Virus record (IMG/VR): IMGVR_UViG_3300049856_000157
Span: 1 to 42,868 of that record
Length of the DNA stretch: 42,868 nucleotides
Reading direction: 5' to 3' (one strand)
From: a virus
Positions 1-42,868 of this stretch are shown here, in pieces. Within the stretch, counting starts at the first letter, position 1; every line of letters begins with the position of its first letter. Below the pieces are notes generated by a model. The model was not told where the DNA came from. It did not search any database and saw nothing but the letters and a program-made list of their open reading frames with translations. A program made the translations under genes and the position numbers.

Positions 1-62
1 TGCTGCGGATGCCTGCCGGGATTGCCGGTGGCACTCGCAGCAACATTCTAGAGGGGGCATAG
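1..62 (+). CDS. 3' end of the gp4-like tail adaptor (duplicate of 42742-42803)
   Basis: This is the last 20 codons and TAG stop (60-62) of the gp4-like head-tail adaptor whose full copy lies at 42099-42803. It is present here only because of the 127-base end overlap, and should be merged with that gene on the circular molecule. Confidence 0.9.
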   Translation, partial: LRMPAGIAGGTRSNILEGA

Positions 63-127
63 CGTGAGCGACACGGTTTATGTGGACGGTGTGACCCTCC
101 TCACAGCCGACACGATGAACGATCTGA
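1..127. repeat. Terminal direct repeat, left copy (circular contig overlap)
   Basis: Bases 1-127 are identical to 42742-42868. An exact 127-base end overlap is what a de Bruijn assembler leaves when it closes a circle at k=127, so this is most simply an assembly overlap and not a biological terminal repeat. It implies a circular or circularly permuted genome of 42,741 bp, which fits the headful packaging expected of P22-type terminases. Confidence 0.95.
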
Positions 128-957
128 ATCGGCTGAACTATACGATCTTTGCTGATGCTGCGGATGTTACCGCCGCGAAAGTCGCCATTAAGGCGCACCC
201 GCGCAGTTACATCGCAGGGCTGACATACGCGAACGGCGATGGCGCTGGCGGCGGGGATCAGACAAACGACATCACGATTTCCGCGGGCGAGGCCGTTGAT
301 TCTACGAACGTGCGGCTGCTGCAACTATCGGCGGCGATCACGAAGCAACTCGACGCGGCCTGGGCAGTAGGGACTGGCGCTGGAGGACTCGATACCGGGT
401 CAATAGGAAACAGCGATTACTACATTTGGCTGATTATCCGCATTGATACTGGCGTCGTGGACGTGTTGTTCTCGCTCTCCTCGACTGCACCAACGATGCC
501 GGCGAACTACACGCTGAAGCGGCTAATCGGATGGTTCAAACGTGTCGGCGCGACGATTGTTCTATTTCATACCTACGAGACTGAAGGCGGCGGCTTGGAA
601 CTAATATGGGATTCTCCGACACTCGATATCAATCTCGCGAACACGCTTACGACAACGCGGCGTACAGACGCAGTGAAGGTGCCACTCAACTTTTCAGTAA
701 CTGCTAGCTTGAACGTCAGAATCTCCGATGCCTCAGCTTCTAGCTTCAACTGGATTTACTGCCCGGATCAAACTGATTTGGCGCCAAGTGGTTCAGCAGC
801 ACCGTTAGAAAATTATGAATCACAAATAGCAGCAACGGCGGTAAGTGCTTTGCGTATTCGTACGAGCGCTACCGGAACTATTGCCGCGCGCTCGTCGCTT
901 GCGACCGTCGATCTATACGCAGTGGCGACGATGGGTTTTAATTGGGCGCGGAGGTAA
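64..957 (+). CDS. Tail structural protein, fibre-like N-terminus
   Basis: A 297-residue protein with a GTG start one base after the gp4-like stop. The N-terminus (VTLLTADTMNDLNRLNYTIF, about residues 10-29) resembles the short attachment segment that opens many podovirus tail fibre proteins. The rest is Ser/Thr/Gly-rich and beta-like, with no membrane segment or enzyme motif. It lies between the gp4-like adaptor and the gp10-like hub, so a role in the tail machine is inferred from context. Specific function unknown. The first 64 bases are repeated at the right end of the window. Confidence 0.75.
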   Translation: MSDTVYVDGVTLLTADTMNDLNRLNYTIFADAADVTAAKVAIKAHPRSYIAGLTYANGDGAGGGDQTNDITISAGEAVDSTNVRLLQLSAAITKQLDAAWAVGTGAGGLDTGSIGNSDYYIWLIIRIDTGVVDVLFSLSSTAPTMPANYTLKRLIGWFKRVGATIVLFHTYETEGGGLELIWDSPTLDINLANTLTTTRRTDAVKVPLNFSVTASLNVRISDASASSFNWIYCPDQTDLAPSGSAAPLENYESQIAATAVSALRIRTSATGTIAARSSLATVDLYAVATMGFNWARR

Positions 958-974
958 TAGGTGATGTTGTGAAG

Positions 975-1070
975 CTACGTCCAGCCCCCGCCGAACAGAA
1001 TAAACAGCACCAAATTGCCAATGGAAATAAGTACCCCCATGGCGAGAGCGATGTTTATGAGGTAGTGCAT
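975..1070 (-). CDS. Antisense micro-protein, single membrane segment
   Basis: A 31-residue ORF on the minus strand that fills the 111-base gap between two rightward late genes. It starts at ATG 1070 and stops at TAG (975-977). The product begins MHYLINIALAMG and is almost entirely hydrophobic, one potential transmembrane helix ending GGGWT. About 70% of its codons end in G or C, which is coding-like for this genome. The upstream AGAG is only a weak ribosome site. A competing plus-strand ORF (GTG 969 to TAA 1082, 37 residues) is hydrophilic and less coding-like. Real or not is open; no family recognised. Confidence 0.4.
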   Translation of the reverse strand: MHYLINIALAMGVLISIGNLVLFILFGGGWT

Positions 1071-2559
1071 GAAGCTCTATAAGGTACCACTCTCCGGGCC
1101 TTACAACACGCGCGTCTCGGCGGTGAACGCCTCGGACTCGACTTCGGGCTACGTCGGAACGGGCATCGCCGGTTTAATGATTGTAGGGAAAACCTCGCAA
1201 CCGACCGACAAGGATACGCGCTACATCAACTGCTTTCGGGTGAAAGATGGGAAGCTGGTTGGCATTGTCAAGCGCCCAGGATTCGGGACTGCGTTCACAC
1301 CTTGGGCCGGGAATCTTGGCTATGCGCTCCTCGTCTGGACTGGCGGCGCATCGGGTATTGACCTCATCTCGGGCTTCGGCTCGACGAACTCAAATATCTA
1401 TAACGGGAATACGTTGCTCGGGGCGATTACCGGGCGCGTTACCGGGATCACGGAATCGGTCGTAGGCAGCACGACTCCGACTGTCACGATCACGTCGAAC
1501 GATAACACCGGCTGGTACTACGACACCGGCGTAGGGGTGCCGACGAAGATTGCGGACGTGGATTTTCCTGGTAATGCCGGGAAGATCATAGCGGGCACGT
1601 TCGCGCACCTGAAGGGCTTCGCTTGCGTGTTTACGACGGACGGATTTCTATACGCTGGCGACATCAACACGATGACCGGCTGGACATCGAACAGCTTTGA
1701 CTCGGCAAATACGAGTCCGGACAAGGGCGTGGCCTCTCTCATACACAAAGAATTCGTTGTGACGCTAGGCACGGAGTCAATGGAGTTCTGGTACAACGCC
1801 GGGCTGTCTCCGTTCCCGCTCGCTAGGGCATCAGCGAAAACCGTGAAGGTTGGCGCAGTTTCCGCTGACGCTATCGCGCAGATTTCAGATACGTTCTGGT
1901 GGTGTGGCTCGACTCCGCAGGGCGGGCTATCCATATTCCAGTACGACGGAACCCTGTCGCGGGTATCCGAGCCTGCCGTAGACGCCATCCTGATCCTCGC
2001 GGGCGCGTCGAATATCAGCATGACAACGATCCGTCACTACGGGTATTCGTTCGTGCTGGTCCGCGCCGGGCCGACGACATTCGCCTACTGCGTCGAGGAG
2101 AAGTTCTGGTTTGAGTGGAATTCCACGACACCGCTTTGGTACAAGGTTGTCGGGATCTCGCAGGGCGGAACGATGGTCAATTACGCAATCAGCAACGTCA
2201 GCACGTCAGGCAAAGTCTATGCGCAGAACCATGCGTCGTTGACATTCGAGGATGCCGGCGTTGCATACACGGCGCGGATTCAAACAGCGCGAGAGGACCA
2301 GGGGACTAATAGGTGGAAGTTCTACTCCTTCCTTGACATCATTGGAGACGTTGAGACAAGCGCGTCTCCGCTAACGGTATCTGTTTCAGATGACGACTAC
2401 CAAACATACGATGTGCTCGGCACCGTAGACCTCTCGGACCAACACCGGCGACTCACGATATTAGGCTCGGCGCGGAGCCGAGCGTGGGTGTTTACGCACG
2501 CTGCAAATACGCCGATGCGCCTAGAGCGCGCAGAGGGCGAGCTTGAGGTAGGAAATTGA
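1069..2559 (+). CDS. P22 gp10-like packaged-DNA stabilisation / tail hub protein
   Basis: This 496-residue protein matches the length and style of P22 gp10 (Phage_stabilise family, about 470 residues). It starts KLYKVPLSGPYNTR and carries the family-like RYINCFRVKDGKLVGIVKRP segment near residues 50-70. In P22, gp10 follows gp4 at the portal, closes the channel after packaging and binds the tailspikes. Repeated WYYD, FWW and WYKVV stretches suit a beta-propeller-like hub. Its position after the gp4-like gene supports the call. The start ATG overlaps the antisense micro-ORF at 975-1070 by two bases. Confidence 0.82.
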   Translation: MKLYKVPLSGPYNTRVSAVNASDSTSGYVGTGIAGLMIVGKTSQPTDKDTRYINCFRVKDGKLVGIVKRPGFGTAFTPWAGNLGYALLVWTGGASGIDLISGFGSTNSNIYNGNTLLGAITGRVTGITESVVGSTTPTVTITSNDNTGWYYDTGVGVPTKIADVDFPGNAGKIIAGTFAHLKGFACVFTTDGFLYAGDINTMTGWTSNSFDSANTSPDKGVASLIHKEFVVTLGTESMEFWYNAGLSPFPLARASAKTVKVGAVSADAIAQISDTFWWCGSTPQGGLSIFQYDGTLSRVSEPAVDAILILAGASNISMTTIRHYGYSFVLVRAGPTTFAYCVEEKFWFEWNSTTPLWYKVVGISQGGTMVNYAISNVSTSGKVYAQNHASLTFEDAGVAYTARIQTAREDQGTNRWKFYSFLDIIGDVETSASPLTVSVSDDDYQTYDVLGTVDLSDQHRRLTILGSARSRAWVFTHAANTPMRLERAEGELEVGN

Positions 2560-2954
2560 ATGCGCTCGATAACGTCACCGTTGACGAAAAATCGTTCACG
2601 TGGCTCGATCTGTTGGGGATCGACCGCTGGCGTGAGTTCTCGCCTATTTTCGGTTCTCTCACGGTGGTTGGCGCGACTTCGTACAGCGGGCGCTACCGGA
2701 TCGTCGGGAAGTCGCTCCAGTTCCAGGTCCAATTCAGTGCGGCTACTTCAATCGCGTCGGTCGCGGGGACTGATTACCTCACACTTCCAGTGGCGGCTAA
2801 GGGGCTGGCGGGGATCGCAACGATGACGAACGACACGACGAACGTAGCGGTTGGCGTCTGCCATATCGACGTGACGACTAGCCGCTGCTACCTCCCGGCG
2901 CAGGGAGCGAGCGGCAATGTATTTCTGCTCTGCGGTCAATACGAGATCGGATAA
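2556..2954 (+). CDS. Hypothetical structural protein after the tail hub
   Basis: A 132-residue protein with a TTG start that overlaps the gp10-like stop. The TTG is supported by a good ribosome site, GAGG at 2545-2548, seven bases upstream, and by tight packing; no in-frame ATG lies nearby. The sequence has an aromatic N-terminal part (FTWLDLLGIDRWREF) followed by a beta-rich Thr/Val stretch, compatible with a small tail or needle-tip protein. Family not recognised; placement in the late operon is the only functional hint. Confidence 0.7.
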   Translation: MNALDNVTVDEKSFTWLDLLGIDRWREFSPIFGSLTVVGATSYSGRYRIVGKSLQFQVQFSAATSIASVAGTDYLTLPVAAKGLAGIATMTNDTTNVAVGVCHIDVTTSRCYLPAQGASGNVFLLCGQYEIG

Positions 2955-2956
2955 AT

Positions 2957-4345
2957 ATGCTCTCTCTTGCTGATTTCCTGAAAGGCCCGGAAGCTAATGG
3001 CTATATACGGCTTGAAAATGGCCAATGGGGGCGCAACGTCGCTGGCCAGGATTCGAGTCCACAATGGGAATATTGGAATCAAAATCTTCCGACCGATCAG
3101 CAGCAGTATCGAGACGCAGCGGCGAAGACGTACACCGCGGACCCGAGATATACGGCATTTACAGCAGCGCAAAACGCGCAGCAGGATCTCAATTCAACGA
3201 ATCCCTTTGGTCCCGGCGTCGGGTTCTACAACGATAACCCTGCGGGCGTACCTTGGCAGACCGAGGGCGCGAAGTGGTGGACCGGCCCGCAGATGGCACC
3301 GAAGACAGATCAGTATGATGCCTGGTCCGGAATCGGGCCAGCGCTGAGGGATATGCGCGGCGGTCTTTCCGTCATTGGGACGGCGCTCGGCGGCTATTTG
3401 GGAGCTGCATATGGTGGAGCGGCAACCGGGGCTGACTACGGCCTCGGGGAGGCATACGGGGGAATGGCGTCTCCTGAAGCTGTGGCCGGAGGGGCGTCTG
3501 TTGCAGCGCCGGCAGGCGGTACGGTCGGCGGAACCATGTATGCAGATGCCAGCAACTATGCCAACACGATGACCGATGCGACGGCGGTTGATGGCGCGTC
3601 AATGCCAGCCGCGACGGCCGAGCCGTGGCTGGACATCACGGGTGGCTATAACTTCGATCCGAACACGGGCGATGTCTTTCACGGAACCGGCGACAATCCG
3701 TTTGGATCGAATTTCAGCGGCGGCAATACGAACGCATTCTTCAACGGAACCGAAGCGGGCGTTGATCCGAGTATGTTGCAGCAGGCGCAGGACATGGCGA
3801 AGACGTTCGGGGTCACGCCAGCCTCTGCCTTGACAGCGCTGTTGAAAGCGGCTGGCAGAGCAGCCCCCGGCGTCATCGGCGCAGTCGCCGCGAATAAGCA
3901 GGCCGATTCTCTGCAGGCTCTCGCGGACAAGTATTTCTCCGTAGGCGCACCGTCGCGTGCTCGCTACGAGGCGAGCTATGCGCCCGGCTTCACGATGGCG
4001 AATGAACCCGGATACAAGGATGCTCTAGACCTGACCACGAAGGCGACGCTGCACGGCCTGTCGGTCAACGGCAATCCAGCAGGTAGCCCGAACGCCTGGG
4101 GTCAGACGCTCACGGACATCAACTCGAAATTCGCGTTCCCGGCGCTGCAGCGATTCCGCGAGCAGAACGCGAACACGGGCGGCATCGGCACGCTGACCGC
4201 CGCGGCACCGGCGGCCTCAAGCGGCGCAATCGGGGCGCAAAGCAACGTACTCAACGCGCTTGGCAGTTCGGCCAATAGCATTTTCAATCCGCCTCAATCG
4301 CTCGCCGAGCAGTTGGCCGAGCTGCGTAGACAGGGGCTCTACTAA
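2957..4345 (+). CDS. Ejection (internal virion) protein 1
   Basis: A 462-residue protein, first of three large consecutive genes after the gp10-like hub, in the place where P22-type phages carry the three ejected pilot proteins (gp7, gp20, gp16). The middle region (about residues 140-200) is rich in Gly and Ala with the weak hydrophobicity typical of proteins that cross membranes during DNA entry. The C-terminal third is helical and ends SLAEQLAELRRQ. No lysozyme or transglycosylase motif is visible. Assigned by position and composition, not by strong homology. Confidence 0.65.
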   Translation: MLSLADFLKGPEANGYIRLENGQWGRNVAGQDSSPQWEYWNQNLPTDQQQYRDAAAKTYTADPRYTAFTAAQNAQQDLNSTNPFGPGVGFYNDNPAGVPWQTEGAKWWTGPQMAPKTDQYDAWSGIGPALRDMRGGLSVIGTALGGYLGAAYGGAATGADYGLGEAYGGMASPEAVAGGASVAAPAGGTVGGTMYADASNYANTMTDATAVDGASMPAATAEPWLDITGGYNFDPNTGDVFHGTGDNPFGSNFSGGNTNAFFNGTEAGVDPSMLQQAQDMAKTFGVTPASALTALLKAAGRAAPGVIGAVAANKQADSLQALADKYFSVGAPSRARYEASYAPGFTMANEPGYKDALDLTTKATLHGLSVNGNPAGSPNAWGQTLTDINSKFAFPALQRFREQNANTGGIGTLTAAAPAASSGAIGAQSNVLNALGSSANSIFNPPQSLAEQLAELRRQGLY

Positions 4346-5862
4346 TGGCCGGCTCTCTCGAAAGCGTCTTGGCTGGCATACCATTCCTCAGCGGCTACGA
4401 GGCGCAGAATCAGCAGAATCGGCTGCGGGAGCATGGCGATGTCGCCAACGCGATGTCGCTACAGAAGATGCTGGAGGCGATGCAGCAGCAGGAGTTGATG
4501 AAGAAACTCAGTGGGGCAATGGTTGGTGGAAGCGGCACGCCCGAGCAGCTTGACCCGTTGATTACGGCGCTGGCTATCAAGGGGCACCCTGGGGCGGCGG
4601 CGCTCGCGGCCTTGGCGGACAAGCGCCGCAATGCCACTACTGCTGCGGCTGACGCGCAGATGCAGATGAAGGCGATCCAAAGCCCTGCGCCTGCTCCGGT
4701 CCAGTCGGCGCCGCCAGATCAAGCCGGCCTGAAGCTGGTCGCGGATACCGGCGGTCAGGCGATGATCCCCGGCACAAGCTGGACGAATCCGAGCGCAGAG
4801 CAGGTTCCACCTGAGCAGCGCGCGGCCTTCGATAAGGTGCTGAACGACGCGCGTGCCAAGAATGCGCTTGCGAGAGGCGAAGGCGGCACATTCGCCGGCC
4901 TGATGGAAAGCGAGATCCCGTCCATTGCCCAGCGCGCGAAGCAGATGCAGCAAATGGCGAATTCCTCGCCAGCGACCCCTGCGATGGCGGCTCACTGGCA
5001 GAAAGCCTATGAGAGCCTTGCGAAGGAGAATACGACGCTGCTCGAGCGCAAGAGTGCAGCGGAGGCAGCGCGCTGGAATCGCCCACAAGAGCCGCTATCC
5101 GCGATTATTGGCGAAGATGGAAAGCCTGTCCTGGTGCCTCGCTCGGAGGCTGTCGGCAAAACTCCTTTTAACCCATCTATCGCTGGAGCTGGTCAGTTCA
5201 CTCCAGAAGCGTTACGAATGACCGCCGAGCAATATCTAACCGGGGACAGGCAGGCGATTGCTGGCTATGCGCGGAATGCGACCGCGCGAATTGCGCTGCA
5301 GAATGAAATTCAAAAGGTCGCCAAGGAAAAGGGTTGGAGCGGTGCTGACGTTGCGGCGCAGATGGCCGACTTCGCGGGGATCATGTCCGGCTCGCGCACG
5401 GTTGGGCAGCGCGCCGCGCAGATTGAGCTTGCATCCTCCGAAGCCGAAAAGATGATCGACATCGTGCTACAGCGCTCTAAGGCATTCGAGCGCACGCAGT
5501 TTGTCCCTATCAACGCCGCACTTCGGGCATTTGAGACACAAACCGGACAGCCTGAAGTTAAGGCGTTCGGGGCGGCTATTAACTCCCTCGTCAACGTGTA
5601 TGCCCGCGCGATCAGTCCGAGCGGCGTGCCGACAGTATCTGACAAGGAACACGCCCGCGAGATGCTCGCACAGGCCGACAGCCCTGCCCAGGTACAAGCA
5701 GTCATGGACGTAATGAAACAGGAGATGAAGGCGGCGCGAGCGGCACCTGGAGACGTGCGGACCGCTACGCGCCGGGCCGTGACTGGAAATGAGCCTGCTG
5801 CTGTGACACCGACTGCACCAGCCGCGCCATCCATCGAGGATAGGCTGAAAAAGTACAAGTAA
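4345..5862 (+). CDS. Ejection (internal virion) protein 2
   Basis: A 505-residue protein whose ATG overlaps the previous stop by one base. It is mostly alpha-helical with long Gln-, Met- and Ala-rich stretches (for example EAMQQQELMKKL near residues 45-56) and a Pro/Ala linker around residues 115-130, a composition common in pilot proteins that are stored in the capsid and ejected with DNA. It is the middle of the three-gene set. No catalytic motif recognised. Confidence 0.65.
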   Translation: MAGSLESVLAGIPFLSGYEAQNQQNRLREHGDVANAMSLQKMLEAMQQQELMKKLSGAMVGGSGTPEQLDPLITALAIKGHPGAAALAALADKRRNATTAAADAQMQMKAIQSPAPAPVQSAPPDQAGLKLVADTGGQAMIPGTSWTNPSAEQVPPEQRAAFDKVLNDARAKNALARGEGGTFAGLMESEIPSIAQRAKQMQQMANSSPATPAMAAHWQKAYESLAKENTTLLERKSAAEAARWNRPQEPLSAIIGEDGKPVLVPRSEAVGKTPFNPSIAGAGQFTPEALRMTAEQYLTGDRQAIAGYARNATARIALQNEIQKVAKEKGWSGADVAAQMADFAGIMSGSRTVGQRAAQIELASSEAEKMIDIVLQRSKAFERTQFVPINAALRAFETQTGQPEVKAFGAAINSLVNVYARAISPSGVPTVSDKEHAREMLAQADSPAQVQAVMDVMKQEMKAARAAPGDVRTATRRAVTGNEPAAVTPTAPAAPSIEDRLKKYK

Positions 5863-7388
5863 TGACGAGCCTTCCAGAACTCGAAGCTGCGTTCGTGAAA
5901 GCCGACGACGCTGGCAACACGGAGGACGCGCAGGCGTTCGCTACGGAGATCAAGCGGCTGCGCGCGGTGCCACCAGCAGAGGGGCAGCCCATGCACGCCA
6001 CGGCGGGCCTTGCGAACTTCGCTGCCGGGGCGCTAGGTACTCCAGCGACCATCCTGAAGGGGCTCGTAAACGCTCCGGGGATGATTGCTGGAACGGCGGC
6101 TACTGCTGCTGGCAGGCCGGATCTTGCGCCTGGCACAATCGATGTTCCAGGCGGGCCTGAGTTTTACGCGAACCTGATGCGGAAAACTGGCGTGTCGGCG
6201 CTGAATCCGGACAATCCGGACCCAAAAAGCAAAATTGGCACGCTTGCTTACGACATGGCTTCGCGCGGCGGTTTTATCCCCGGCGGAGTATTGCCTGCAG
6301 CAGCGTCGATCGCCGCTGAGAAGATAGGCGGTCCGCAATGGGCTGGTGTTGGGGCGCTTGCCCCCAGTGCGGCTACGGCGGCTTTCAACGCAGCGAGGGC
6401 TCCGACCCTTGCAACACAGAAGGCGCAGAACACAGTCCGCGATGCAACGCTCAAGGATGCCCAAGATGCCGGGTATGTCCTGCCACCATCGGCAGTTAAA
6501 CCGACTGCCGTAGGCAATGCGGTGGAGAGTTTCGCAGGAAAATCGGCGCTGAAGCAGGAGGCCGATCTAAAGAACCAGCAGGTAACGAATCGACTCGCCC
6601 GTGAGGAACTCACGGTTCCTGAAAAGGGCCTTCACGTCCCCGAAAACGCACCCATCACGGAAGGGCTACTCGACAAGCTGCGGACTCAGGCATCCGAGCC
6701 ATACCGGCAAGTAGCTGCGCTTTCCCCTGTGGCCGACAGGGCGTTGCAGGTACTTCGGGATGCGCGCTCTCAGGCTAAGGATCAATGGCGGAACTGGGAT
6801 ATGCAGGGCGTACCGGAAGCGAAACGACAGGCAATTGCGCTGGATCAGAAAGCGGAAATGCTTGAGCGTTTAATTGAGCGGCAGGCAACCAGCGCCGGCA
6901 AGCCGGAACTCGTGCAGCAACTCCGCGAATCCCGTACCTACATCGCCAAGACGTTCGACATTGAGCGCGCCCTGAATCTTGGCAATGGCAATGTGGACGC
7001 TCAGATCATCGGCAGGGCACTCGACCGCGGCAGACCATTGACCGGAAACCTTGAAACCATCGCAAAGTTCGCGGAAGGGCCTGGGCGGCAATTCACTAGG
7101 GAGGGGTCGAAAGTCCCTGCTGCCGGGGTCAGCGCTCTCAACTGGCCCGTGGCGGCAGCGCTTGGCGTCGAGGGTTCGCACTACATGGGGCCTTATGGCG
7201 CTGCGCTTGCAGCAGTCCCATTTGCTAGGGGCGGTGTGCGATCTGGCCTTCTTTCCGACACGTACCAGCAGAATTTCAACCGCCCATCATACGAACCTGC
7301 AATGAGGCCGCAGGGTACGCTGGAGGCGATTCTGCAGCAAAGCATCTTGGCAAACCAGCGGGAACAGAATCAAAGAGGGCGACCGTGA
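5862..7388 (+). CDS. Ejection (internal virion) protein 3
   Basis: A 508-residue protein coupled to the previous gene by a one-base overlap (TAATG). The N-terminus LEAAFVKADDAGNTEDAQAF is a short helical repeat-like domain seen at the start of several phage internal virion proteins. Residues about 45-80 and 145-180 contain Gly/Ala-rich weakly hydrophobic stretches, while the centre is helical and charged. Being last before the membrane-protein cassette, it corresponds by position to P22 gp16. No peptidoglycan hydrolase motif is visible. Confidence 0.65.
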   Translation: MTSLPELEAAFVKADDAGNTEDAQAFATEIKRLRAVPPAEGQPMHATAGLANFAAGALGTPATILKGLVNAPGMIAGTAATAAGRPDLAPGTIDVPGGPEFYANLMRKTGVSALNPDNPDPKSKIGTLAYDMASRGGFIPGGVLPAAASIAAEKIGGPQWAGVGALAPSAATAAFNAARAPTLATQKAQNTVRDATLKDAQDAGYVLPPSAVKPTAVGNAVESFAGKSALKQEADLKNQQVTNRLAREELTVPEKGLHVPENAPITEGLLDKLRTQASEPYRQVAALSPVADRALQVLRDARSQAKDQWRNWDMQGVPEAKRQAIALDQKAEMLERLIERQATSAGKPELVQQLRESRTYIAKTFDIERALNLGNGNVDAQIIGRALDRGRPLTGNLETIAKFAEGPGRQFTREGSKVPAAGVSALNWPVAAALGVEGSHYMGPYGAALAAVPFARGGVRSGLLSDTYQQNFNRPSYEPAMRPQGTLEAILQQSILANQREQNQRGRP

Positions 7389-7540
7389 CGGCGCTAACCG
7401 CCGCGGCCCCTTTGCGCGCTGAGCCGCGCCAGGACAAGGCCCTCCCCCCAACCGGCGGGATGGAAAGCCTAACCCCAAACCGGCTCGCGGAAGTAGTGCG
7501 TATGCACACTTATCGAGGAGTCCTGGATGACCCAAGATGA
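7385..7540 (+). CDS. Small coupled protein (51 residues)
   Basis: The GTG start overlaps the preceding stop (GTGA, 7385-7388) and the stop overlaps the next start (ATGA, 7537-7540). Exact tail-to-head overlap at both ends is the main evidence that it is translated. The product is Pro/Arg-rich at the N-terminus with no membrane segment or known motif. It leads the presumed lysis cassette, so a lysis or regulatory role is possible but unproven. Confidence 0.6.
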   Translation: MTALTAAAPLRAEPRQDKALPPTGGMESLTPNRLAEVVRMHTYRGVLDDPR

Positions 7541-7815
7541 CGACCCCTTCCTTTCGATTTCCCTATATGGCTGACGAAGAACGCAAGCTCTTGACGGTAG
7601 ATGAATATCGCCAGATTTCGAAGCAGGCGATCATCGAGTATTTGCGCGATCACACCAGCGTTGAAGAGCGCAAGGAGGTCTTCAAAGCCGCCCTGAGCGA
7701 ATGGCTGAAGGAGCGCTTTGCGGAATTCGGCTGGTTCTCGTTCAAAACCCTGGCCGTCATTGCGTTCGGCGTCGTGATGTACATGTGGCTGTATATCAAT
7801 GGATGGCACAAATGA
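7537..7815 (+). CDS. Membrane protein with C-terminal TM segment
   Basis: A 92-residue protein: a charged helical domain (about residues 12-65) followed by one hydrophobic segment, TLAVIAFGVVMYMWLYI (about 72-88), and a short polar tail. It is coupled to the small gene before it and to the holin-like gene after it. Topology with a large cytoplasmic helical domain and a single C-terminal anchor could suit a holin accessory or antiholin. Family not recognised. Confidence 0.7.
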   Translation: MTTPSFRFPYMADEERKLLTVDEYRQISKQAIIEYLRDHTSVEERKEVFKAALSEWLKERFAEFGWFSFKTLAVIAFGVVMYMWLYINGWHK

Positions 7816-8006
7816 AACTCGTCAAAGACTATAAGCAGGCGCACAAGTGGTTCTCGGTGCGGGGCTTGGCCTTGCTCGCAGCAGCTCCGGTCCTGTACGA
7901 GAGTTTCCCGGCGATGCAGGAGTATCTCAGCCCGACCCTGTTTCACTCGGGGATGGGCGTGCTCGCGTTCCTGACGATCTTCGGGCGGCTGGTGAAGCAG
8001 GGTTAG
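7812..8006 (+). CDS. Holin-like membrane protein
   Basis: A 64-residue protein starting at ATG 7812, which overlaps the previous stop by four bases. It has two hydrophobic stretches, LALLAAAPVLYESF (about 19-32) and GMGVLAFLTIFGRLV (about 47-61), after a short basic N-terminus containing DYKQAHKWFS. Small phage holins of the DUF7940 type have this length, the HKW-type N-terminus and a GRLVKQ-like end. It is the last rightward late gene, the usual place for a lysis gene. No endolysin gene follows. Confidence 0.65.
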   Translation: MKLVKDYKQAHKWFSVRGLALLAAAPVLYESFPAMQEYLSPTLFHSGMGVLAFLTIFGRLVKQG

Positions 8007-8173
8007 CGGGCAACGGATACGTCCTGAAAGCGCCGAGTTTCCGAATCGAACGGAGCAACTCCACCGACTAACCAGCCGAGCGCCTTGCACTCAGTTGTGC
8101 AGCATCCGTCACCCGACGAAATTATATAACTGTATCTACTTTCGGGTAACGAAAGCGGATTCTCGGTAGTGCC
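8007..8173. other. Intergenic stretch between converging units
   Basis: 167 bases between the end of the late operon and the leftward HTH remnant. It contains an AT-rich block (AATTATATAACTG near 8119-8131) and a small hairpin CTTTCG-GGTAA-CGAAAG at about 8139-8155. There is no U-tract after the hairpin, so I do not call a terminator for the late operon. Confidence 0.4.
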
Positions 8174-8326
8174 TTATCTTGATCTGCATGCCGCGCCAAC
8201 GTCTACCAGGAGTTTCGTGACCGTGTTCAGGCTCACGTCTGCCAGCCTGGACGCGGCTCGGAGGGACATTCCCTCGGTCAGACATCCCAGGATTTGGACT
8301 CGCTTCTCGATTGGCAGGCGGTTCAT
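8174..8326 (-). CDS. Stand-alone HTH protein, remnant of an IS1-type transposase N-terminus
   Basis: A 50-residue ORF, ATG at 8326 and TAA at 8174-8176. The product starts MNRLPIEKRVQILGCL and continues through MSLRAASRLADVSLNTV and TKLLVDVGAAC, closely matching the N-terminal helix-turn-helix of IS1-family transposases. It stops right after that domain; no DDE domain follows. A GAGAGG ribosome site sits seven bases upstream and a good promoter with a 17-base spacer precedes it (8347-8375). That it is still expressed and regulates something is inference; it may also be a plain IS relic. Confidence 0.6.
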   Translation of the reverse strand: MNRLPIEKRVQILGCLTEGMSLRAASRLADVSLNTVTKLLVDVGAACRSR

Positions 8327-8337
8327 GATTGGACCTC

Positions 8338-8391
8338 TCAAGCATAAGTATCAGTTTAAGCTTGGAGGTTGTCAAGCATTAAGTTCAGTTT
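8338..8391. repeat. Two direct repeats TCAAGCAT-N5-TCAGTTT
   Basis: The motif TCAAGCAT-N5-TCAGTTT occurs at 8338-8357 and again at 8372-8391, 34 bases apart. Both copies overlap the promoter of the HTH remnant: one covers its -10, the other its -35. This is the arrangement of operators for an autoregulated gene. The protein that binds is not known; the HTH product itself is the obvious candidate. Confidence 0.55.
8347..8375 (-). promoter_or_regulatory. Sigma70-type promoter for the HTH remnant
   Basis: On the minus strand TTGACA (8370-8375) is followed after exactly 17 bases by GATACT (8347-8352). The ATG of the HTH ORF lies about 21 bases beyond the -10, leaving room for its GAGAGG ribosome site. 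Consensus -35, ideal spacing and a four-of-six -10 make this one of the best promoters in the window. Confidence 0.6.
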
Positions 8392-8466
8392 GATTGTTGC
8401 AAACACCATTCCTGCCCATATGAAACAGGCATTTTTAGCAACCGGTTGGGATACAATGGCGGCTGC

Positions 8467-8497
8467 AAAAAGCCCCCGCTCGGTTCCAGAGCGGGGG
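8467..8497 (-). terminator. Rho-independent terminator, leftward
   Basis: Read on the minus strand, CCCCCGCTC (8489-8497) pairs perfectly with GAGCGGGGG (8473-8481) across a seven-base loop and is followed by CTTTTT (8467-8472). It would end leftward transcription coming from the 8659-9451 genes and integrase side, and insulate the HTH remnant promoter just beyond it. Confidence 0.85.
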
Positions 8498-8574
8498 TAA
8501 AGGTTGAGTCCCACCTTGCCCCGGGCCGGTCGATCTCTAGCGGGAGCTGCCGGCTTGGGGACTATCCCGAGCTG

Positions 8575-8625
8575 CTAACCGGGCGGTTTCAGTCGCAGCT
8601 GTAGGTGTGTCAGTACTCTACGCAT
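8575..8625 (-). CDS. Leader-peptide-like micro-ORF (16 residues)
   Basis: A perfect ribosome site AAGGAGG (minus strand, 8630-8636) lies four bases before ATG 8625, yet the ORF is only 16 codons (MRRVLTHLQLRLKPPG) and ends TAG at 8575-8577. It is followed by GC-rich self-complementary sequence and then the terminator at 8467-8497. This resembles a leader peptide or the 5' part of a small RNA. No family recognised. Confidence 0.4.
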   Translation of the reverse strand: MRRVLTHLQLRLKPPG

Positions 8626-8658
8626 AGCGCCTCCTTGTTTGCCTGTCACGCCGTTGTT

Positions 8659-9039
8659 CTAAACGGCCACCCACTTTTCGTTTTCACGCTTAACTAGCCC
8701 GGCGTTCATAAAGCTCATCATCGTCGCGTGAACCGAGCGAAGATCAACATGGCCCTCTAGGACGCCCCGCAGCTTTCCTAATTCAGCCAGCTCTTCGTTT
8801 GAGCGCGGCTTGCGGTCTTTTATTGCTTCTCGAAGAAACCCGTCGAGCGAGAGCTTAGTTTTGAGTCGCAACTTGGGCCGACCATCCATAGGCAATTCTT
8901 GTTGCGGTTCTTCTTCGGCCTGCCAACCGAGAATCGTTTTCTCTCGCTCTTCTAGCTGCGCGAGACGCTCTTTCAGTTGATTCTTTTCGGCACGAACGGC
9001 CTCAAGCATTTGCTGCGTACTGGTTTTAAAGGTCGCCAT
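8659..9039 (-). CDS. Hypothetical protein, coiled coil plus winged-helix-like tail
   Basis: A 126-residue protein starting MATFKTSTQQML at 9039. Residues about 8-40 are a strong coiled coil (RAEKNQLKERLAQLEEREK). The C-terminal half (about 65-126) has a helix pattern ending HATMMSFMNAGLVKRENEKW, like a small winged-helix or repair-of-fold DNA-binding domain. Separate promoter likely in the 178-base gap upstream. It precedes the terminator at 8467-8497. Function unknown. Confidence 0.65.
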   Translation of the reverse strand: MATFKTSTQQMLEAVRAEKNQLKERLAQLEEREKTILGWQAEEEPQQELPMDGRPKLRLKTKLSLDGFLREAIKDRKPRSNEELAELGKLRGVLEGHVDLRSVHATMMSFMNAGLVKRENEKWVAV

Positions 9040-9108
9040 TGGTAGCTCGCGGAATCTCCGAGGTTCGCAGTATATTCGAATGCGCGGCCCATTTGTTGGT
9101 TTTTTGCT

Positions 9109-9137
9109 CCATATGCAGCATTGCATAGCTGATATGG
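9109..9137. promoter_or_regulatory. Inverted repeat upstream of the 8659-9039 gene
   Basis: CCATATGCAGC (9109-9119) and GCTGATATGG (9128-9137) are inverted repeats with one unpaired base. The site lies in the 178-base non-coding gap (9040-9217) that must hold the promoter of the gene starting at 9039; a TATACT hexamer occurs nearer the start. Possible operator; binding protein unknown. Confidence 0.3.
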
Positions 9138-9217
9138 GCTTATATGCATAAATGGGTAGCTATAGACGCACGAAATCAATGGCTTGAAACAGAAAGGGAT
9201 GCTTGAGGCGGAAACTG

Positions 9218-9451
9218 CTACTTCTTAGACCAGCGAGTTTTGGCGGCTCGTCGAGCTATTTCTCTGCGTTTTTCGTCGGACAGGCGCTTGTACCTCGCCG
9301 GACCACCTTTGAGGCCACCAAGCCTGCCCCGTTCTACAGCAGCAGGGTCTTTCCCGGCATCGGGTAGTGGGTCAGTCTGCTCGCCAGTAGAAAGGTCCGC
9401 GATCATTTTCGCTAGCTGGTTTACGTCTCGCGGTCGCTTAGGCTTCGCCAT
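9218..9451 (-). CDS. Small basic protein of the phage/bacterial AKTRW-ending type
   Basis: A 77-residue, Lys/Arg-rich protein. The start MAKPKRPRDVNQLAKMIADL, the central GKDPAAVERGRLGGLKGG and the end RREIARRAAKTRW follow a pattern found in many small conserved phage and proteobacterial proteins of unknown role, which often look like nucleoid- or RNA-binding proteins. It lies between integrase/attP and the 8659-9039 gene, leftward, with a palindrome just upstream of its start (9464-9475). Confidence 0.75.
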   Translation of the reverse strand: MAKPKRPRDVNQLAKMIADLSTGEQTDPLPDAGKDPAAVERGRLGGLKGGPARYKRLSDEKRREIARRAAKTRWSKK

Positions 9452-9463
9452 GTAGTCAGTCTA

Positions 9464-9475
9464 GCAACGCGTTGC
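9464..9475. promoter_or_regulatory. 12-bp perfect palindrome, operator candidate
   Basis: GCAACGCGTTGC is a perfect 12-base palindrome located 13 bases upstream of the leftward start at 9451. A TTGATG hexamer lies upstream on the same strand. Its position between promoter and start suits a repressor site. No binding partner can be named. Confidence 0.4.
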
Positions 9476-9565
9476 GAAAACCTCATCAACCGTTACTTTC
9501 AAACTGAGGCACTATCGGATTCTCACCGGCCTCTCCCGCACTCGCGCTTCAGGTCGAAGGTAGGC

Positions 9566-9720
9566 TGTGGGTATGATTGTGGGTGTCCCACGGCGTTTTC
9601 AGACTTCGCTTCACTATGCGGCGCTTAGGAATCTCCAAGACTCCGCCCTATGAGTAACCCGGTGTGAGAGCAGTGCTCTACCGCTGAGCTAACGACCCTT
9701 TGTGGGTGTGGCTGTGGGAG
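9566..9720. other. attP: Candidate attP: half-tRNA core flanked by paired arm repeats
   Basis: On the minus strand, 9698 down to 9662 reads as the 5' half of a tRNA: acceptor strand GGGTCGT, a D-arm GCTC/GAGC (9686-9689 with 9675-9678), the 5' anticodon stem CTGCT and loop CTCACAC (9662-9668). The 3' half is absent, and the following bases do not pair with the stem or acceptor. TGTGGG repeats flank it in two pairs, 9566/9578 and 9701/9713, each pair spaced 12 bases. Its 5' end overlaps the integrase stop codon. Together this fits an attP with core and arm-type sites. Confidence 0.65.
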
Positions 9721-10699
9721 CCAACCCTGCTTGAGGCGCATTGTAGCGTAGCGAGACTGGCTTTACGCGGGCCGCGGCCTCGGCCAAATGCTCGGTCGAA
9801 AGGTGGGCATATCGCTGGACCATCTGTGCCGTTGCCCAGCCGCCCAGGCGCTGGATCTCCTCCAGCCTGACTCCTGACATAACCGCCCAGCTCGCCCAGG
9901 TATGCCGTAGATCGTGCCAGCGAAAGCCCTTGAGCTTGGCCGTCTTGACCGCCTTATACCATGCCCGGTTGCTGGCCTTATAGAGCGGCTTCCCGGAATC
10001 TGGATGGGCGAACACGTAATCCTTGTGGCACCCCCTACGTTCGCCCAGGATCTCGCAGGCTGCGTCATTGAGCGGGACACCCAAGGGCTTCTTCGCCTTC
10101 ATCTGGTCGCCGTGGAGCCATGCCACACGACGGCGTAGGTCAATCTGGCCCCATTCTAGGTTTAGGACGTTATTTTCGCGGAGTCCGGTTGCGAGGGTGA
10201 ACTCGGCGGCTTGCCTTAGAAGCGGGCTTTCGACCTCCAGGGCGGCGCGGAGTCGGTCCCACTCCTCGGAGGTCAGCCAGCGGGTCCGGCCGGCGGGCTG
10301 CTTTTGGCGCTTGACCTTTGGCGGCGTCATCCCCGAGGCGTTGTGGATTGCTACTATCAACGCCAGCGTTCGGTTGAAAGTCCCGGGGGTCATTGAGGAC
10401 AGAATATTCAATTGTCCTTGGGAAAATGGTATAGAAGCCGCCGGTGAAAAAGACAGAGCAGCTATTCGGTATCGGTCTGGCAACCCACGCGGCTTCACGG
10501 CGAGCCACTTTGCGACCGCCTCGCCCCAAGTTACCGGGGGACTTTCTCCGAGCCTTTCCTGTCGCCATATCTCGCCCTTTACCTTCTCGTGGTATTCCTG
10601 CGCGGCTTTCTTGTCGGGAGTGCCAGCAGAGCGCCTAATTCGGCCGCGTTGCGTGGATAACTCGATCCACCAGATGCGGCCTCGCCGGTAAATGGACAT
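9689..10699 (-). CDS. int: Tyrosine recombinase (phage integrase)
   Basis: A 336-residue site-specific recombinase that integrates and excises the prophage. Starting at MSIYRRGRIWWIEL (10699), the catalytic set is visible: Arg174 in ATGLRENNVLNLEW, a beta-hairpin Lys near 203 (DQMKAKK), His262-x-x-Arg265 in WHDLRHTWASW, Trp288 in GGWATAQM and Tyr297 in VQRYAHLS. The N-terminal RRGRIWW segment and SAM-like domain suit arm and core binding. The last codons and the stop coincide with the tRNA-like attP core. Its first 121 bases overlap the excisionase gene in another frame. Intact and probably functional. Confidence 0.93.
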   Translation of the reverse strand: MSIYRRGRIWWIELSTQRGRIRRSAGTPDKKAAQEYHEKVKGEIWRQERLGESPPVTWGEAVAKWLAVKPRGLPDRYRIAALSFSPAASIPFSQGQLNILSSMTPGTFNRTLALIVAIHNASGMTPPKVKRQKQPAGRTRWLTSEEWDRLRAALEVESPLLRQAAEFTLATGLRENNVLNLEWGQIDLRRRVAWLHGDQMKAKKPLGVPLNDAACEILGERRGCHKDYVFAHPDSGKPLYKASNRAWYKAVKTAKLKGFRWHDLRHTWASWAVMSGVRLEEIQRLGGWATAQMVQRYAHLSTEHLAEAAARVKPVSLRYNAPQAGLAPTATPTKGR

Positions 10700-10878
10700 G
10701 GGCTCAATGAGTTGCGGTAGGCCCGAAGCCCCTCCAAGGGGAAGATCCACTCTTTCCCAGGCTTCGCGGCGCCTGGAATGATACCGCGGCGGGCTCGCTC
10801 GATCAGAGTCACCGGATGCAGCCCGACGAACTCGGCGGCTTCCTTGGCCTTCAGCGGCATCTCTAGGACTGCGCTCAC
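10579..10878 (-). CDS. xis: Excisionase-like winged-helix DNA-binding protein
   Basis: A 99-residue protein with a GTG start at 10878; GGAG lies about five bases upstream. Residues about 8-50 (LKAKEAAEFVGLHPVTLIER then GKEWIFPLEGLRAY) are the MerR/AlpA-type helix-turn-helix of phage excisionases. The C-terminal 40 residues, polar and Arg-rich, are encoded in a region that also encodes the first 40 residues of integrase in another frame. Upstream position relative to int and the shared transcript fit an excisionase controlling recombination direction. Confidence 0.75.
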   Translation of the reverse strand: MSAVLEMPLKAKEAAEFVGLHPVTLIERARRGIIPGAAKPGKEWIFPLEGLRAYRNSLSPCPFTGEAASGGSSYPRNAAELGALLALPTRKPRRNTTRR

Positions 10879-10906
10879 GTCGCTCCAGTGTTTGAGGTGG
10901 GATTCT

Positions 10907-11074
10907 TCACTTCACCTGCTCGTATAGCTTTGTCATCATATTGGTGTACAGAATGAACGGCGTGCATCCCTTGTGGCGCACCATCGCCCAGCCCTCGGAA
11001 ACGGCCATGACGCGCACCGGCATGGTGGCGCTCGGAGCCAGCCACTTTTGACCGACTTTCACGGTGTCGCTCAT
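10907..11074 (-). CDS. Hypothetical small protein
   Basis: A 55-residue protein starting MSDTVKVGQKW at ATG 11074, which overlaps the stop of the preceding membrane gene (ATGA). A longer in-frame start (MCAM, 11083) has no ribosome-site spacing. The sequence KWLAPSATMPVRVMAVSEGW followed by MVRHKG looks like a small beta-barrel (KOW/SH3-like) fold. Function unknown; possibly a small modulator. Lies just upstream of xis. Confidence 0.65.
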   Translation of the reverse strand: MSDTVKVGQKWLAPSATMPVRVMAVSEGWAMVRHKGCTPFILYTNMMTKLYEQVK

Positions 11075-11226
11075 CGCGCACATACCCCTGACCAGATGAT
11101 TGCGTATCCGGTGTAGATGCCAACGCACCAAAACCATACCGGGCTGGTCATGCCGGCAACGGCCAGCCCAGCGCAGACTGCGCCGCCGACGATCAGGGAA
11201 AGTGTTTGGAACATTGCTGCTTTCAT
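11071..11226 (-). CDS. Small protein with two membrane segments
   Basis: A 51-residue ORF coupled at both ends by ATGA overlaps (start 11226 with the stop at 11223-11225; stop 11071-11073 with the next ATG). Two hydrophobic segments are visible: LSLIVGGAVCAGLAVAG (about 9-25) and WFWCVGIYTGYAIIW (about 31-45). Too short for many gene finders, but the coupling makes it credible. Possible superinfection-exclusion or membrane-modifying protein; that is a guess. Confidence 0.65.
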   Translation of the reverse strand: MKAAMFQTLSLIVGGAVCAGLAVAGMTSPVWFWCVGIYTGYAIIWSGVCAR

Positions 11227-11798
11227 TCTTTCGTCCGATTCATCTTGGCATCTCGCTCCGAGGATCGCTCTTGTGTCCTATGCGAATGCTGACTCCATAT
11301 CTTTCCGTCTTCGCGTACCATGTTGCAGAAGTCGCAGGGGCAATCCCCGAAAAGCTTATCCGCCCCCTTCAGGGCACGGCGAAGCGTCATGCGATGGACT
11401 CCACCGGATTCCAGGGCTTGTTCCTGCTTGAGCGTGCCGTCCGCGTGCGACGTGCCGAAGATCGGATGCGCTGCGCCAAGCCAATCGAGGACGCGCTTCC
11501 CCGTGGCGCTGCTGTAGTAGCCCGAGAAGTAGCCGACGTTCGATAGCTGGATCGCCCGGTGCGATTCTGGCGTGCCGCCTTCGCGCTCACATAGCTCCTT
11601 CAGCAGAAGGCTAAATCGGATTCGCATTTCTTCTGGCGTCTCGGCCTCGCAAACGTCCCCGTATCCGATGCTCATGGCTTTGTCTCCTTCGCGGTGTATG
11701 TCGTCGAACACTTTCATGCGCTCATCGTCAGACTGCACGACAAACAGCGGAACCCCTTGTGGGGCCCTCGGTTTGGGCAGTTCATGATGTGACCGCAT
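11223..11798 (-). CDS. Hypothetical protein
   Basis: A 191-residue ORF from ATG 11798, supported by an AAGAG site seven bases upstream. Internal starts at 11717 (ATGA-coupled to a 23-codon ORF ending 11714) and at 11675 (MSIGYGDV, preceded by AAGGAG nine bases upstream) are also plausible, giving 164 or 150 residues. The middle holds a charged helix (RFSLLLKELCEREGG) and the C-terminus a Cys pair (CPCDFC). No family recognised. Confidence 0.6.
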   Translation of the reverse strand: MRSHHELPKPRAPQGVPLFVVQSDDERMKVFDDIHREGDKAMSIGYGDVCEAETPEEMRIRFSLLLKELCEREGGTPESHRAIQLSNVGYFSGYYSSATGKRVLDWLGAAHPIFGTSHADGTLKQEQALESGGVHRMTLRRALKGADKLFGDCPCDFCNMVREDGKIWSQHSHRTQERSSERDAKMNRTKE

Positions 11799-11808
11799 TG
11801 ATAGCTCT

Positions 11809-12147
11809 TTACGCGAGAGCGTGAACGACGGCGCGAAACAGGTAGTCCTTTGCCTTTTGCTCGGCCGGAAGCTGATCGTAGGGAACGAAGCATGGATGCT
11901 CCTTGGTTTCTGGATTCTTGACGGGTCCGTACTTCCAGCCGGTTGCTTCCTTTTCCTTCAGCCATTCAACATGACTGTGGTCCGGGCCAGCGCTCGGGTT
12001 GTCGATATGGAATTGCACTCCGTTGATGGCACTCATGCGCTGCCATTCAGGCGCGAGATCCCATACCGGCTGACTGGTGTCACCAAGCGCCTCACAATAG
12101 GCGCGGTTGATTTCGTGTGCTACGCGGGCAATCTCTTCGACGTACAT
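11809..12147 (-). CDS. RyR-domain protein
   Basis: A 112-residue protein starting MYVEEIARVAHEINRAY; an AAAGGAG ribosome site precedes ATG 12147. The C-terminal half has the ryanodine-receptor (RyR) domain signature: GWKYGPVKNPETKEHPCFVP followed by YDQLPAEQKAKDYLFRAVVHAL-type helix. Phage proteins of this kind are common single-domain RyR proteins. The domain is thought to sense small ligands, and is found in bacterial nucleotide-linked conflict systems, so a host-takeover or counter-defence role is conceivable. That role is inference. Confidence 0.78.
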   Translation of the reverse strand: MYVEEIARVAHEINRAYCEALGDTSQPVWDLAPEWQRMSAINGVQFHIDNPSAGPDHSHVEWLKEKEATGWKYGPVKNPETKEHPCFVPYDQLPAEQKAKDYLFRAVVHALA

Positions 12148-12149
12148 GT

Positions 12150-12362
12150 CTACTCCTTTGGTGAAGTGTTCGATACGTATCGGGGGAGCGTCACCTCCTC
12201 CAAAGTTGCGCGGATATCCGGCCACTCGTCGATCCGCACGTAGGCGTACTTCTTGTTATCGCTGACCATGAGAGTCATCGGCGCATCCGGGTAGTGCTCG
12301 TGATCTGGCGTTACCGGAATGAATTGGATGCCGCCAATGATGCCGAGGGAGCGCTCGATCAT
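12150..12362 (-). CDS. Hypothetical small protein
   Basis: A 70-residue protein whose ATG at 12362 overlaps the previous stop (ATGA). It has a hydrophobic N-terminus (MIERSLGIIGGIQFIPV) that is too polar around it for a clear membrane segment, then an acidic C-terminus. Not recognised; reality supported by coupling and operon position. Confidence 0.6.
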   Translation of the reverse strand: MIERSLGIIGGIQFIPVTPDHEHYPDAPMTLMVSDNKKYAYVRIDEWPDIRATLEEVTLPRYVSNTSPKE

Positions 12363-12793
12363 TTGTCCGCTCCTGTTCTACTATCTACACTGCGCACGAG
12401 GATGGGATGCGACGGACAACCATCAGGCCCGATCCACCAAACATCCTTGCCATTGACCGAGTGGTAGTAACCCTCGTGGATGCCAGAGCTTGAAAACTCG
12501 ACCAGCTTCGCCGTGACGCCATCCTGCCGAAGCGGATGCGACCTGTAGCTCTGTGGTTCGTCCCACCCCAATTCCTTGAGGCGCTGTTGCGCGTGCCACA
12601 ACGCATTCACCGCGTCTTGTTCGGTCGGCATGTCAGTCGCTCGCTTCGCCTTCGCAGCTTCTACGGATGCCCAAAGCGCGTCCGCATCGGCTCGCGTAAG
12701 CGGTTCATGGCGGAACTTCGGCATCCCTGTTTCCGGGCATATCTCGCCAGTGGCGAACGTCTTGTGCCCTACGATTTCGTTCGGATCACTCAC
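12359..12793 (-). CDS. Hypothetical protein
   Basis: A 144-residue protein. I place the start at GTG 12793, which overlaps the stop of the preceding Cys-rich gene (GTGA), in preference to upstream starts that would overlap that gene by about 80 bases. The sequence has a helical segment (ALWHAQQRLKELGW, about 78-91) and a C-terminal part rich in Gly/Trp (GYYHSVNGKDVWWIGPDG) that looks like a small beta domain. Function unknown. Confidence 0.6.
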   Translation of the reverse strand: MSDPNEIVGHKTFATGEICPETGMPKFRHEPLTRADADALWASVEAAKAKRATDMPTEQDAVNALWHAQQRLKELGWDEPQSYRSHPLRQDGVTAKLVEFSSSGIHEGYYHSVNGKDVWWIGPDGCPSHPILVRSVDSRTGADK

Positions 12794-13701
12794 GTCTTCG
12801 CCCCACCGTCTGTAGAGGAGCTTGGACAAGGATGGCTCACGTACCAAAAAATACTGCCGCCGCATACGCTGCACTTCCCGGCTGGATCGCCTTTTTTATA
12901 CTCGATTGCGGACGGCATTCTTTCGGCAAGCTCGCGCTCAAGCTCGACTACCCGCTCTCGCAAGTACCGCGCAGCGTCACTCATCTTTCCGGAGCCGCCA
13001 CACATACACTTCAACCCGCTCACGGGTTTTCCTGTCCCACCGCAAGCGTCGCAAAGGTCCGTCTCCGGCGTCTCGCCGGCCAGCGGCGCGGGAGCGGACG
13101 GACAGTCCTCGCAGCGCGTGCCGAGCGTGTCCCATTCCCCGCAGCACTCTTTACTCCGAGCGCGAGCCGGGCACTTCGGATCAGGGCAGCTCATGCAGTA
13201 CGCGCAGCCGGGGGCCTCGATGGTGGGTGGAGCCGCCTCGCAGGGTGCTTCCGCTTCCTGGCTTGGTACGCGGGACGTGTGCGGTTCCGCGCTTTGCATG
13301 ACCTTGCCAGCTTCGCCCAGCACCGGGCTAGAAGCTTCCGCACTGCGCTCCTGCGAGGCAGCATTGATCGGTAGTTCGTGGGAGGGTGTGGAAGCTATGG
13401 CTTCAACGATGCGATCCGCCAATACGCCGCTGTCTCGTAGATGCGGTGGCGTGACGTACTCGTAGTCAGCCAGCACCTTGCGCACGGTCTGCTCGCACAT
13501 GGATTTCGGCAGAACGCGTGGTGGTGCGGAAGCCGCTTGCTTGGCAAGGGTGTCAGAAAACTTAAGAAGGTGCCGCCGCATTTCCTCATTGCCGTTAGCA
13601 GAACCGCTCTTGATAAAAATGCGCAGAGCGGAGGCAATAGCTTCTGGTGTATAGCGCATCACCGGTCGGCGCTTTTTCTGCCCAGTGCGTTCAATAGACA
13701 T
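12790..13701 (-). CDS. Cys-rich, zinc-ribbon-type protein
   Basis: About 303 residues from MSIERTGQKKRR (ATG 13701). The N-terminal 90 residues are helical and basic. The C-terminal half has several CxxC groups: CAYCMSCPDPKCP, CCGEW, RCEDCP, DLCDACGGTGKP with KCMCGGSGK (DnaJ-like CxxCxGxG repeats) and a final CSVCGGSIFWYVSHPC ribbon. A helical linker (ARYLRERVVELERELAERMP) separates the last two. Likely binds several zinc ions; partner unknown. Such proteins occur in phage early operons but I cannot name a function. Confidence 0.65.
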   Translation of the reverse strand: MSIERTGQKKRRPVMRYTPEAIASALRIFIKSGSANGNEEMRRHLLKFSDTLAKQAASAPPRVLPKSMCEQTVRKVLADYEYVTPPHLRDSGVLADRIVEAIASTPSHELPINAASQERSAEASSPVLGEAGKVMQSAEPHTSRVPSQEAEAPCEAAPPTIEAPGCAYCMSCPDPKCPARARSKECCGEWDTLGTRCEDCPSAPAPLAGETPETDLCDACGGTGKPVSGLKCMCGGSGKMSDAARYLRERVVELERELAERMPSAIEYKKGDPAGKCSVCGGSIFWYVSHPCPSSSTDGGAKT

Positions 13702-14230
13702 TGATGATCTTCCCGACAAGTTTTCCACTCGCGTCTCTGATATGGACTTCGCCTGCGGGAACGGTATTGCTGGCCATAATCTTCAGGCCCATGCAAGTAT
13801 TACTGCTCGCATAAAGTGCCCGCGAGCCGCAGGCGTTGATGATTGGTTCGATGGCAGATGGGGCGGAAGTCTCTGGCGACATCGTATATTTTCCATCGGC
13901 TATATCTTGGGCGAGCGTCGGCGTCTCAGTCTGCGGCGCTATCGGTTTGCCGGAGGCGGCAAGGGGATCGCTTGCCGGTGTCTCCGAAGGCGCGAAAGCC
14001 ATGTCGGCCTTGGTCGCGAGCAACCCGGGGCCATCGCTTGGTAGAGAAATGGCGGAAGCGGAAGGCGGGCGATTGATGAACTTCTTCGCCTCGGTGATGC
14101 ACTCCTCCATGCGCGGGGAGATCGCATTGGCGCGCTTGCGGTCGCTCTCGCCATCCCAGCGCTTCTCGATCGCGATCAGTAGCTCTCGCAAAAGGTCTTC
14201 GCCGCGTGTGGCAGGGGATTCTTTGGTCAT
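13691..14230 (-). CDS. Hypothetical protein
   Basis: A 179-residue protein starting MTKESPATRGEDLL at ATG 14230 (ATGA overlap with the upstream gene). It has an N-terminal helical domain (about 10-55), a Pro/Ser/Ala-rich linker (about 55-125) and a short C-terminal beta segment ending GEVHIRDASGKLVGKIINVY. No family recognised. It overlaps the next gene by 11 bases. Confidence 0.6.
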   Translation of the reverse strand: MTKESPATRGEDLLRELLIAIEKRWDGESDRKRANAISPRMEECITEAKKFINRPPSASAISLPSDGPGLLATKADMAFAPSETPASDPLAASGKPIAPQTETPTLAQDIADGKYTMSPETSAPSAIEPIINACGSRALYASSNTCMGLKIMASNTVPAGEVHIRDASGKLVGKIINVY

Positions 14231-14487
14231 CGCACTACTCCTCGGTGGTCCAGAGATTTCCATGCGGCAGCTTCCGTTTTGCAACCACGATTTAGCGGGA
14301 TAGGGTTGCGCTGGTCGGTGTAGTCCATGATCCGCCAGCCCCACATTGCTGACAATTCCGCCCCTGCGTTCGGGATACGACGCTTCACGCGAGCAATGAC
14401 TACGCTCTTCGGAGAGGCGGCGGATAGCTTCTGGCGCTTGCCCTGGTTGTCGCGCTGATGCTTGTAAAGGCCGGTCGTGTTTTTCAT
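14227..14487 (-). CDS. Hypothetical basic protein
   Basis: An 86-residue, Lys/Arg/Gln-rich protein starting MKNTTGLYKHQRDNQGKRQK at ATG 14487, with a strong GAGGAG site about seven bases upstream. High positive charge suggests nucleic-acid binding. Coupled to the downstream gene by ATGA. Unrecognised. Confidence 0.6.
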   Translation of the reverse strand: MKNTTGLYKHQRDNQGKRQKLSAASPKSVVIARVKRRIPNAGAELSAMWGWRIMDYTDQRNPIPLNRGCKTEAAAWKSLDHRGVVR

Positions 14488-14516
14488 CGTTTCTCCTCGG
14501 TCACTAGTCGCGCTCT

Positions 14517-14795
14517 TCAGCACCATCCGAAGTGATCGGATACCTGCTTGAATGCCTCGTAGTTTTTCTCTCCGTCTTCGTCCTCTTCCAGCCACTTAAG
14601 GCCGAAGGCTTCGACGGCAACCTGATCCGCGCTCTTGCCGTCTTTCGTCAGTAGACCAACGTCCCCGCCGTGGTCGATGTCGCTACCGCGGTACGACTCC
14701 ATGATGGCCGCCAGCAGTTCCTTGTCGAGCTTCCCGGCGTTGTATGCCGCGACTATGGTCGCTTGGTAGATCGTGTATCCCTGATTCCAGCCCAT
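14517..14795 (-). CDS. Hypothetical acidic protein
   Basis: A 92-residue protein, start ATG 14795 with AGGAGG a few bases upstream. Helical with an acidic C-terminus (KWLEEDEDGEKNYEAFKQ) ending HFGWC. The GSDIDHGGDVGLLTKDGKS stretch near the middle recalls small conserved phage proteins of unknown role. Leftward early operon member. Confidence 0.65.
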   Translation of the reverse strand: MGWNQGYTIYQATIVAAYNAGKLDKELLAAIMESYRGSDIDHGGDVGLLTKDGKSADQVAVEAFGLKWLEEDEDGEKNYEAFKQVSDHFGWC

Positions 14796-14831
14796 CGCTA
14801 TTCCTCCTATGAAAAGTGATTCGTTCGATAC

Positions 14832-15089
14832 CTACTTCGGCGGATTCACCGCTGCGATGCTCTCAAGCTGCGCGATTCCAGCATCGCTGATCCTGTCCAT
14901 GCGGTTATTGCCGTTCGTGATCGGCCTCCAGGCTTGCATACCGCTTTTTAGAACGCTGCCAGTCACCATGCAGCGCTTGTCCCGCCCACGGATACGGCCG
15001 CGCGTCCACAGGTCGCGGTAGCCATTGGCAAACAGTTTCACGATGCCATTGGCCAGCCGCTTGTCGAGGTAGTACGTTCGCAGGCTCAC
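14832..15089 (-). CDS. Hypothetical protein
   Basis: An 85-residue protein from GTG 15089, overlapping by GTGA the stop of a 22-codon ORF that bridges it to the YqaJ gene. Arg/Asn-rich N-terminal half (KRLANGIVKLFANGYRDLW) and a C-terminal RMDRISDAGIAQLESIAAV helix. Not recognised. Confidence 0.55.
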   Translation of the reverse strand: MSLRTYYLDKRLANGIVKLFANGYRDLWTRGRIRGRDKRCMVTGSVLKSGMQAWRPITNGNNRMDRISDAGIAQLESIAAVNPPK

Positions 15090-15154
15090 GATCTTTGCGC
15101 CCCATTGGCACGACTGACAAAGATGGTGGAGCCGCCCGTGCCCGTGGGGGTCAT
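15086..15154 (-). CDS. Bridging micro-ORF (22 residues)
   Basis: ATG 15154 overlaps the YqaJ stop (ATGA) and its own TGA (15086-15088) overlaps the next GTG start. The product is MTPTGTGGSTIFVSRANGAQ plus RS. Its coding value is uncertain; it may serve only to hand ribosomes from the exonuclease gene to the 85-codon gene by stop-restart. Confidence 0.35.
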   Translation of the reverse strand: MTPTGTGGSTIFVSRANGAQRS

Positions 15155-15795
15155 ATCGTGGCGGGCTCGGTCTGCATCGCAGTCAGGCGTTGCACCAACT
15201 CCGCCACTTCTGCATTGAATGTAATTACTTCGGCCTCTAGCGCCGCTATGTACTCCTCGTCGCGCTGGATGCGCTGTACATAGCGGCGCAGAGGCTTCGG
15301 CAGGCGCGGGTCAAAGGATTGGAAATCCCACCATTTGCGCCCGGTGATCCACATAAGGCCCTGGACCTGTGGGACATGCTCCTCGGGCATCCCGTCCAGG
15401 ATGGTGTACAGGTGATTAGCGGAATTGAACGGCGACTTCGATTCCCAGCCGCCGTCGTCGTCGATCAGGCCATCAGGTGAGCCGCCTACCCACTTCAGCG
15501 TCGGATGCTTGATGAAACCAGCCTCCTCGACCATCGCTCCGGTCGCAGCCTCGTAGTCCCAGCGTGAACGGATTTCGCATTCCTCACCCCATTGCATCGC
15601 GGCAGAAGCGAAGTGATCCGATGGCTGCCCGGTCAGGCGCTCGACGACCAGCTCCATGAGATACGCCCGCCGCTTCTCTGAGGGCTTGCCGGATTTCAGC
15701 TTCGCAATCACGTCGCAGAAGCGCGAACAGGTGCAGTAGCCGACCCTGGCGTAAAGCCAAGCCGCCGAACCTTGAGCAGCAGCATCGTCAGACAT
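15151..15795 (-). CDS. YqaJ-family (lambda Exo-like) recombination exonuclease
   Basis: A 214-residue PD-(D/E)xK nuclease of the YqaJ viral recombinase family, usual length about 200-220. Visible motifs: QGSAAWLYARVGYCTCSRF near the N-terminus (the R-x-G-x-T/S-A/C-S region), MQWGEECEIRSRWDYE (about 67-82), GGSPDGLIDDDGGWESKSP with the catalytic D and E-x-K (about 103-121) and HVPQVQGLMWITG. It would chew 5' ends to give 3' overhangs for the ERF protein encoded upstream. Start ATG overlaps the HNH gene by eight bases. The C-terminal 40 residues form a coiled coil. Confidence 0.9.
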   Translation of the reverse strand: MSDDAAAQGSAAWLYARVGYCTCSRFCDVIAKLKSGKPSEKRRAYLMELVVERLTGQPSDHFASAAMQWGEECEIRSRWDYEAATGAMVEEAGFIKHPTLKWVGGSPDGLIDDDGGWESKSPFNSANHLYTILDGMPEEHVPQVQGLMWITGRKWWDFQSFDPRLPKPLRRYVQRIQRDEEYIAALEAEVITFNAEVAELVQRLTAMQTEPATI

Positions 15796-16384
15796 GTAGT
15801 TTCCCCCGCTTCAGTCTTAGGCTTGCCGCGCCTCGCGTGATACCAAGGCGCGCAGCGATGTCCGAGATGTGAACGCGCGATCCATCCGAACAATTGACGT
15901 AGACGGCATCTATCTTGTTGCGGCCCTGTACAGCAGCGGTCGCCCAGCGCACGTTCCCTGGTTCGTAGCCTTTCGTGCCGTCTATGCGGTCTATCGTTGT
16001 GCCTTGCGGCCTAGGCCCGATGTGCTTGTAAAACTCGATGAACGATGTGCGCCATTCTTCGCAAACTCTGATGCCTTTCGCACCGTACTTTGAATGGTCC
16101 TTTGCTTTCGGGTTGTGGCACCGAGTTAACATTCCGCGCCACACGCTGTATTCGGTGGACTTTCGCATGCCGTGCGTCGTTTTGTTCAACGCTTTTTTGC
16201 GTAGGCAACCACAGCTTTTTGAGCCGCCAGAACGAAGGTAACGACCTGGAACAATGGCATTGCCTCCGCAGTCGCAAGCGCATTCCCACGTAATATGATT
16301 GTCGTCAGTGCGGCCTGATCTGCGCATGACAGAAAGTCGCCCGAACTTCCGGCCAACCATTTCCGCGCTGCCTTGCTCGCTCAT
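15788..16384 (-). CDS. HNH-type homing endonuclease with C-terminal HTH
   Basis: A 198-residue protein. N-terminal ribbon-like part with CACDCGG and SCGCL (about 34-60), then THGMRKSTEYSVWRGMLTRC, YGAKGIRVCEEW and IDRIDGTKGYEPGNVRWAT, the signature blocks of a common phage HNH endonuclease group. After residue 160 a small HTH (VHISDIAARLGITRGAASLR) is added, as in homing nucleases that carry DNA-recognition modules. It sits between the coiled-coil gene and YqaJ inside the recombination operon, overlapping both, and has a homologue at 23276-23776. Likely a mobile insert that has become coupled. Confidence 0.85.
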   Translation of the reverse strand: MSEQGSAEMVGRKFGRLSVMRRSGRTDDNHITWECACDCGGNAIVPGRYLRSGGSKSCGCLRKKALNKTTHGMRKSTEYSVWRGMLTRCHNPKAKDHSKYGAKGIRVCEEWRTSFIEFYKHIGPRPQGTTIDRIDGTKGYEPGNVRWATAAVQGRNKIDAVYVNCSDGSRVHISDIAARLGITRGAASLRLKRGKLHV

Positions 16385-17271
16385 GCGGTTTCCAAGCAGG
16401 CGTCAATAGCTTCAACAACGCCAGCAAACTCTGGCCGATGGCCGAAGCGTTTTTTGAACGTCGTCAGCATTCCGCGCGCATCCTCGCGCTCCGCTGCCTG
16501 CCTGCGTATCTCGCGCTGCTTGGCTTCTTCGGCATCGCGGATTGCCTTGGCTTTCGCTTCGGCCTCAGCCTGCTCCTTGCGCTTGATTTCCTCGACGGCG
16601 CGGCGCTCCGCTTCGATGCGGTCGCGCTCGGCCTTGAGTAGAGCTTCTTCGGCGTAACGGATTACCTTTGCTTTTGCCTCCTCCGCTTCGCGTATTTGAC
16701 GCGCGGCGCGGTCTGCCTCCTCGCGGGCCAGCCTCGCCGCACGCTCCTCGGCTTCGATCTTTTCTCGGCTGGCCCGCTGCTCCGCTTCGATCTTGGCGCG
16801 GGCTTCGGCCTCGACTCGTAGGCGTTCCTGCACCTCCTTCTGCATCTCGGCCCGCTGACGCGCAATCTCCGCGCGCTCCGCAGCTATGCGCGCTTCTTCG
16901 GCATCTTTCAGCGCCTTCTGCTCGGCAAGAATGCGCTCCTGCTCAAGCCGCACGCGCTCCGCCTGCTCGCGCTCGACCCGCTTTGTTTCGGTTTCGATCT
17001 GTGCCTTGATTGGCAGGCGCAGGGCATCGATTTGTCGTGCTATGCGCGCGGCCTCTGAATCCACGAACCGTCCATAGGCAAGGCTCTCGGCCTTCTCCTC
17101 GACGCGCCCAGCTTCCAGCGTGATACTGTAGGTATTTATTTCCTTGTAGGCGGCTTTTGCCTCCTGCATCCCTTTAGCAGCGGTTACATCGAAAACAATT
17201 CCCTTGTAGCGTGCGGCAAGATCGGCGAGCGCAGCCTCAACTTGTATATACCTAACAATCGCAGTAGTCAT
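16381..17271 (-). CDS. Coiled-coil protein of the recombination module (DUF1351-like)
   Basis: A 296-residue protein, ATG 17271 overlapping the ERF stop (ATGA). The N-terminal ~100 residues (VEAALADLAARYKGIVFDVT, then KAAYKEINTYSITLE) resemble DUF1351 proteins that accompany phage single-strand annealing proteins. Residues about 100-270 are a very long Arg/Glu/Ala coiled coil; the C-terminus (TTFKKRFGHRPEFAGVVEAI) is a short globular end. Probably a partner or scaffold of ERF and YqaJ. Function inferred from neighbourhood. Confidence 0.75.
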   Translation of the reverse strand: MTTAIVRYIQVEAALADLAARYKGIVFDVTAAKGMQEAKAAYKEINTYSITLEAGRVEEKAESLAYGRFVDSEAARIARQIDALRLPIKAQIETETKRVEREQAERVRLEQERILAEQKALKDAEEARIAAERAEIARQRAEMQKEVQERLRVEAEARAKIEAEQRASREKIEAEERAARLAREEADRAARQIREAEEAKAKVIRYAEEALLKAERDRIEAERRAVEEIKRKEQAEAEAKAKAIRDAEEAKQREIRRQAAEREDARGMLTTFKKRFGHRPEFAGVVEAIDACLETA

Positions 17272-18140
17272 ATCGTCGCCGTCTCCGCTTTCTTGAGCGC
17301 CTTGCGCTGCGCTGCCATCGCGGCCTTCAATTCGTCGTAGGCGGGCACGTCGCCGGCCTTCGTGCATTCGTCGGCGATCATCGCCCAGAGAACGTCGGCG
17401 GATTTCAGGTCTTTGAGCGCTTCGATCTGAGAGAAGAATTGCGCTTTCGCCTCAGCATCCATCTCGCGCATTAGTTCTTTGTTGCCGTCGTTGTCGTCCT
17501 CGGTGGAGACGTTGAAGATCATGAGCGTGAGATAGCGCCGCGCATAGGCGTTCGTCGAACCTGTTGCCTGCACCGCTGTTTTGTTGACGCCGCCCTTAGC
17601 TCCGGTGCTGTCTAGCGCAAGGTCAATGTGATATTGCCGCGTATGCCCGCCCGAATGGGATACGAGAGCAATGATTCGATGCTGTTCTGGCTTCGGTGAA
17701 TCCGCGGAGTTGAACGAAATCGACAACCCCTCCGCAGTGTAAATCGGCACGATCGCTTTATTGATCGCAGCTAGTTTCGCGTACTTGCTGCCGGTGTGCG
17801 TGTTCAGCGCGTTATGTGCGATCGGCTGAATCTTCGCCTGCGCATGGGACATCGCATCATTGAATGCCGTCTCTGCCTCTTGCTTAAGCATCGTTTGGTG
17901 CATTGCGAACAACCGCTCCATTTTGTCCATGTCCGTACGCGGATCGGATGCGGCAATGGCGAGCGCCTGAACAAGAGAATTTGCTTGCGGCTGCTGCGTC
18001 GGCACATTTCGGCTTGAATAACTGCCAGCAACCTCAATGATTCTGGGCGCGTCGGTTTCTGTATTCAATGTGTCTCCTTCGTAGTCAGGATTCGTCGGCC
18101 CATATGGGCGGTCGCAGGGATCGTCATAGCCGACGATCAC
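17268..18140 (-). CDS. erf: ERF-family single-strand annealing protein
   Basis: ERF-family recombinase that anneals complementary single strands. The core is clear: MDKMERLFAMHQTMLKQEAE, FNDAMSHAQAKIQPIAHNAL, GSKYAKLAAINKAIVPIY, LVSHSGGHTR and the signature KTAVQATGSTNAYARRYLTL. The longest ORF starts at GTG 18140 (290 residues). An internal TTG at 18068, preceded by GAAGGAG, gives 266 residues and may be the true start. Paired with the downstream YqaJ nuclease and coiled-coil gene in a two-component recombination system. The P22 Erf protein is the family archetype. Confidence 0.9.
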   Translation of the reverse strand: MIVGYDDPCDRPYGPTNPDYEGDTLNTETDAPRIIEVAGSYSSRNVPTQQPQANSLVQALAIAASDPRTDMDKMERLFAMHQTMLKQEAETAFNDAMSHAQAKIQPIAHNALNTHTGSKYAKLAAINKAIVPIYTAEGLSISFNSADSPKPEQHRIIALVSHSGGHTRQYHIDLALDSTGAKGGVNKTAVQATGSTNAYARRYLTLMIFNVSTEDDNDGNKELMREMDAEAKAQFFSQIEALKDLKSADVLWAMIADECTKAGDVPAYDELKAAMAAQRKALKKAETATI

Positions 18141-18341
18141 TCAGGTGCTCTCTGCGTTCGCGTTCGTGACCCTCCGATAGCGATTCAGTCGGAATTTCTC
18201 GAATGGGTTGTTGCGCTTCCACTCATCACGCTTCAATCTCGCATCGTACCGAGTTAACGCTGCGGCAACTGTAGGTGACCATTTTCGATCACCGTCGAAC
18301 TGAATCTCCACGATCCACACGTAAGCGGCGCGGTTAGTCAC
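18141..18341 (-). CDS. Hypothetical small protein
   Basis: A 66-residue protein with GTG start at 18341 overlapping the preceding stop (GTGA). Sequence MTNRAAYVWIVEIQFDGDRK then a basic helical C-terminus (TRYDARLKRDEWKRNNPFEK). An upstream-extended reading exists but is Arg-rich shadow of the preceding gene. Unrecognised; directly before erf. Confidence 0.65.
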   Translation of the reverse strand: MTNRAAYVWIVEIQFDGDRKWSPTVAAALTRYDARLKRDEWKRNNPFEKFRLNRYRRVTNANAEST

Positions 18342-18538
18342 TCTGACGCCCCATCCGCATTCATATCCATCCAGTCGGCGATGCAGCGCGGGTGCTTCGC
18401 CCTGTACCTGTTCGCCGCACGTTGCGCTGCGCTCGGGTGCTGGTGCTGCGTGGCCTCGCGCGGGTTGGCCATATGCTTGCCGCGCCAAAGGAACCAAGCG
18501 GTGCCGGTGGGGATCACGACGCGGGCGACGTAACTCAT
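18338..18538 (-). CDS. Hypothetical small protein
   Basis: A 66-residue protein from ATG 18538, overlapping the stop of the upstream gene (ATGA). It begins MSYVARVVIPTGTAWFLWRG and continues with a His/Arg/Ala-rich helix. Coupled at both ends. Not recognised. Confidence 0.6.
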   Translation of the reverse strand: MSYVARVVIPTGTAWFLWRGKHMANPREATQHQHPSAAQRAANRYRAKHPRCIADWMDMNADGASE

Positions 18539-18852
18539 GCCGCCTTCGCCTTCTGCATCTTCGCCACGCACTCAACGATGGCGCGGTTCAAGTCATCGGA
18601 TGAAGTGCAAATATTCATTTCAATCGGCCTGACCCTGAAATCAATCAAATCGTCCGGAAGGATTTCAAGACGAAACTTCTTCACCAGCGCCATTGCCTGC
18701 GCGTCGTCGTGGAGAGGATCGAATTCGCCTCCGTTGCCTGGATCACTTTCTTTGATAATTTCGACGAAAGCGCCAGTTCGTCGGTCAGTAGAAATCTTGT
18801 GCGGAATTCCCATCGCTTCTGCACACAACTTCGTCATTTCTAGGTCGGTCAT
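18535..18852 (-). CDS. Phage alpha-beta-alpha sandwich-like protein
   Basis: A 105-residue protein from ATG 18852. The layout of an N-terminal helix with LCAEAMGIP, then FDPLHDDAQAMALVKKFRLE and a C-terminal helix RAIVECVAKMQKAK matches small phage ABA-sandwich-domain proteins (Phage_ABA_S type), found in many tailed phages with unknown function. Family match is by eye, moderately secure. Coupled to both neighbours. Confidence 0.6.
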   Translation of the reverse strand: MTDLEMTKLCAEAMGIPHKISTDRRTGAFVEIIKESDPGNGGEFDPLHDDAQAMALVKKFRLEILPDDLIDFRVRPIEMNICTSSDDLNRAIVECVAKMQKAKAA

Positions 18853-19004
18853 GATGTCGCCTTTGCCTTGCGTTCTTTGCGCGTCCAGGTCGCGCCGCAG
18901 CGCGGGCAACGGAACATTACTAATCCGCCTTCGCTAAAGGCCTCGCGCTTCCCGCGCTTGTGCCCTAACCAGCGGCAGGACAGATTCTTGATGAGCCAGT
19001 TCAT
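18849..19004 (-). CDS. Zinc-ribbon micro-protein (DUF1660-like)
   Basis: A 51-residue protein starting MNWLIKNLSCRWLGHKR at ATG 19004. Cys9, His15 and the pair CPRC near residue 35 give a small zinc-ribbon pattern (C-x5-H ... C-x2-C) like DUF1660 phage proteins, followed by a basic tail. ATGA-coupled to the next gene. Function unknown. Confidence 0.65.
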   Translation of the reverse strand: MNWLIKNLSCRWLGHKRGKREAFSEGGLVMFRCPRCGATWTRKERKAKATS

Positions 19005-19017
19005 GCTTGCCCCTCTC

Positions 19018-19200
19018 TCATGTTTTTGCCCGAACCCTCGGCTTGATGCTGCGCACCACAGTTTCTGTCTGCGCTTTGCGCTCGCGCCAGCCTGGGCACA
19101 GCCTGTCCCAGGTGGCCCGAACGTCCTGCTTCGCGCGGTCGGTGAACTCGAAGGGGAACGTTCCATCGGGACGGCGCGGGTCCATCAGGCGTCCGTTCAT
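19018..19200 (-). CDS. Hypothetical small basic protein
   Basis: A 60-residue protein, ATG 19200 overlapping the previous stop (ATGA). Contains PDGTFPFEFTDRAKQDVRAT and a very basic C-terminus. No family recognised. Confidence 0.6.
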   Translation of the reverse strand: MNGRLMDPRRPDGTFPFEFTDRAKQDVRATWDRLCPGWRERKAQTETVVRSIKPRVRAKT

Positions 19201-19412
19201 TGCCCGAGCATCCTCAGCAGCGAGTGCAGCAGCCCCGCCTGCTCCAGCTCGCTCCTATGCACCGCCGCCCAGCGCAGGACTTCATTGCGCAACTCGGCCG
19301 CGCCATTCTTCTTATTCATATTCGCAATCTCCGCAACCTGCGCGCGGAAGTCGTCTGGCGGGCAGATCGTGTCGAGAATTTCCTGCATGGCGTGGTGCGC
19401 GGTGTCCATCAC
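19197..19412 (-). CDS. Hypothetical helical protein
   Basis: A 71-residue mostly helical protein (MMDTAHHAMQEILDTICPPD then LRNEVLRWAAVHRSELEQAG). ATG overlaps the preceding stop by ATGA. Unrecognised. Confidence 0.6.
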   Translation of the reverse strand: MMDTAHHAMQEILDTICPPDDFRAQVAEIANMNKKNGAAELRNEVLRWAAVHRSELEQAGLLHSLLRMLGQ

Positions 19413-19648
19413 GGGGACTCCTGAGTGGCAAATGGAGCGGATGGGAGCAAATAGCGCTTGTTCGCTTCGCGCTCCATCGCGTCAACCTCGCTTGCAAAAG
19501 CAGTCGCGCCGTAGGCATTGAACTGCCACCACTTCGCACCTTCGACGAAGATCCGCCGCGGATCGTCTTTCGGCAATGAGCCTTGCAACTCCAGCGTGTT
19601 CGTCGGTGTCTCCGACCGAGACACTTCGAGCTTCGCAACGTAATCCAA
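19409..19648 (-). CDS. Hypothetical protein
   Basis: A 79-residue protein that seems to start at TTG 19648, since an in-frame TAG lies six codons upstream and no ATG is available. Contains PKDDPRRIFVEGAKWWQFNA and a helical C-terminus. Follows a 34-residue gene by 15 bases. Unrecognised. Confidence 0.55.
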   Translation of the reverse strand: MDYVAKLEVSRSETPTNTLELQGSLPKDDPRRIFVEGAKWWQFNAYGATAFASEVDAMEREANKRYLLPSAPFATQESP

Positions 19649-19663
19649 AATCGCCGCCCGCTT

Positions 19664-19768
19664 CTAGGCGTATTTCGCCTCGAACGGTGTTTTTGATTGC
19701 GCAGCTTGCTCGAAAGCATTAAGCAGATAGGTAAATTTGCTCGGTATGGCGCCGAATTGTTTACTCAT
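19664..19768 (-). CDS. Micro-protein (34 residues)
   Basis: ATG 19768 overlaps the stop of the preceding 27-residue membrane ORF (ATGA); TAG at 19664-19666. The product starts MSKQFGAIPSKFTYLLNAFE and is amphipathic. Credible because it is coupled and fills a space otherwise without a gene. Function unknown. Confidence 0.5.
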   Translation of the reverse strand: MSKQFGAIPSKFTYLLNAFEQAAQSKTPFEAKYA

Positions 19769-19848
19769 GCCGCCCCCAGCATGCTGCAGGCCACGAACGA
19801 AATCAGCACCAGAAACAGAACGATGACTTCGATTTGCTCTCGGATCAT
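19765..19848 (-). CDS. Micro-protein, single membrane segment (27 residues)
   Basis: ATG 19848 overlaps the stop of the lipoprotein gene, and the TGA (19765-19767) overlaps the next ATG. After MIREQIE the chain is VIVLFLVLISFVACSMLG, one transmembrane helix. Position directly after the metzincin-motif lipoprotein suggests it acts with it, for example as an anchor; inference only. Confidence 0.5.
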   Translation of the reverse strand: MIREQIEVIVLFLVLISFVACSMLGAA

Positions 19849-20243
19849 CACTTCCCCCTGTAGGTTGCGAGCATGTCCTTCATCGCGGTGCTTCCGACGT
19901 GATCGAAGCCGAGGCAGTGCTGCCGCTCGTGCGCTACCACATACGACGCGGGCGGAAAGTCGGCGCTCAGCCAGATGTCGCAGCGCGCCGCCGAGAACGC
20001 GAACTCCGCGCACGCCTCGGGCACCGATCCGAGTGCCATGTACAGCCCGCAGCGGTTTCGCATCTCCGCGTGCGCGACGTAGTGCTCGACGATCTCTAGC
20101 TGCGGCCAGCCTGCTACCGGCTCGCGGGCGTTCACCGTGCAGCCTGTCAAGAGGACCATAGTGACGATAAGAGCGATGACGACCAGCATGTCTCGCGCCC
20201 ACCTTGCCATCTGCTGCTCGAATTCCTCATAGTCATAATCCAC
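19848..20243 (-). CDS. Lipoprotein with metzincin-type HExxHxxGxxH motif
   Basis: 131 residues, GTG start at 20243 with GAGG upstream; an internal ATG (residue 12, MARWARD) could begin a classical signal. A hydrophobic segment (about 19-32) runs into a lipobox LLTGC with Cys35 as lipidation site. Near the C-terminus HERQHCLGFDH (105-115) has all three zinc ligands and the Glu of a metzincin HExxHxxGxxH site, followed by a Met-containing turn-like STAMKDM. Five further Cys may pair in the periplasm. It is the first gene after P_L. Predicted membrane-anchored zinc peptidase or its inactive relative; substrate unknown. Confidence 0.7.
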   Translation of the reverse strand: MDYDYEEFEQQMARWARDMLVVIALIVTMVLLTGCTVNAREPVAGWPQLEIVEHYVAHAEMRNRCGLYMALGSVPEACAEFAFSAARCDIWLSADFPPASYVVAHERQHCLGFDHVGSTAMKDMLATYRGK

Positions 20244-20285
20244 GTTTCCTCTCAGTTCGCCCCGGCTCAGTGAGGCGATGGAGGA

Positions 20286-20328
20286 ATGCTAAACGGTAAA
20301 CCGCTAGTCTGTCAAGCGGAAAACCGTT
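20286..20328 (-). promoter_or_regulatory. P_L promoter with operator pair
   Basis: On the minus strand TTGACA (20310-20315) and TAGCAT (20286-20291) are 18 bases apart, driving the leftward early operon 43 bases downstream. Two 14-base operators of the form ARCGG-N4-CCGYT sit at 20292-20305 (between -35 and -10) and 20315-20328 (touching the -35), separated by nine bases. The same pair with the same spacing occurs at P_R (21002-21038). Confidence 0.75.
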
Positions 20329-20373
20329 AGGTGTGGAAATGCCTGAAACAGCGCCATATACTGCAAGCGGCGG

Positions 20374-20604
20374 CTACTCTTTCAGGAGGTTATTCGCTGC
20401 TCTGGCGAGCCCGCCGAGGAGGGCATTGGCGCGGATCGTCGAGAGATCCCCAGCCAAAAGGGGCTGAACTTCGTTCACCGGATTGCCGGCGATGATCGCT
20501 ATGTAGGGCACCCGGCCATGCCGGGCCGCTTCTAATGTGCGCTCTAGAAGCTCGATGACTTCGTTGTTTGGCTTGGGCTCGGTCCTAAATCTTCGATCCG
20601 TCAC
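20374..20604 (-). CDS. Hypothetical protein co-transcribed with the repressor
   Basis: A 76-residue protein, GTG start ten bases after the repressor stop. Helical: NNEVIELLERTLEAARHGRV, YIAIIAGNPVNEVQPLLAGD and LLGGLARAANNLLKE. Its place in the repressor transcript suggests expression in the lysogen, so a maintenance or exclusion role is possible. Not recognised. Confidence 0.6.
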   Translation of the reverse strand: MTDRRFRTEPKPNNEVIELLERTLEAARHGRVPYIAIIAGNPVNEVQPLLAGDLSTIRANALLGGLARAANNLLKE

Positions 20605-20614
20605 CTACCATACA

Positions 20615-20974
20615 TTACGCGCGCCTTTTCTTACTGTCACGTAGCTTACCGGTGGGCAAATTATCAGCGCGTCCTGAAATCGGAGGCCACACTGGGAGAT
20701 TGTGAATATTCCCGGAGTCCTTTAGCTCGGTCAGCAAAGCGACCGCTGGTACTTGGAGTGCGGTTGCGATCTTATGCACCTGTTCAAGGCGCGGATCGGA
20801 CTGACGGCTAAAGATATCGTTCAGCGTTGTCTGCGGCGGCGCACCGATGCGCTTAGCGAGTTGTGTCGTATTGATCCCCTGTCGAGCCATTTCCTCATGG
20901 ACGCGCTTGAGAAATATTTCCTGGAGCTGTGACTTAATTGCTTTCTTCTTGATGGGTTTGGTAGTCCTCGGCAT
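20615..20974 (-). CDS. Compact CI-type repressor, HTH only
   Basis: A 119-residue protein starting MPRTTKPIKKK at ATG 20974. Residues about 30-85 form an HTH_3 (Cro/CI) domain: RQGINTTQLAKRIGAPPQTT, LNDIFSRQSDPRLEQVHKIA, TALQVPAVALL. The remaining ~35 residues are polar; there is no S24/LexA-type self-cleavage domain. It is divergent from the Cro-like gene, with the operators between them, so it is the likely lysogeny repressor. There is no properly spaced ribosome site, so the mRNA may be leaderless or weakly translated. Confidence 0.8.
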   Translation of the reverse strand: MPRTTKPIKKKAIKSQLQEIFLKRVHEEMARQGINTTQLAKRIGAPPQTTLNDIFSRQSDPRLEQVHKIATALQVPAVALLTELKDSGNIHNLPVWPPISGRADNLPTGKLRDSKKRRA

Positions 20975-21001
20975 CCCCAAACAATGCCTAAAATCAGAGG
21001 T

Positions 21002-21043
21002 AACGGCATACCGCTTGCATTCTAAGCGGTTTTCCGTTAAGTT
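21002..21043 (+). promoter_or_regulatory. P_R promoter with operator pair
   Basis: Operators AACGG-CATA-CCGCT (21002-21015) and AGCGG-TTTT-CCGTT (21025-21038) are nine bases apart, centre to centre 23, identical in geometry to those at P_L. TTGCAT (21015-21020) aligns with the P_L -35, and TAAGTT (about 21038-21043) is the likely -10. Transcription would begin very near the ATG at 21051. The minus strand of the same 76-base gap must hold the repressor promoter. Confidence 0.72.
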
Positions 21044-21050
21044 TCTCGGC

Positions 21051-21233
21051 ATGGACATTTACGACGCTGCCTTGAGGCGCCTACGCGCTGATGCCCGAGC
21101 ACCCGCCGAGCTCGAAAAAGAAATCGGCGTCCCGGCGGGCACGCTCAGAGACCTCAAAAATAATCTCTGCACGAACCCGAGGATGAAAACGGTGAAGAAG
21201 ATCGTCGCCCATTACTTTCCGAAATTTGCGTGA
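21051..21233 (+). CDS. Cro-like regulator
   Basis: A 60-residue protein, ATG 21051, first gene rightward of the switch. MDIYDAALRRLRADARAPAE, LEKEIGVPAGTLRDLKNN and MKTVKKIVAHYF look like a small helix-turn-helix. Size and position are those of Cro. It has no ribosome site in the eight bases before the ATG, and the predicted -10 lies only about eight bases upstream, so translation may be leaderless. Confidence 0.65.
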   Translation: MDIYDAALRRLRADARAPAELEKEIGVPAGTLRDLKNNLCTNPRMKTVKKIVAHYFPKFA

Positions 21234-21234
21234 C

Positions 21235-21465
21235 ATGGCCTACGGCGATCCTTCCCAAATCCGCAAGCACCGCGTCACTCTGTATTTGAACGACGCCGAG
21301 GCCGCGCTCGTCGAGGCCACGAACAACTATCTCGGCGGCGAGAAGGCCCCGCTGCTCCGTGATCTGCTTATCAACTCTGCTCATCTTGCGCTCATTGGTG
21401 AAGCTGATCTTCAGGCTTCAGGAGGCGAAAACGAAGGCGCACAAGCAGCGCTTTTCAAAAGTTGA
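21235..21465 (+). CDS. Ribbon-helix-helix-like protein
   Basis: A 76-residue protein one base after the Cro-like stop. IRKHRVTLYLNDAEAALVEA followed by a second helix (APLLRDLLINSAHLALIG) fits an Arc/MetJ-type RHH DNA-binding domain. Second gene of the rightward early operon, in the place of a CII-like or other early regulator. Role uncertain. Confidence 0.6.
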   Translation: MAYGDPSQIRKHRVTLYLNDAEAALVEATNNYLGGEKAPLLRDLLINSAHLALIGEADLQASGGENEGAQAALFKS

Positions 21466-21493
21466 ACCGTAGTTTTTAAACGGTTTAAAAAAA

Positions 21494-21679
21494 TTGTCGA
21501 AGCCCGAACCCCTCGATTTGTCGGATAAAGAAATGGAATTGGTCCAGCAACTTGCGAAGCGAGAGGGGATCACGGACGACGAAGCGGCAACGCTGCTGGT
21601 GCAGAAGGAAATTGCTAGGCGAGTAAAGAAAAAAACTGGAAAGAATCCAGCAAAGGTCTACAGCATCCGCCGCAAGTAG
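21494..21679 (+). CDS. Hypothetical small basic protein
   Basis: A 61-residue protein with apparent TTG start at 21494 (MSKPEPLDLSDKEMELVQQL). No ribosome site is visible; the upstream sequence is an inverted repeat AACCGT/ACGGTT followed by A7. The C-terminus is Lys/Arg-rich (ARRVKKKTGKNPAKVYSIRR). Probably an early regulatory or DNA-binding protein; not recognised. Confidence 0.6.
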   Translation: MSKPEPLDLSDKEMELVQQLAKREGITDDEAATLLVQKEIARRVKKKTGKNPAKVYSIRRK

Positions 21680-21766
21680 TTTCACAGAAGGGTACATGCA
21701 GAGATTTTCCCCACCCGGCGCGCAGTTTTCTCCTCCCCCCTTCCCATGCGCGCTGGGTCTTTTTGT

Positions 21767-22261
21767 ATGAGCCGCTGGAAGCGCGGGCTGCGACGCGAGC
21801 ACCCCGGCGTAACGACCCGGCGCAACCGCGCGACGATGCAGGCGCTGATAAGCGACCCGGAGCAGCGCGCACGTTTCGAGGCTGATTTTCCCGAGAGCGC
21901 GTTGCCAGCGTTGCCGAAGAAGCGCGGGCCGATAGGGCAGAGCGGCAAGCTCTTGGAGCGCGATGTCCAGAAGGCCATTCTTGAATTACTCGCGGTGCAT
22001 CCCAGAGTGGTATTCGCCGGCCGGTTCAACCGCGGCTCCTATGCCGATGCTGAGCGTTACGTGCGGTTCAACACGGTGCGCGGCTTCCCCGACATTCACG
22101 GCCTGCTCAAGGGCGGGCGGGCCCTGTACATCGAAGTCAAGCGCGATGCGAAATCTCCGATATCGAGCGACCAAGCTGATTTCCTTGAGACGGCTGCGAA
22201 CGGCGGCGCCTTGGCGATTGTGGCCTATAGCGTGGAGCAGGTACATGCCGCGCTGGTATAG
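21767..22261 (+). CDS. VRR-NUC domain nuclease
   Basis: A 164-residue protein if started at MSRWKRGLRR (21767); an upstream in-frame ATG at 21746 adds seven residues. The C-terminal ~110 residues are a VRR-NUC (PD-(D/E)xK) domain: ERDVQKAILELLAVHP, FNTVRGFPDIHGLLKGGRAL with the catalytic D, YIEVKRDAKSPIS with E-x-K, and QADFLETAANGGALAIVAYS. Such small nucleases in phages act in replication or recombination intermediates. Rightward early operon. Confidence 0.82.
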   Translation: MSRWKRGLRREHPGVTTRRNRATMQALISDPEQRARFEADFPESALPALPKKRGPIGQSGKLLERDVQKAILELLAVHPRVVFAGRFNRGSYADAERYVRFNTVRGFPDIHGLLKGGRALYIEVKRDAKSPISSDQADFLETAANGGALAIVAYSVEQVHAALV

Positions 22262-22376
22262 CCGGGGCGCGTCCGTCCTATGCTGGGCGATCATTCTCTC
22301 GCTGACGCTGCATTCCACGATTCGCACGCACAAGCGCCGCCAGCCGAGGCAGTTCGGATTGTTTGCGCCGCGATGA
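22245..22376 (+). CDS. Small membrane protein (43 residues)
   Basis: ATG 22245 lies seven bases after GGAG inside the 3' end of the nuclease gene, and the stop overlaps the next ATG (ATGA, 22373-22376). After MPRWYSRGA a hydrophobic stretch SVLCWAIILSLTLHS is followed by a very basic tail (RTHKRRQPRQ), a positive-inside single-span layout. Unrecognised. Confidence 0.5.
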   Translation: MPRWYSRGASVLCWAIILSLTLHSTIRTHKRRQPRQFGLFAPR

Positions 22377-22591
22377 CTGACGCGACGAAGCACATGCTGA
22401 ACGCCCTTTCCTACCAAGGGCCGAGCCGCATCAAGAAAGCATGGCTTGGCGCGGTGGCCTGCTACACCTACACGCGCTCGCACGATGGCGCGGTCATCAA
22501 CGATACCGGCGATACGATCAGCTTCGGACGCTGGTATTCGTTCAAGAGCGCAGTTCAAATCGGATGGGAATGGCTATGGCGAAAGCAATGA
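22373..22591 (+). CDS. Hypothetical small protein
   Basis: A 72-residue protein coupled by ATGA to the small membrane gene. MTDATKHMLNALSYQGPSRI, VACYTYTRSHDGAVINDTGD and FKSAVQIGWEWLWR suggest a compact mixed fold. No family recognised. Confidence 0.6.
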   Translation: MTDATKHMLNALSYQGPSRIKKAWLGAVACYTYTRSHDGAVINDTGDTISFGRWYSFKSAVQIGWEWLWRKQ

Positions 22592-22626
22592 ACTCGAGCA
22601 CGGATGGAGGCGTCCCCTCGGTATGA
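22576..22626 (+). CDS. Bridging micro-ORF (12-16 residues)
   Basis: ATG 22588 overlaps the previous stop (ATGA) and the TGA at 22624-22626 overlaps the next ATG. An earlier in-frame ATG at 22576 gives 16 residues (MAKAMNSSTDGGVPSV). Probably a translational coupler; a functional peptide is not demonstrated. Confidence 0.3.
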   Translation: MAKAMNSSTDGGVPSV

Positions 22627-22955
22627 ACATTGCCGACTCCGGCCTCCAGCTCGGCCCCTACACCATCCAGCAGCGCCAGGAGCCTGATCGCCAGTGGCCG
22701 CTGTGGTGGGTATTCCTGGGGAGCGCGCTGATCGGCAAGAGTTTCAGCAGGCCCGATTTAGGCTGCTGCGATTGGCTGGAGCGCCAGCAGCGCTACGGCA
22801 CGTTCTATGCCTATTCGAGCGCGAAGCTACCGGAATTCACGGTCACGAACGGAACCCGGCGTACCGCACGCTATCTAGCCCGTAAGCGCAAGGTCGGCGC
22901 ACCGCGCAAGCCCGAGACTCTGCAGGACATCGCCAAACAACTCGCCGGGGACTAG
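22623..22955 (+). CDS. Hypothetical protein
   Basis: A 110-residue protein from MNIADSGLQLGPYTIQQRQE (22623), with GGAGG about 11 bases upstream. Trp-rich N-terminal half (RQWPLWWVFLGSALIG) and a basic C-terminus (LARKRKVGAPRKPETLQDIA) with an HTH-like end. Not recognised. Confidence 0.55.
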   Translation: MNIADSGLQLGPYTIQQRQEPDRQWPLWWVFLGSALIGKSFSRPDLGCCDWLERQQRYGTFYAYSSAKLPEFTVTNGTRRTARYLARKRKVGAPRKPETLQDIAKQLAGD

Positions 22956-23279
22956 GTGGGTGCTGCCGACCCGTTCGCGGAGCTGGATGCGCTACGCACC
23001 GAGCGCAATTCTGCGGTGGCCGAAGCGAAGCTGTGGCTGCGCCGGATGCTCACCATGCAGCGCGAGCGCGACCAAGCAAAGCTAAATCTGTACGAATGCG
23101 ACAAGTGCCTGGGCGAGTGGCAAGCGGCCTATGACGATCTGTTACGCGCGTTTCGCCGCCTCGAAGTCGCCTACGGGCATGAAAAGTGGGCCGCTGAGAC
23201 GGGCGATTTTCTGATTGCCCATCTTCAGCCGCTCGCAATGGCGCAGCTCCAGCGGCTGATCGATGAGGCACCCGAGTGA
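22956..23279 (+). CDS. Hypothetical coiled-coil protein
   Basis: A 107-residue protein with GTG start directly after the previous stop. Long helices (ELDALRTERNSAVAEAKLWL and RRMLTMQRERDQAKLN) around a single CDKC pair. Overlaps the HNH gene by GTGA. Function unknown; typical accessory of phage replication operons. Confidence 0.6.
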   Translation: MGAADPFAELDALRTERNSAVAEAKLWLRRMLTMQRERDQAKLNLYECDKCLGEWQAAYDDLLRAFRRLEVAYGHEKWAAETGDFLIAHLQPLAMAQLQRLIDEAPE

Positions 23280-23776
23280 ACGCGAAAAATCTAGATGGCC
23301 TTCGCTTTGGTCGCTTAGTCGCTCTCAAGCGGGCGCCTAATAGGCGCTACCCATGCGGCAAGTCTCTTGTTTTTTGGCTATGCCGCTGTGATTGCGGGGT
23401 AGAGAAAGAGATAACGGCTGGATATTTACATTCTGCGCACACGCAATCCTGCGGGTGCCGACAGAAAGAATTAGCCCGTAGCCAAAATATTACGCATGGG
23501 ATGCGGCACACACCAGAGTATGACGCGTGGACCAATATGATTGCTCGCTGCACTCGCCAAAATAACAAACGGTACAAAGATTACGGCGGACGCGGGATAC
23601 GGATTTGTGACTCGTGGCTAAACTCCTTCGCCAGCTTTTATGCCGCCATTGGCCGACGTACGTCTCCAAAGTACAGCATCGACAGAATAAACAACGATGG
23701 CAATTACGAGCCTGGTAACTGCCGTTGGGCCACCCCGAAAGAGCAGAGGCATAACCGGCGGGATAGTGCGAGGTAA
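23276..23776 (+). CDS. HNH-type homing endonuclease
   Basis: A 166-residue protein, GTG start overlapping the previous stop. Blocks CRCDCGVEKEI, TQSCGCRQKEL, ITHGMRHTPEYDAWTNMIAR, YGGRGIRICDSW and SIDRINNDGNYEPGNCRWAT define the same phage HNH group as 15788-16384, which it resembles throughout but without the C-terminal HTH. Its bases are visibly more AT-rich than those of its neighbours, suggesting recent arrival. It sits directly before the primase-helicase gene. Confidence 0.87.
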   Translation: MNAKNLDGLRFGRLVALKRAPNRRYPCGKSLVFWLCRCDCGVEKEITAGYLHSAHTQSCGCRQKELARSQNITHGMRHTPEYDAWTNMIARCTRQNNKRYKDYGGRGIRICDSWLNSFASFYAAIGRRTSPKYSIDRINNDGNYEPGNCRWATPKEQRHNRRDSAR

Positions 23777-25708
23777 ATGGAAACCGGTCTGTACCGAAGG
23801 TTTGAATTACTCGCGGCCCCGGAGAAGCCGTTTGTCATGTTGTCATGCGAAGTTGATGCTGACGCTGCGGATAAGCTGATAGGGCGCGCATACATTGCAG
23901 TTACTTGGCCGGACTACCCCGGGAGCTGGCAGCACGTTGACCTCTCGGCGCTGGTGGGCAGGGCTGGGCTGCTGATCCCGGACCACACCCCTGACGCGCT
24001 CCAGGACATGCGCAACATGGCGGCGCGGCTGCTGGAGATCGGCTGTGTACTGCGCTGGACAGATACCTCGAGTATGCCTATCGACTGGTCCCCGCGCGAC
24101 TGGCAGGGCACGCCCGAGGAGTTCATTGCGTGGGCGAAGGCGCATACAAACTATTACGCCAAGGCGGTAGACCCCTACGGGGTTACTGAGAAATTCGCGC
24201 AGCCCCCTGAAATTGACGTAGAGCCCCCGCCAAGCGATTTTCCGCCCGAGGCGACCCTGACCGCCAAGCCCGAGCGCCCGAAGCGCCAGCGCCCGCGCCT
24301 TGCGGCCGTGGACGGCAATACGGCGCTCGATCCGCAACCCGACGCAGAGCCCATCCAGATTCCGCTATCGGAAAACGACTTTGCTACGCGCTTCGCGGAT
24401 ATTCATGGTGAGAACTGGCGCTGCGTCAAGGCGTGGGGCAAGTGGTTCTGCTGGGATGGCGAGGCATGGCTCGAAGACCGCACTGACAGCCGGGTCGAGC
24501 CGATGCGCGAGTTATTCACTACGGCGCAGCACGACCCCGAAGCGCGCACCCTGACTCCCTCATCGAAGCGGGCGCTGCTAGGTAGGAAAACGCCCATCTA
24601 TTCAGCCCTGATCCTCGCCGGCACGGATCGGCGCATCCGAGCCGAGCCCGAGATATGGGACGCGGACCCTTGGGCACTTGGCGTACCGGGGGGCGTGGTG
24701 GACCTTCAGACTGGCAAGCTCATCGAATCCGCCCGCGAGCAGCACGTCACGATGCGCTGCAGCATCGCGCCAGAGCGCGGCACGCCGGCCCTATGGCTCG
24801 AAACGCTCGCGCAATGGATGGGCGGGGATGCCGATGTGATCGCGTTCCTGCGTCGCTACCTCGGGTATGCGCTGTGCGGGGACAGCCGCGAGCAGTGCAT
24901 GGTGTTTTTCTACGGACCCGCGCAATCTGGAAAGGGCACGATTCTACGTGCGATCTCCGGCATTCTCGGATCGATGCACGATGGGACGACCAACAAATTC
25001 CGCTCTTATCACTACGAGGCGCCGATCAGCACGTTCATGGAATCGCGCAACGATCGGCACACAACCGAGCTGGCCGCGTTCTACAAAAAACGATTGATTA
25101 CCTCGGAAGAACCAGCGGCCGGCGCGAAGTGGGACGAGGGCAAGCTGAAATGGATTACGGGCGGGAGCCAGATCACGGCGCGCTTTATCTCTCAGGACAA
25201 TTTCAGCTTCACGATGACGGGCAAGATCATCGTCGCCGCGAACCACCGCCCGCGGCTCGCTACCACGGACAAGGCGATCCGCCGGCGCATGATGGTCGTT
25301 CCCTTTGAGCATCCGGTGACGGATGAGGACCGCGACAACCAGCTTGATGCACGGTTGCGTGCCGAGTGGCCGCAGATCCTGCACTGGCTCATCGAAGGGT
25401 GCTTGGAGTGGCAGCAGTGCGGCCTCGGGCTGCCGGAGCGCATCGCGGATTGCACCGATCAGTACTTGGAGCTTGAGGACACGCTAGGCGCCTGGCTCGA
25501 TGAATGCTGCGAGCGCGAGCATGACACGGACGGCGCTACGCTCTACGCGAATTACGCGACGTGGTGCGACAAGCAGGGCGATAATTCCTGGAGTCGGCGC
25601 TCGTGGACCAATGCGCTAATCGAGCGTGGATTTCAGACCCGCAAGGGCACGGCCGGGATCAGGATGGTGCGGGCATTGAATCTGAAAATGGGGGCGTTGG
25701 TTCCCTAA
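23777..25708 (+). CDS. D5/SF3-type primase-helicase
   Basis: A 643-residue replication protein. Residues about 35-125 resemble the end of a TOPRIM domain (AYIAVTWPDYPGSWQHVDLS, then LLIPDHTPDA where a catalytic WPDxD would be expected), so the primase part looks reduced. Residues about 205-370 are a D5_N-like region. The SF3 helicase follows: Walker A GPAQSGKGT (380-388), B-like LITSEE (440-445), sensor Asn489 in IIVAANHRPRL and arginine cluster IRRRM. The C-terminus carries a pox-D5-type winged helix (about 555-640). It would unwind phage DNA at the origin. Confidence 0.87.
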   Translation: METGLYRRFELLAAPEKPFVMLSCEVDADAADKLIGRAYIAVTWPDYPGSWQHVDLSALVGRAGLLIPDHTPDALQDMRNMAARLLEIGCVLRWTDTSSMPIDWSPRDWQGTPEEFIAWAKAHTNYYAKAVDPYGVTEKFAQPPEIDVEPPPSDFPPEATLTAKPERPKRQRPRLAAVDGNTALDPQPDAEPIQIPLSENDFATRFADIHGENWRCVKAWGKWFCWDGEAWLEDRTDSRVEPMRELFTTAQHDPEARTLTPSSKRALLGRKTPIYSALILAGTDRRIRAEPEIWDADPWALGVPGGVVDLQTGKLIESAREQHVTMRCSIAPERGTPALWLETLAQWMGGDADVIAFLRRYLGYALCGDSREQCMVFFYGPAQSGKGTILRAISGILGSMHDGTTNKFRSYHYEAPISTFMESRNDRHTTELAAFYKKRLITSEEPAAGAKWDEGKLKWITGGSQITARFISQDNFSFTMTGKIIVAANHRPRLATTDKAIRRRMMVVPFEHPVTDEDRDNQLDARLRAEWPQILHWLIEGCLEWQQCGLGLPERIADCTDQYLELEDTLGAWLDECCEREHDTDGATLYANYATWCDKQGDNSWSRRSWTNALIERGFQTRKGTAGIRMVRALNLKMGALVP

Positions 25709-25893
25709 TTTGCGGCCTTTTTTTTCAGTTCGTAGGGCGCTGCCGCGATTGGGCGCTTGGCGTTGGCCGGGATGAGCCAGTCGCGCGCCGGCTGGATTGC
25801 ACCGGCCAAGCGCCCCTCGGCAATCCAGCGCAGCACAAGCCGAGTTGAGATATTGTGCTTCTTTGCAAATTGCGCCACCGTGACGTAATCCAT
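25705..25893 (-). CDS. Small HTH (excisionase/MerR-like) protein
   Basis: A 62-residue protein, ATG 25893. MDYVTVAQFAKKHNISTRLV, LRWIAEGRLAGAIQ and RDWLIPANAKRP form the single winged helix typical of AlpA/Xis-type proteins, similar in style to the xis-like gene at 10579. It ends four bases inside the convergent primase gene; no terminator separates them. Could be a regulator or a second recombination directionality factor. Confidence 0.7.
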   Translation of the reverse strand: MDYVTVAQFAKKHNISTRLVLRWIAEGRLAGAIQPARDWLIPANAKRPIAAAPYELKKKAAN

Positions 25894-25984
25894 ATATCCT
25901 CTCTGTGTTCGGTTGCGGTGCCTATCCCGCGGCCGGAAAGTGCTGTGTCGCATTCCAGTGCGGGACAGGGCGGCGAGGGCCGGG

Positions 25985-26242
25985 CTATCTCGGCCCTTTT
26001 GCTTTGGCGAGCGCGGCGCGGGCTTCGCCAGGGACTTCGTTGAGCAGCTTGATTGCGTTCGCATCAAGCGCTGATCTTCCCCAGTCGAATTTCGGCAGTG
26101 CTTCGTCGAACAAGCGAATCGAGCGTTTCAGCGCCGCGACCAGCTCCGCGTTCAGAGCGCGCAGGCGGTCAGTATCATCCTGCGCGGCTTGACAATCTGT
26201 ACGCAAGCATCGCGTCCGCTGCACTTTGCGTATCGTGGTCAT
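25985..26242 (-). CDS. Hypothetical helical protein
   Basis: An 85-residue protein from ATG 26242 (ATGA overlap). A coiled-coil region with RLRALNAELVAALKRSIRLF in the middle and a C-terminal NAIKLLNEVPGEARAALAKA helix. The LRALNAEL motif also appears in the antisense ORF at 34902-35075. Unrecognised. Confidence 0.6.
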   Translation of the reverse strand: MTTIRKVQRTRCLRTDCQAAQDDTDRLRALNAELVAALKRSIRLFDEALPKFDWGRSALDANAIKLLNEVPGEARAALAKAKGPR

Positions 26243-26517
26243 AGCGTTCTCCCTTTTGCTTTGGCGTCCCACCACGGCAGATATGCGAACGGCACGTCAT
26301 ACCAGAACTTCCCATCGATCTGGCTGACGAACATCGTCACGATGTCACGGTGTTCGTAATCGTCCAAGAGCACCCTGGTATGCGCGTTCACCGGGATATA
26401 CAAATCGCTTTCGTGGTGGTCGTGCGCGATGCCTTGCGCGACAACCTGCGAGTACAGGCTTGGCTTGTGGGGAAAATTCGCGGTGTAGGAAAATTCGGCT
26501 TTCAGGTTGCGGGTCAT
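26239..26517 (-). CDS. Hypothetical protein
   Basis: A 92-residue protein starting MTRNLKAEFSYTANFPHK at ATG 26517. His/Asp-rich centre (AQGIAHDHHESDLYIPVNAH) and an aromatic C-terminus (FWYDVPFAYLPWW). The upstream continuation of the frame is a shadow of the next genes. Coupled to both neighbours by ATGA. Function unknown. Confidence 0.6.
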   Translation of the reverse strand: MTRNLKAEFSYTANFPHKPSLYSQVVAQGIAHDHHESDLYIPVNAHTRVLLDDYEHRDIVTMFVSQIDGKFWYDVPFAYLPWWDAKAKGRTL

Positions 26518-26609
26518 AGCGTTCTCCAGAAGTAGCGCACCGCAGCCCCAAGGCCGCGGGCGTGATACATGAACAGGGAATTCGAGAGCAGGCGGGCGCA
26601 GCGGGTCAT
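26514..26609 (-). CDS. Micro-protein (31 residues)
   Basis: ATG 26609 overlaps the stop of the 134-residue gene and TGA 26514-26516 overlaps the next ATG. The product begins MTRCARLLSNSLFMYHARGL and is basic and aromatic. Double coupling supports translation. Function unknown. Confidence 0.45.
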   Translation of the reverse strand: MTRCARLLSNSLFMYHARGLGAAVRYFWRTL

Positions 26610-27010
26610 GCGGCTCTCCGCAGTTCGCGCGCCAGCGTGACGAGTCGCGGTGTCGATTTTCTGACATACTTCGCATCCCGTCCAGGAAACACGTTTCTCC
26701 CATCGGCTCGGGCATAACTCGCGGCGATCCAGTCGCGGACCAGCGCGGTAGGCTGCGGCAACGGTGACGCAATTCCGACAGTAGGAAAGCGCTGCGCCTG
26801 TCCTGGCGTGAAGGCAATCGTCTTGGATACGCCAGCGCGCGAGTGCGCGACATGCGCGCGGTAGGCGGACTCGCTGCTACGCTGTCCTGCTGGTTCACCG
26901 CGCGGCCACGTTGTAAAGCCAGAGGGGTGTGGATTCTTGTGTTGCCAACCGAACAGGCTAGGTAATCCACCATAGATATCCGTTTCATAACACGACGTGC
27001 AAGAGCACAT
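26606..27010 (-). CDS. Hypothetical protein with N-terminal Cys cluster
   Basis: A 134-residue protein, ATG 27010 with AGGAG (minus strand, 27018-27022) seven bases upstream. It starts MCSCTSCYETDIYGGLP, three Cys in seven residues, and ends in a basic helix (STPRLVTLARELRRA). First gene of a five-gene leftward unit, preceded by about 190 non-coding bases with hairpins. Unrecognised. Confidence 0.6.
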   Translation of the reverse strand: MCSCTSCYETDIYGGLPSLFGWQHKNPHPSGFTTWPRGEPAGQRSSESAYRAHVAHSRAGVSKTIAFTPGQAQRFPTVGIASPLPQPTALVRDWIAASYARADGRNVFPGRDAKYVRKSTPRLVTLARELRRAA

Positions 27011-27201
27011 TCTCTATCTCCTATCGGTTGCCGGGTTCCAGCCCGGAGCACGCTAAGGGCGCACTGGACAGCCCGCAGGCTGTGCGGTGAGTCCGTTCCA
27101 GCAGCGCATGAATAAACTGTACGCCTAAGCGAACATATACGCAAGACACTTGTTCGTTAAACAGTACCTAGTTTCGCTAAGCGGAATACACAAACGCTGT
27201 T
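27011..27201 (-). promoter_or_regulatory. Structured leader and promoter region
   Basis: The gap between two leftward genes contains the hairpins CCGGG-TTCCAG-CCCGG (27031-27046, nine bases upstream of the ribosome site) and ACAGCC-CGCA-GGCTGT (27068-27083). Further upstream are AT-rich sequence and repeated AAGCGAAC/GTTCGTTA/TTTCGCTAAG elements (about 27125-27182). This looks like a regulated promoter with a structured 5' leader. No specific riboswitch class recognised. Confidence 0.35.
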
Positions 27202-27609
27202 CTAACCCACCGCGGCCTCGCGTTCGATCAGTCGCTCATCGATCCGCCAGCCGGGGCGGTAACCAATGAGCCCATAGGCATCCCTGTATCTGATTCGAGG
27301 AGTGCGCCTTCGACCCGTGATGCGAAGCCCGTGTCCCGTGAGCGCCACTAGAAACCACCGCGATTTGTACGCAAAATTCCAGTCCGGTAGCTGGCCGCTC
27401 GATTCTCGCCAAGCGGAGTAAGCATCGTCAAAACGCCACGGACCCGCGCCAGAGAAGTAGACCCCCACAAATCCATTCAATAGCGCTCGCGCCCCCTCCA
27501 GACGCTTGCGACGCAATTCCTTGATGAAAGCCTTCTGTCGCGCTTCCTCGGCAATCAGCCATTCTGGCGGGTCGTCAAGGTCTTTCGCCCTCTGCGTAGT
27601 CCAAGCCAC
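27202..27609 (-). CDS. Hypothetical protein
   Basis: A 135-residue protein with GTG start at 27609. An N-terminal basic helical region (RQKAFIKELRRKRLEGARAL) is followed by an aromatic-rich centre (FDDAYSAWRESSGQLPDWNF) and an Arg-rich C-terminus (RITGRRRTPRIRYRDAYGLI). Possibly DNA-binding. It lies next to the non-coding control region and has a perfect inverted repeat eight bases upstream of its start. Not recognised. Confidence 0.6.
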   Translation of the reverse strand: MAWTTQRAKDLDDPPEWLIAEEARQKAFIKELRRKRLEGARALLNGFVGVYFSGAGPWRFDDAYSAWRESSGQLPDWNFAYKSRWFLVALTGHGLRITGRRRTPRIRYRDAYGLIGYRPGWRIDERLIEREAAVG

Positions 27610-27617
27610 AAAAGCAT

Positions 27618-27637
27618 TGTAACAAGGTAGTGTTACA
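27618..27637. promoter_or_regulatory. Inverted repeat TGTAACA-N6-TGTTACA (operator candidate)
   Basis: A perfect seven-base inverted repeat (27618-27624 and 27631-27637) with a six-base centre, immediately upstream of the leftward gene starting at 27609. Position and symmetry fit a dimeric repressor site that blocks its promoter. Binding protein unknown. Confidence 0.5.
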
Positions 27638-28226
27638 TCGTAAAGTACCTCATCGCGCGTCAGATGTGACTCTAAATGGCGCTAATGGCGCATGCGACAC
27701 AGTAACCGTATTCTCCCATGTGTGCGCACATGTGTGAGTGGTGACTCGGTTACTATGTCACTTCCGCCACCAACGCCACCTCAGCCACTACGCCACAGCT
27801 ACTCAAAACCTAAGCTTTATACATGAAAGACTGCGCCTCATGCGCCACTTTTATGGCCTCATCAGACCTAGCATTCAGCGCTGCTTTTGGCGTGGAACAA
27901 TAGAAACACTTGAAACAATGTAGTGCAACCAGTTGATTAAGTTCATTTGGTGCAGCGCGTGTGCCGCAATGGTTATTATGTCAAATACGTTCAAGCTACT
28001 GATTAAACGTGCATTACATGAGTTATGCACAGAATAGGCCTGGAGCTATGGATCTTCAGGTTCAGGCGCAGCTCGGTCGGCCGTGGGGTGCCATCCTTTT
28101 TCGATGACCTCGGCCCCCGTCTGAGTAAGGGTTCCCCATCCTGTACCTCCCCTTTGTGGATTTTTTGAGCGGCGCGAAAATTTTTTGAATTGACAGGTGG
28201 GAGTTGGATGCGTAGAAGGCGCGCGC
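27638..28226. other. Non-coding control region, origin candidate
   Basis: About 590 bases without a convincing gene, more AT-rich than the rest. It contains an imperfect 13-base inverted repeat (27696-27708 with 27747-27759, one mismatch) enclosing a hairpin CATGTG-TGCG-CACATG (27717-27732), a run of GCCAC repeats at 27765, 27774, 27783 and 27791 (8-9 base steps), and AT-rich sequence to about 28040. It separates the leftward accessory genes from the late operon. Iteron-like repeats next to AT-rich DNA suit an origin or a replication-protein site; unproven. Confidence 0.45.
28190..28218 (+). promoter_or_regulatory. Possible promoter for the late operon
   Basis: TTGACA (28190-28195), 17 bases, TAGAAG (28213-28218), with two T6 tracts just upstream. 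It would start transcription close to the small-terminase ATG at 28227, so the first gene would have little or no leader. The main late promoter could instead lie further upstream. Confidence 0.35.
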
Positions 28227-28772
28227 ATGGGTGAGCGTGATCCTGGGCCTGCTGCGCGGTTTGAGGAATTCAAGAGTGCCCTTGGATTTGCCGAGGACGT
28301 GTATCGGCAGTTGACGGGGGATGAGCCGAAGTCGTTGGCGGAGATTTCGAGGGTTCTGCGTGTGCCGAAGGGGGAGTTCACGCGCTGGTTTCAGACGGAG
28401 CACGGGGATTTGTATGACGCGGCTTTGAAGTCGGTTACGGACGAGATGATTTTTGCGGCGAAGCGGCTGCTCGATGATGCGACGCAGGAGAGAGCGGCGC
28501 TGGTGAAGGTGCGGGTGGACGGGTATTTGAAGCTCGCGGCGAAGTGGGACCGGGCGAGGTATGGCGAGAGCGTGCGGGTGGAGCGCACGGGGGCGCTGAC
28601 AGTGGATGCGGGGCTGATTGGGGAGATGGGAGCGCTGCTGAGGCTGGTGGCGAGCGGCCGGCAGGAGCGCGTGGTGAACGAAATGCCTGGGGAGGCGAGT
28701 GACGCGGCTGAGGTGCCACCGCCAGCCGAGGTTGCGCCGGCTCGCCTCCCCGCTGTGGAGTTTCTGATCTGA
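28227..28772 (+). CDS. terS: Terminase small subunit
   Basis: A 181-residue protein directly upstream of the large terminase region. SLAEISRVLRVPKGEFTRWF (about 35-55) is a helix-turn-helix for packaging-site recognition, followed by a helical middle (FAAKRLLDDATQERAALVKV, KLAAKWDRARYGESVRVERT) typical of small-terminase oligomerisation. I choose ATG 28227, with GAAGG seven bases upstream, over the in-frame GTG 28197, which has no ribosome site. Recognises phage DNA for headful packaging. Confidence 0.8.
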   Translation: MGERDPGPAARFEEFKSALGFAEDVYRQLTGDEPKSLAEISRVLRVPKGEFTRWFQTEHGDLYDAALKSVTDEMIFAAKRLLDDATQERAALVKVRVDGYLKLAAKWDRARYGESVRVERTGALTVDAGLIGEMGALLRLVASGRQERVVNEMPGEASDAAEVPPPAEVAPARLPAVEFLI

Positions 28773-29104
28773 TGCAGGACACGCCGATTTTTGATGCCGT
28801 GCTGGAGGCGATCAAGCCCACCGAGGCGCAGCAGCAAAGGTGGGCGGCTGGAAGGGCGCTGCGCGATGAGCGATTGCGAGCCTCCGAGATCGAGGACGCG
28901 GCGCGCTGGAAGGGCGATCGAGAATCCCTCGGCGCGCTGCTGCAAAGGATTGCGGGCGGCGCGTTGGTAGGACCTGGTGCCGCGGCGGGCATGCCGCCCT
29001 CGGGACCTTCTCTTGGGTTGCTGGAGCAATTGCTGAACGCTCGGCGCGTGGCGAATCCGCGGCAGAGCCCCACGCCGCCGCCGATTATCGGGATTCGAGG
29101 ATGA
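28772..29104 (+). CDS. Hypothetical protein between the terminase subunits
   Basis: A 110-residue protein, ATG overlapping the small-terminase stop by one base. Helical N-terminus (DAVLEAIKPTEAQQQRWAAG, ALRDERLRASEIEDAARWKG) and a Gly/Pro-rich C-terminus. Could help packaging or belong to the terminase complex; no family recognised. Confidence 0.65.
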   Translation: MQDTPIFDAVLEAIKPTEAQQQRWAAGRALRDERLRASEIEDAARWKGDRESLGALLQRIAGGALVGPGAAAGMPPSGPSLGLLEQLLNARRVANPRQSPTPPPIIGIRG

Positions 29105-29196
29105 GAATGTTGCCGCGTTTTACACCAGCTTTACGCCAACGTCGTGATGACGTGGGCTTTCCGCATGACGGAAATTTGTGCCGATCCAGCCCGTAA
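29101..29196 (+). CDS. Micro-ORF bridging to the large terminase (31 residues)
   Basis: ATG 29101 overlaps the preceding stop (ATGA) and TAA 29194-29196 lies 19 bases inside the large-terminase gene. The product starts MRMLPRFTPALRQRRDDVGF. Bridges a 73-base gap; may couple translation to the GTG start of the terminase. Weak evidence for a functional peptide. Confidence 0.35.
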   Translation: MRMLPRFTPALRQRRDDVGFPHDGNLCRSSP

Positions 29197-30776
29197 TTGA
29201 CCGTCTATCGGATGCCGAGGTAAGGCAGTTACGGGCGCTTCCGGTTCTGGAAGCGATGACGTTTTGGGATCTTGCCGAGCAGAAAGGACGGCGCACCGGG
29301 AAGTTGAACCAGGTCGTGCGCTCGCTGGTATGCGCGGACCTGTATTACCTGCTGGTTCGCGTTTGCGCTCGTGTGGACATGCTGCCCTGCGCGGGCCGGC
29401 CGGGGTTCGTCGATAACCAGTTCGCATTCGAGCGCTGCCGGGATGTCGAGTCGAACCCCGATGGGTTTCTGGACCTATGGTCGCGCGAACACTGGAAGTC
29501 GAGCGTCATCACGTTCGGCCTGACGATCCAGGACATCCTGAAAGACCCGGAGACGACGTTCGGGATTTTCTCCCACACGCGTCCGATCGCAAAGGCGTTC
29601 CTGCGCCAGATCATGCGCGAGCTGGAGACGAACAAGGCTTTGCATGCGGCGTTTCCGGATGTGCTGTGGGGCGAGGACGTGCGTGCAGCGCCGAAGTGGT
29701 CCGAGGATGACGGGATCATCGTCAAGCGGAAATCAAATCCGAACGAGGCGACTGTCGAGGCGTGGGGACTGGTTGATGGTCAGCCGACCTCGAAGCACTT
29801 CAAAAAATTACTCTACGACGACGTGGTGGTTGCCGGCAGCGTCACGACCCCGGAGATGATAGCGAAGGTCATGGTCGAGATGGAGCGCTCCTACAACCTC
29901 GGGACGACTCCCGGGGTTAAGCGCGGCGCCGGCACGCGCTGGCATTTCAACGATGCGTACAAGACGATTGCGGATCGCAAGACGCTTGAGCCGCGTGAGC
30001 ACCCTGGGCGTATCGGAGGCACCGAGGACGGCGCGTCGGTGCTGTGGTCAGACGACATCCATCTTGCGAAGCGCCAGGAGATGGGGCCGTACACCTACGC
30101 CGCGCAGATTCTCCTGAACCCGAAGGCCGACGCGATGCAGGGATTCAAGCGCGAGTGGCTGCGCAATTTCAAGCGCATTCAGCACGATTCCCTCAACTGG
30201 TATCTGCTGTTCGACTCCGCGAACTCGAAAAAAAAAGGTTCCGACTACACCGCGGGCTGGGCGGTCGGGCTCGGGAAAGACGGCAACTATTACTGCATTC
30301 CTGAAGTGCGCGACCGGCTGAACCTGAAGGAGCGCGGCGACAAGTTGTTCGACATGCACCGCCGCTACAAGCCGAAGCAGGTTCGCTACGAGAAATACGG
30401 CCTCATGGCGGACATCGAGCATTTTCAGGCGCGCATGGAGAACGAGAACTATCGATTCACAATCACTGAAGTTGCGGGGCAGACTTCCAAGAGCGATCGG
30501 ATCAAGCGGCTGATTCCTCTATTCGAGGCTGGGCGCATCTGGCTACCGGAATCGCGCCACGTCACCGACTGGCAGAAATTCACGGTTGACCTCGTGCATG
30601 CGTTCGTCGAGGAGGAATACTTCCCGTTCCCGGTCGGGTTACACGACGACATGCTTGATTCGCTCGCGCGCATCTGCGAGCCCGACCTCAAGCTCGTATG
30701 GCCGATGGCCGAGAAGCCGCAGAAGGCCGAGCCCGCGTTCCGGGCGGCGCAGCCCGCGACCGCGTGGATGGCGTGA
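29178..30776 (+). CDS. terL: Terminase large subunit
   Basis: A 532-residue packaging motor with GTG start. ATPase part: Walker-A-like SREHWKSSV (102-110), Walker-B-like KKLLYDDVVV (209-218). Nuclease part: WYLLFDSANSKKKGSDYTAG with Asp346 (about 341-360), FTITEVAGQTSKSDRIKRLI (about 427-446) and GLHDDMLDSLA with Asp490/491. Length and motif order are standard. A run of nine A bases encodes the Lys-Lys-Lys in the first nuclease motif. Translocates and cuts DNA at the portal. Confidence 0.93.
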   Translation: MPIQPVIDRLSDAEVRQLRALPVLEAMTFWDLAEQKGRRTGKLNQVVRSLVCADLYYLLVRVCARVDMLPCAGRPGFVDNQFAFERCRDVESNPDGFLDLWSREHWKSSVITFGLTIQDILKDPETTFGIFSHTRPIAKAFLRQIMRELETNKALHAAFPDVLWGEDVRAAPKWSEDDGIIVKRKSNPNEATVEAWGLVDGQPTSKHFKKLLYDDVVVAGSVTTPEMIAKVMVEMERSYNLGTTPGVKRGAGTRWHFNDAYKTIADRKTLEPREHPGRIGGTEDGASVLWSDDIHLAKRQEMGPYTYAAQILLNPKADAMQGFKREWLRNFKRIQHDSLNWYLLFDSANSKKKGSDYTAGWAVGLGKDGNYYCIPEVRDRLNLKERGDKLFDMHRRYKPKQVRYEKYGLMADIEHFQARMENENYRFTITEVAGQTSKSDRIKRLIPLFEAGRIWLPESRHVTDWQKFTVDLVHAFVEEEYFPFPVGLHDDMLDSLARICEPDLKLVWPMAEKPQKAEPAFRAAQPATAWMA

Positions 30777-31051
30777 TGGACTACGCATCATTCAAGCGCA
30801 ATTGGATTCCCGGGTACTACAGTCTTGCCGTATCTACGGATGCACCGAGTTTGCGTAAATTACTTTGTAAAGCGCTCGGCCTGCATTCACCGTATTACAA
30901 ATACGGAAAGGACGATCTAATCCCGTGGAATCACAAACACCTCGGATGGCACTGTCGATGCTGCGATGAACCTTTCCGCAGAATTGTTGAATGTGCCGGT
31001 CCGCGTCCGTCTTTTTGGCACTTGGCGTTTATATGGGTCCAGAGGTTGTAA
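30776..31051 (+). CDS. Small Cys-containing protein between terminase and portal
   Basis: A 91-residue protein; ATG shares a base with the terminase stop, and its TAA shares a base with the portal ATG. MDYASFKRNWIPGYYSLAVS, then WHCRCCDEPFRRIVECAG, a CxCC..C group that may bind zinc. C-terminus aromatic and hydrophobic. Unknown role, probably head assembly. Confidence 0.65.
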   Translation: MDYASFKRNWIPGYYSLAVSTDAPSLRKLLCKALGLHSPYYKYGKDDLIPWNHKHLGWHCRCCDEPFRRIVECAGPRPSFWHLAFIWVQRL

Positions 31052-33435
31052 TGGCCGACTACGAAGCGCCCGCGAACGAAGCCGAGAAGGACGACGCTCC
31101 AGACAAGAATGCTGACGCGAAGCTGCTCAAGCAATCGCGCGAAGGACTGGAGGCGCGCATTGACGCCGAATCGTCACAGCGCGCATTGATGCTGGATGAT
31201 TTGAAATTCGCCACGCTAGACCAGTGGCCCACAGACATCCGAGCAGCGCGCGAGGGCGATATTACGAACGGCCCGCGCCCGTGCATGACGGTCGATCAGT
31301 CAAACCAATACATCACGCAAGTCAGCAATGACATGCTCGTGAGCAAGCCGTCGATCAAGCCGCGTCCGGTTGATGATTTTGCGGACCCGGATACGGCAAA
31401 TATCTTTGCTGGCCTCATCCGTCACATCGAGGATCAGTCGAGCGCGAAAATCGCGTATCAGACGGCCGGAGAATCAGCGGTAACGATGGGGCTGGGGTTT
31501 TTCCGCATCATTGCGGATTACGTTGCGCCGGATAGTTTCGATCAGGATTTATTCATCAAGCGCGTGCCGGATACGTTCAGCGTGTATCTCGGCGCGCACA
31601 TCATGCCAGACGGATCGGATGCCGAGGAGGGCTGGGTATTCGAGGAAGTGCCTATCGCCACATTCGAGCGCGACTATCCGAAGGCGAAGTTGAAAGATGC
31701 GGACTTCGAGGGCCTCGCCATATCAACGCGCTGGAAAACCGAAAAAACGGTGACGGTGTGCGAATACTTCTACAAGAAATACACGTCAGCGAAGCTCCTC
31801 TTTCTCGCCGATGGCCGAACGATGTTCGAGGACGCCTACGAGAAATTGCCTGAGCCGCGGCCTGAAATTACCGGGCGGCGCGATTCGCAAAAATGCAAGG
31901 TGATGTGGTGCAAGCACTCGGGCTGCGAAATTCTCGACAAGCGTGAGTTGAAAGGGAAGTACATCCCGATTGTCGAAGTGGTCGGGAAAGAAAAGATCGT
32001 CGAAGGTAAGCGCCACCTGTGGGGCCTCGTGCGCCCGGCGAAGGACAGCCTGCGCGCGTTCAACTACTGGATTTCGGCGCTGATGGAAAAAATGGCACTC
32101 GCCCCAAAAGCGCCGTTCATCGGCGCGGTCGGCCAGTTCAAGACGATGGGCGACAAGTGGGACAAGGCGAACGTCAACAACTACGCGAAGCTCGAGTACG
32201 ACCCGGTTGATGTGAATGGCAACGCTCTACCCGCCCCGCGCCGCCAGGAGCCGATGCAAGTAGAGGCCGCGATGGTGCAGATGCTCGTCATGCTGCAAAA
32301 CAACGTGAAGTCGTCCCTCGGAATGTATAAGGCGGCGCTCGGCGAGACGGAGAGCCAGCAATCAGGGCGGGCGATCCTTGCGCTGCAAAAGGAGTCCAAC
32401 ACCGGGACGATGCACTTTGGCGAGAACCAGGGAATCTCCGTTACGCATGGCGGTCGCATCCTGGTTGATCTCATACCTCATTACATCGATACGAAGCGCG
32501 TGCTTAGAATTTTGGGGGAGGACGGAAAAGCACAATCAGTGCAGATCGATCCGACGCAGAGAGAATCGAGACGCGAGATCAGGGACGCCGAGGGCAAGGT
32601 TAAGCGCATCTACAACCTCGGGGTCGGCACCTACGACGTGACGGTGACAACCGGCCCAGGATACACGACGAATAGGCAAGAGGCGGCGACCGTGATGACG
32701 GAGCTCGCCAATAGCGCGAAAGACCCGATCGCGGCCGCGATCATGCGCTACGGCGCGATGAAGAATTCGGACTTCCACGGTTCCGATGAAATCATGAAAA
32801 TGCTCAAGGCGATGCTGCCGCCGCAGTTGCAGAGCCAAGATGGCGAAGCCGATCCGCTTGCCGCGGCGATGCAGAAGATCGCGCAGTTGACGCAGCAGGC
32901 GCAGATGATGCAGCAGGCAGGCCAGAAGTTGCAGGCCGAAAACGTGCAGTTGAAAGCCGGTACGCAAGCCGACATGGCGAAGGTCGCGGCCACGCGTGAG
33001 ACAAAGATGGCCGAGATTGCGCTCGACCGGGAAGTGCAGATGGAGCGCGAGAAACTGGCGCGTGAAGCGGCAGAGGCGAACTTCAGGCTCGAGCGCGACA
33101 AGGCGCTTGCGCTACTGGATCTTGAACGCCTGAAACTCGGAGCGAACGCGGACGCGGACTATGACACAGCGATCGCGAAGATCCAGAACCTCGCTTTGAT
33201 CCACCAGACGAAGGTGCAGGCAATCTTCGACAAGGAAGCCGCTGCGCGCGATGCCGCAGAGGGCGAAACCGAGAGCGCGAACGCTGCCGCCGAGGCGGGC
33301 GCGCTGAATCAGCAATTCGTTGGAGCATTGCAGCAGGTAGTCAACGGCTTAAAGGAAGTCGCAAGCGCGAAGAAGTCGATCACGATGACGCTGCCTGACG
33401 GACGCACCGCCAGCGCGCAGGTAACGGTCCAATAG
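31051..33435 (+). CDS. Portal protein (P22 gp1-like)
   Basis: A 794-residue portal, close in length to P22 gp1 (725). I place the start at ATG 31051, coupled to the previous stop, rather than an upstream in-frame ATG. Characteristic stretches: RPCMTVDQSNQYITQVSNDM, SKPSIKPRPVDDFADPDTAN, IEDQSSAKIAYQTAGESAVT and MGLGFFRIIADY. From about residue 600 it is a long Gln/Ala/Lys coiled coil (KIAQLTQQAQMMQQAGQKLQ onward), the P22-type barrel extension. It forms the dodecameric DNA channel and docks the terminase and the gp4-like adaptor. Confidence 0.9.
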   Translation: MADYEAPANEAEKDDAPDKNADAKLLKQSREGLEARIDAESSQRALMLDDLKFATLDQWPTDIRAAREGDITNGPRPCMTVDQSNQYITQVSNDMLVSKPSIKPRPVDDFADPDTANIFAGLIRHIEDQSSAKIAYQTAGESAVTMGLGFFRIIADYVAPDSFDQDLFIKRVPDTFSVYLGAHIMPDGSDAEEGWVFEEVPIATFERDYPKAKLKDADFEGLAISTRWKTEKTVTVCEYFYKKYTSAKLLFLADGRTMFEDAYEKLPEPRPEITGRRDSQKCKVMWCKHSGCEILDKRELKGKYIPIVEVVGKEKIVEGKRHLWGLVRPAKDSLRAFNYWISALMEKMALAPKAPFIGAVGQFKTMGDKWDKANVNNYAKLEYDPVDVNGNALPAPRRQEPMQVEAAMVQMLVMLQNNVKSSLGMYKAALGETESQQSGRAILALQKESNTGTMHFGENQGISVTHGGRILVDLIPHYIDTKRVLRILGEDGKAQSVQIDPTQRESRREIRDAEGKVKRIYNLGVGTYDVTVTTGPGYTTNRQEAATVMTELANSAKDPIAAAIMRYGAMKNSDFHGSDEIMKMLKAMLPPQLQSQDGEADPLAAAMQKIAQLTQQAQMMQQAGQKLQAENVQLKAGTQADMAKVAATRETKMAEIALDREVQMEREKLAREAAEANFRLERDKALALLDLERLKLGANADADYDTAIAKIQNLALIHQTKVQAIFDKEAAARDAAEGETESANAAAEAGALNQQFVGALQQVVNGLKEVASAKKSITMTLPDGRTASAQVTVQ

Positions 33436-33445
33436 GAGAACGATC

Positions 33446-33727
33446 ATGGCAAGTTCAGTATCTGAATCAGGCACGGCAGCGAATATTACGGCGAGCGCGC
33501 AAATATATGACAAGGCGGGCGATCTGCTTGGCATATGGGTGTCTTCGGCATCCGCTACGCCGACGATCAAGGTCTGGAGCAACGTCGCAGCGACTGGTGA
33601 TGTCATCGCCAACACGTTCACGCCTATTGCTAGCACGTTCTATCCGCTTCCCTTCCAGTTCAACAAGGGGCTATTCGTCACGATTTCCGGAACCGTCGAT
33701 TGCACGGTTAGCTGGACTCCGCGCTAA
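33446..33727 (+). CDS. Hypothetical beta-rich structural protein
   Basis: A 93-residue protein with GGAG about eight bases upstream. Beta-rich, Thr/Ser/Val: MASSVSESGTAANITASAQI, GIWVSSASATPTIKVWSNVA, LFVTISGTVDCTVSWTPR. Similar small proteins follow the portal in several podoviruses and may be decoration or fibre-chaperone proteins. Not assigned. Confidence 0.65.
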   Translation: MASSVSESGTAANITASAQIYDKAGDLLGIWVSSASATPTIKVWSNVAATGDVIANTFTPIASTFYPLPFQFNKGLFVTISGTVDCTVSWTPR

Positions 33728-34893
33728 TGCTGCTGACGCGGCCGATGTCGAACGGATTGATGAACTCGGCCGAGTTCATCCTGCCGCTGCAAGACTTGGG
33801 GAGCGGGGCGGTTGATCTGTCGCTAGGGCGAGGGGTCGGGACAGCGACGTTCACACGCGCCACCGCTGCCGCGGCGAAACTCTCTACCGGGTTGTGGAAG
33901 CTCGACGTTGCGAGCGGGACGGCGCGCTCGCACTATCTCGGCCTCAATACGGCGGTCGGCGTTTATGGAGGTTATTTGTCGGAGGGCCAGCGCACTAATT
34001 CCTGTCTTCAGTCGCGCGACATCACGAATGTAGCGTGGGCGAAAGTAACACTGACGACTGCCAAGACTTCGACAGGCATTGACGGCGTAACCAATTCCTG
34101 CACCAGCTGCACAGCGACGGGTGCGAATTCGACGGCGTTGCAGGCCATTGTATTGGCGAGTGCGCTCAAGGTCTTCAGCATTTGGATCAAGCGCGTCACG
34201 GGGACTGGGAATATTTTCATCACCCTGGACAACGACGCTACGAGAACCGATGTAACTGCGCTCATCAACAGCTCGACATTTACGCTGGTGCAGATGTCGC
34301 AGACGCTTGCCAACCCGACAGTCGGATTCAAGATTGCGACGAGTGGGGATGCGATCGACGTTGATGTAGCTCAGCTCGAGGACGGGAAGGCTTTTGCCTC
34401 TACGCCGATTGTGACCACGGCAGCAGCGGTGACGAGAAATTTTGATGAGCTTACTTATACCCTGGCAAATATCGACCAGACAGTCGGAGGCTCTTATGCG
34501 GAAATTGCGCAGAACTGGACGGCGGGTACAAATCCGTCTGGCGCATACATCATCGGTTCATCGACCGGCATAGCGCTTCATTTAACGACAACTCCTGAGA
34601 AGGTCTCGATCAACGATGGTGCCACAGGATCAACAGATAGTTCTTTCACGGTATCCACGACATCCGTGCAGAAGATCGCCAGCTCCTGGGGCGGGACGAC
34701 AATGAAAACCTTCAACGGGGGGGCTGCCGGGACGGGGGCGACGTTCGATGGGGATTTGAGTTTGACCGGCGTAATTGGTATCAACTGCACTGGCAGCGGC
34801 GGTGGAAGCGCGCAGCCATTCGGAACCAGCAAGAATATTAAAATCTTGAAGCGCAAGCCGTCCGATAGCGCCCTGCAAGGCGTGACGACATGA
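33727..34893 (+). CDS. Tail fibre / lectin-like receptor-binding protein
   Basis: A 388-residue protein; ATG 33727 shares a base with the previous stop, and MSNGLMN (33745) is an alternative. N-terminal segment AVDLSLGRGVGTATFTRATA with GLNTAVGVYGGYLSEGQRTN is the repeated opening of phage receptor-binding proteins carrying concanavalin/LamG-like domains; the centre and C-terminus are beta-rich (SIWIKRVTGTGNIFI, KTFNGGAAGTGATF). Predicted carbohydrate-binding fibre. It begins a host-recognition block lying between portal and scaffold genes. Confidence 0.7.
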   Translation: MLLTRPMSNGLMNSAEFILPLQDLGSGAVDLSLGRGVGTATFTRATAAAAKLSTGLWKLDVASGTARSHYLGLNTAVGVYGGYLSEGQRTNSCLQSRDITNVAWAKVTLTTAKTSTGIDGVTNSCTSCTATGANSTALQAIVLASALKVFSIWIKRVTGTGNIFITLDNDATRTDVTALINSSTFTLVQMSQTLANPTVGFKIATSGDAIDVDVAQLEDGKAFASTPIVTTAAAVTRNFDELTYTLANIDQTVGGSYAEIAQNWTAGTNPSGAYIIGSSTGIALHLTTTPEKVSINDGATGSTDSSFTVSTTSVQKIASSWGGTTMKTFNGGAAGTGATFDGDLSLTGVIGINCTGSGGGSAQPFGTSKNIKILKRKPSDSALQGVTT

Positions 34894-35081
34894 CGCTAAA
34901 GCTAGTTCGCTTTAATGAACTTCTCCAATGCCGCGCGAAGTTCTGCATTCACGGCGCGCAGGTGATCGCGCTCAAGCAGGAGCGCATGTACAGCGCGCTC
35001 CTGATCTTGCTGTCCAACGTCTTTGATGAGCGATTGAAGGGCTACGGATACAGGCTTTCTAAAAGTGGAAAGCATTTGTGA
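34890..35081 (+). CDS. Possible coupled small protein (63 residues, plus strand)
   Basis: ATG 34890 overlaps the fibre stop (ATGA) and TGA 35079-35081 overlaps the GTG of the next gene, so both ends are perfectly coupled. Product MTLKLVRFNELLQCRAKFCI and so on, hydrophobic and basic, without a recognisable family. The opposite strand carries a more protein-like coiled-coil ORF over the same bases, so only one of the two may be real. Confidence 0.4.
   Translation: MTLKLVRFNELLQCRAKFCIHGAQVIALKQERMYSALLILLSNVFDERLKGYGYRLSKSGKHL
34902..35075 (-). CDS. Antisense coiled-coil ORF (57 residues)
   Basis: ATG 35075, TAG 34902-34904, on the strand opposite to the late operon. MLSTFRKPVSVALQSLIKDV is followed by ERAVHALLLERDHLRAVNAE and LRAALEKFIKAN, a good coiled coil whose LRAVNAEL motif matches LRALNAEL in the 25985-26242 protein. 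GGGG about eight bases upstream is a poor ribosome site. Protein-like character argues for it; coupling of the plus-strand ORF argues against it. Confidence 0.4.
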   Translation of the reverse strand: MLSTFRKPVSVALQSLIKDVGQQDQERAVHALLLERDHLRAVNAELRAALEKFIKAN

Positions 35082-35341
35082 TCCCCGTTCTTAGAGTGAT
35101 TATTCCGGCGGTCAGTCTAACAGAAACCGAGAAGCGCTTGGGCGGTACAGCCGATAGCCTCATCACGCGAGGCGTGAATGTGGACTACATCGTGGATGAT
35201 CCGACCGGAAACAAGACCGTCCCCATAGGCGCGCTCTTCGCGGCGAGGATGGATCGTAACGGCGTTATTACGCGCGTCCTCGTCAAGGATGCAACCCTGA
35301 CGCCGGATCACACTTACATGGGTTGGCCGATCCCGGCATGA
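35078..35341 (+). CDS. Hypothetical small structural protein
   Basis: An 87-residue protein with GTG start. MIPVLRVIIPAVSLTETEKR, RGVNVDYIVDDPTGNKTVPI and FAARMDRNGVITRVLVKDAT show a compact beta fold. Lies inside the receptor-binding block; may be a fibre cap or connector. Unrecognised. Confidence 0.6.
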   Translation: MIPVLRVIIPAVSLTETEKRLGGTADSLITRGVNVDYIVDDPTGNKTVPIGALFAARMDRNGVITRVLVKDATLTPDHTYMGWPIPA

Positions 35342-35389
35342 GCGCATGGAGCGCAACGTGATAACCATAACCGCGAAAGTAGCGATGCA

Positions 35390-35977
35390 ATGAGTGTCAC
35401 CGTTACCCATTCCACCGTTGCCACGCAACCAGACGAGTCGGGCGCAGAGGTCAACAAGGCTGAATGGAACGCAGCGCATACCGTTGCTGGCCTTGGTACG
35501 GCTGCCGAAGCCGCAACGACTGATTTCGACGCCACCGGGACCGCTACTGCTGCTATCGTGGCGCACGAAGCCGCTTCAGATCCTCATCCGCAATATCTGA
35601 CACCCGCAGAAGGCAACGCCGCCTACGAAGTAGTGGGCGCTGTCGCAACCCATGTGGCGCTTGCTGATCCACACACGCAATATCAGAAAGAATCTGAGAA
35701 GGCCGCGGCGCTTGGGTACGCAGGACTTGATGCCGGAACGAAAGTTCCGACTGCGCAACTCGGTTCCGGCGTGGCTGATGCGACGACCTATCTGCGCGGA
35801 GATCAGACTTATTCAACCGTAACCGCAACGCCTCCAGATATAGCGATCTCGCTTTTAGCTCCGTCCGTAGATGAAACGATCACCGCTGGTTATTCAGCGG
35901 TCGTAGTCCGTAAATTCACCATCGCCTCCGGCAAAAAGCTAATCATCGGCTCCGGCGCGCGGTTCAGGATTTTGTAA
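35390..35977 (+). CDS. Collar-type tail fibre protein
   Basis: A 195-residue protein. Two copies of the fibre motif H-x-A-x-x-DPHxQY occur: AHEAASDPHPQYLTPAEGNA and HVALADPHTQYQKESE, the short repeat that builds trimeric phage fibre shafts. The C-terminus (DIAISLLAPSVDETITAGYS, KKLIIGSGARFRI) is beta-rich. The stop is directly followed by the tailspike ATG, so the two are probably made and assembled together; it may be the adaptor that fixes the tailspike. Confidence 0.72.
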   Translation: MSVTVTHSTVATQPDESGAEVNKAEWNAAHTVAGLGTAAEAATTDFDATGTATAAIVAHEAASDPHPQYLTPAEGNAAYEVVGAVATHVALADPHTQYQKESEKAAALGYAGLDAGTKVPTAQLGSGVADATTYLRGDQTYSTVTATPPDIAISLLAPSVDETITAGYSAVVVRKFTIASGKKLIIGSGARFRIL

Positions 35978-37879
35978 ATGTCTGAAGCAAATTTCACGAA
36001 TATATCGGCAGCCTCGATAGCGACTCCTGGATCTGGAGTCACGGCGCAATTCGCTGATCTCACGGCCAAGAGACTTTTCCAGAGAGATGACACTGGGCTC
36101 TTGATGCCTCTGGTCTCGCCATATCGCGTCAACGTCCGGGACTATGGGGCCAAGGGTGACGGCTCCACAAATGACTCGACTGCTGTTCAAGCGGCGATTG
36201 ATGCTGCTGGAGCGATGGGTGTCAGTGCGCGCGGCGTAGACGTATTTTTTCCCGCCGGCATTTATGCGCTTGCGACTGCAACACCGATCACCGTCAACTG
36301 GAACAACGTGATGCTTGTCGGGGAGGGCTGGCAGTCCACGGTCCTCTATTACACCGCCGGCACCACGGGCGATGTGCTCCAAATCGGCAATGGCGTCTCC
36401 AAGGCCGGTTGCGGCCTGAAAAATATGAGCGTCTGGAAATCGGCTGCCGGGACGACGGGCTCGAATATCAACGTCAATTTCATGAACGACTGCCTGATCG
36501 AGAATTTCGTCGTCAACAACGGGTTCAACGGCATCACGGTCCAAGGCGCATCGATCAAGGTTTGGATCAAGCAGGGAGAAATCAACAACTGCGGCGTGAC
36601 AACCGGCGTCGGTGTTCAGATTACCAACGGCGCTGCCGGCGACACATATCTCACAGATGTCGTGATGTCGAATAACCCGGCGAACAAACCCGCTGCCGGG
36701 ATTCAGATTACACAGACAGGCCATTGTTCGATCCTTCGGTGCAACGTCACGTCGTTCATCAAGGGGCTGCACGTCAACCCGGTCACATCGCAGGATGTGA
36801 ACTACCTCTACATTGACCATACGCTGTTTGATTCATGCGGAACGCACGGGGCGCATTTCAATGGGACCACGGCGGCGTCCTCGCGCATCCGCAGCGTCGT
36901 CTGCGTTAATTCCTGGTTTAGCGGAACGGTAACGGCCGGCGGGTTCGGGATTGAATTTACCGCTTCGGGTGGCGCCGTCGTGGACGGCTTTACCTTCGTC
37001 GGTTGCCGCCTCTTGAATAATCAGCAGCACGGCGCCGTCATTAATTCAGGTCCGACCAACATTTCCTTCACGGATTGCGAAGTGTCGGGGAACGGGCAGC
37101 AGACGCTCAACACCTACGACGGCTTCTCCATCGCGGCCAATGCGTCAGGTGTCTTCATCGGTGGTAGCAAGATCGGGCAAGCCGGCACCGCCGGCAACCA
37201 GCAACGCTATGCCATAAACGTCGCCGCTGGTACCGGGGCCAACCTCGTCTTTATGAACAACGATTGTCAGCCGAATGGCACGGTTGGCACGCACGGCTAT
37301 ATCAACCTCGGCGCGATCACTGGCGGTGGCTGCCTCATGGATAACAACCAGCCATCGCAGGGGATTGCGCGCGGCGATGCGCGGGTGGCGGCGACCGCGG
37401 CTATTACGACGACTGAAACGCTCGTCACGCCAGCGACCGCCTTCTTCAACCGGCTCATGGCCAACGGCATGCGCGCGGGCTCTACATATCGGTTCGATAT
37501 TTGGGGAGCCTGCACAGTTACCACTGCTGCCTCGACCTGGGTTGCGCGCGTCCGGTTAGGGACCGCCAACACAATCGGAGATACGGCGGTGTTGGTCGGC
37601 CCGACCGTCACTAGCGGTGCGGTGGGGACGTCGCAATTTCACATGGTCATACTCATTACGTGCCGTACTGTCGGTGGCGCGGCGACCTTCCACGGCTCGA
37701 TATACGCCATCCAGAATAGCGCGACGCTCGGCCTGATGCCGCAGTTCGCCTCGTATCATCTGCCGACTTTCGCGGCGGGAGTCACGACGAATGCGAACTA
37801 CATCAACGCTTCTCTGATCGGGAGCGCGAACGTATCCATCACAGTGCAGGGTTCTACGATGGAGGTCGTTGCTCCATGA
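35978..37879 (+). CDS. Tailspike with right-handed beta-helix (pectate-lyase-3 type)
   Basis: A 633-residue protein. Residues about 50-80 (YRVNVRDYGAKGDGSTNDST, AVQAAIDAAGA) are the classic opening of Pectate_lyase_3 beta-helix tailspikes. The next ~350 residues show the repeating N/G/V/I pattern of helix coils (CLIENFVVNNGFNGITVQGA, YLTDVVMSNNPANKPAAGIQ). A separate C-terminal domain (about 470-633) is beta-sandwich-like with MRAGSTYRFDIWGACTVTTA. Such spikes bind and often cleave surface polysaccharide, so it is the best candidate for host-range determinant and depolymerase. Confidence 0.85.
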   Translation: MSEANFTNISAASIATPGSGVTAQFADLTAKRLFQRDDTGLLMPLVSPYRVNVRDYGAKGDGSTNDSTAVQAAIDAAGAMGVSARGVDVFFPAGIYALATATPITVNWNNVMLVGEGWQSTVLYYTAGTTGDVLQIGNGVSKAGCGLKNMSVWKSAAGTTGSNINVNFMNDCLIENFVVNNGFNGITVQGASIKVWIKQGEINNCGVTTGVGVQITNGAAGDTYLTDVVMSNNPANKPAAGIQITQTGHCSILRCNVTSFIKGLHVNPVTSQDVNYLYIDHTLFDSCGTHGAHFNGTTAASSRIRSVVCVNSWFSGTVTAGGFGIEFTASGGAVVDGFTFVGCRLLNNQQHGAVINSGPTNISFTDCEVSGNGQQTLNTYDGFSIAANASGVFIGGSKIGQAGTAGNQQRYAINVAAGTGANLVFMNNDCQPNGTVGTHGYINLGAITGGGCLMDNNQPSQGIARGDARVAATAAITTTETLVTPATAFFNRLMANGMRAGSTYRFDIWGACTVTTAASTWVARVRLGTANTIGDTAVLVGPTVTSGAVGTSQFHMVILITCRTVGGAATFHGSIYAIQNSATLGLMPQFASYHLPTFAAGVTTNANYINASLIGSANVSITVQGSTMEVVAP

Positions 37880-38301
37880 GCGGAATCTTCAACGCCAGTA
37901 TCTTCAACAACGCGATCTTCAACACTGGCGGCGTTGTTCCGCCAATGCCAGCCACAGAACAATTCTCCGGCGGTTACTTCGATTATGGCGGTCAGCGCCG
38001 CAGGACTCCGGAGGACTTGCGGAGAGAGCGAGAGCGCTTTGGCATCACGACCGAGGCGCAGCGCGTCATTTCAGCCGTTGCAGCGCAGCAGGCCGAGCGC
38101 CTGGAGCTAGATGCTCATAAGCGCTTCGAGGAGCTGGAGCGTGAGCTAGAGGCGCAGCAGATTGAGTGGCGGGCCGAGTACCTGACGGCGCTCAATGCCG
38201 AGCGCGAGCGCCTAATTACGGCCGAGATCGCAGCCAGGCTCCAGGCCATACAGAAACAGGATGAATTGATAGTTCTTGCGCTATTGGCGGCGTGCGTGTA
38301 G
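37876..38301 (+). CDS. Coiled-coil structural protein with IFN repeat N-terminus
   Basis: A 141-residue protein coupled by ATGA to the tailspike. It starts with a three-fold repeat, SGIFNASIFNNAIFNTGG, known from small phage tail-associated proteins, then becomes a long charged coiled coil (ERLELDAHKRFEELERELEA). Ends VLALLAACV. Probably structural or a tailspike assembly helper. Function not established. Confidence 0.68.
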   Translation: MSGIFNASIFNNAIFNTGGVVPPMPATEQFSGGYFDYGGQRRRTPEDLRRERERFGITTEAQRVISAVAAQQAERLELDAHKRFEELERELEAQQIEWRAEYLTALNAERERLITAEIAARLQAIQKQDELIVLALLAACV

Positions 38302-38366
38302 AACCCGCGCCCAATAGCACCGCTACGAGCGCGGTTCGCTCGGGTCACTGTCGGGAGACAGCGAGA

Positions 38367-39197
38367 ATGGCAGAAGTCGTTTCAACGGCACCCGTAGTTA
38401 CGGCGCCGGAGGCACCCGCAACACCAGCCGATGTCGTCACTGACGACCAGAAACCTGCGGCCGAGGCACCCGCACCGAAGGGCGACGAGAAAAAGCCCGA
38501 CACGCCGGATCTAGCGGAGAAGAAGCAGGGGCAATCCCGCTTCGACAGAAAGATCGGAAGGCTTACCAGGGAAAAAGCGGAAGCACAGGCACGCGCGGAA
38601 TTCTACGAGAAGCAGTTTAACGAGGCTAAGGCCCAAAGGCCCGCGGCAGCGACACCGGCAGAAGGTGCGCCGACGCTAGCTCAGTTCGACTACGACCCGG
38701 AGAAATACGCGACAGCACTTGCCAAGTACGAGACAGACAGAGCGCGAAAGGAAGATGTAGAGAAGCAGCGTTCGGAATCAGCGAGGCAGGAACAGCAACG
38801 CCTCGTATCAGGATGGGCCGAAAAGGTAGAGAAGGGCGATGCGAAGTATGAGGACTTCGACGAGAAAGTCGGGGATCTCACGAAGCACATCAACATCCCG
38901 GCCGTTGCCGCCATCATCGAGGCAGACAATGCTGAGGATCTCGCCTACTACTTCGGGTCCAATCCGAAGGAATTTGAACGCATCGTGCAACTCGCTCCAC
39001 GCTCTCAAGTCCGTGAAATTGGCAAACTCGAAGCCAAACTCCTAGCCGAACCCCCGAAGCCGAAAACCCCCTCAAGCGCACCGGCTCCAATCAAGCCAGT
39101 CGGCGGCTCAAACGCAGCTTCGACGAAGAAGCTGATCGATATGGACCAAGACGAGTTTGAAAAGAGACGGAGGGCGCAAATCGCTCAACGGCGATAA
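38367..39197 (+). CDS. Scaffold protein
   Basis: A 276-residue protein immediately before the coat gene, as in P22 (gp8, 303 residues). I start at ATG 38367, with GGGAGA eight bases upstream. Pro/Ala/Glu-rich N-terminus, charged central helices (FDRKIGRLTREKAEAQARAE, ALAKYETDRARKEDVEKQRS) and a basic C-terminus (EFEKRRRAQIAQRR) like the coat-binding helix-turn-helix of P22 scaffold. It directs procapsid assembly and leaves before packaging. Confidence 0.82.
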   Translation: MAEVVSTAPVVTAPEAPATPADVVTDDQKPAAEAPAPKGDEKKPDTPDLAEKKQGQSRFDRKIGRLTREKAEAQARAEFYEKQFNEAKAQRPAAATPAEGAPTLAQFDYDPEKYATALAKYETDRARKEDVEKQRSESARQEQQRLVSGWAEKVEKGDAKYEDFDEKVGDLTKHINIPAVAAIIEADNAEDLAYYFGSNPKEFERIVQLAPRSQVREIGKLEAKLLAEPPKPKTPSSAPAPIKPVGGSNAASTKKLIDMDQDEFEKRRRAQIAQRR

Positions 39198-39240
39198 ATA
39201 CGAAAACCAACGTCGAGAGACGTAGGGAAATGGAGATATC

Positions 39241-40482
39241 GTGGCAAACGTTTTCAAGGTCACAGACCTTGTAGCGAAGGAATCTCTGCGCATTGCGCAC
39301 GAGAGGCTGCAATTCATCGGGACGGTTGATCGCCAGTACGACGAATCGTTCGTGATGAAGGGCCGGGGCAGCCCGCACGGCTCGACACTTCGGGTAAAAA
39401 ATCCGAACCAGTACACCCGACGCACCGGCAACGCAATGGCGGTGCAGGCGCAGGACGAATCCACGCAGACCATCACCGTCGCAACGCTGGATGGCGTGGA
39501 CATGGGTTTCAACCACCAGGAGCTGATCCAGTCCGTTGACAACGACGGCGCGTTCGACGACCTCTCGAGGAACTACATCCAGCCGGCCATTTCTATGATG
39601 TGTTCCGGCATCGAGTCGGACTTCATCGCGTTCTGCACCAAGGCGACGGCCGCAACGGCCGGGACGGCGGGAACCGCGGTCACGGACTTGGTTGCTGTTG
39701 GCGCTGCCCGCGCCAAGCTCAACCAGCAGGCGGCGCCAAAGGACGGCAATCGCTGTATCCAGGCGGATTCCGTGACGATGGGCGGACTCGTGAACGGCCT
39801 GAAGGGCCTGTTCCAGGACTCCGCGCAGATCAAGGAGCAGTACCGCGAGGGCATGATGGGCCGTACCGCGATGGCGGACTGGTACGAGAACGATCGCATG
39901 TGGACGTTGCCGAATACGGCCGACGTTTCCGGCGGCACGCTCGACACCTATACCATCATCAACGGCGACTCGGACCTCACCGTAACGGGAATCACAACGA
40001 CCCCCGTTGTCGGCATGACGTTCACGCTGGCCGGCATTTTCGACTGTCACCCGGAGACGAAGGCTGCGTACCCGCACCTGAAGCAATTCACCATCGTTTC
40101 CCCGGCGAGCCAGACGGCCTTCATCGTTTCCCCGACGATCTATATCACCGGGGCGAAAAAGAACGTCTGCGGCGCGACCGGCGCCGACATCGTGCCGGCG
40201 AACCTGACGACCGCTGCGCTGGTGTTTGTCGGGCTCGCCTCGACGAACTACGTGCAGAGCCTCATGTACCACAAAGAGGCGTATCAGTTCATCACGGCCC
40301 CGCTGCCGATTCTCGACGACGCGCAGAAATGCGTTGTGGTCAAGAAAGACAACCTCAGCCTGCGCTGCTGGATGGGCTCTGACATCCGCAACAATGAGTT
40401 GCTGATGCGGATCGACATCCTGTACGGGATGGCGGCGCTGCGGCAGGAGTGGGGATGCCGGATTATCGGCGCCGCGAGCTAA
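39241..40482 (+). CDS. Major capsid (coat) protein, P22 gp5-like
   Basis: A 413-residue coat protein with GTG start and GGAGAT just upstream; P22 gp5 is 430 residues. Recognisable stretches: MANVFKVTDLVAKESLRIAH, RRTGNAMAVQAQDESTQTIT, VDMGFNHQELIQSVDNDGAF, and YIQPAISMMCSGIESDFIAF, all in the order of the P22 coat family (HK97 fold). An insertion-like beta region lies near residues 230-330. It follows the scaffold gene by 43 bases. Confidence 0.9.
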   Translation: MANVFKVTDLVAKESLRIAHERLQFIGTVDRQYDESFVMKGRGSPHGSTLRVKNPNQYTRRTGNAMAVQAQDESTQTITVATLDGVDMGFNHQELIQSVDNDGAFDDLSRNYIQPAISMMCSGIESDFIAFCTKATAATAGTAGTAVTDLVAVGAARAKLNQQAAPKDGNRCIQADSVTMGGLVNGLKGLFQDSAQIKEQYREGMMGRTAMADWYENDRMWTLPNTADVSGGTLDTYTIINGDSDLTVTGITTTPVVGMTFTLAGIFDCHPETKAAYPHLKQFTIVSPASQTAFIVSPTIYITGAKKNVCGATGADIVPANLTTAALVFVGLASTNYVQSLMYHKEAYQFITAPLPILDDAQKCVVVKKDNLSLRCWMGSDIRNNELLMRIDILYGMAALRQEWGCRIIGAAS

Positions 40483-40510
40483 CCGAACCGAATAACCCAG
40501 GAGAAAGATC

Positions 40511-40774
40511 ATGGCTGCGGAACAACTAACGTACAACGGCCCCGATGGTGCGGTTATCGGGAATTCATCGGCTCGGGCGCTCGGCTTCTACGGCGCAACG
40601 GCTGTCACCCAGCGTCAATCGTCTGCCGTCCCTGCGGTGGCGACGACGGCCGCAATCAATTCGTCGATCAGTTCGTCCTGCTTCGGCTTCACTTCGGCCC
40701 AGGCGACGGCGATTGTCGCTCTGGTCAACGAGTTGCGGGCGGCGGCAGTAGCGCTCGGGTTGATCGCCACGTAA
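40511..40774 (+). CDS. Head-fibre-like protein 1
   Basis: An 87-residue protein with AGGAGAAAG before the ATG. Residues 25-87 (GFYGATAVTQRQSSAVPAVA to the end LRAAAVALGLIAT) follow the phage head-fibre pattern GFYGxTPVxQ...LxxLGLI. The same 63-residue module ends the next gene (60 of 63 residues identical). Position directly after the coat gene suits a capsid decoration or fibre. Confidence 0.68.
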   Translation: MAAEQLTYNGPDGAVIGNSSARALGFYGATAVTQRQSSAVPAVATTAAINSSISSSCFGFTSAQATAIVALVNELRAAAVALGLIAT

Positions 40775-40780
40775 TACAAC

Positions 40781-40802
40781 ACCGGGGGCTTCGGCCCTCG
40801 GT
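40781..40802 (+). terminator. UUCG-loop hairpin (weak terminator or mRNA stabiliser)
   Basis: ACCGGGGGC (40781-40789) and GCCCTCGGT (40794-40802) pair over nine positions, one of them G-U, around a TTCG tetraloop. Only TTTG follows, so termination would be partial. It lies between the two head-fibre genes, just after the coat transcript, where it could reduce readthrough or protect the coat mRNA 3' end. Confidence 0.55.
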
Positions 40803-40819
40803 TTGAAAGGAGAAAAGTA

Positions 40820-41191
40820 ATGCCTGATTCCATTTCAATCGGCGCGGCTTACCGCGACCAGAAAATAGTCGGCGGTGCGATCGACAACACCGTGATCGGA
40901 GCTACGACTGCCGCGGCCGGGACATTTGCCGCGCTGACGGCAACCGCCCTGACGGCGACGGGTGCGGTAAACCTTGCCGCGACCTCGGCTATCGCGGTCG
41001 GGTTCTACGGAGCGACAGCGGTAGCGCAAAGGCAGTCATCCGCAATGCCCGCTGTGGCGACTACCGCTGCGATCAACTCGTCCATTTCGTCGTCCTGTTT
41101 CGGATTCACATCTGCGCAGGCCACGGCGATTGTGACGCTGGTAAACGAATTGCGCGCCGCTGCCGTAGCACTGGGGCTGATCGCCACATGA
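40820..41191 (+). CDS. Head-fibre-like protein 2
   Basis: A 123-residue protein with AGGAGAAAAG before the ATG. The N-terminal 60 residues (MPDSISIGAAYRDQKIVGGA, then Ala/Thr-rich repeats AALTATALTATGAVN) differ from the first paralogue; residues 61-123 are its near-copy. Looks like a longer fibre with the same capsid- or self-association end. The stop overlaps the glycosyltransferase ATG (ATGA). Confidence 0.68.
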   Translation: MPDSISIGAAYRDQKIVGGAIDNTVIGATTAAAGTFAALTATALTATGAVNLAATSAIAVGFYGATAVAQRQSSAMPAVATTAAINSSISSSCFGFTSAQATAIVTLVNELRAAAVALGLIAT

Positions 41192-42099
41192 AGCTATCGG
41201 TCATCATTCCGTCAAGGGGGCGCTCGCATCAGCTCATCGCCGTCCTCCAGGCGCTGCACAAGCTCGAAAGCGGAAAGAACGAAGTCACCTATGGCGTCGT
41301 CTGCGACGTTGACGACCCCGAAACTTCGGGCGTTGCAAAGATGCTGCAGGTTCACATGCGGCTCGCCTACAGCATCAATGAGCGGGGGCCGACTCTTGGC
41401 GGCATGGTCAACAAGATGGCCGAAAACATGCCGGCCGATGTCTATCTGTCGCTCGCCGATGACGCGCTATGCCTGACGCAGGATTGGGACGAGAAGATCG
41501 CCGAAGCCGTCAGGGAGAATCCCAAAGGAGTGTGGTGGTGGAAACCGGCCGACGACAAAAAACCGGCCCTCTTCGCCATTGTCTCGGAGGCATGGCGTAA
41601 GGCGGCTGGCAGGATCTTCACCGATTACTTCCCGTATTGGTACGACGACATCTGGCTGCTGACGGTGTGGGTACTCGCCATCGAGGGGCCTATGCTGACG
41701 CTCGACATCGATATCCTGGACTGCCCGCGGGAAACGCATCGAATGCGCGACCTTCGGTTCTGGCACGAGTTCTACATTGCCATGCAGCCTGAGAGAGTCC
41801 GCCAAGCGAAGGCCATTGCGAAGGCGCTCGATTTCCCACAATCGAAACTCGTGGGGGCGTCCGTTGGGCTTCCGAATTTATCTATCACCGAGGCTCTGTC
41901 GGAGCGGCTGTCGATCACTCCGAAAGAGTTCGAGGAGACGATGGAGCAGATCGAGCGGAACCAGGGCGACAGGGGTGTCCCCACGGAAGAATATGTGCTG
42001 GCTAAAGCAAGCGCTGAATTACTGCTGAAGCAGCGCGAGTTCCTGACGAGAGCGCTGCCGTCTCTCAATCGAATGGATAAAGCGATGAAGGCGGCGTAA
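41188..42099 (+). CDS. GT-A-type glycosyltransferase-like protein
   Basis: A 303-residue protein with a family-2-like N-terminus SVIIPSRGR (4-12), nucleotide-sugar pocket VTYGVVCDVDDPETSG (33-48), DxD-like SLADDALCLTQDWDEK (88-103) and a WYDDIWLL acceptor-side acidic motif (151-158). The C-terminal third is helical. It lies in the virion operon between head-fibre and gp4-like genes, ATGA-coupled upstream and overlapping the next ATG by one base. May glycosylate a virion protein or surface sugar; catalytic competence is not proven. Confidence 0.7.
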   Translation: MKLSVIIPSRGRSHQLIAVLQALHKLESGKNEVTYGVVCDVDDPETSGVAKMLQVHMRLAYSINERGPTLGGMVNKMAENMPADVYLSLADDALCLTQDWDEKIAEAVRENPKGVWWWKPADDKKPALFAIVSEAWRKAAGRIFTDYFPYWYDDIWLLTVWVLAIEGPMLTLDIDILDCPRETHRMRDLRFWHEFYIAMQPERVRQAKAIAKALDFPQSKLVGASVGLPNLSITEALSERLSITPKEFEETMEQIERNQGDRGVPTEEYVLAKASAELLLKQREFLTRALPSLNRMDKAMKAA

Positions 42100-42803
42100 T
42101 GGCCACGCCATTATCGATGATCCTGAGTAGCCTCGTCTACACGGGTGCTAAGACCATCGGCGCGACGCTGACGACTGCGGAACAGACGCATCACCTGTCG
42201 CGCCTGAACGCGATGCTCGAATCCTGGTCGCTAGACAGCCTGATGTGCTACCAGCTCGTGCAGGAGAGTTTCCCGCTCACATCTAGCATTGGCAGTTACA
42301 CCATCGGGAGCGGCGGTGCATTCAATACCGCGCGGCCGGCGAAGATCGTCGATCCATGCTTCATCCGGGATAGCGCCAGCATTGATTCCCCAGTCGAGAT
42401 AATCGACGCCAAAGCCTACGGGCGTCTCAGCTTGAAGTCGAGCGATGGGTCATACCCGCGCGCTCTGTTCTATGACGCTGCGTTCGTGGCCGGTCTTGCG
42501 ACGGTGTACTTGTACCCGGAACCCGCAGCCTCGCTCACGCTCTACATCAATTCCTGGAAGGCGCTCCAGAGTTTCGCAACGATTGGGGAAACGGTAGTCC
42601 TGCCACCTGGGTATCAACTGGCGATCGAGTCGAACTACGCCATCAATGCTGCGGCAGGTTTCCGCGCGGTGCCTACCGAGGTAGCGAAGATTGCGCGCGA
42701 CTCGAAGGCCGCGATTATGTCTGTGAATGCACCGGCCGGCGTGCTGCGGATGCCTGCCGGGATTGCCGGTGGCACTCGCAGCAACATTCTAGAGGGGGCA
42801 TAG
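42099..42803 (+). CDS. P22 gp4-like tail accessory / head completion protein
   Basis: A 234-residue protein; ATG shares a base with the previous stop. SSLVYTGAKTIGATLTTAEQ, RLNAMLESWSLDSLMCYQLV and the basic/Pro-rich PPGYQLAIESNYAINAAAGF blocks are those of the P22 tail accessory factor gp4 family (gp4 is 166 residues; many podovirus homologues are longer). It sits under the portal and joins it to the gp10-like hub encoded next (across the circle junction). Complete here; last 62 bases are duplicated at 1-62. Confidence 0.82.
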   Translation: MATPLSMILSSLVYTGAKTIGATLTTAEQTHHLSRLNAMLESWSLDSLMCYQLVQESFPLTSSIGSYTIGSGGAFNTARPAKIVDPCFIRDSASIDSPVEIIDAKAYGRLSLKSSDGSYPRALFYDAAFVAGLATVYLYPEPAASLTLYINSWKALQSFATIGETVVLPPGYQLAIESNYAINAAAGFRAVPTEVAKIARDSKAAIMSVNAPAGVLRMPAGIAGGTRSNILEGA

Positions 42804-42868
42804 CGTGAGCGACACGGTTTATGTGGACGGTGTGACCCTCCTCACAGCCGACACGATGAACGATCTGA
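42742..42868. repeat. Terminal direct repeat, right copy
   Basis: Exact copy of bases 1-127; see the left copy. Joining the two ends restores continuous genes across the junction without frame changes, which confirms that the contig is circular. Confidence 0.95.
42805..42868 (+). CDS. 5' end of the tail structural protein (duplicate of 64-127)
   Basis: GTG 42805 and the next 20 codons repeat the start of the 297-residue gene at 64-957. Truncated only by the window end. Confidence 0.9.
   Translation, partial: MSDTVYVDGVTLLTADTMNDL

Follow-up and report, generated by a model that had tools for sequence, protein, structure and literature searches.

A small lipoprotein gene of a temperate phage probably encodes, to judge from its sequence, a minimal zinc hydrolase that acts on the host envelope. 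The full best explanation, to which we assign a probability of roughly one half, is a mini-zincin stapled by disulfides, which modifies a protein of the host envelope in the lytic phase. The gene lies in a 42,868-base IMG/VR virus record (the whole stretch analyzed here, or the window), which reads as a temperate tailed phage, with recognizable genes for an integrase, an Erf-like annealing protein, a RecE/YqaJ-type exonuclease, a CI-like repressor, a primase, a terminase, and a portal protein. Elsewhere in the window, two homologous open reading frames (ORFs) appear by eye to be of the HNH/AP2-like homing-endonuclease type (15788–16384, minus strand, and 23276–23773, plus strand), with a relative in L013. 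A charged protein rich in Ala, Glu, and Arg (16384–17271, minus strand) adjoins the annealing protein and matches PHROGs 16469 and 17928 (unknown function), and a short ORF (8174–8341, minus strand) resembles a helix-turn-helix fragment of the transposase type, which is IS1-like by eye.

The lipoprotein gene occupies positions 19848–20243 of the minus strand and encodes 131 amino acids from a GTG start, immediately 5' of which lies the Shine-Dalgarno-like sequence GAGAGG. An earlier note on this DNA had placed the gene at these coordinates and on this strand, and had described a membrane segment, a lipobox, and a zinc motif complete in its three His, its Glu, and its Gly, all of which are present. 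A hydrophobic N-terminal helix (residues 5–33 in the structure model) leads into the lipobox LLTGC (residues 31–35; 20139–20153, minus strand), whose Cys is kept in 19 of the 21 family rows, and this combination of a signal peptide and a lipobox Cys identifies the protein, from sequence alone, as a bacterial-type lipoprotein. The signal peptide of the window protein has a long, acidic n-region, which counts against the best explanation. In Escherichia coli, an Asp at position +2 after the lipidated Cys decides the sorting of lipoproteins, and those that lack it are expected in the outer membrane. Here, the lipid-acceptor Cys35 is followed by Thr, and the absence of Asp from the +2 position would thus place the protein on the periplasmic face of the outer membrane. 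The zinc-site motif, HERQHCLGFDH (residues 105–115; 19899–19931, minus strand), comprises H105, E106, H109, G112, and H115, with C110 alongside. Across all six frames, the window contains the pattern HExxHxxGxxH once, against a chance expectation of 0.004–0.005 (from residue shuffles and base frequencies).

The family to which the protein belongs is apparently undescribed, and comprises proteins of 74–197 amino acids, most of them lipoproteins and most of them from phages. In addition to a close relative, L001, which shares 76% identity across the mature part, approximately 20 further members were recovered from virus contigs, by pattern matching and alignment, and from one genome scan. The invariance of the motif in the members retrieved by its pattern is a product of the search itself, and was given no weight; among the four Cys of the mature part, only C110 belonged to the search pattern, which did not contain the lipobox. 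By contrast, L001, L062, and L063 were retrieved through the patterns GWPQLEI, VEHYVAH, and DWPxL, rather than through the motif, and all keep HExxHCxGxxH, as does every other close relative retrieved that can be read in one frame. The loss of the motif from most homologues, which the earlier note had named as one result that would overturn its claim, did not occur. A further close relative, L058, was left out of this comparison because what appear to be sequencing errors interrupt its reading frame. The lipoprotein gene is under purifying selection, with a dN/dS of approximately 0.23 between the window protein and L001 (mature part), and 0.13 between L037 and L054.

Searches of Pfam, NCBIfam, and the PDB gave the family no match that passed the threshold, and its matches in PHROGs are weak. 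Searches by tblastn recovered nothing meaningful, either with the window protein against the phage and plasmid collections, or with four other members against the phages, and a search of 185 and 398 genomes with profile A4 returned rare matches, mostly weak or unrelated. In PADLOC, no model of the known anti-phage defense proteins was matched. A candidate anchor for the family, PHROG 27783, was rejected, having yielded weak matches and one weak match containing a stop in 299 genomes, and many pattern matches, such as SprT-like proteins and larger metzincins, were put aside as other families.

The genomic settings of the members are varied. Close relatives are found in early regions, near a HJ resolvase in the case of L059, and near a RecE-type exonuclease and a DnaB helicase in the case of L061. 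The distant members L047 and L013 adjoin head-tail connector genes in late structural regions, which means that early expression is not a property of the whole family, and the use of the protein may differ between lineages. Given the existence of chromosomal-looking relatives (L063, and L074, which is flanked by ordinary genes in L089), the family is not exclusively viral. A large conserved protein is encoded directly or nearly 5' of several distant members (L046, 4608–6272; L049, 2–1666; L026, 4409–6595; L047, 2441–5626), and its copy in L046 has no match in Pfam or PHROGs. A sub-branch formed by L094, L095, L096, and L074, represented on virus contigs as well as on a bacterial chromosome, has the motif HExxHCFEGxxH, with an extra residue before the Gly (HEFRHCFEGYWH, HEVRHCFEGRFH). 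Two lipoproteins of bacterial genomes, L075 and L076, combine HELAHANGWSRTHEGG with a similar set of four Cys, of which one is shifted to just before the motif, and may represent a cellular branch of this family.

Not counting the lipid acceptor, the mature part contains exactly four Cys in nearly all the members. Two of these, C65 and C78, are absent jointly from L030, L041, and L094, where C88 and C110 are retained, and are never absent singly. Loss only as a pair suggests two disulfides, C65–C78 and C88–C110, a pairing which these three cases, given their shared ancestry, support rather than prove.

The structure was modeled in AlphaFold with 20–21 family sequences, and the prediction is confident, with a pLDDT of 90.9 for the full length and 89.7 for the mature domain (pTM 0.82). 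The predicted domain is compact, and consists of a strand, a helix, a two-strand hairpin, the motif helix (100–110), a loop with the third His, and a final helix. In keeping with the demands of the motif, two of its His are one turn apart on the predicted helix, and the third comes after the Gly turn. A Foldseek comparison of two confident models with the PDB produced no match at E ≤ 0.001. The best match to MMP-11 (E about 1, TM-score 0.3–0.36) and that to YbeY (TM-score up to 0.44) are not significant. Among viral models, two uncharacterized Caudovirales proteins, A0A6J7WQR9 (E 2.7e-5) and A0A6J5LHA2 (E 3.4e-4), were matched with a probability of 1.00 in both cases, and are likely, on the predicted fold, to be members of the family.

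The earlier note had labeled the protein a metzincin and had proposed a structural comparison with that clan, and the strict label is not borne out. Although the HExxHxxGxxH/D motif of the clan is present, the Met-turn, a defining feature of the metzincins, is missing from the family, and no fold in the PDB significantly matches the confident model. Most members have no Met just after the third His, and a Met at +6 from this residue is found only in the window protein and L001. Several relatives end 0–3 residues past the third His, which leaves little room for a substrate cleft. With the matrixins, reprolysins, and astacins, the family shares the motif and, near the active-site helix, a weak similarity of profile, but in most members the mature domain is only about 60–100 residues long. 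The Pfam models of reprolysin, astacin, and YbeY match several members weakly (E 0.02–0.1), an ADAMTS-5 profile matches over 68 residues (E 0.1), and a match to the YbeY gene in G333 was counted as further weak similarity to zincins. The similarity of these profiles is thus weak, though consistent across searches, and neither fold nor sequence gives a significant match to any proven metalloenzyme. The spacing of the YbeY endoribonuclease (PF02130), HxxxHxxGYDH, is almost identical to that of the phage motif, but YbeY has Gly at the position of the phage Glu and is cytoplasmic. Membership of PF02130, whose motif is HGxLHLxGYDH, is not indicated either, with a best Pfam E of 0.054 for any member and an hhalign probability of 14.5%. 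A profile comparison with viral metzincins (95.7%) was discounted, since the motif had itself served to select these proteins and the alignment spans only 24 columns. A zincin-like site with metzincin-type spacing is the limit of what the evidence supports. Five larger viral proteins, apparently exported (L006, L016, L020, L032, and L034), combine HExxHCxGxxH with a conserved downstream Met, and are better candidates for true phage metzincins.

The control region fits the description in the earlier note of the first gene under P_L. A P_L-like promoter, TTGACA-18-TAGCAT (20286–20315, minus strand), is overlapped by operator-like repeats, GCGGTTTACCGTTTAG and ACGGTTTTCCGCTTGA (20289–20327). The GCGGTTTACCGTTTAG site lies at 20289–20304, and with its partner sites at 20312–20327, 20999–21014, and 21026–21041, it flanks the repressor gene, the last two sites forming the matching repeats of the repressor/cro-like interval (20999–21041). 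The CI-like repressor (XRE; 20615–20974, minus strand) matches a PHROGs transcriptional repressor at E 5e-9, and the cro-like regulator (21051–21233, plus strand) matches the transcriptional repressor phrog_9425 at E 2e-4; between the repressor and P_L lies a 76-aa ORF (20374–20604, minus strand) with a weak match to phrog_796 (E 0.001). The repeats are statistically weak alone, with seven of 100 shuffles reaching the same number of sites at three mismatches, but there are two perfect copies, one in each control region (P_L and the repressor/cro-like interval). The promoter, together with operators that have a perfect partner copy, marks the lipoprotein as the first gene of a P_L-type operon, which continues toward the recombination genes. 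By analogy with circuits of the lambda type, the gene should be silent in the lysogen and turned on early in lytic growth, which would favor a role in lytic growth over exclusion at the prophage stage, since P_L is repressed in the lysogen. The L001 homologue has the same position, adjoining a repressor, and a consensus scan of its locus found no promoter.

A hydrophobic peptide of 27 residues, MIREQIEVIVLFLVLISFVACSMLGAA (19765–19848, minus strand), follows the lipoprotein, and its ATG overlaps the lipoprotein stop by one base. The coupled membrane peptide of the earlier note thus exists, but it is not a conserved partner, as the next gene in L001 is an unrelated ORF of 63 aa, and it was left out of the mechanism.

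In the proposed mechanism, the gene would be repressed in the lysogen and its product made from P_L as lytic growth starts. The protein would be exported, lipidated on Cys35, and, under the +2 rule, probably transported to the outer membrane, where it would sit on the inner face and its catalytic domain would lie in the periplasm. A zinc ion would be coordinated by H105, H109, and H115, with E106 serving as the general base, as in other zincins with HExxHxxGxxH, while the two putative disulfides would stand in for the scaffold of the larger metzincins. A host envelope protein would be cleaved or otherwise modified, so that adsorption is blocked (superinfection exclusion) or the envelope is prepared for lysis. 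The early, repressor-controlled expression and the envelope location proposed in the earlier note are upheld by the promoter, the operators, and the lipobox, and the function suggested there, namely exclusion or the removal of a receptor, is a plausible conjecture.

The nearest published parallels are the T5 lipoprotein Llp and Listeria Mtz, and each gives rise to a different reading of the protein. Like the phage lipoprotein, Llp and Rtp45 are small phage lipoproteins of lytic growth; Llp is periplasmic, lipidated, and stapled by a Cys11–Cys58 disulfide (PMC9586334), and both prevent superinfection through binding to receptors from the periplasmic side (PMC9586334, PMC12685063), the receptor in the case of Rtp45 being LptD (PMC12685063). 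The window protein, being small, early, lipid-anchored, and probably Cys-stapled, might likewise bind the periplasmic face of a receptor and change its outer loops, and any zinc would then be structural, which would also account for the missing Met-turn and the very short members. This non-enzymatic role is nevertheless unlikely. A structural zinc needs no general-base Glu, whereas E106 is found in every member retrieved, including those found independently of the motif, and its conservation favors catalysis over pure binding. We know of no zinc motif in either Llp or Rtp45. The window protein has no similarity to Cor, of the Llp/Cor family, and its relatives match over the signal peptide only (E 0.07–0.11).

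Mtz (LMRG_00713) is a phage-derived metzincin of Listeria that adjoins a cI-cro switch, apparently cleaves the lipoprotein Tim, and promotes lysis by phages (PMC8235301). It shares with the phage lipoprotein, as described, the HExxHxxGxxH motif, export, phage origin, and a position next to cI/cro, but it carries an SPI signal and possesses a Met-turn (AIMLD). In the Listeria pair, the lipoprotein is the partner of Mtz, whereas here the lipoprotein and the motif protein are one. On this precedent, the window protein could cleave an envelope lipoprotein or a wall-associated protein so that the lysis proteins of the phage work better. Such a lysis-priming role is doubtful, however, given that the gene lies about 11 kb from a holin-like ORF, on the opposite strand and under an early promoter, and that no Tim-like partner is conserved beside it.

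An outer spanin (Rz1-like) or an entry-exclusion (EexN) lipoprotein is highly improbable. The protein is a lipoprotein, and there are weak N-terminal matches to an EexN model (window protein) and to Rz-like models (relatives), but these lie mainly over the signal peptide, and the gene is outside any lysis cassette; to our knowledge, neither spanins nor EexN contain an HExxHxxGxxH site. An accidental motif or the relic of a decayed gene, as the lack of a database family above threshold might suggest, is refuted by an expectation of 0.005 per window, conservation of the motif across divergent phages, and a dN/dS of about 0.2.

The preferred reading, an envelope hydrolase of the lytic phase, may extend to the family. 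Somewhat short of even odds, and thus tentatively, its members would make up a new class of envelope metallohydrolases, the smallest of their kind, lipid-anchored and disulfide-stapled mini-zincins of 60–100 residues, without a Met-turn, which cleave a host envelope protein in diverse environmental phages and are encoded by the first lytic gene in one lineage. As the family is compact and conserved, with clear residues to mutate, both its enzymology and its role in the phage are directly testable. If active, these proteins would, in our judgment, be among the smallest enzymes of the zincin type, and phages would alter the envelope they have just crossed by lipid-anchored hydrolysis, and not by binding alone.
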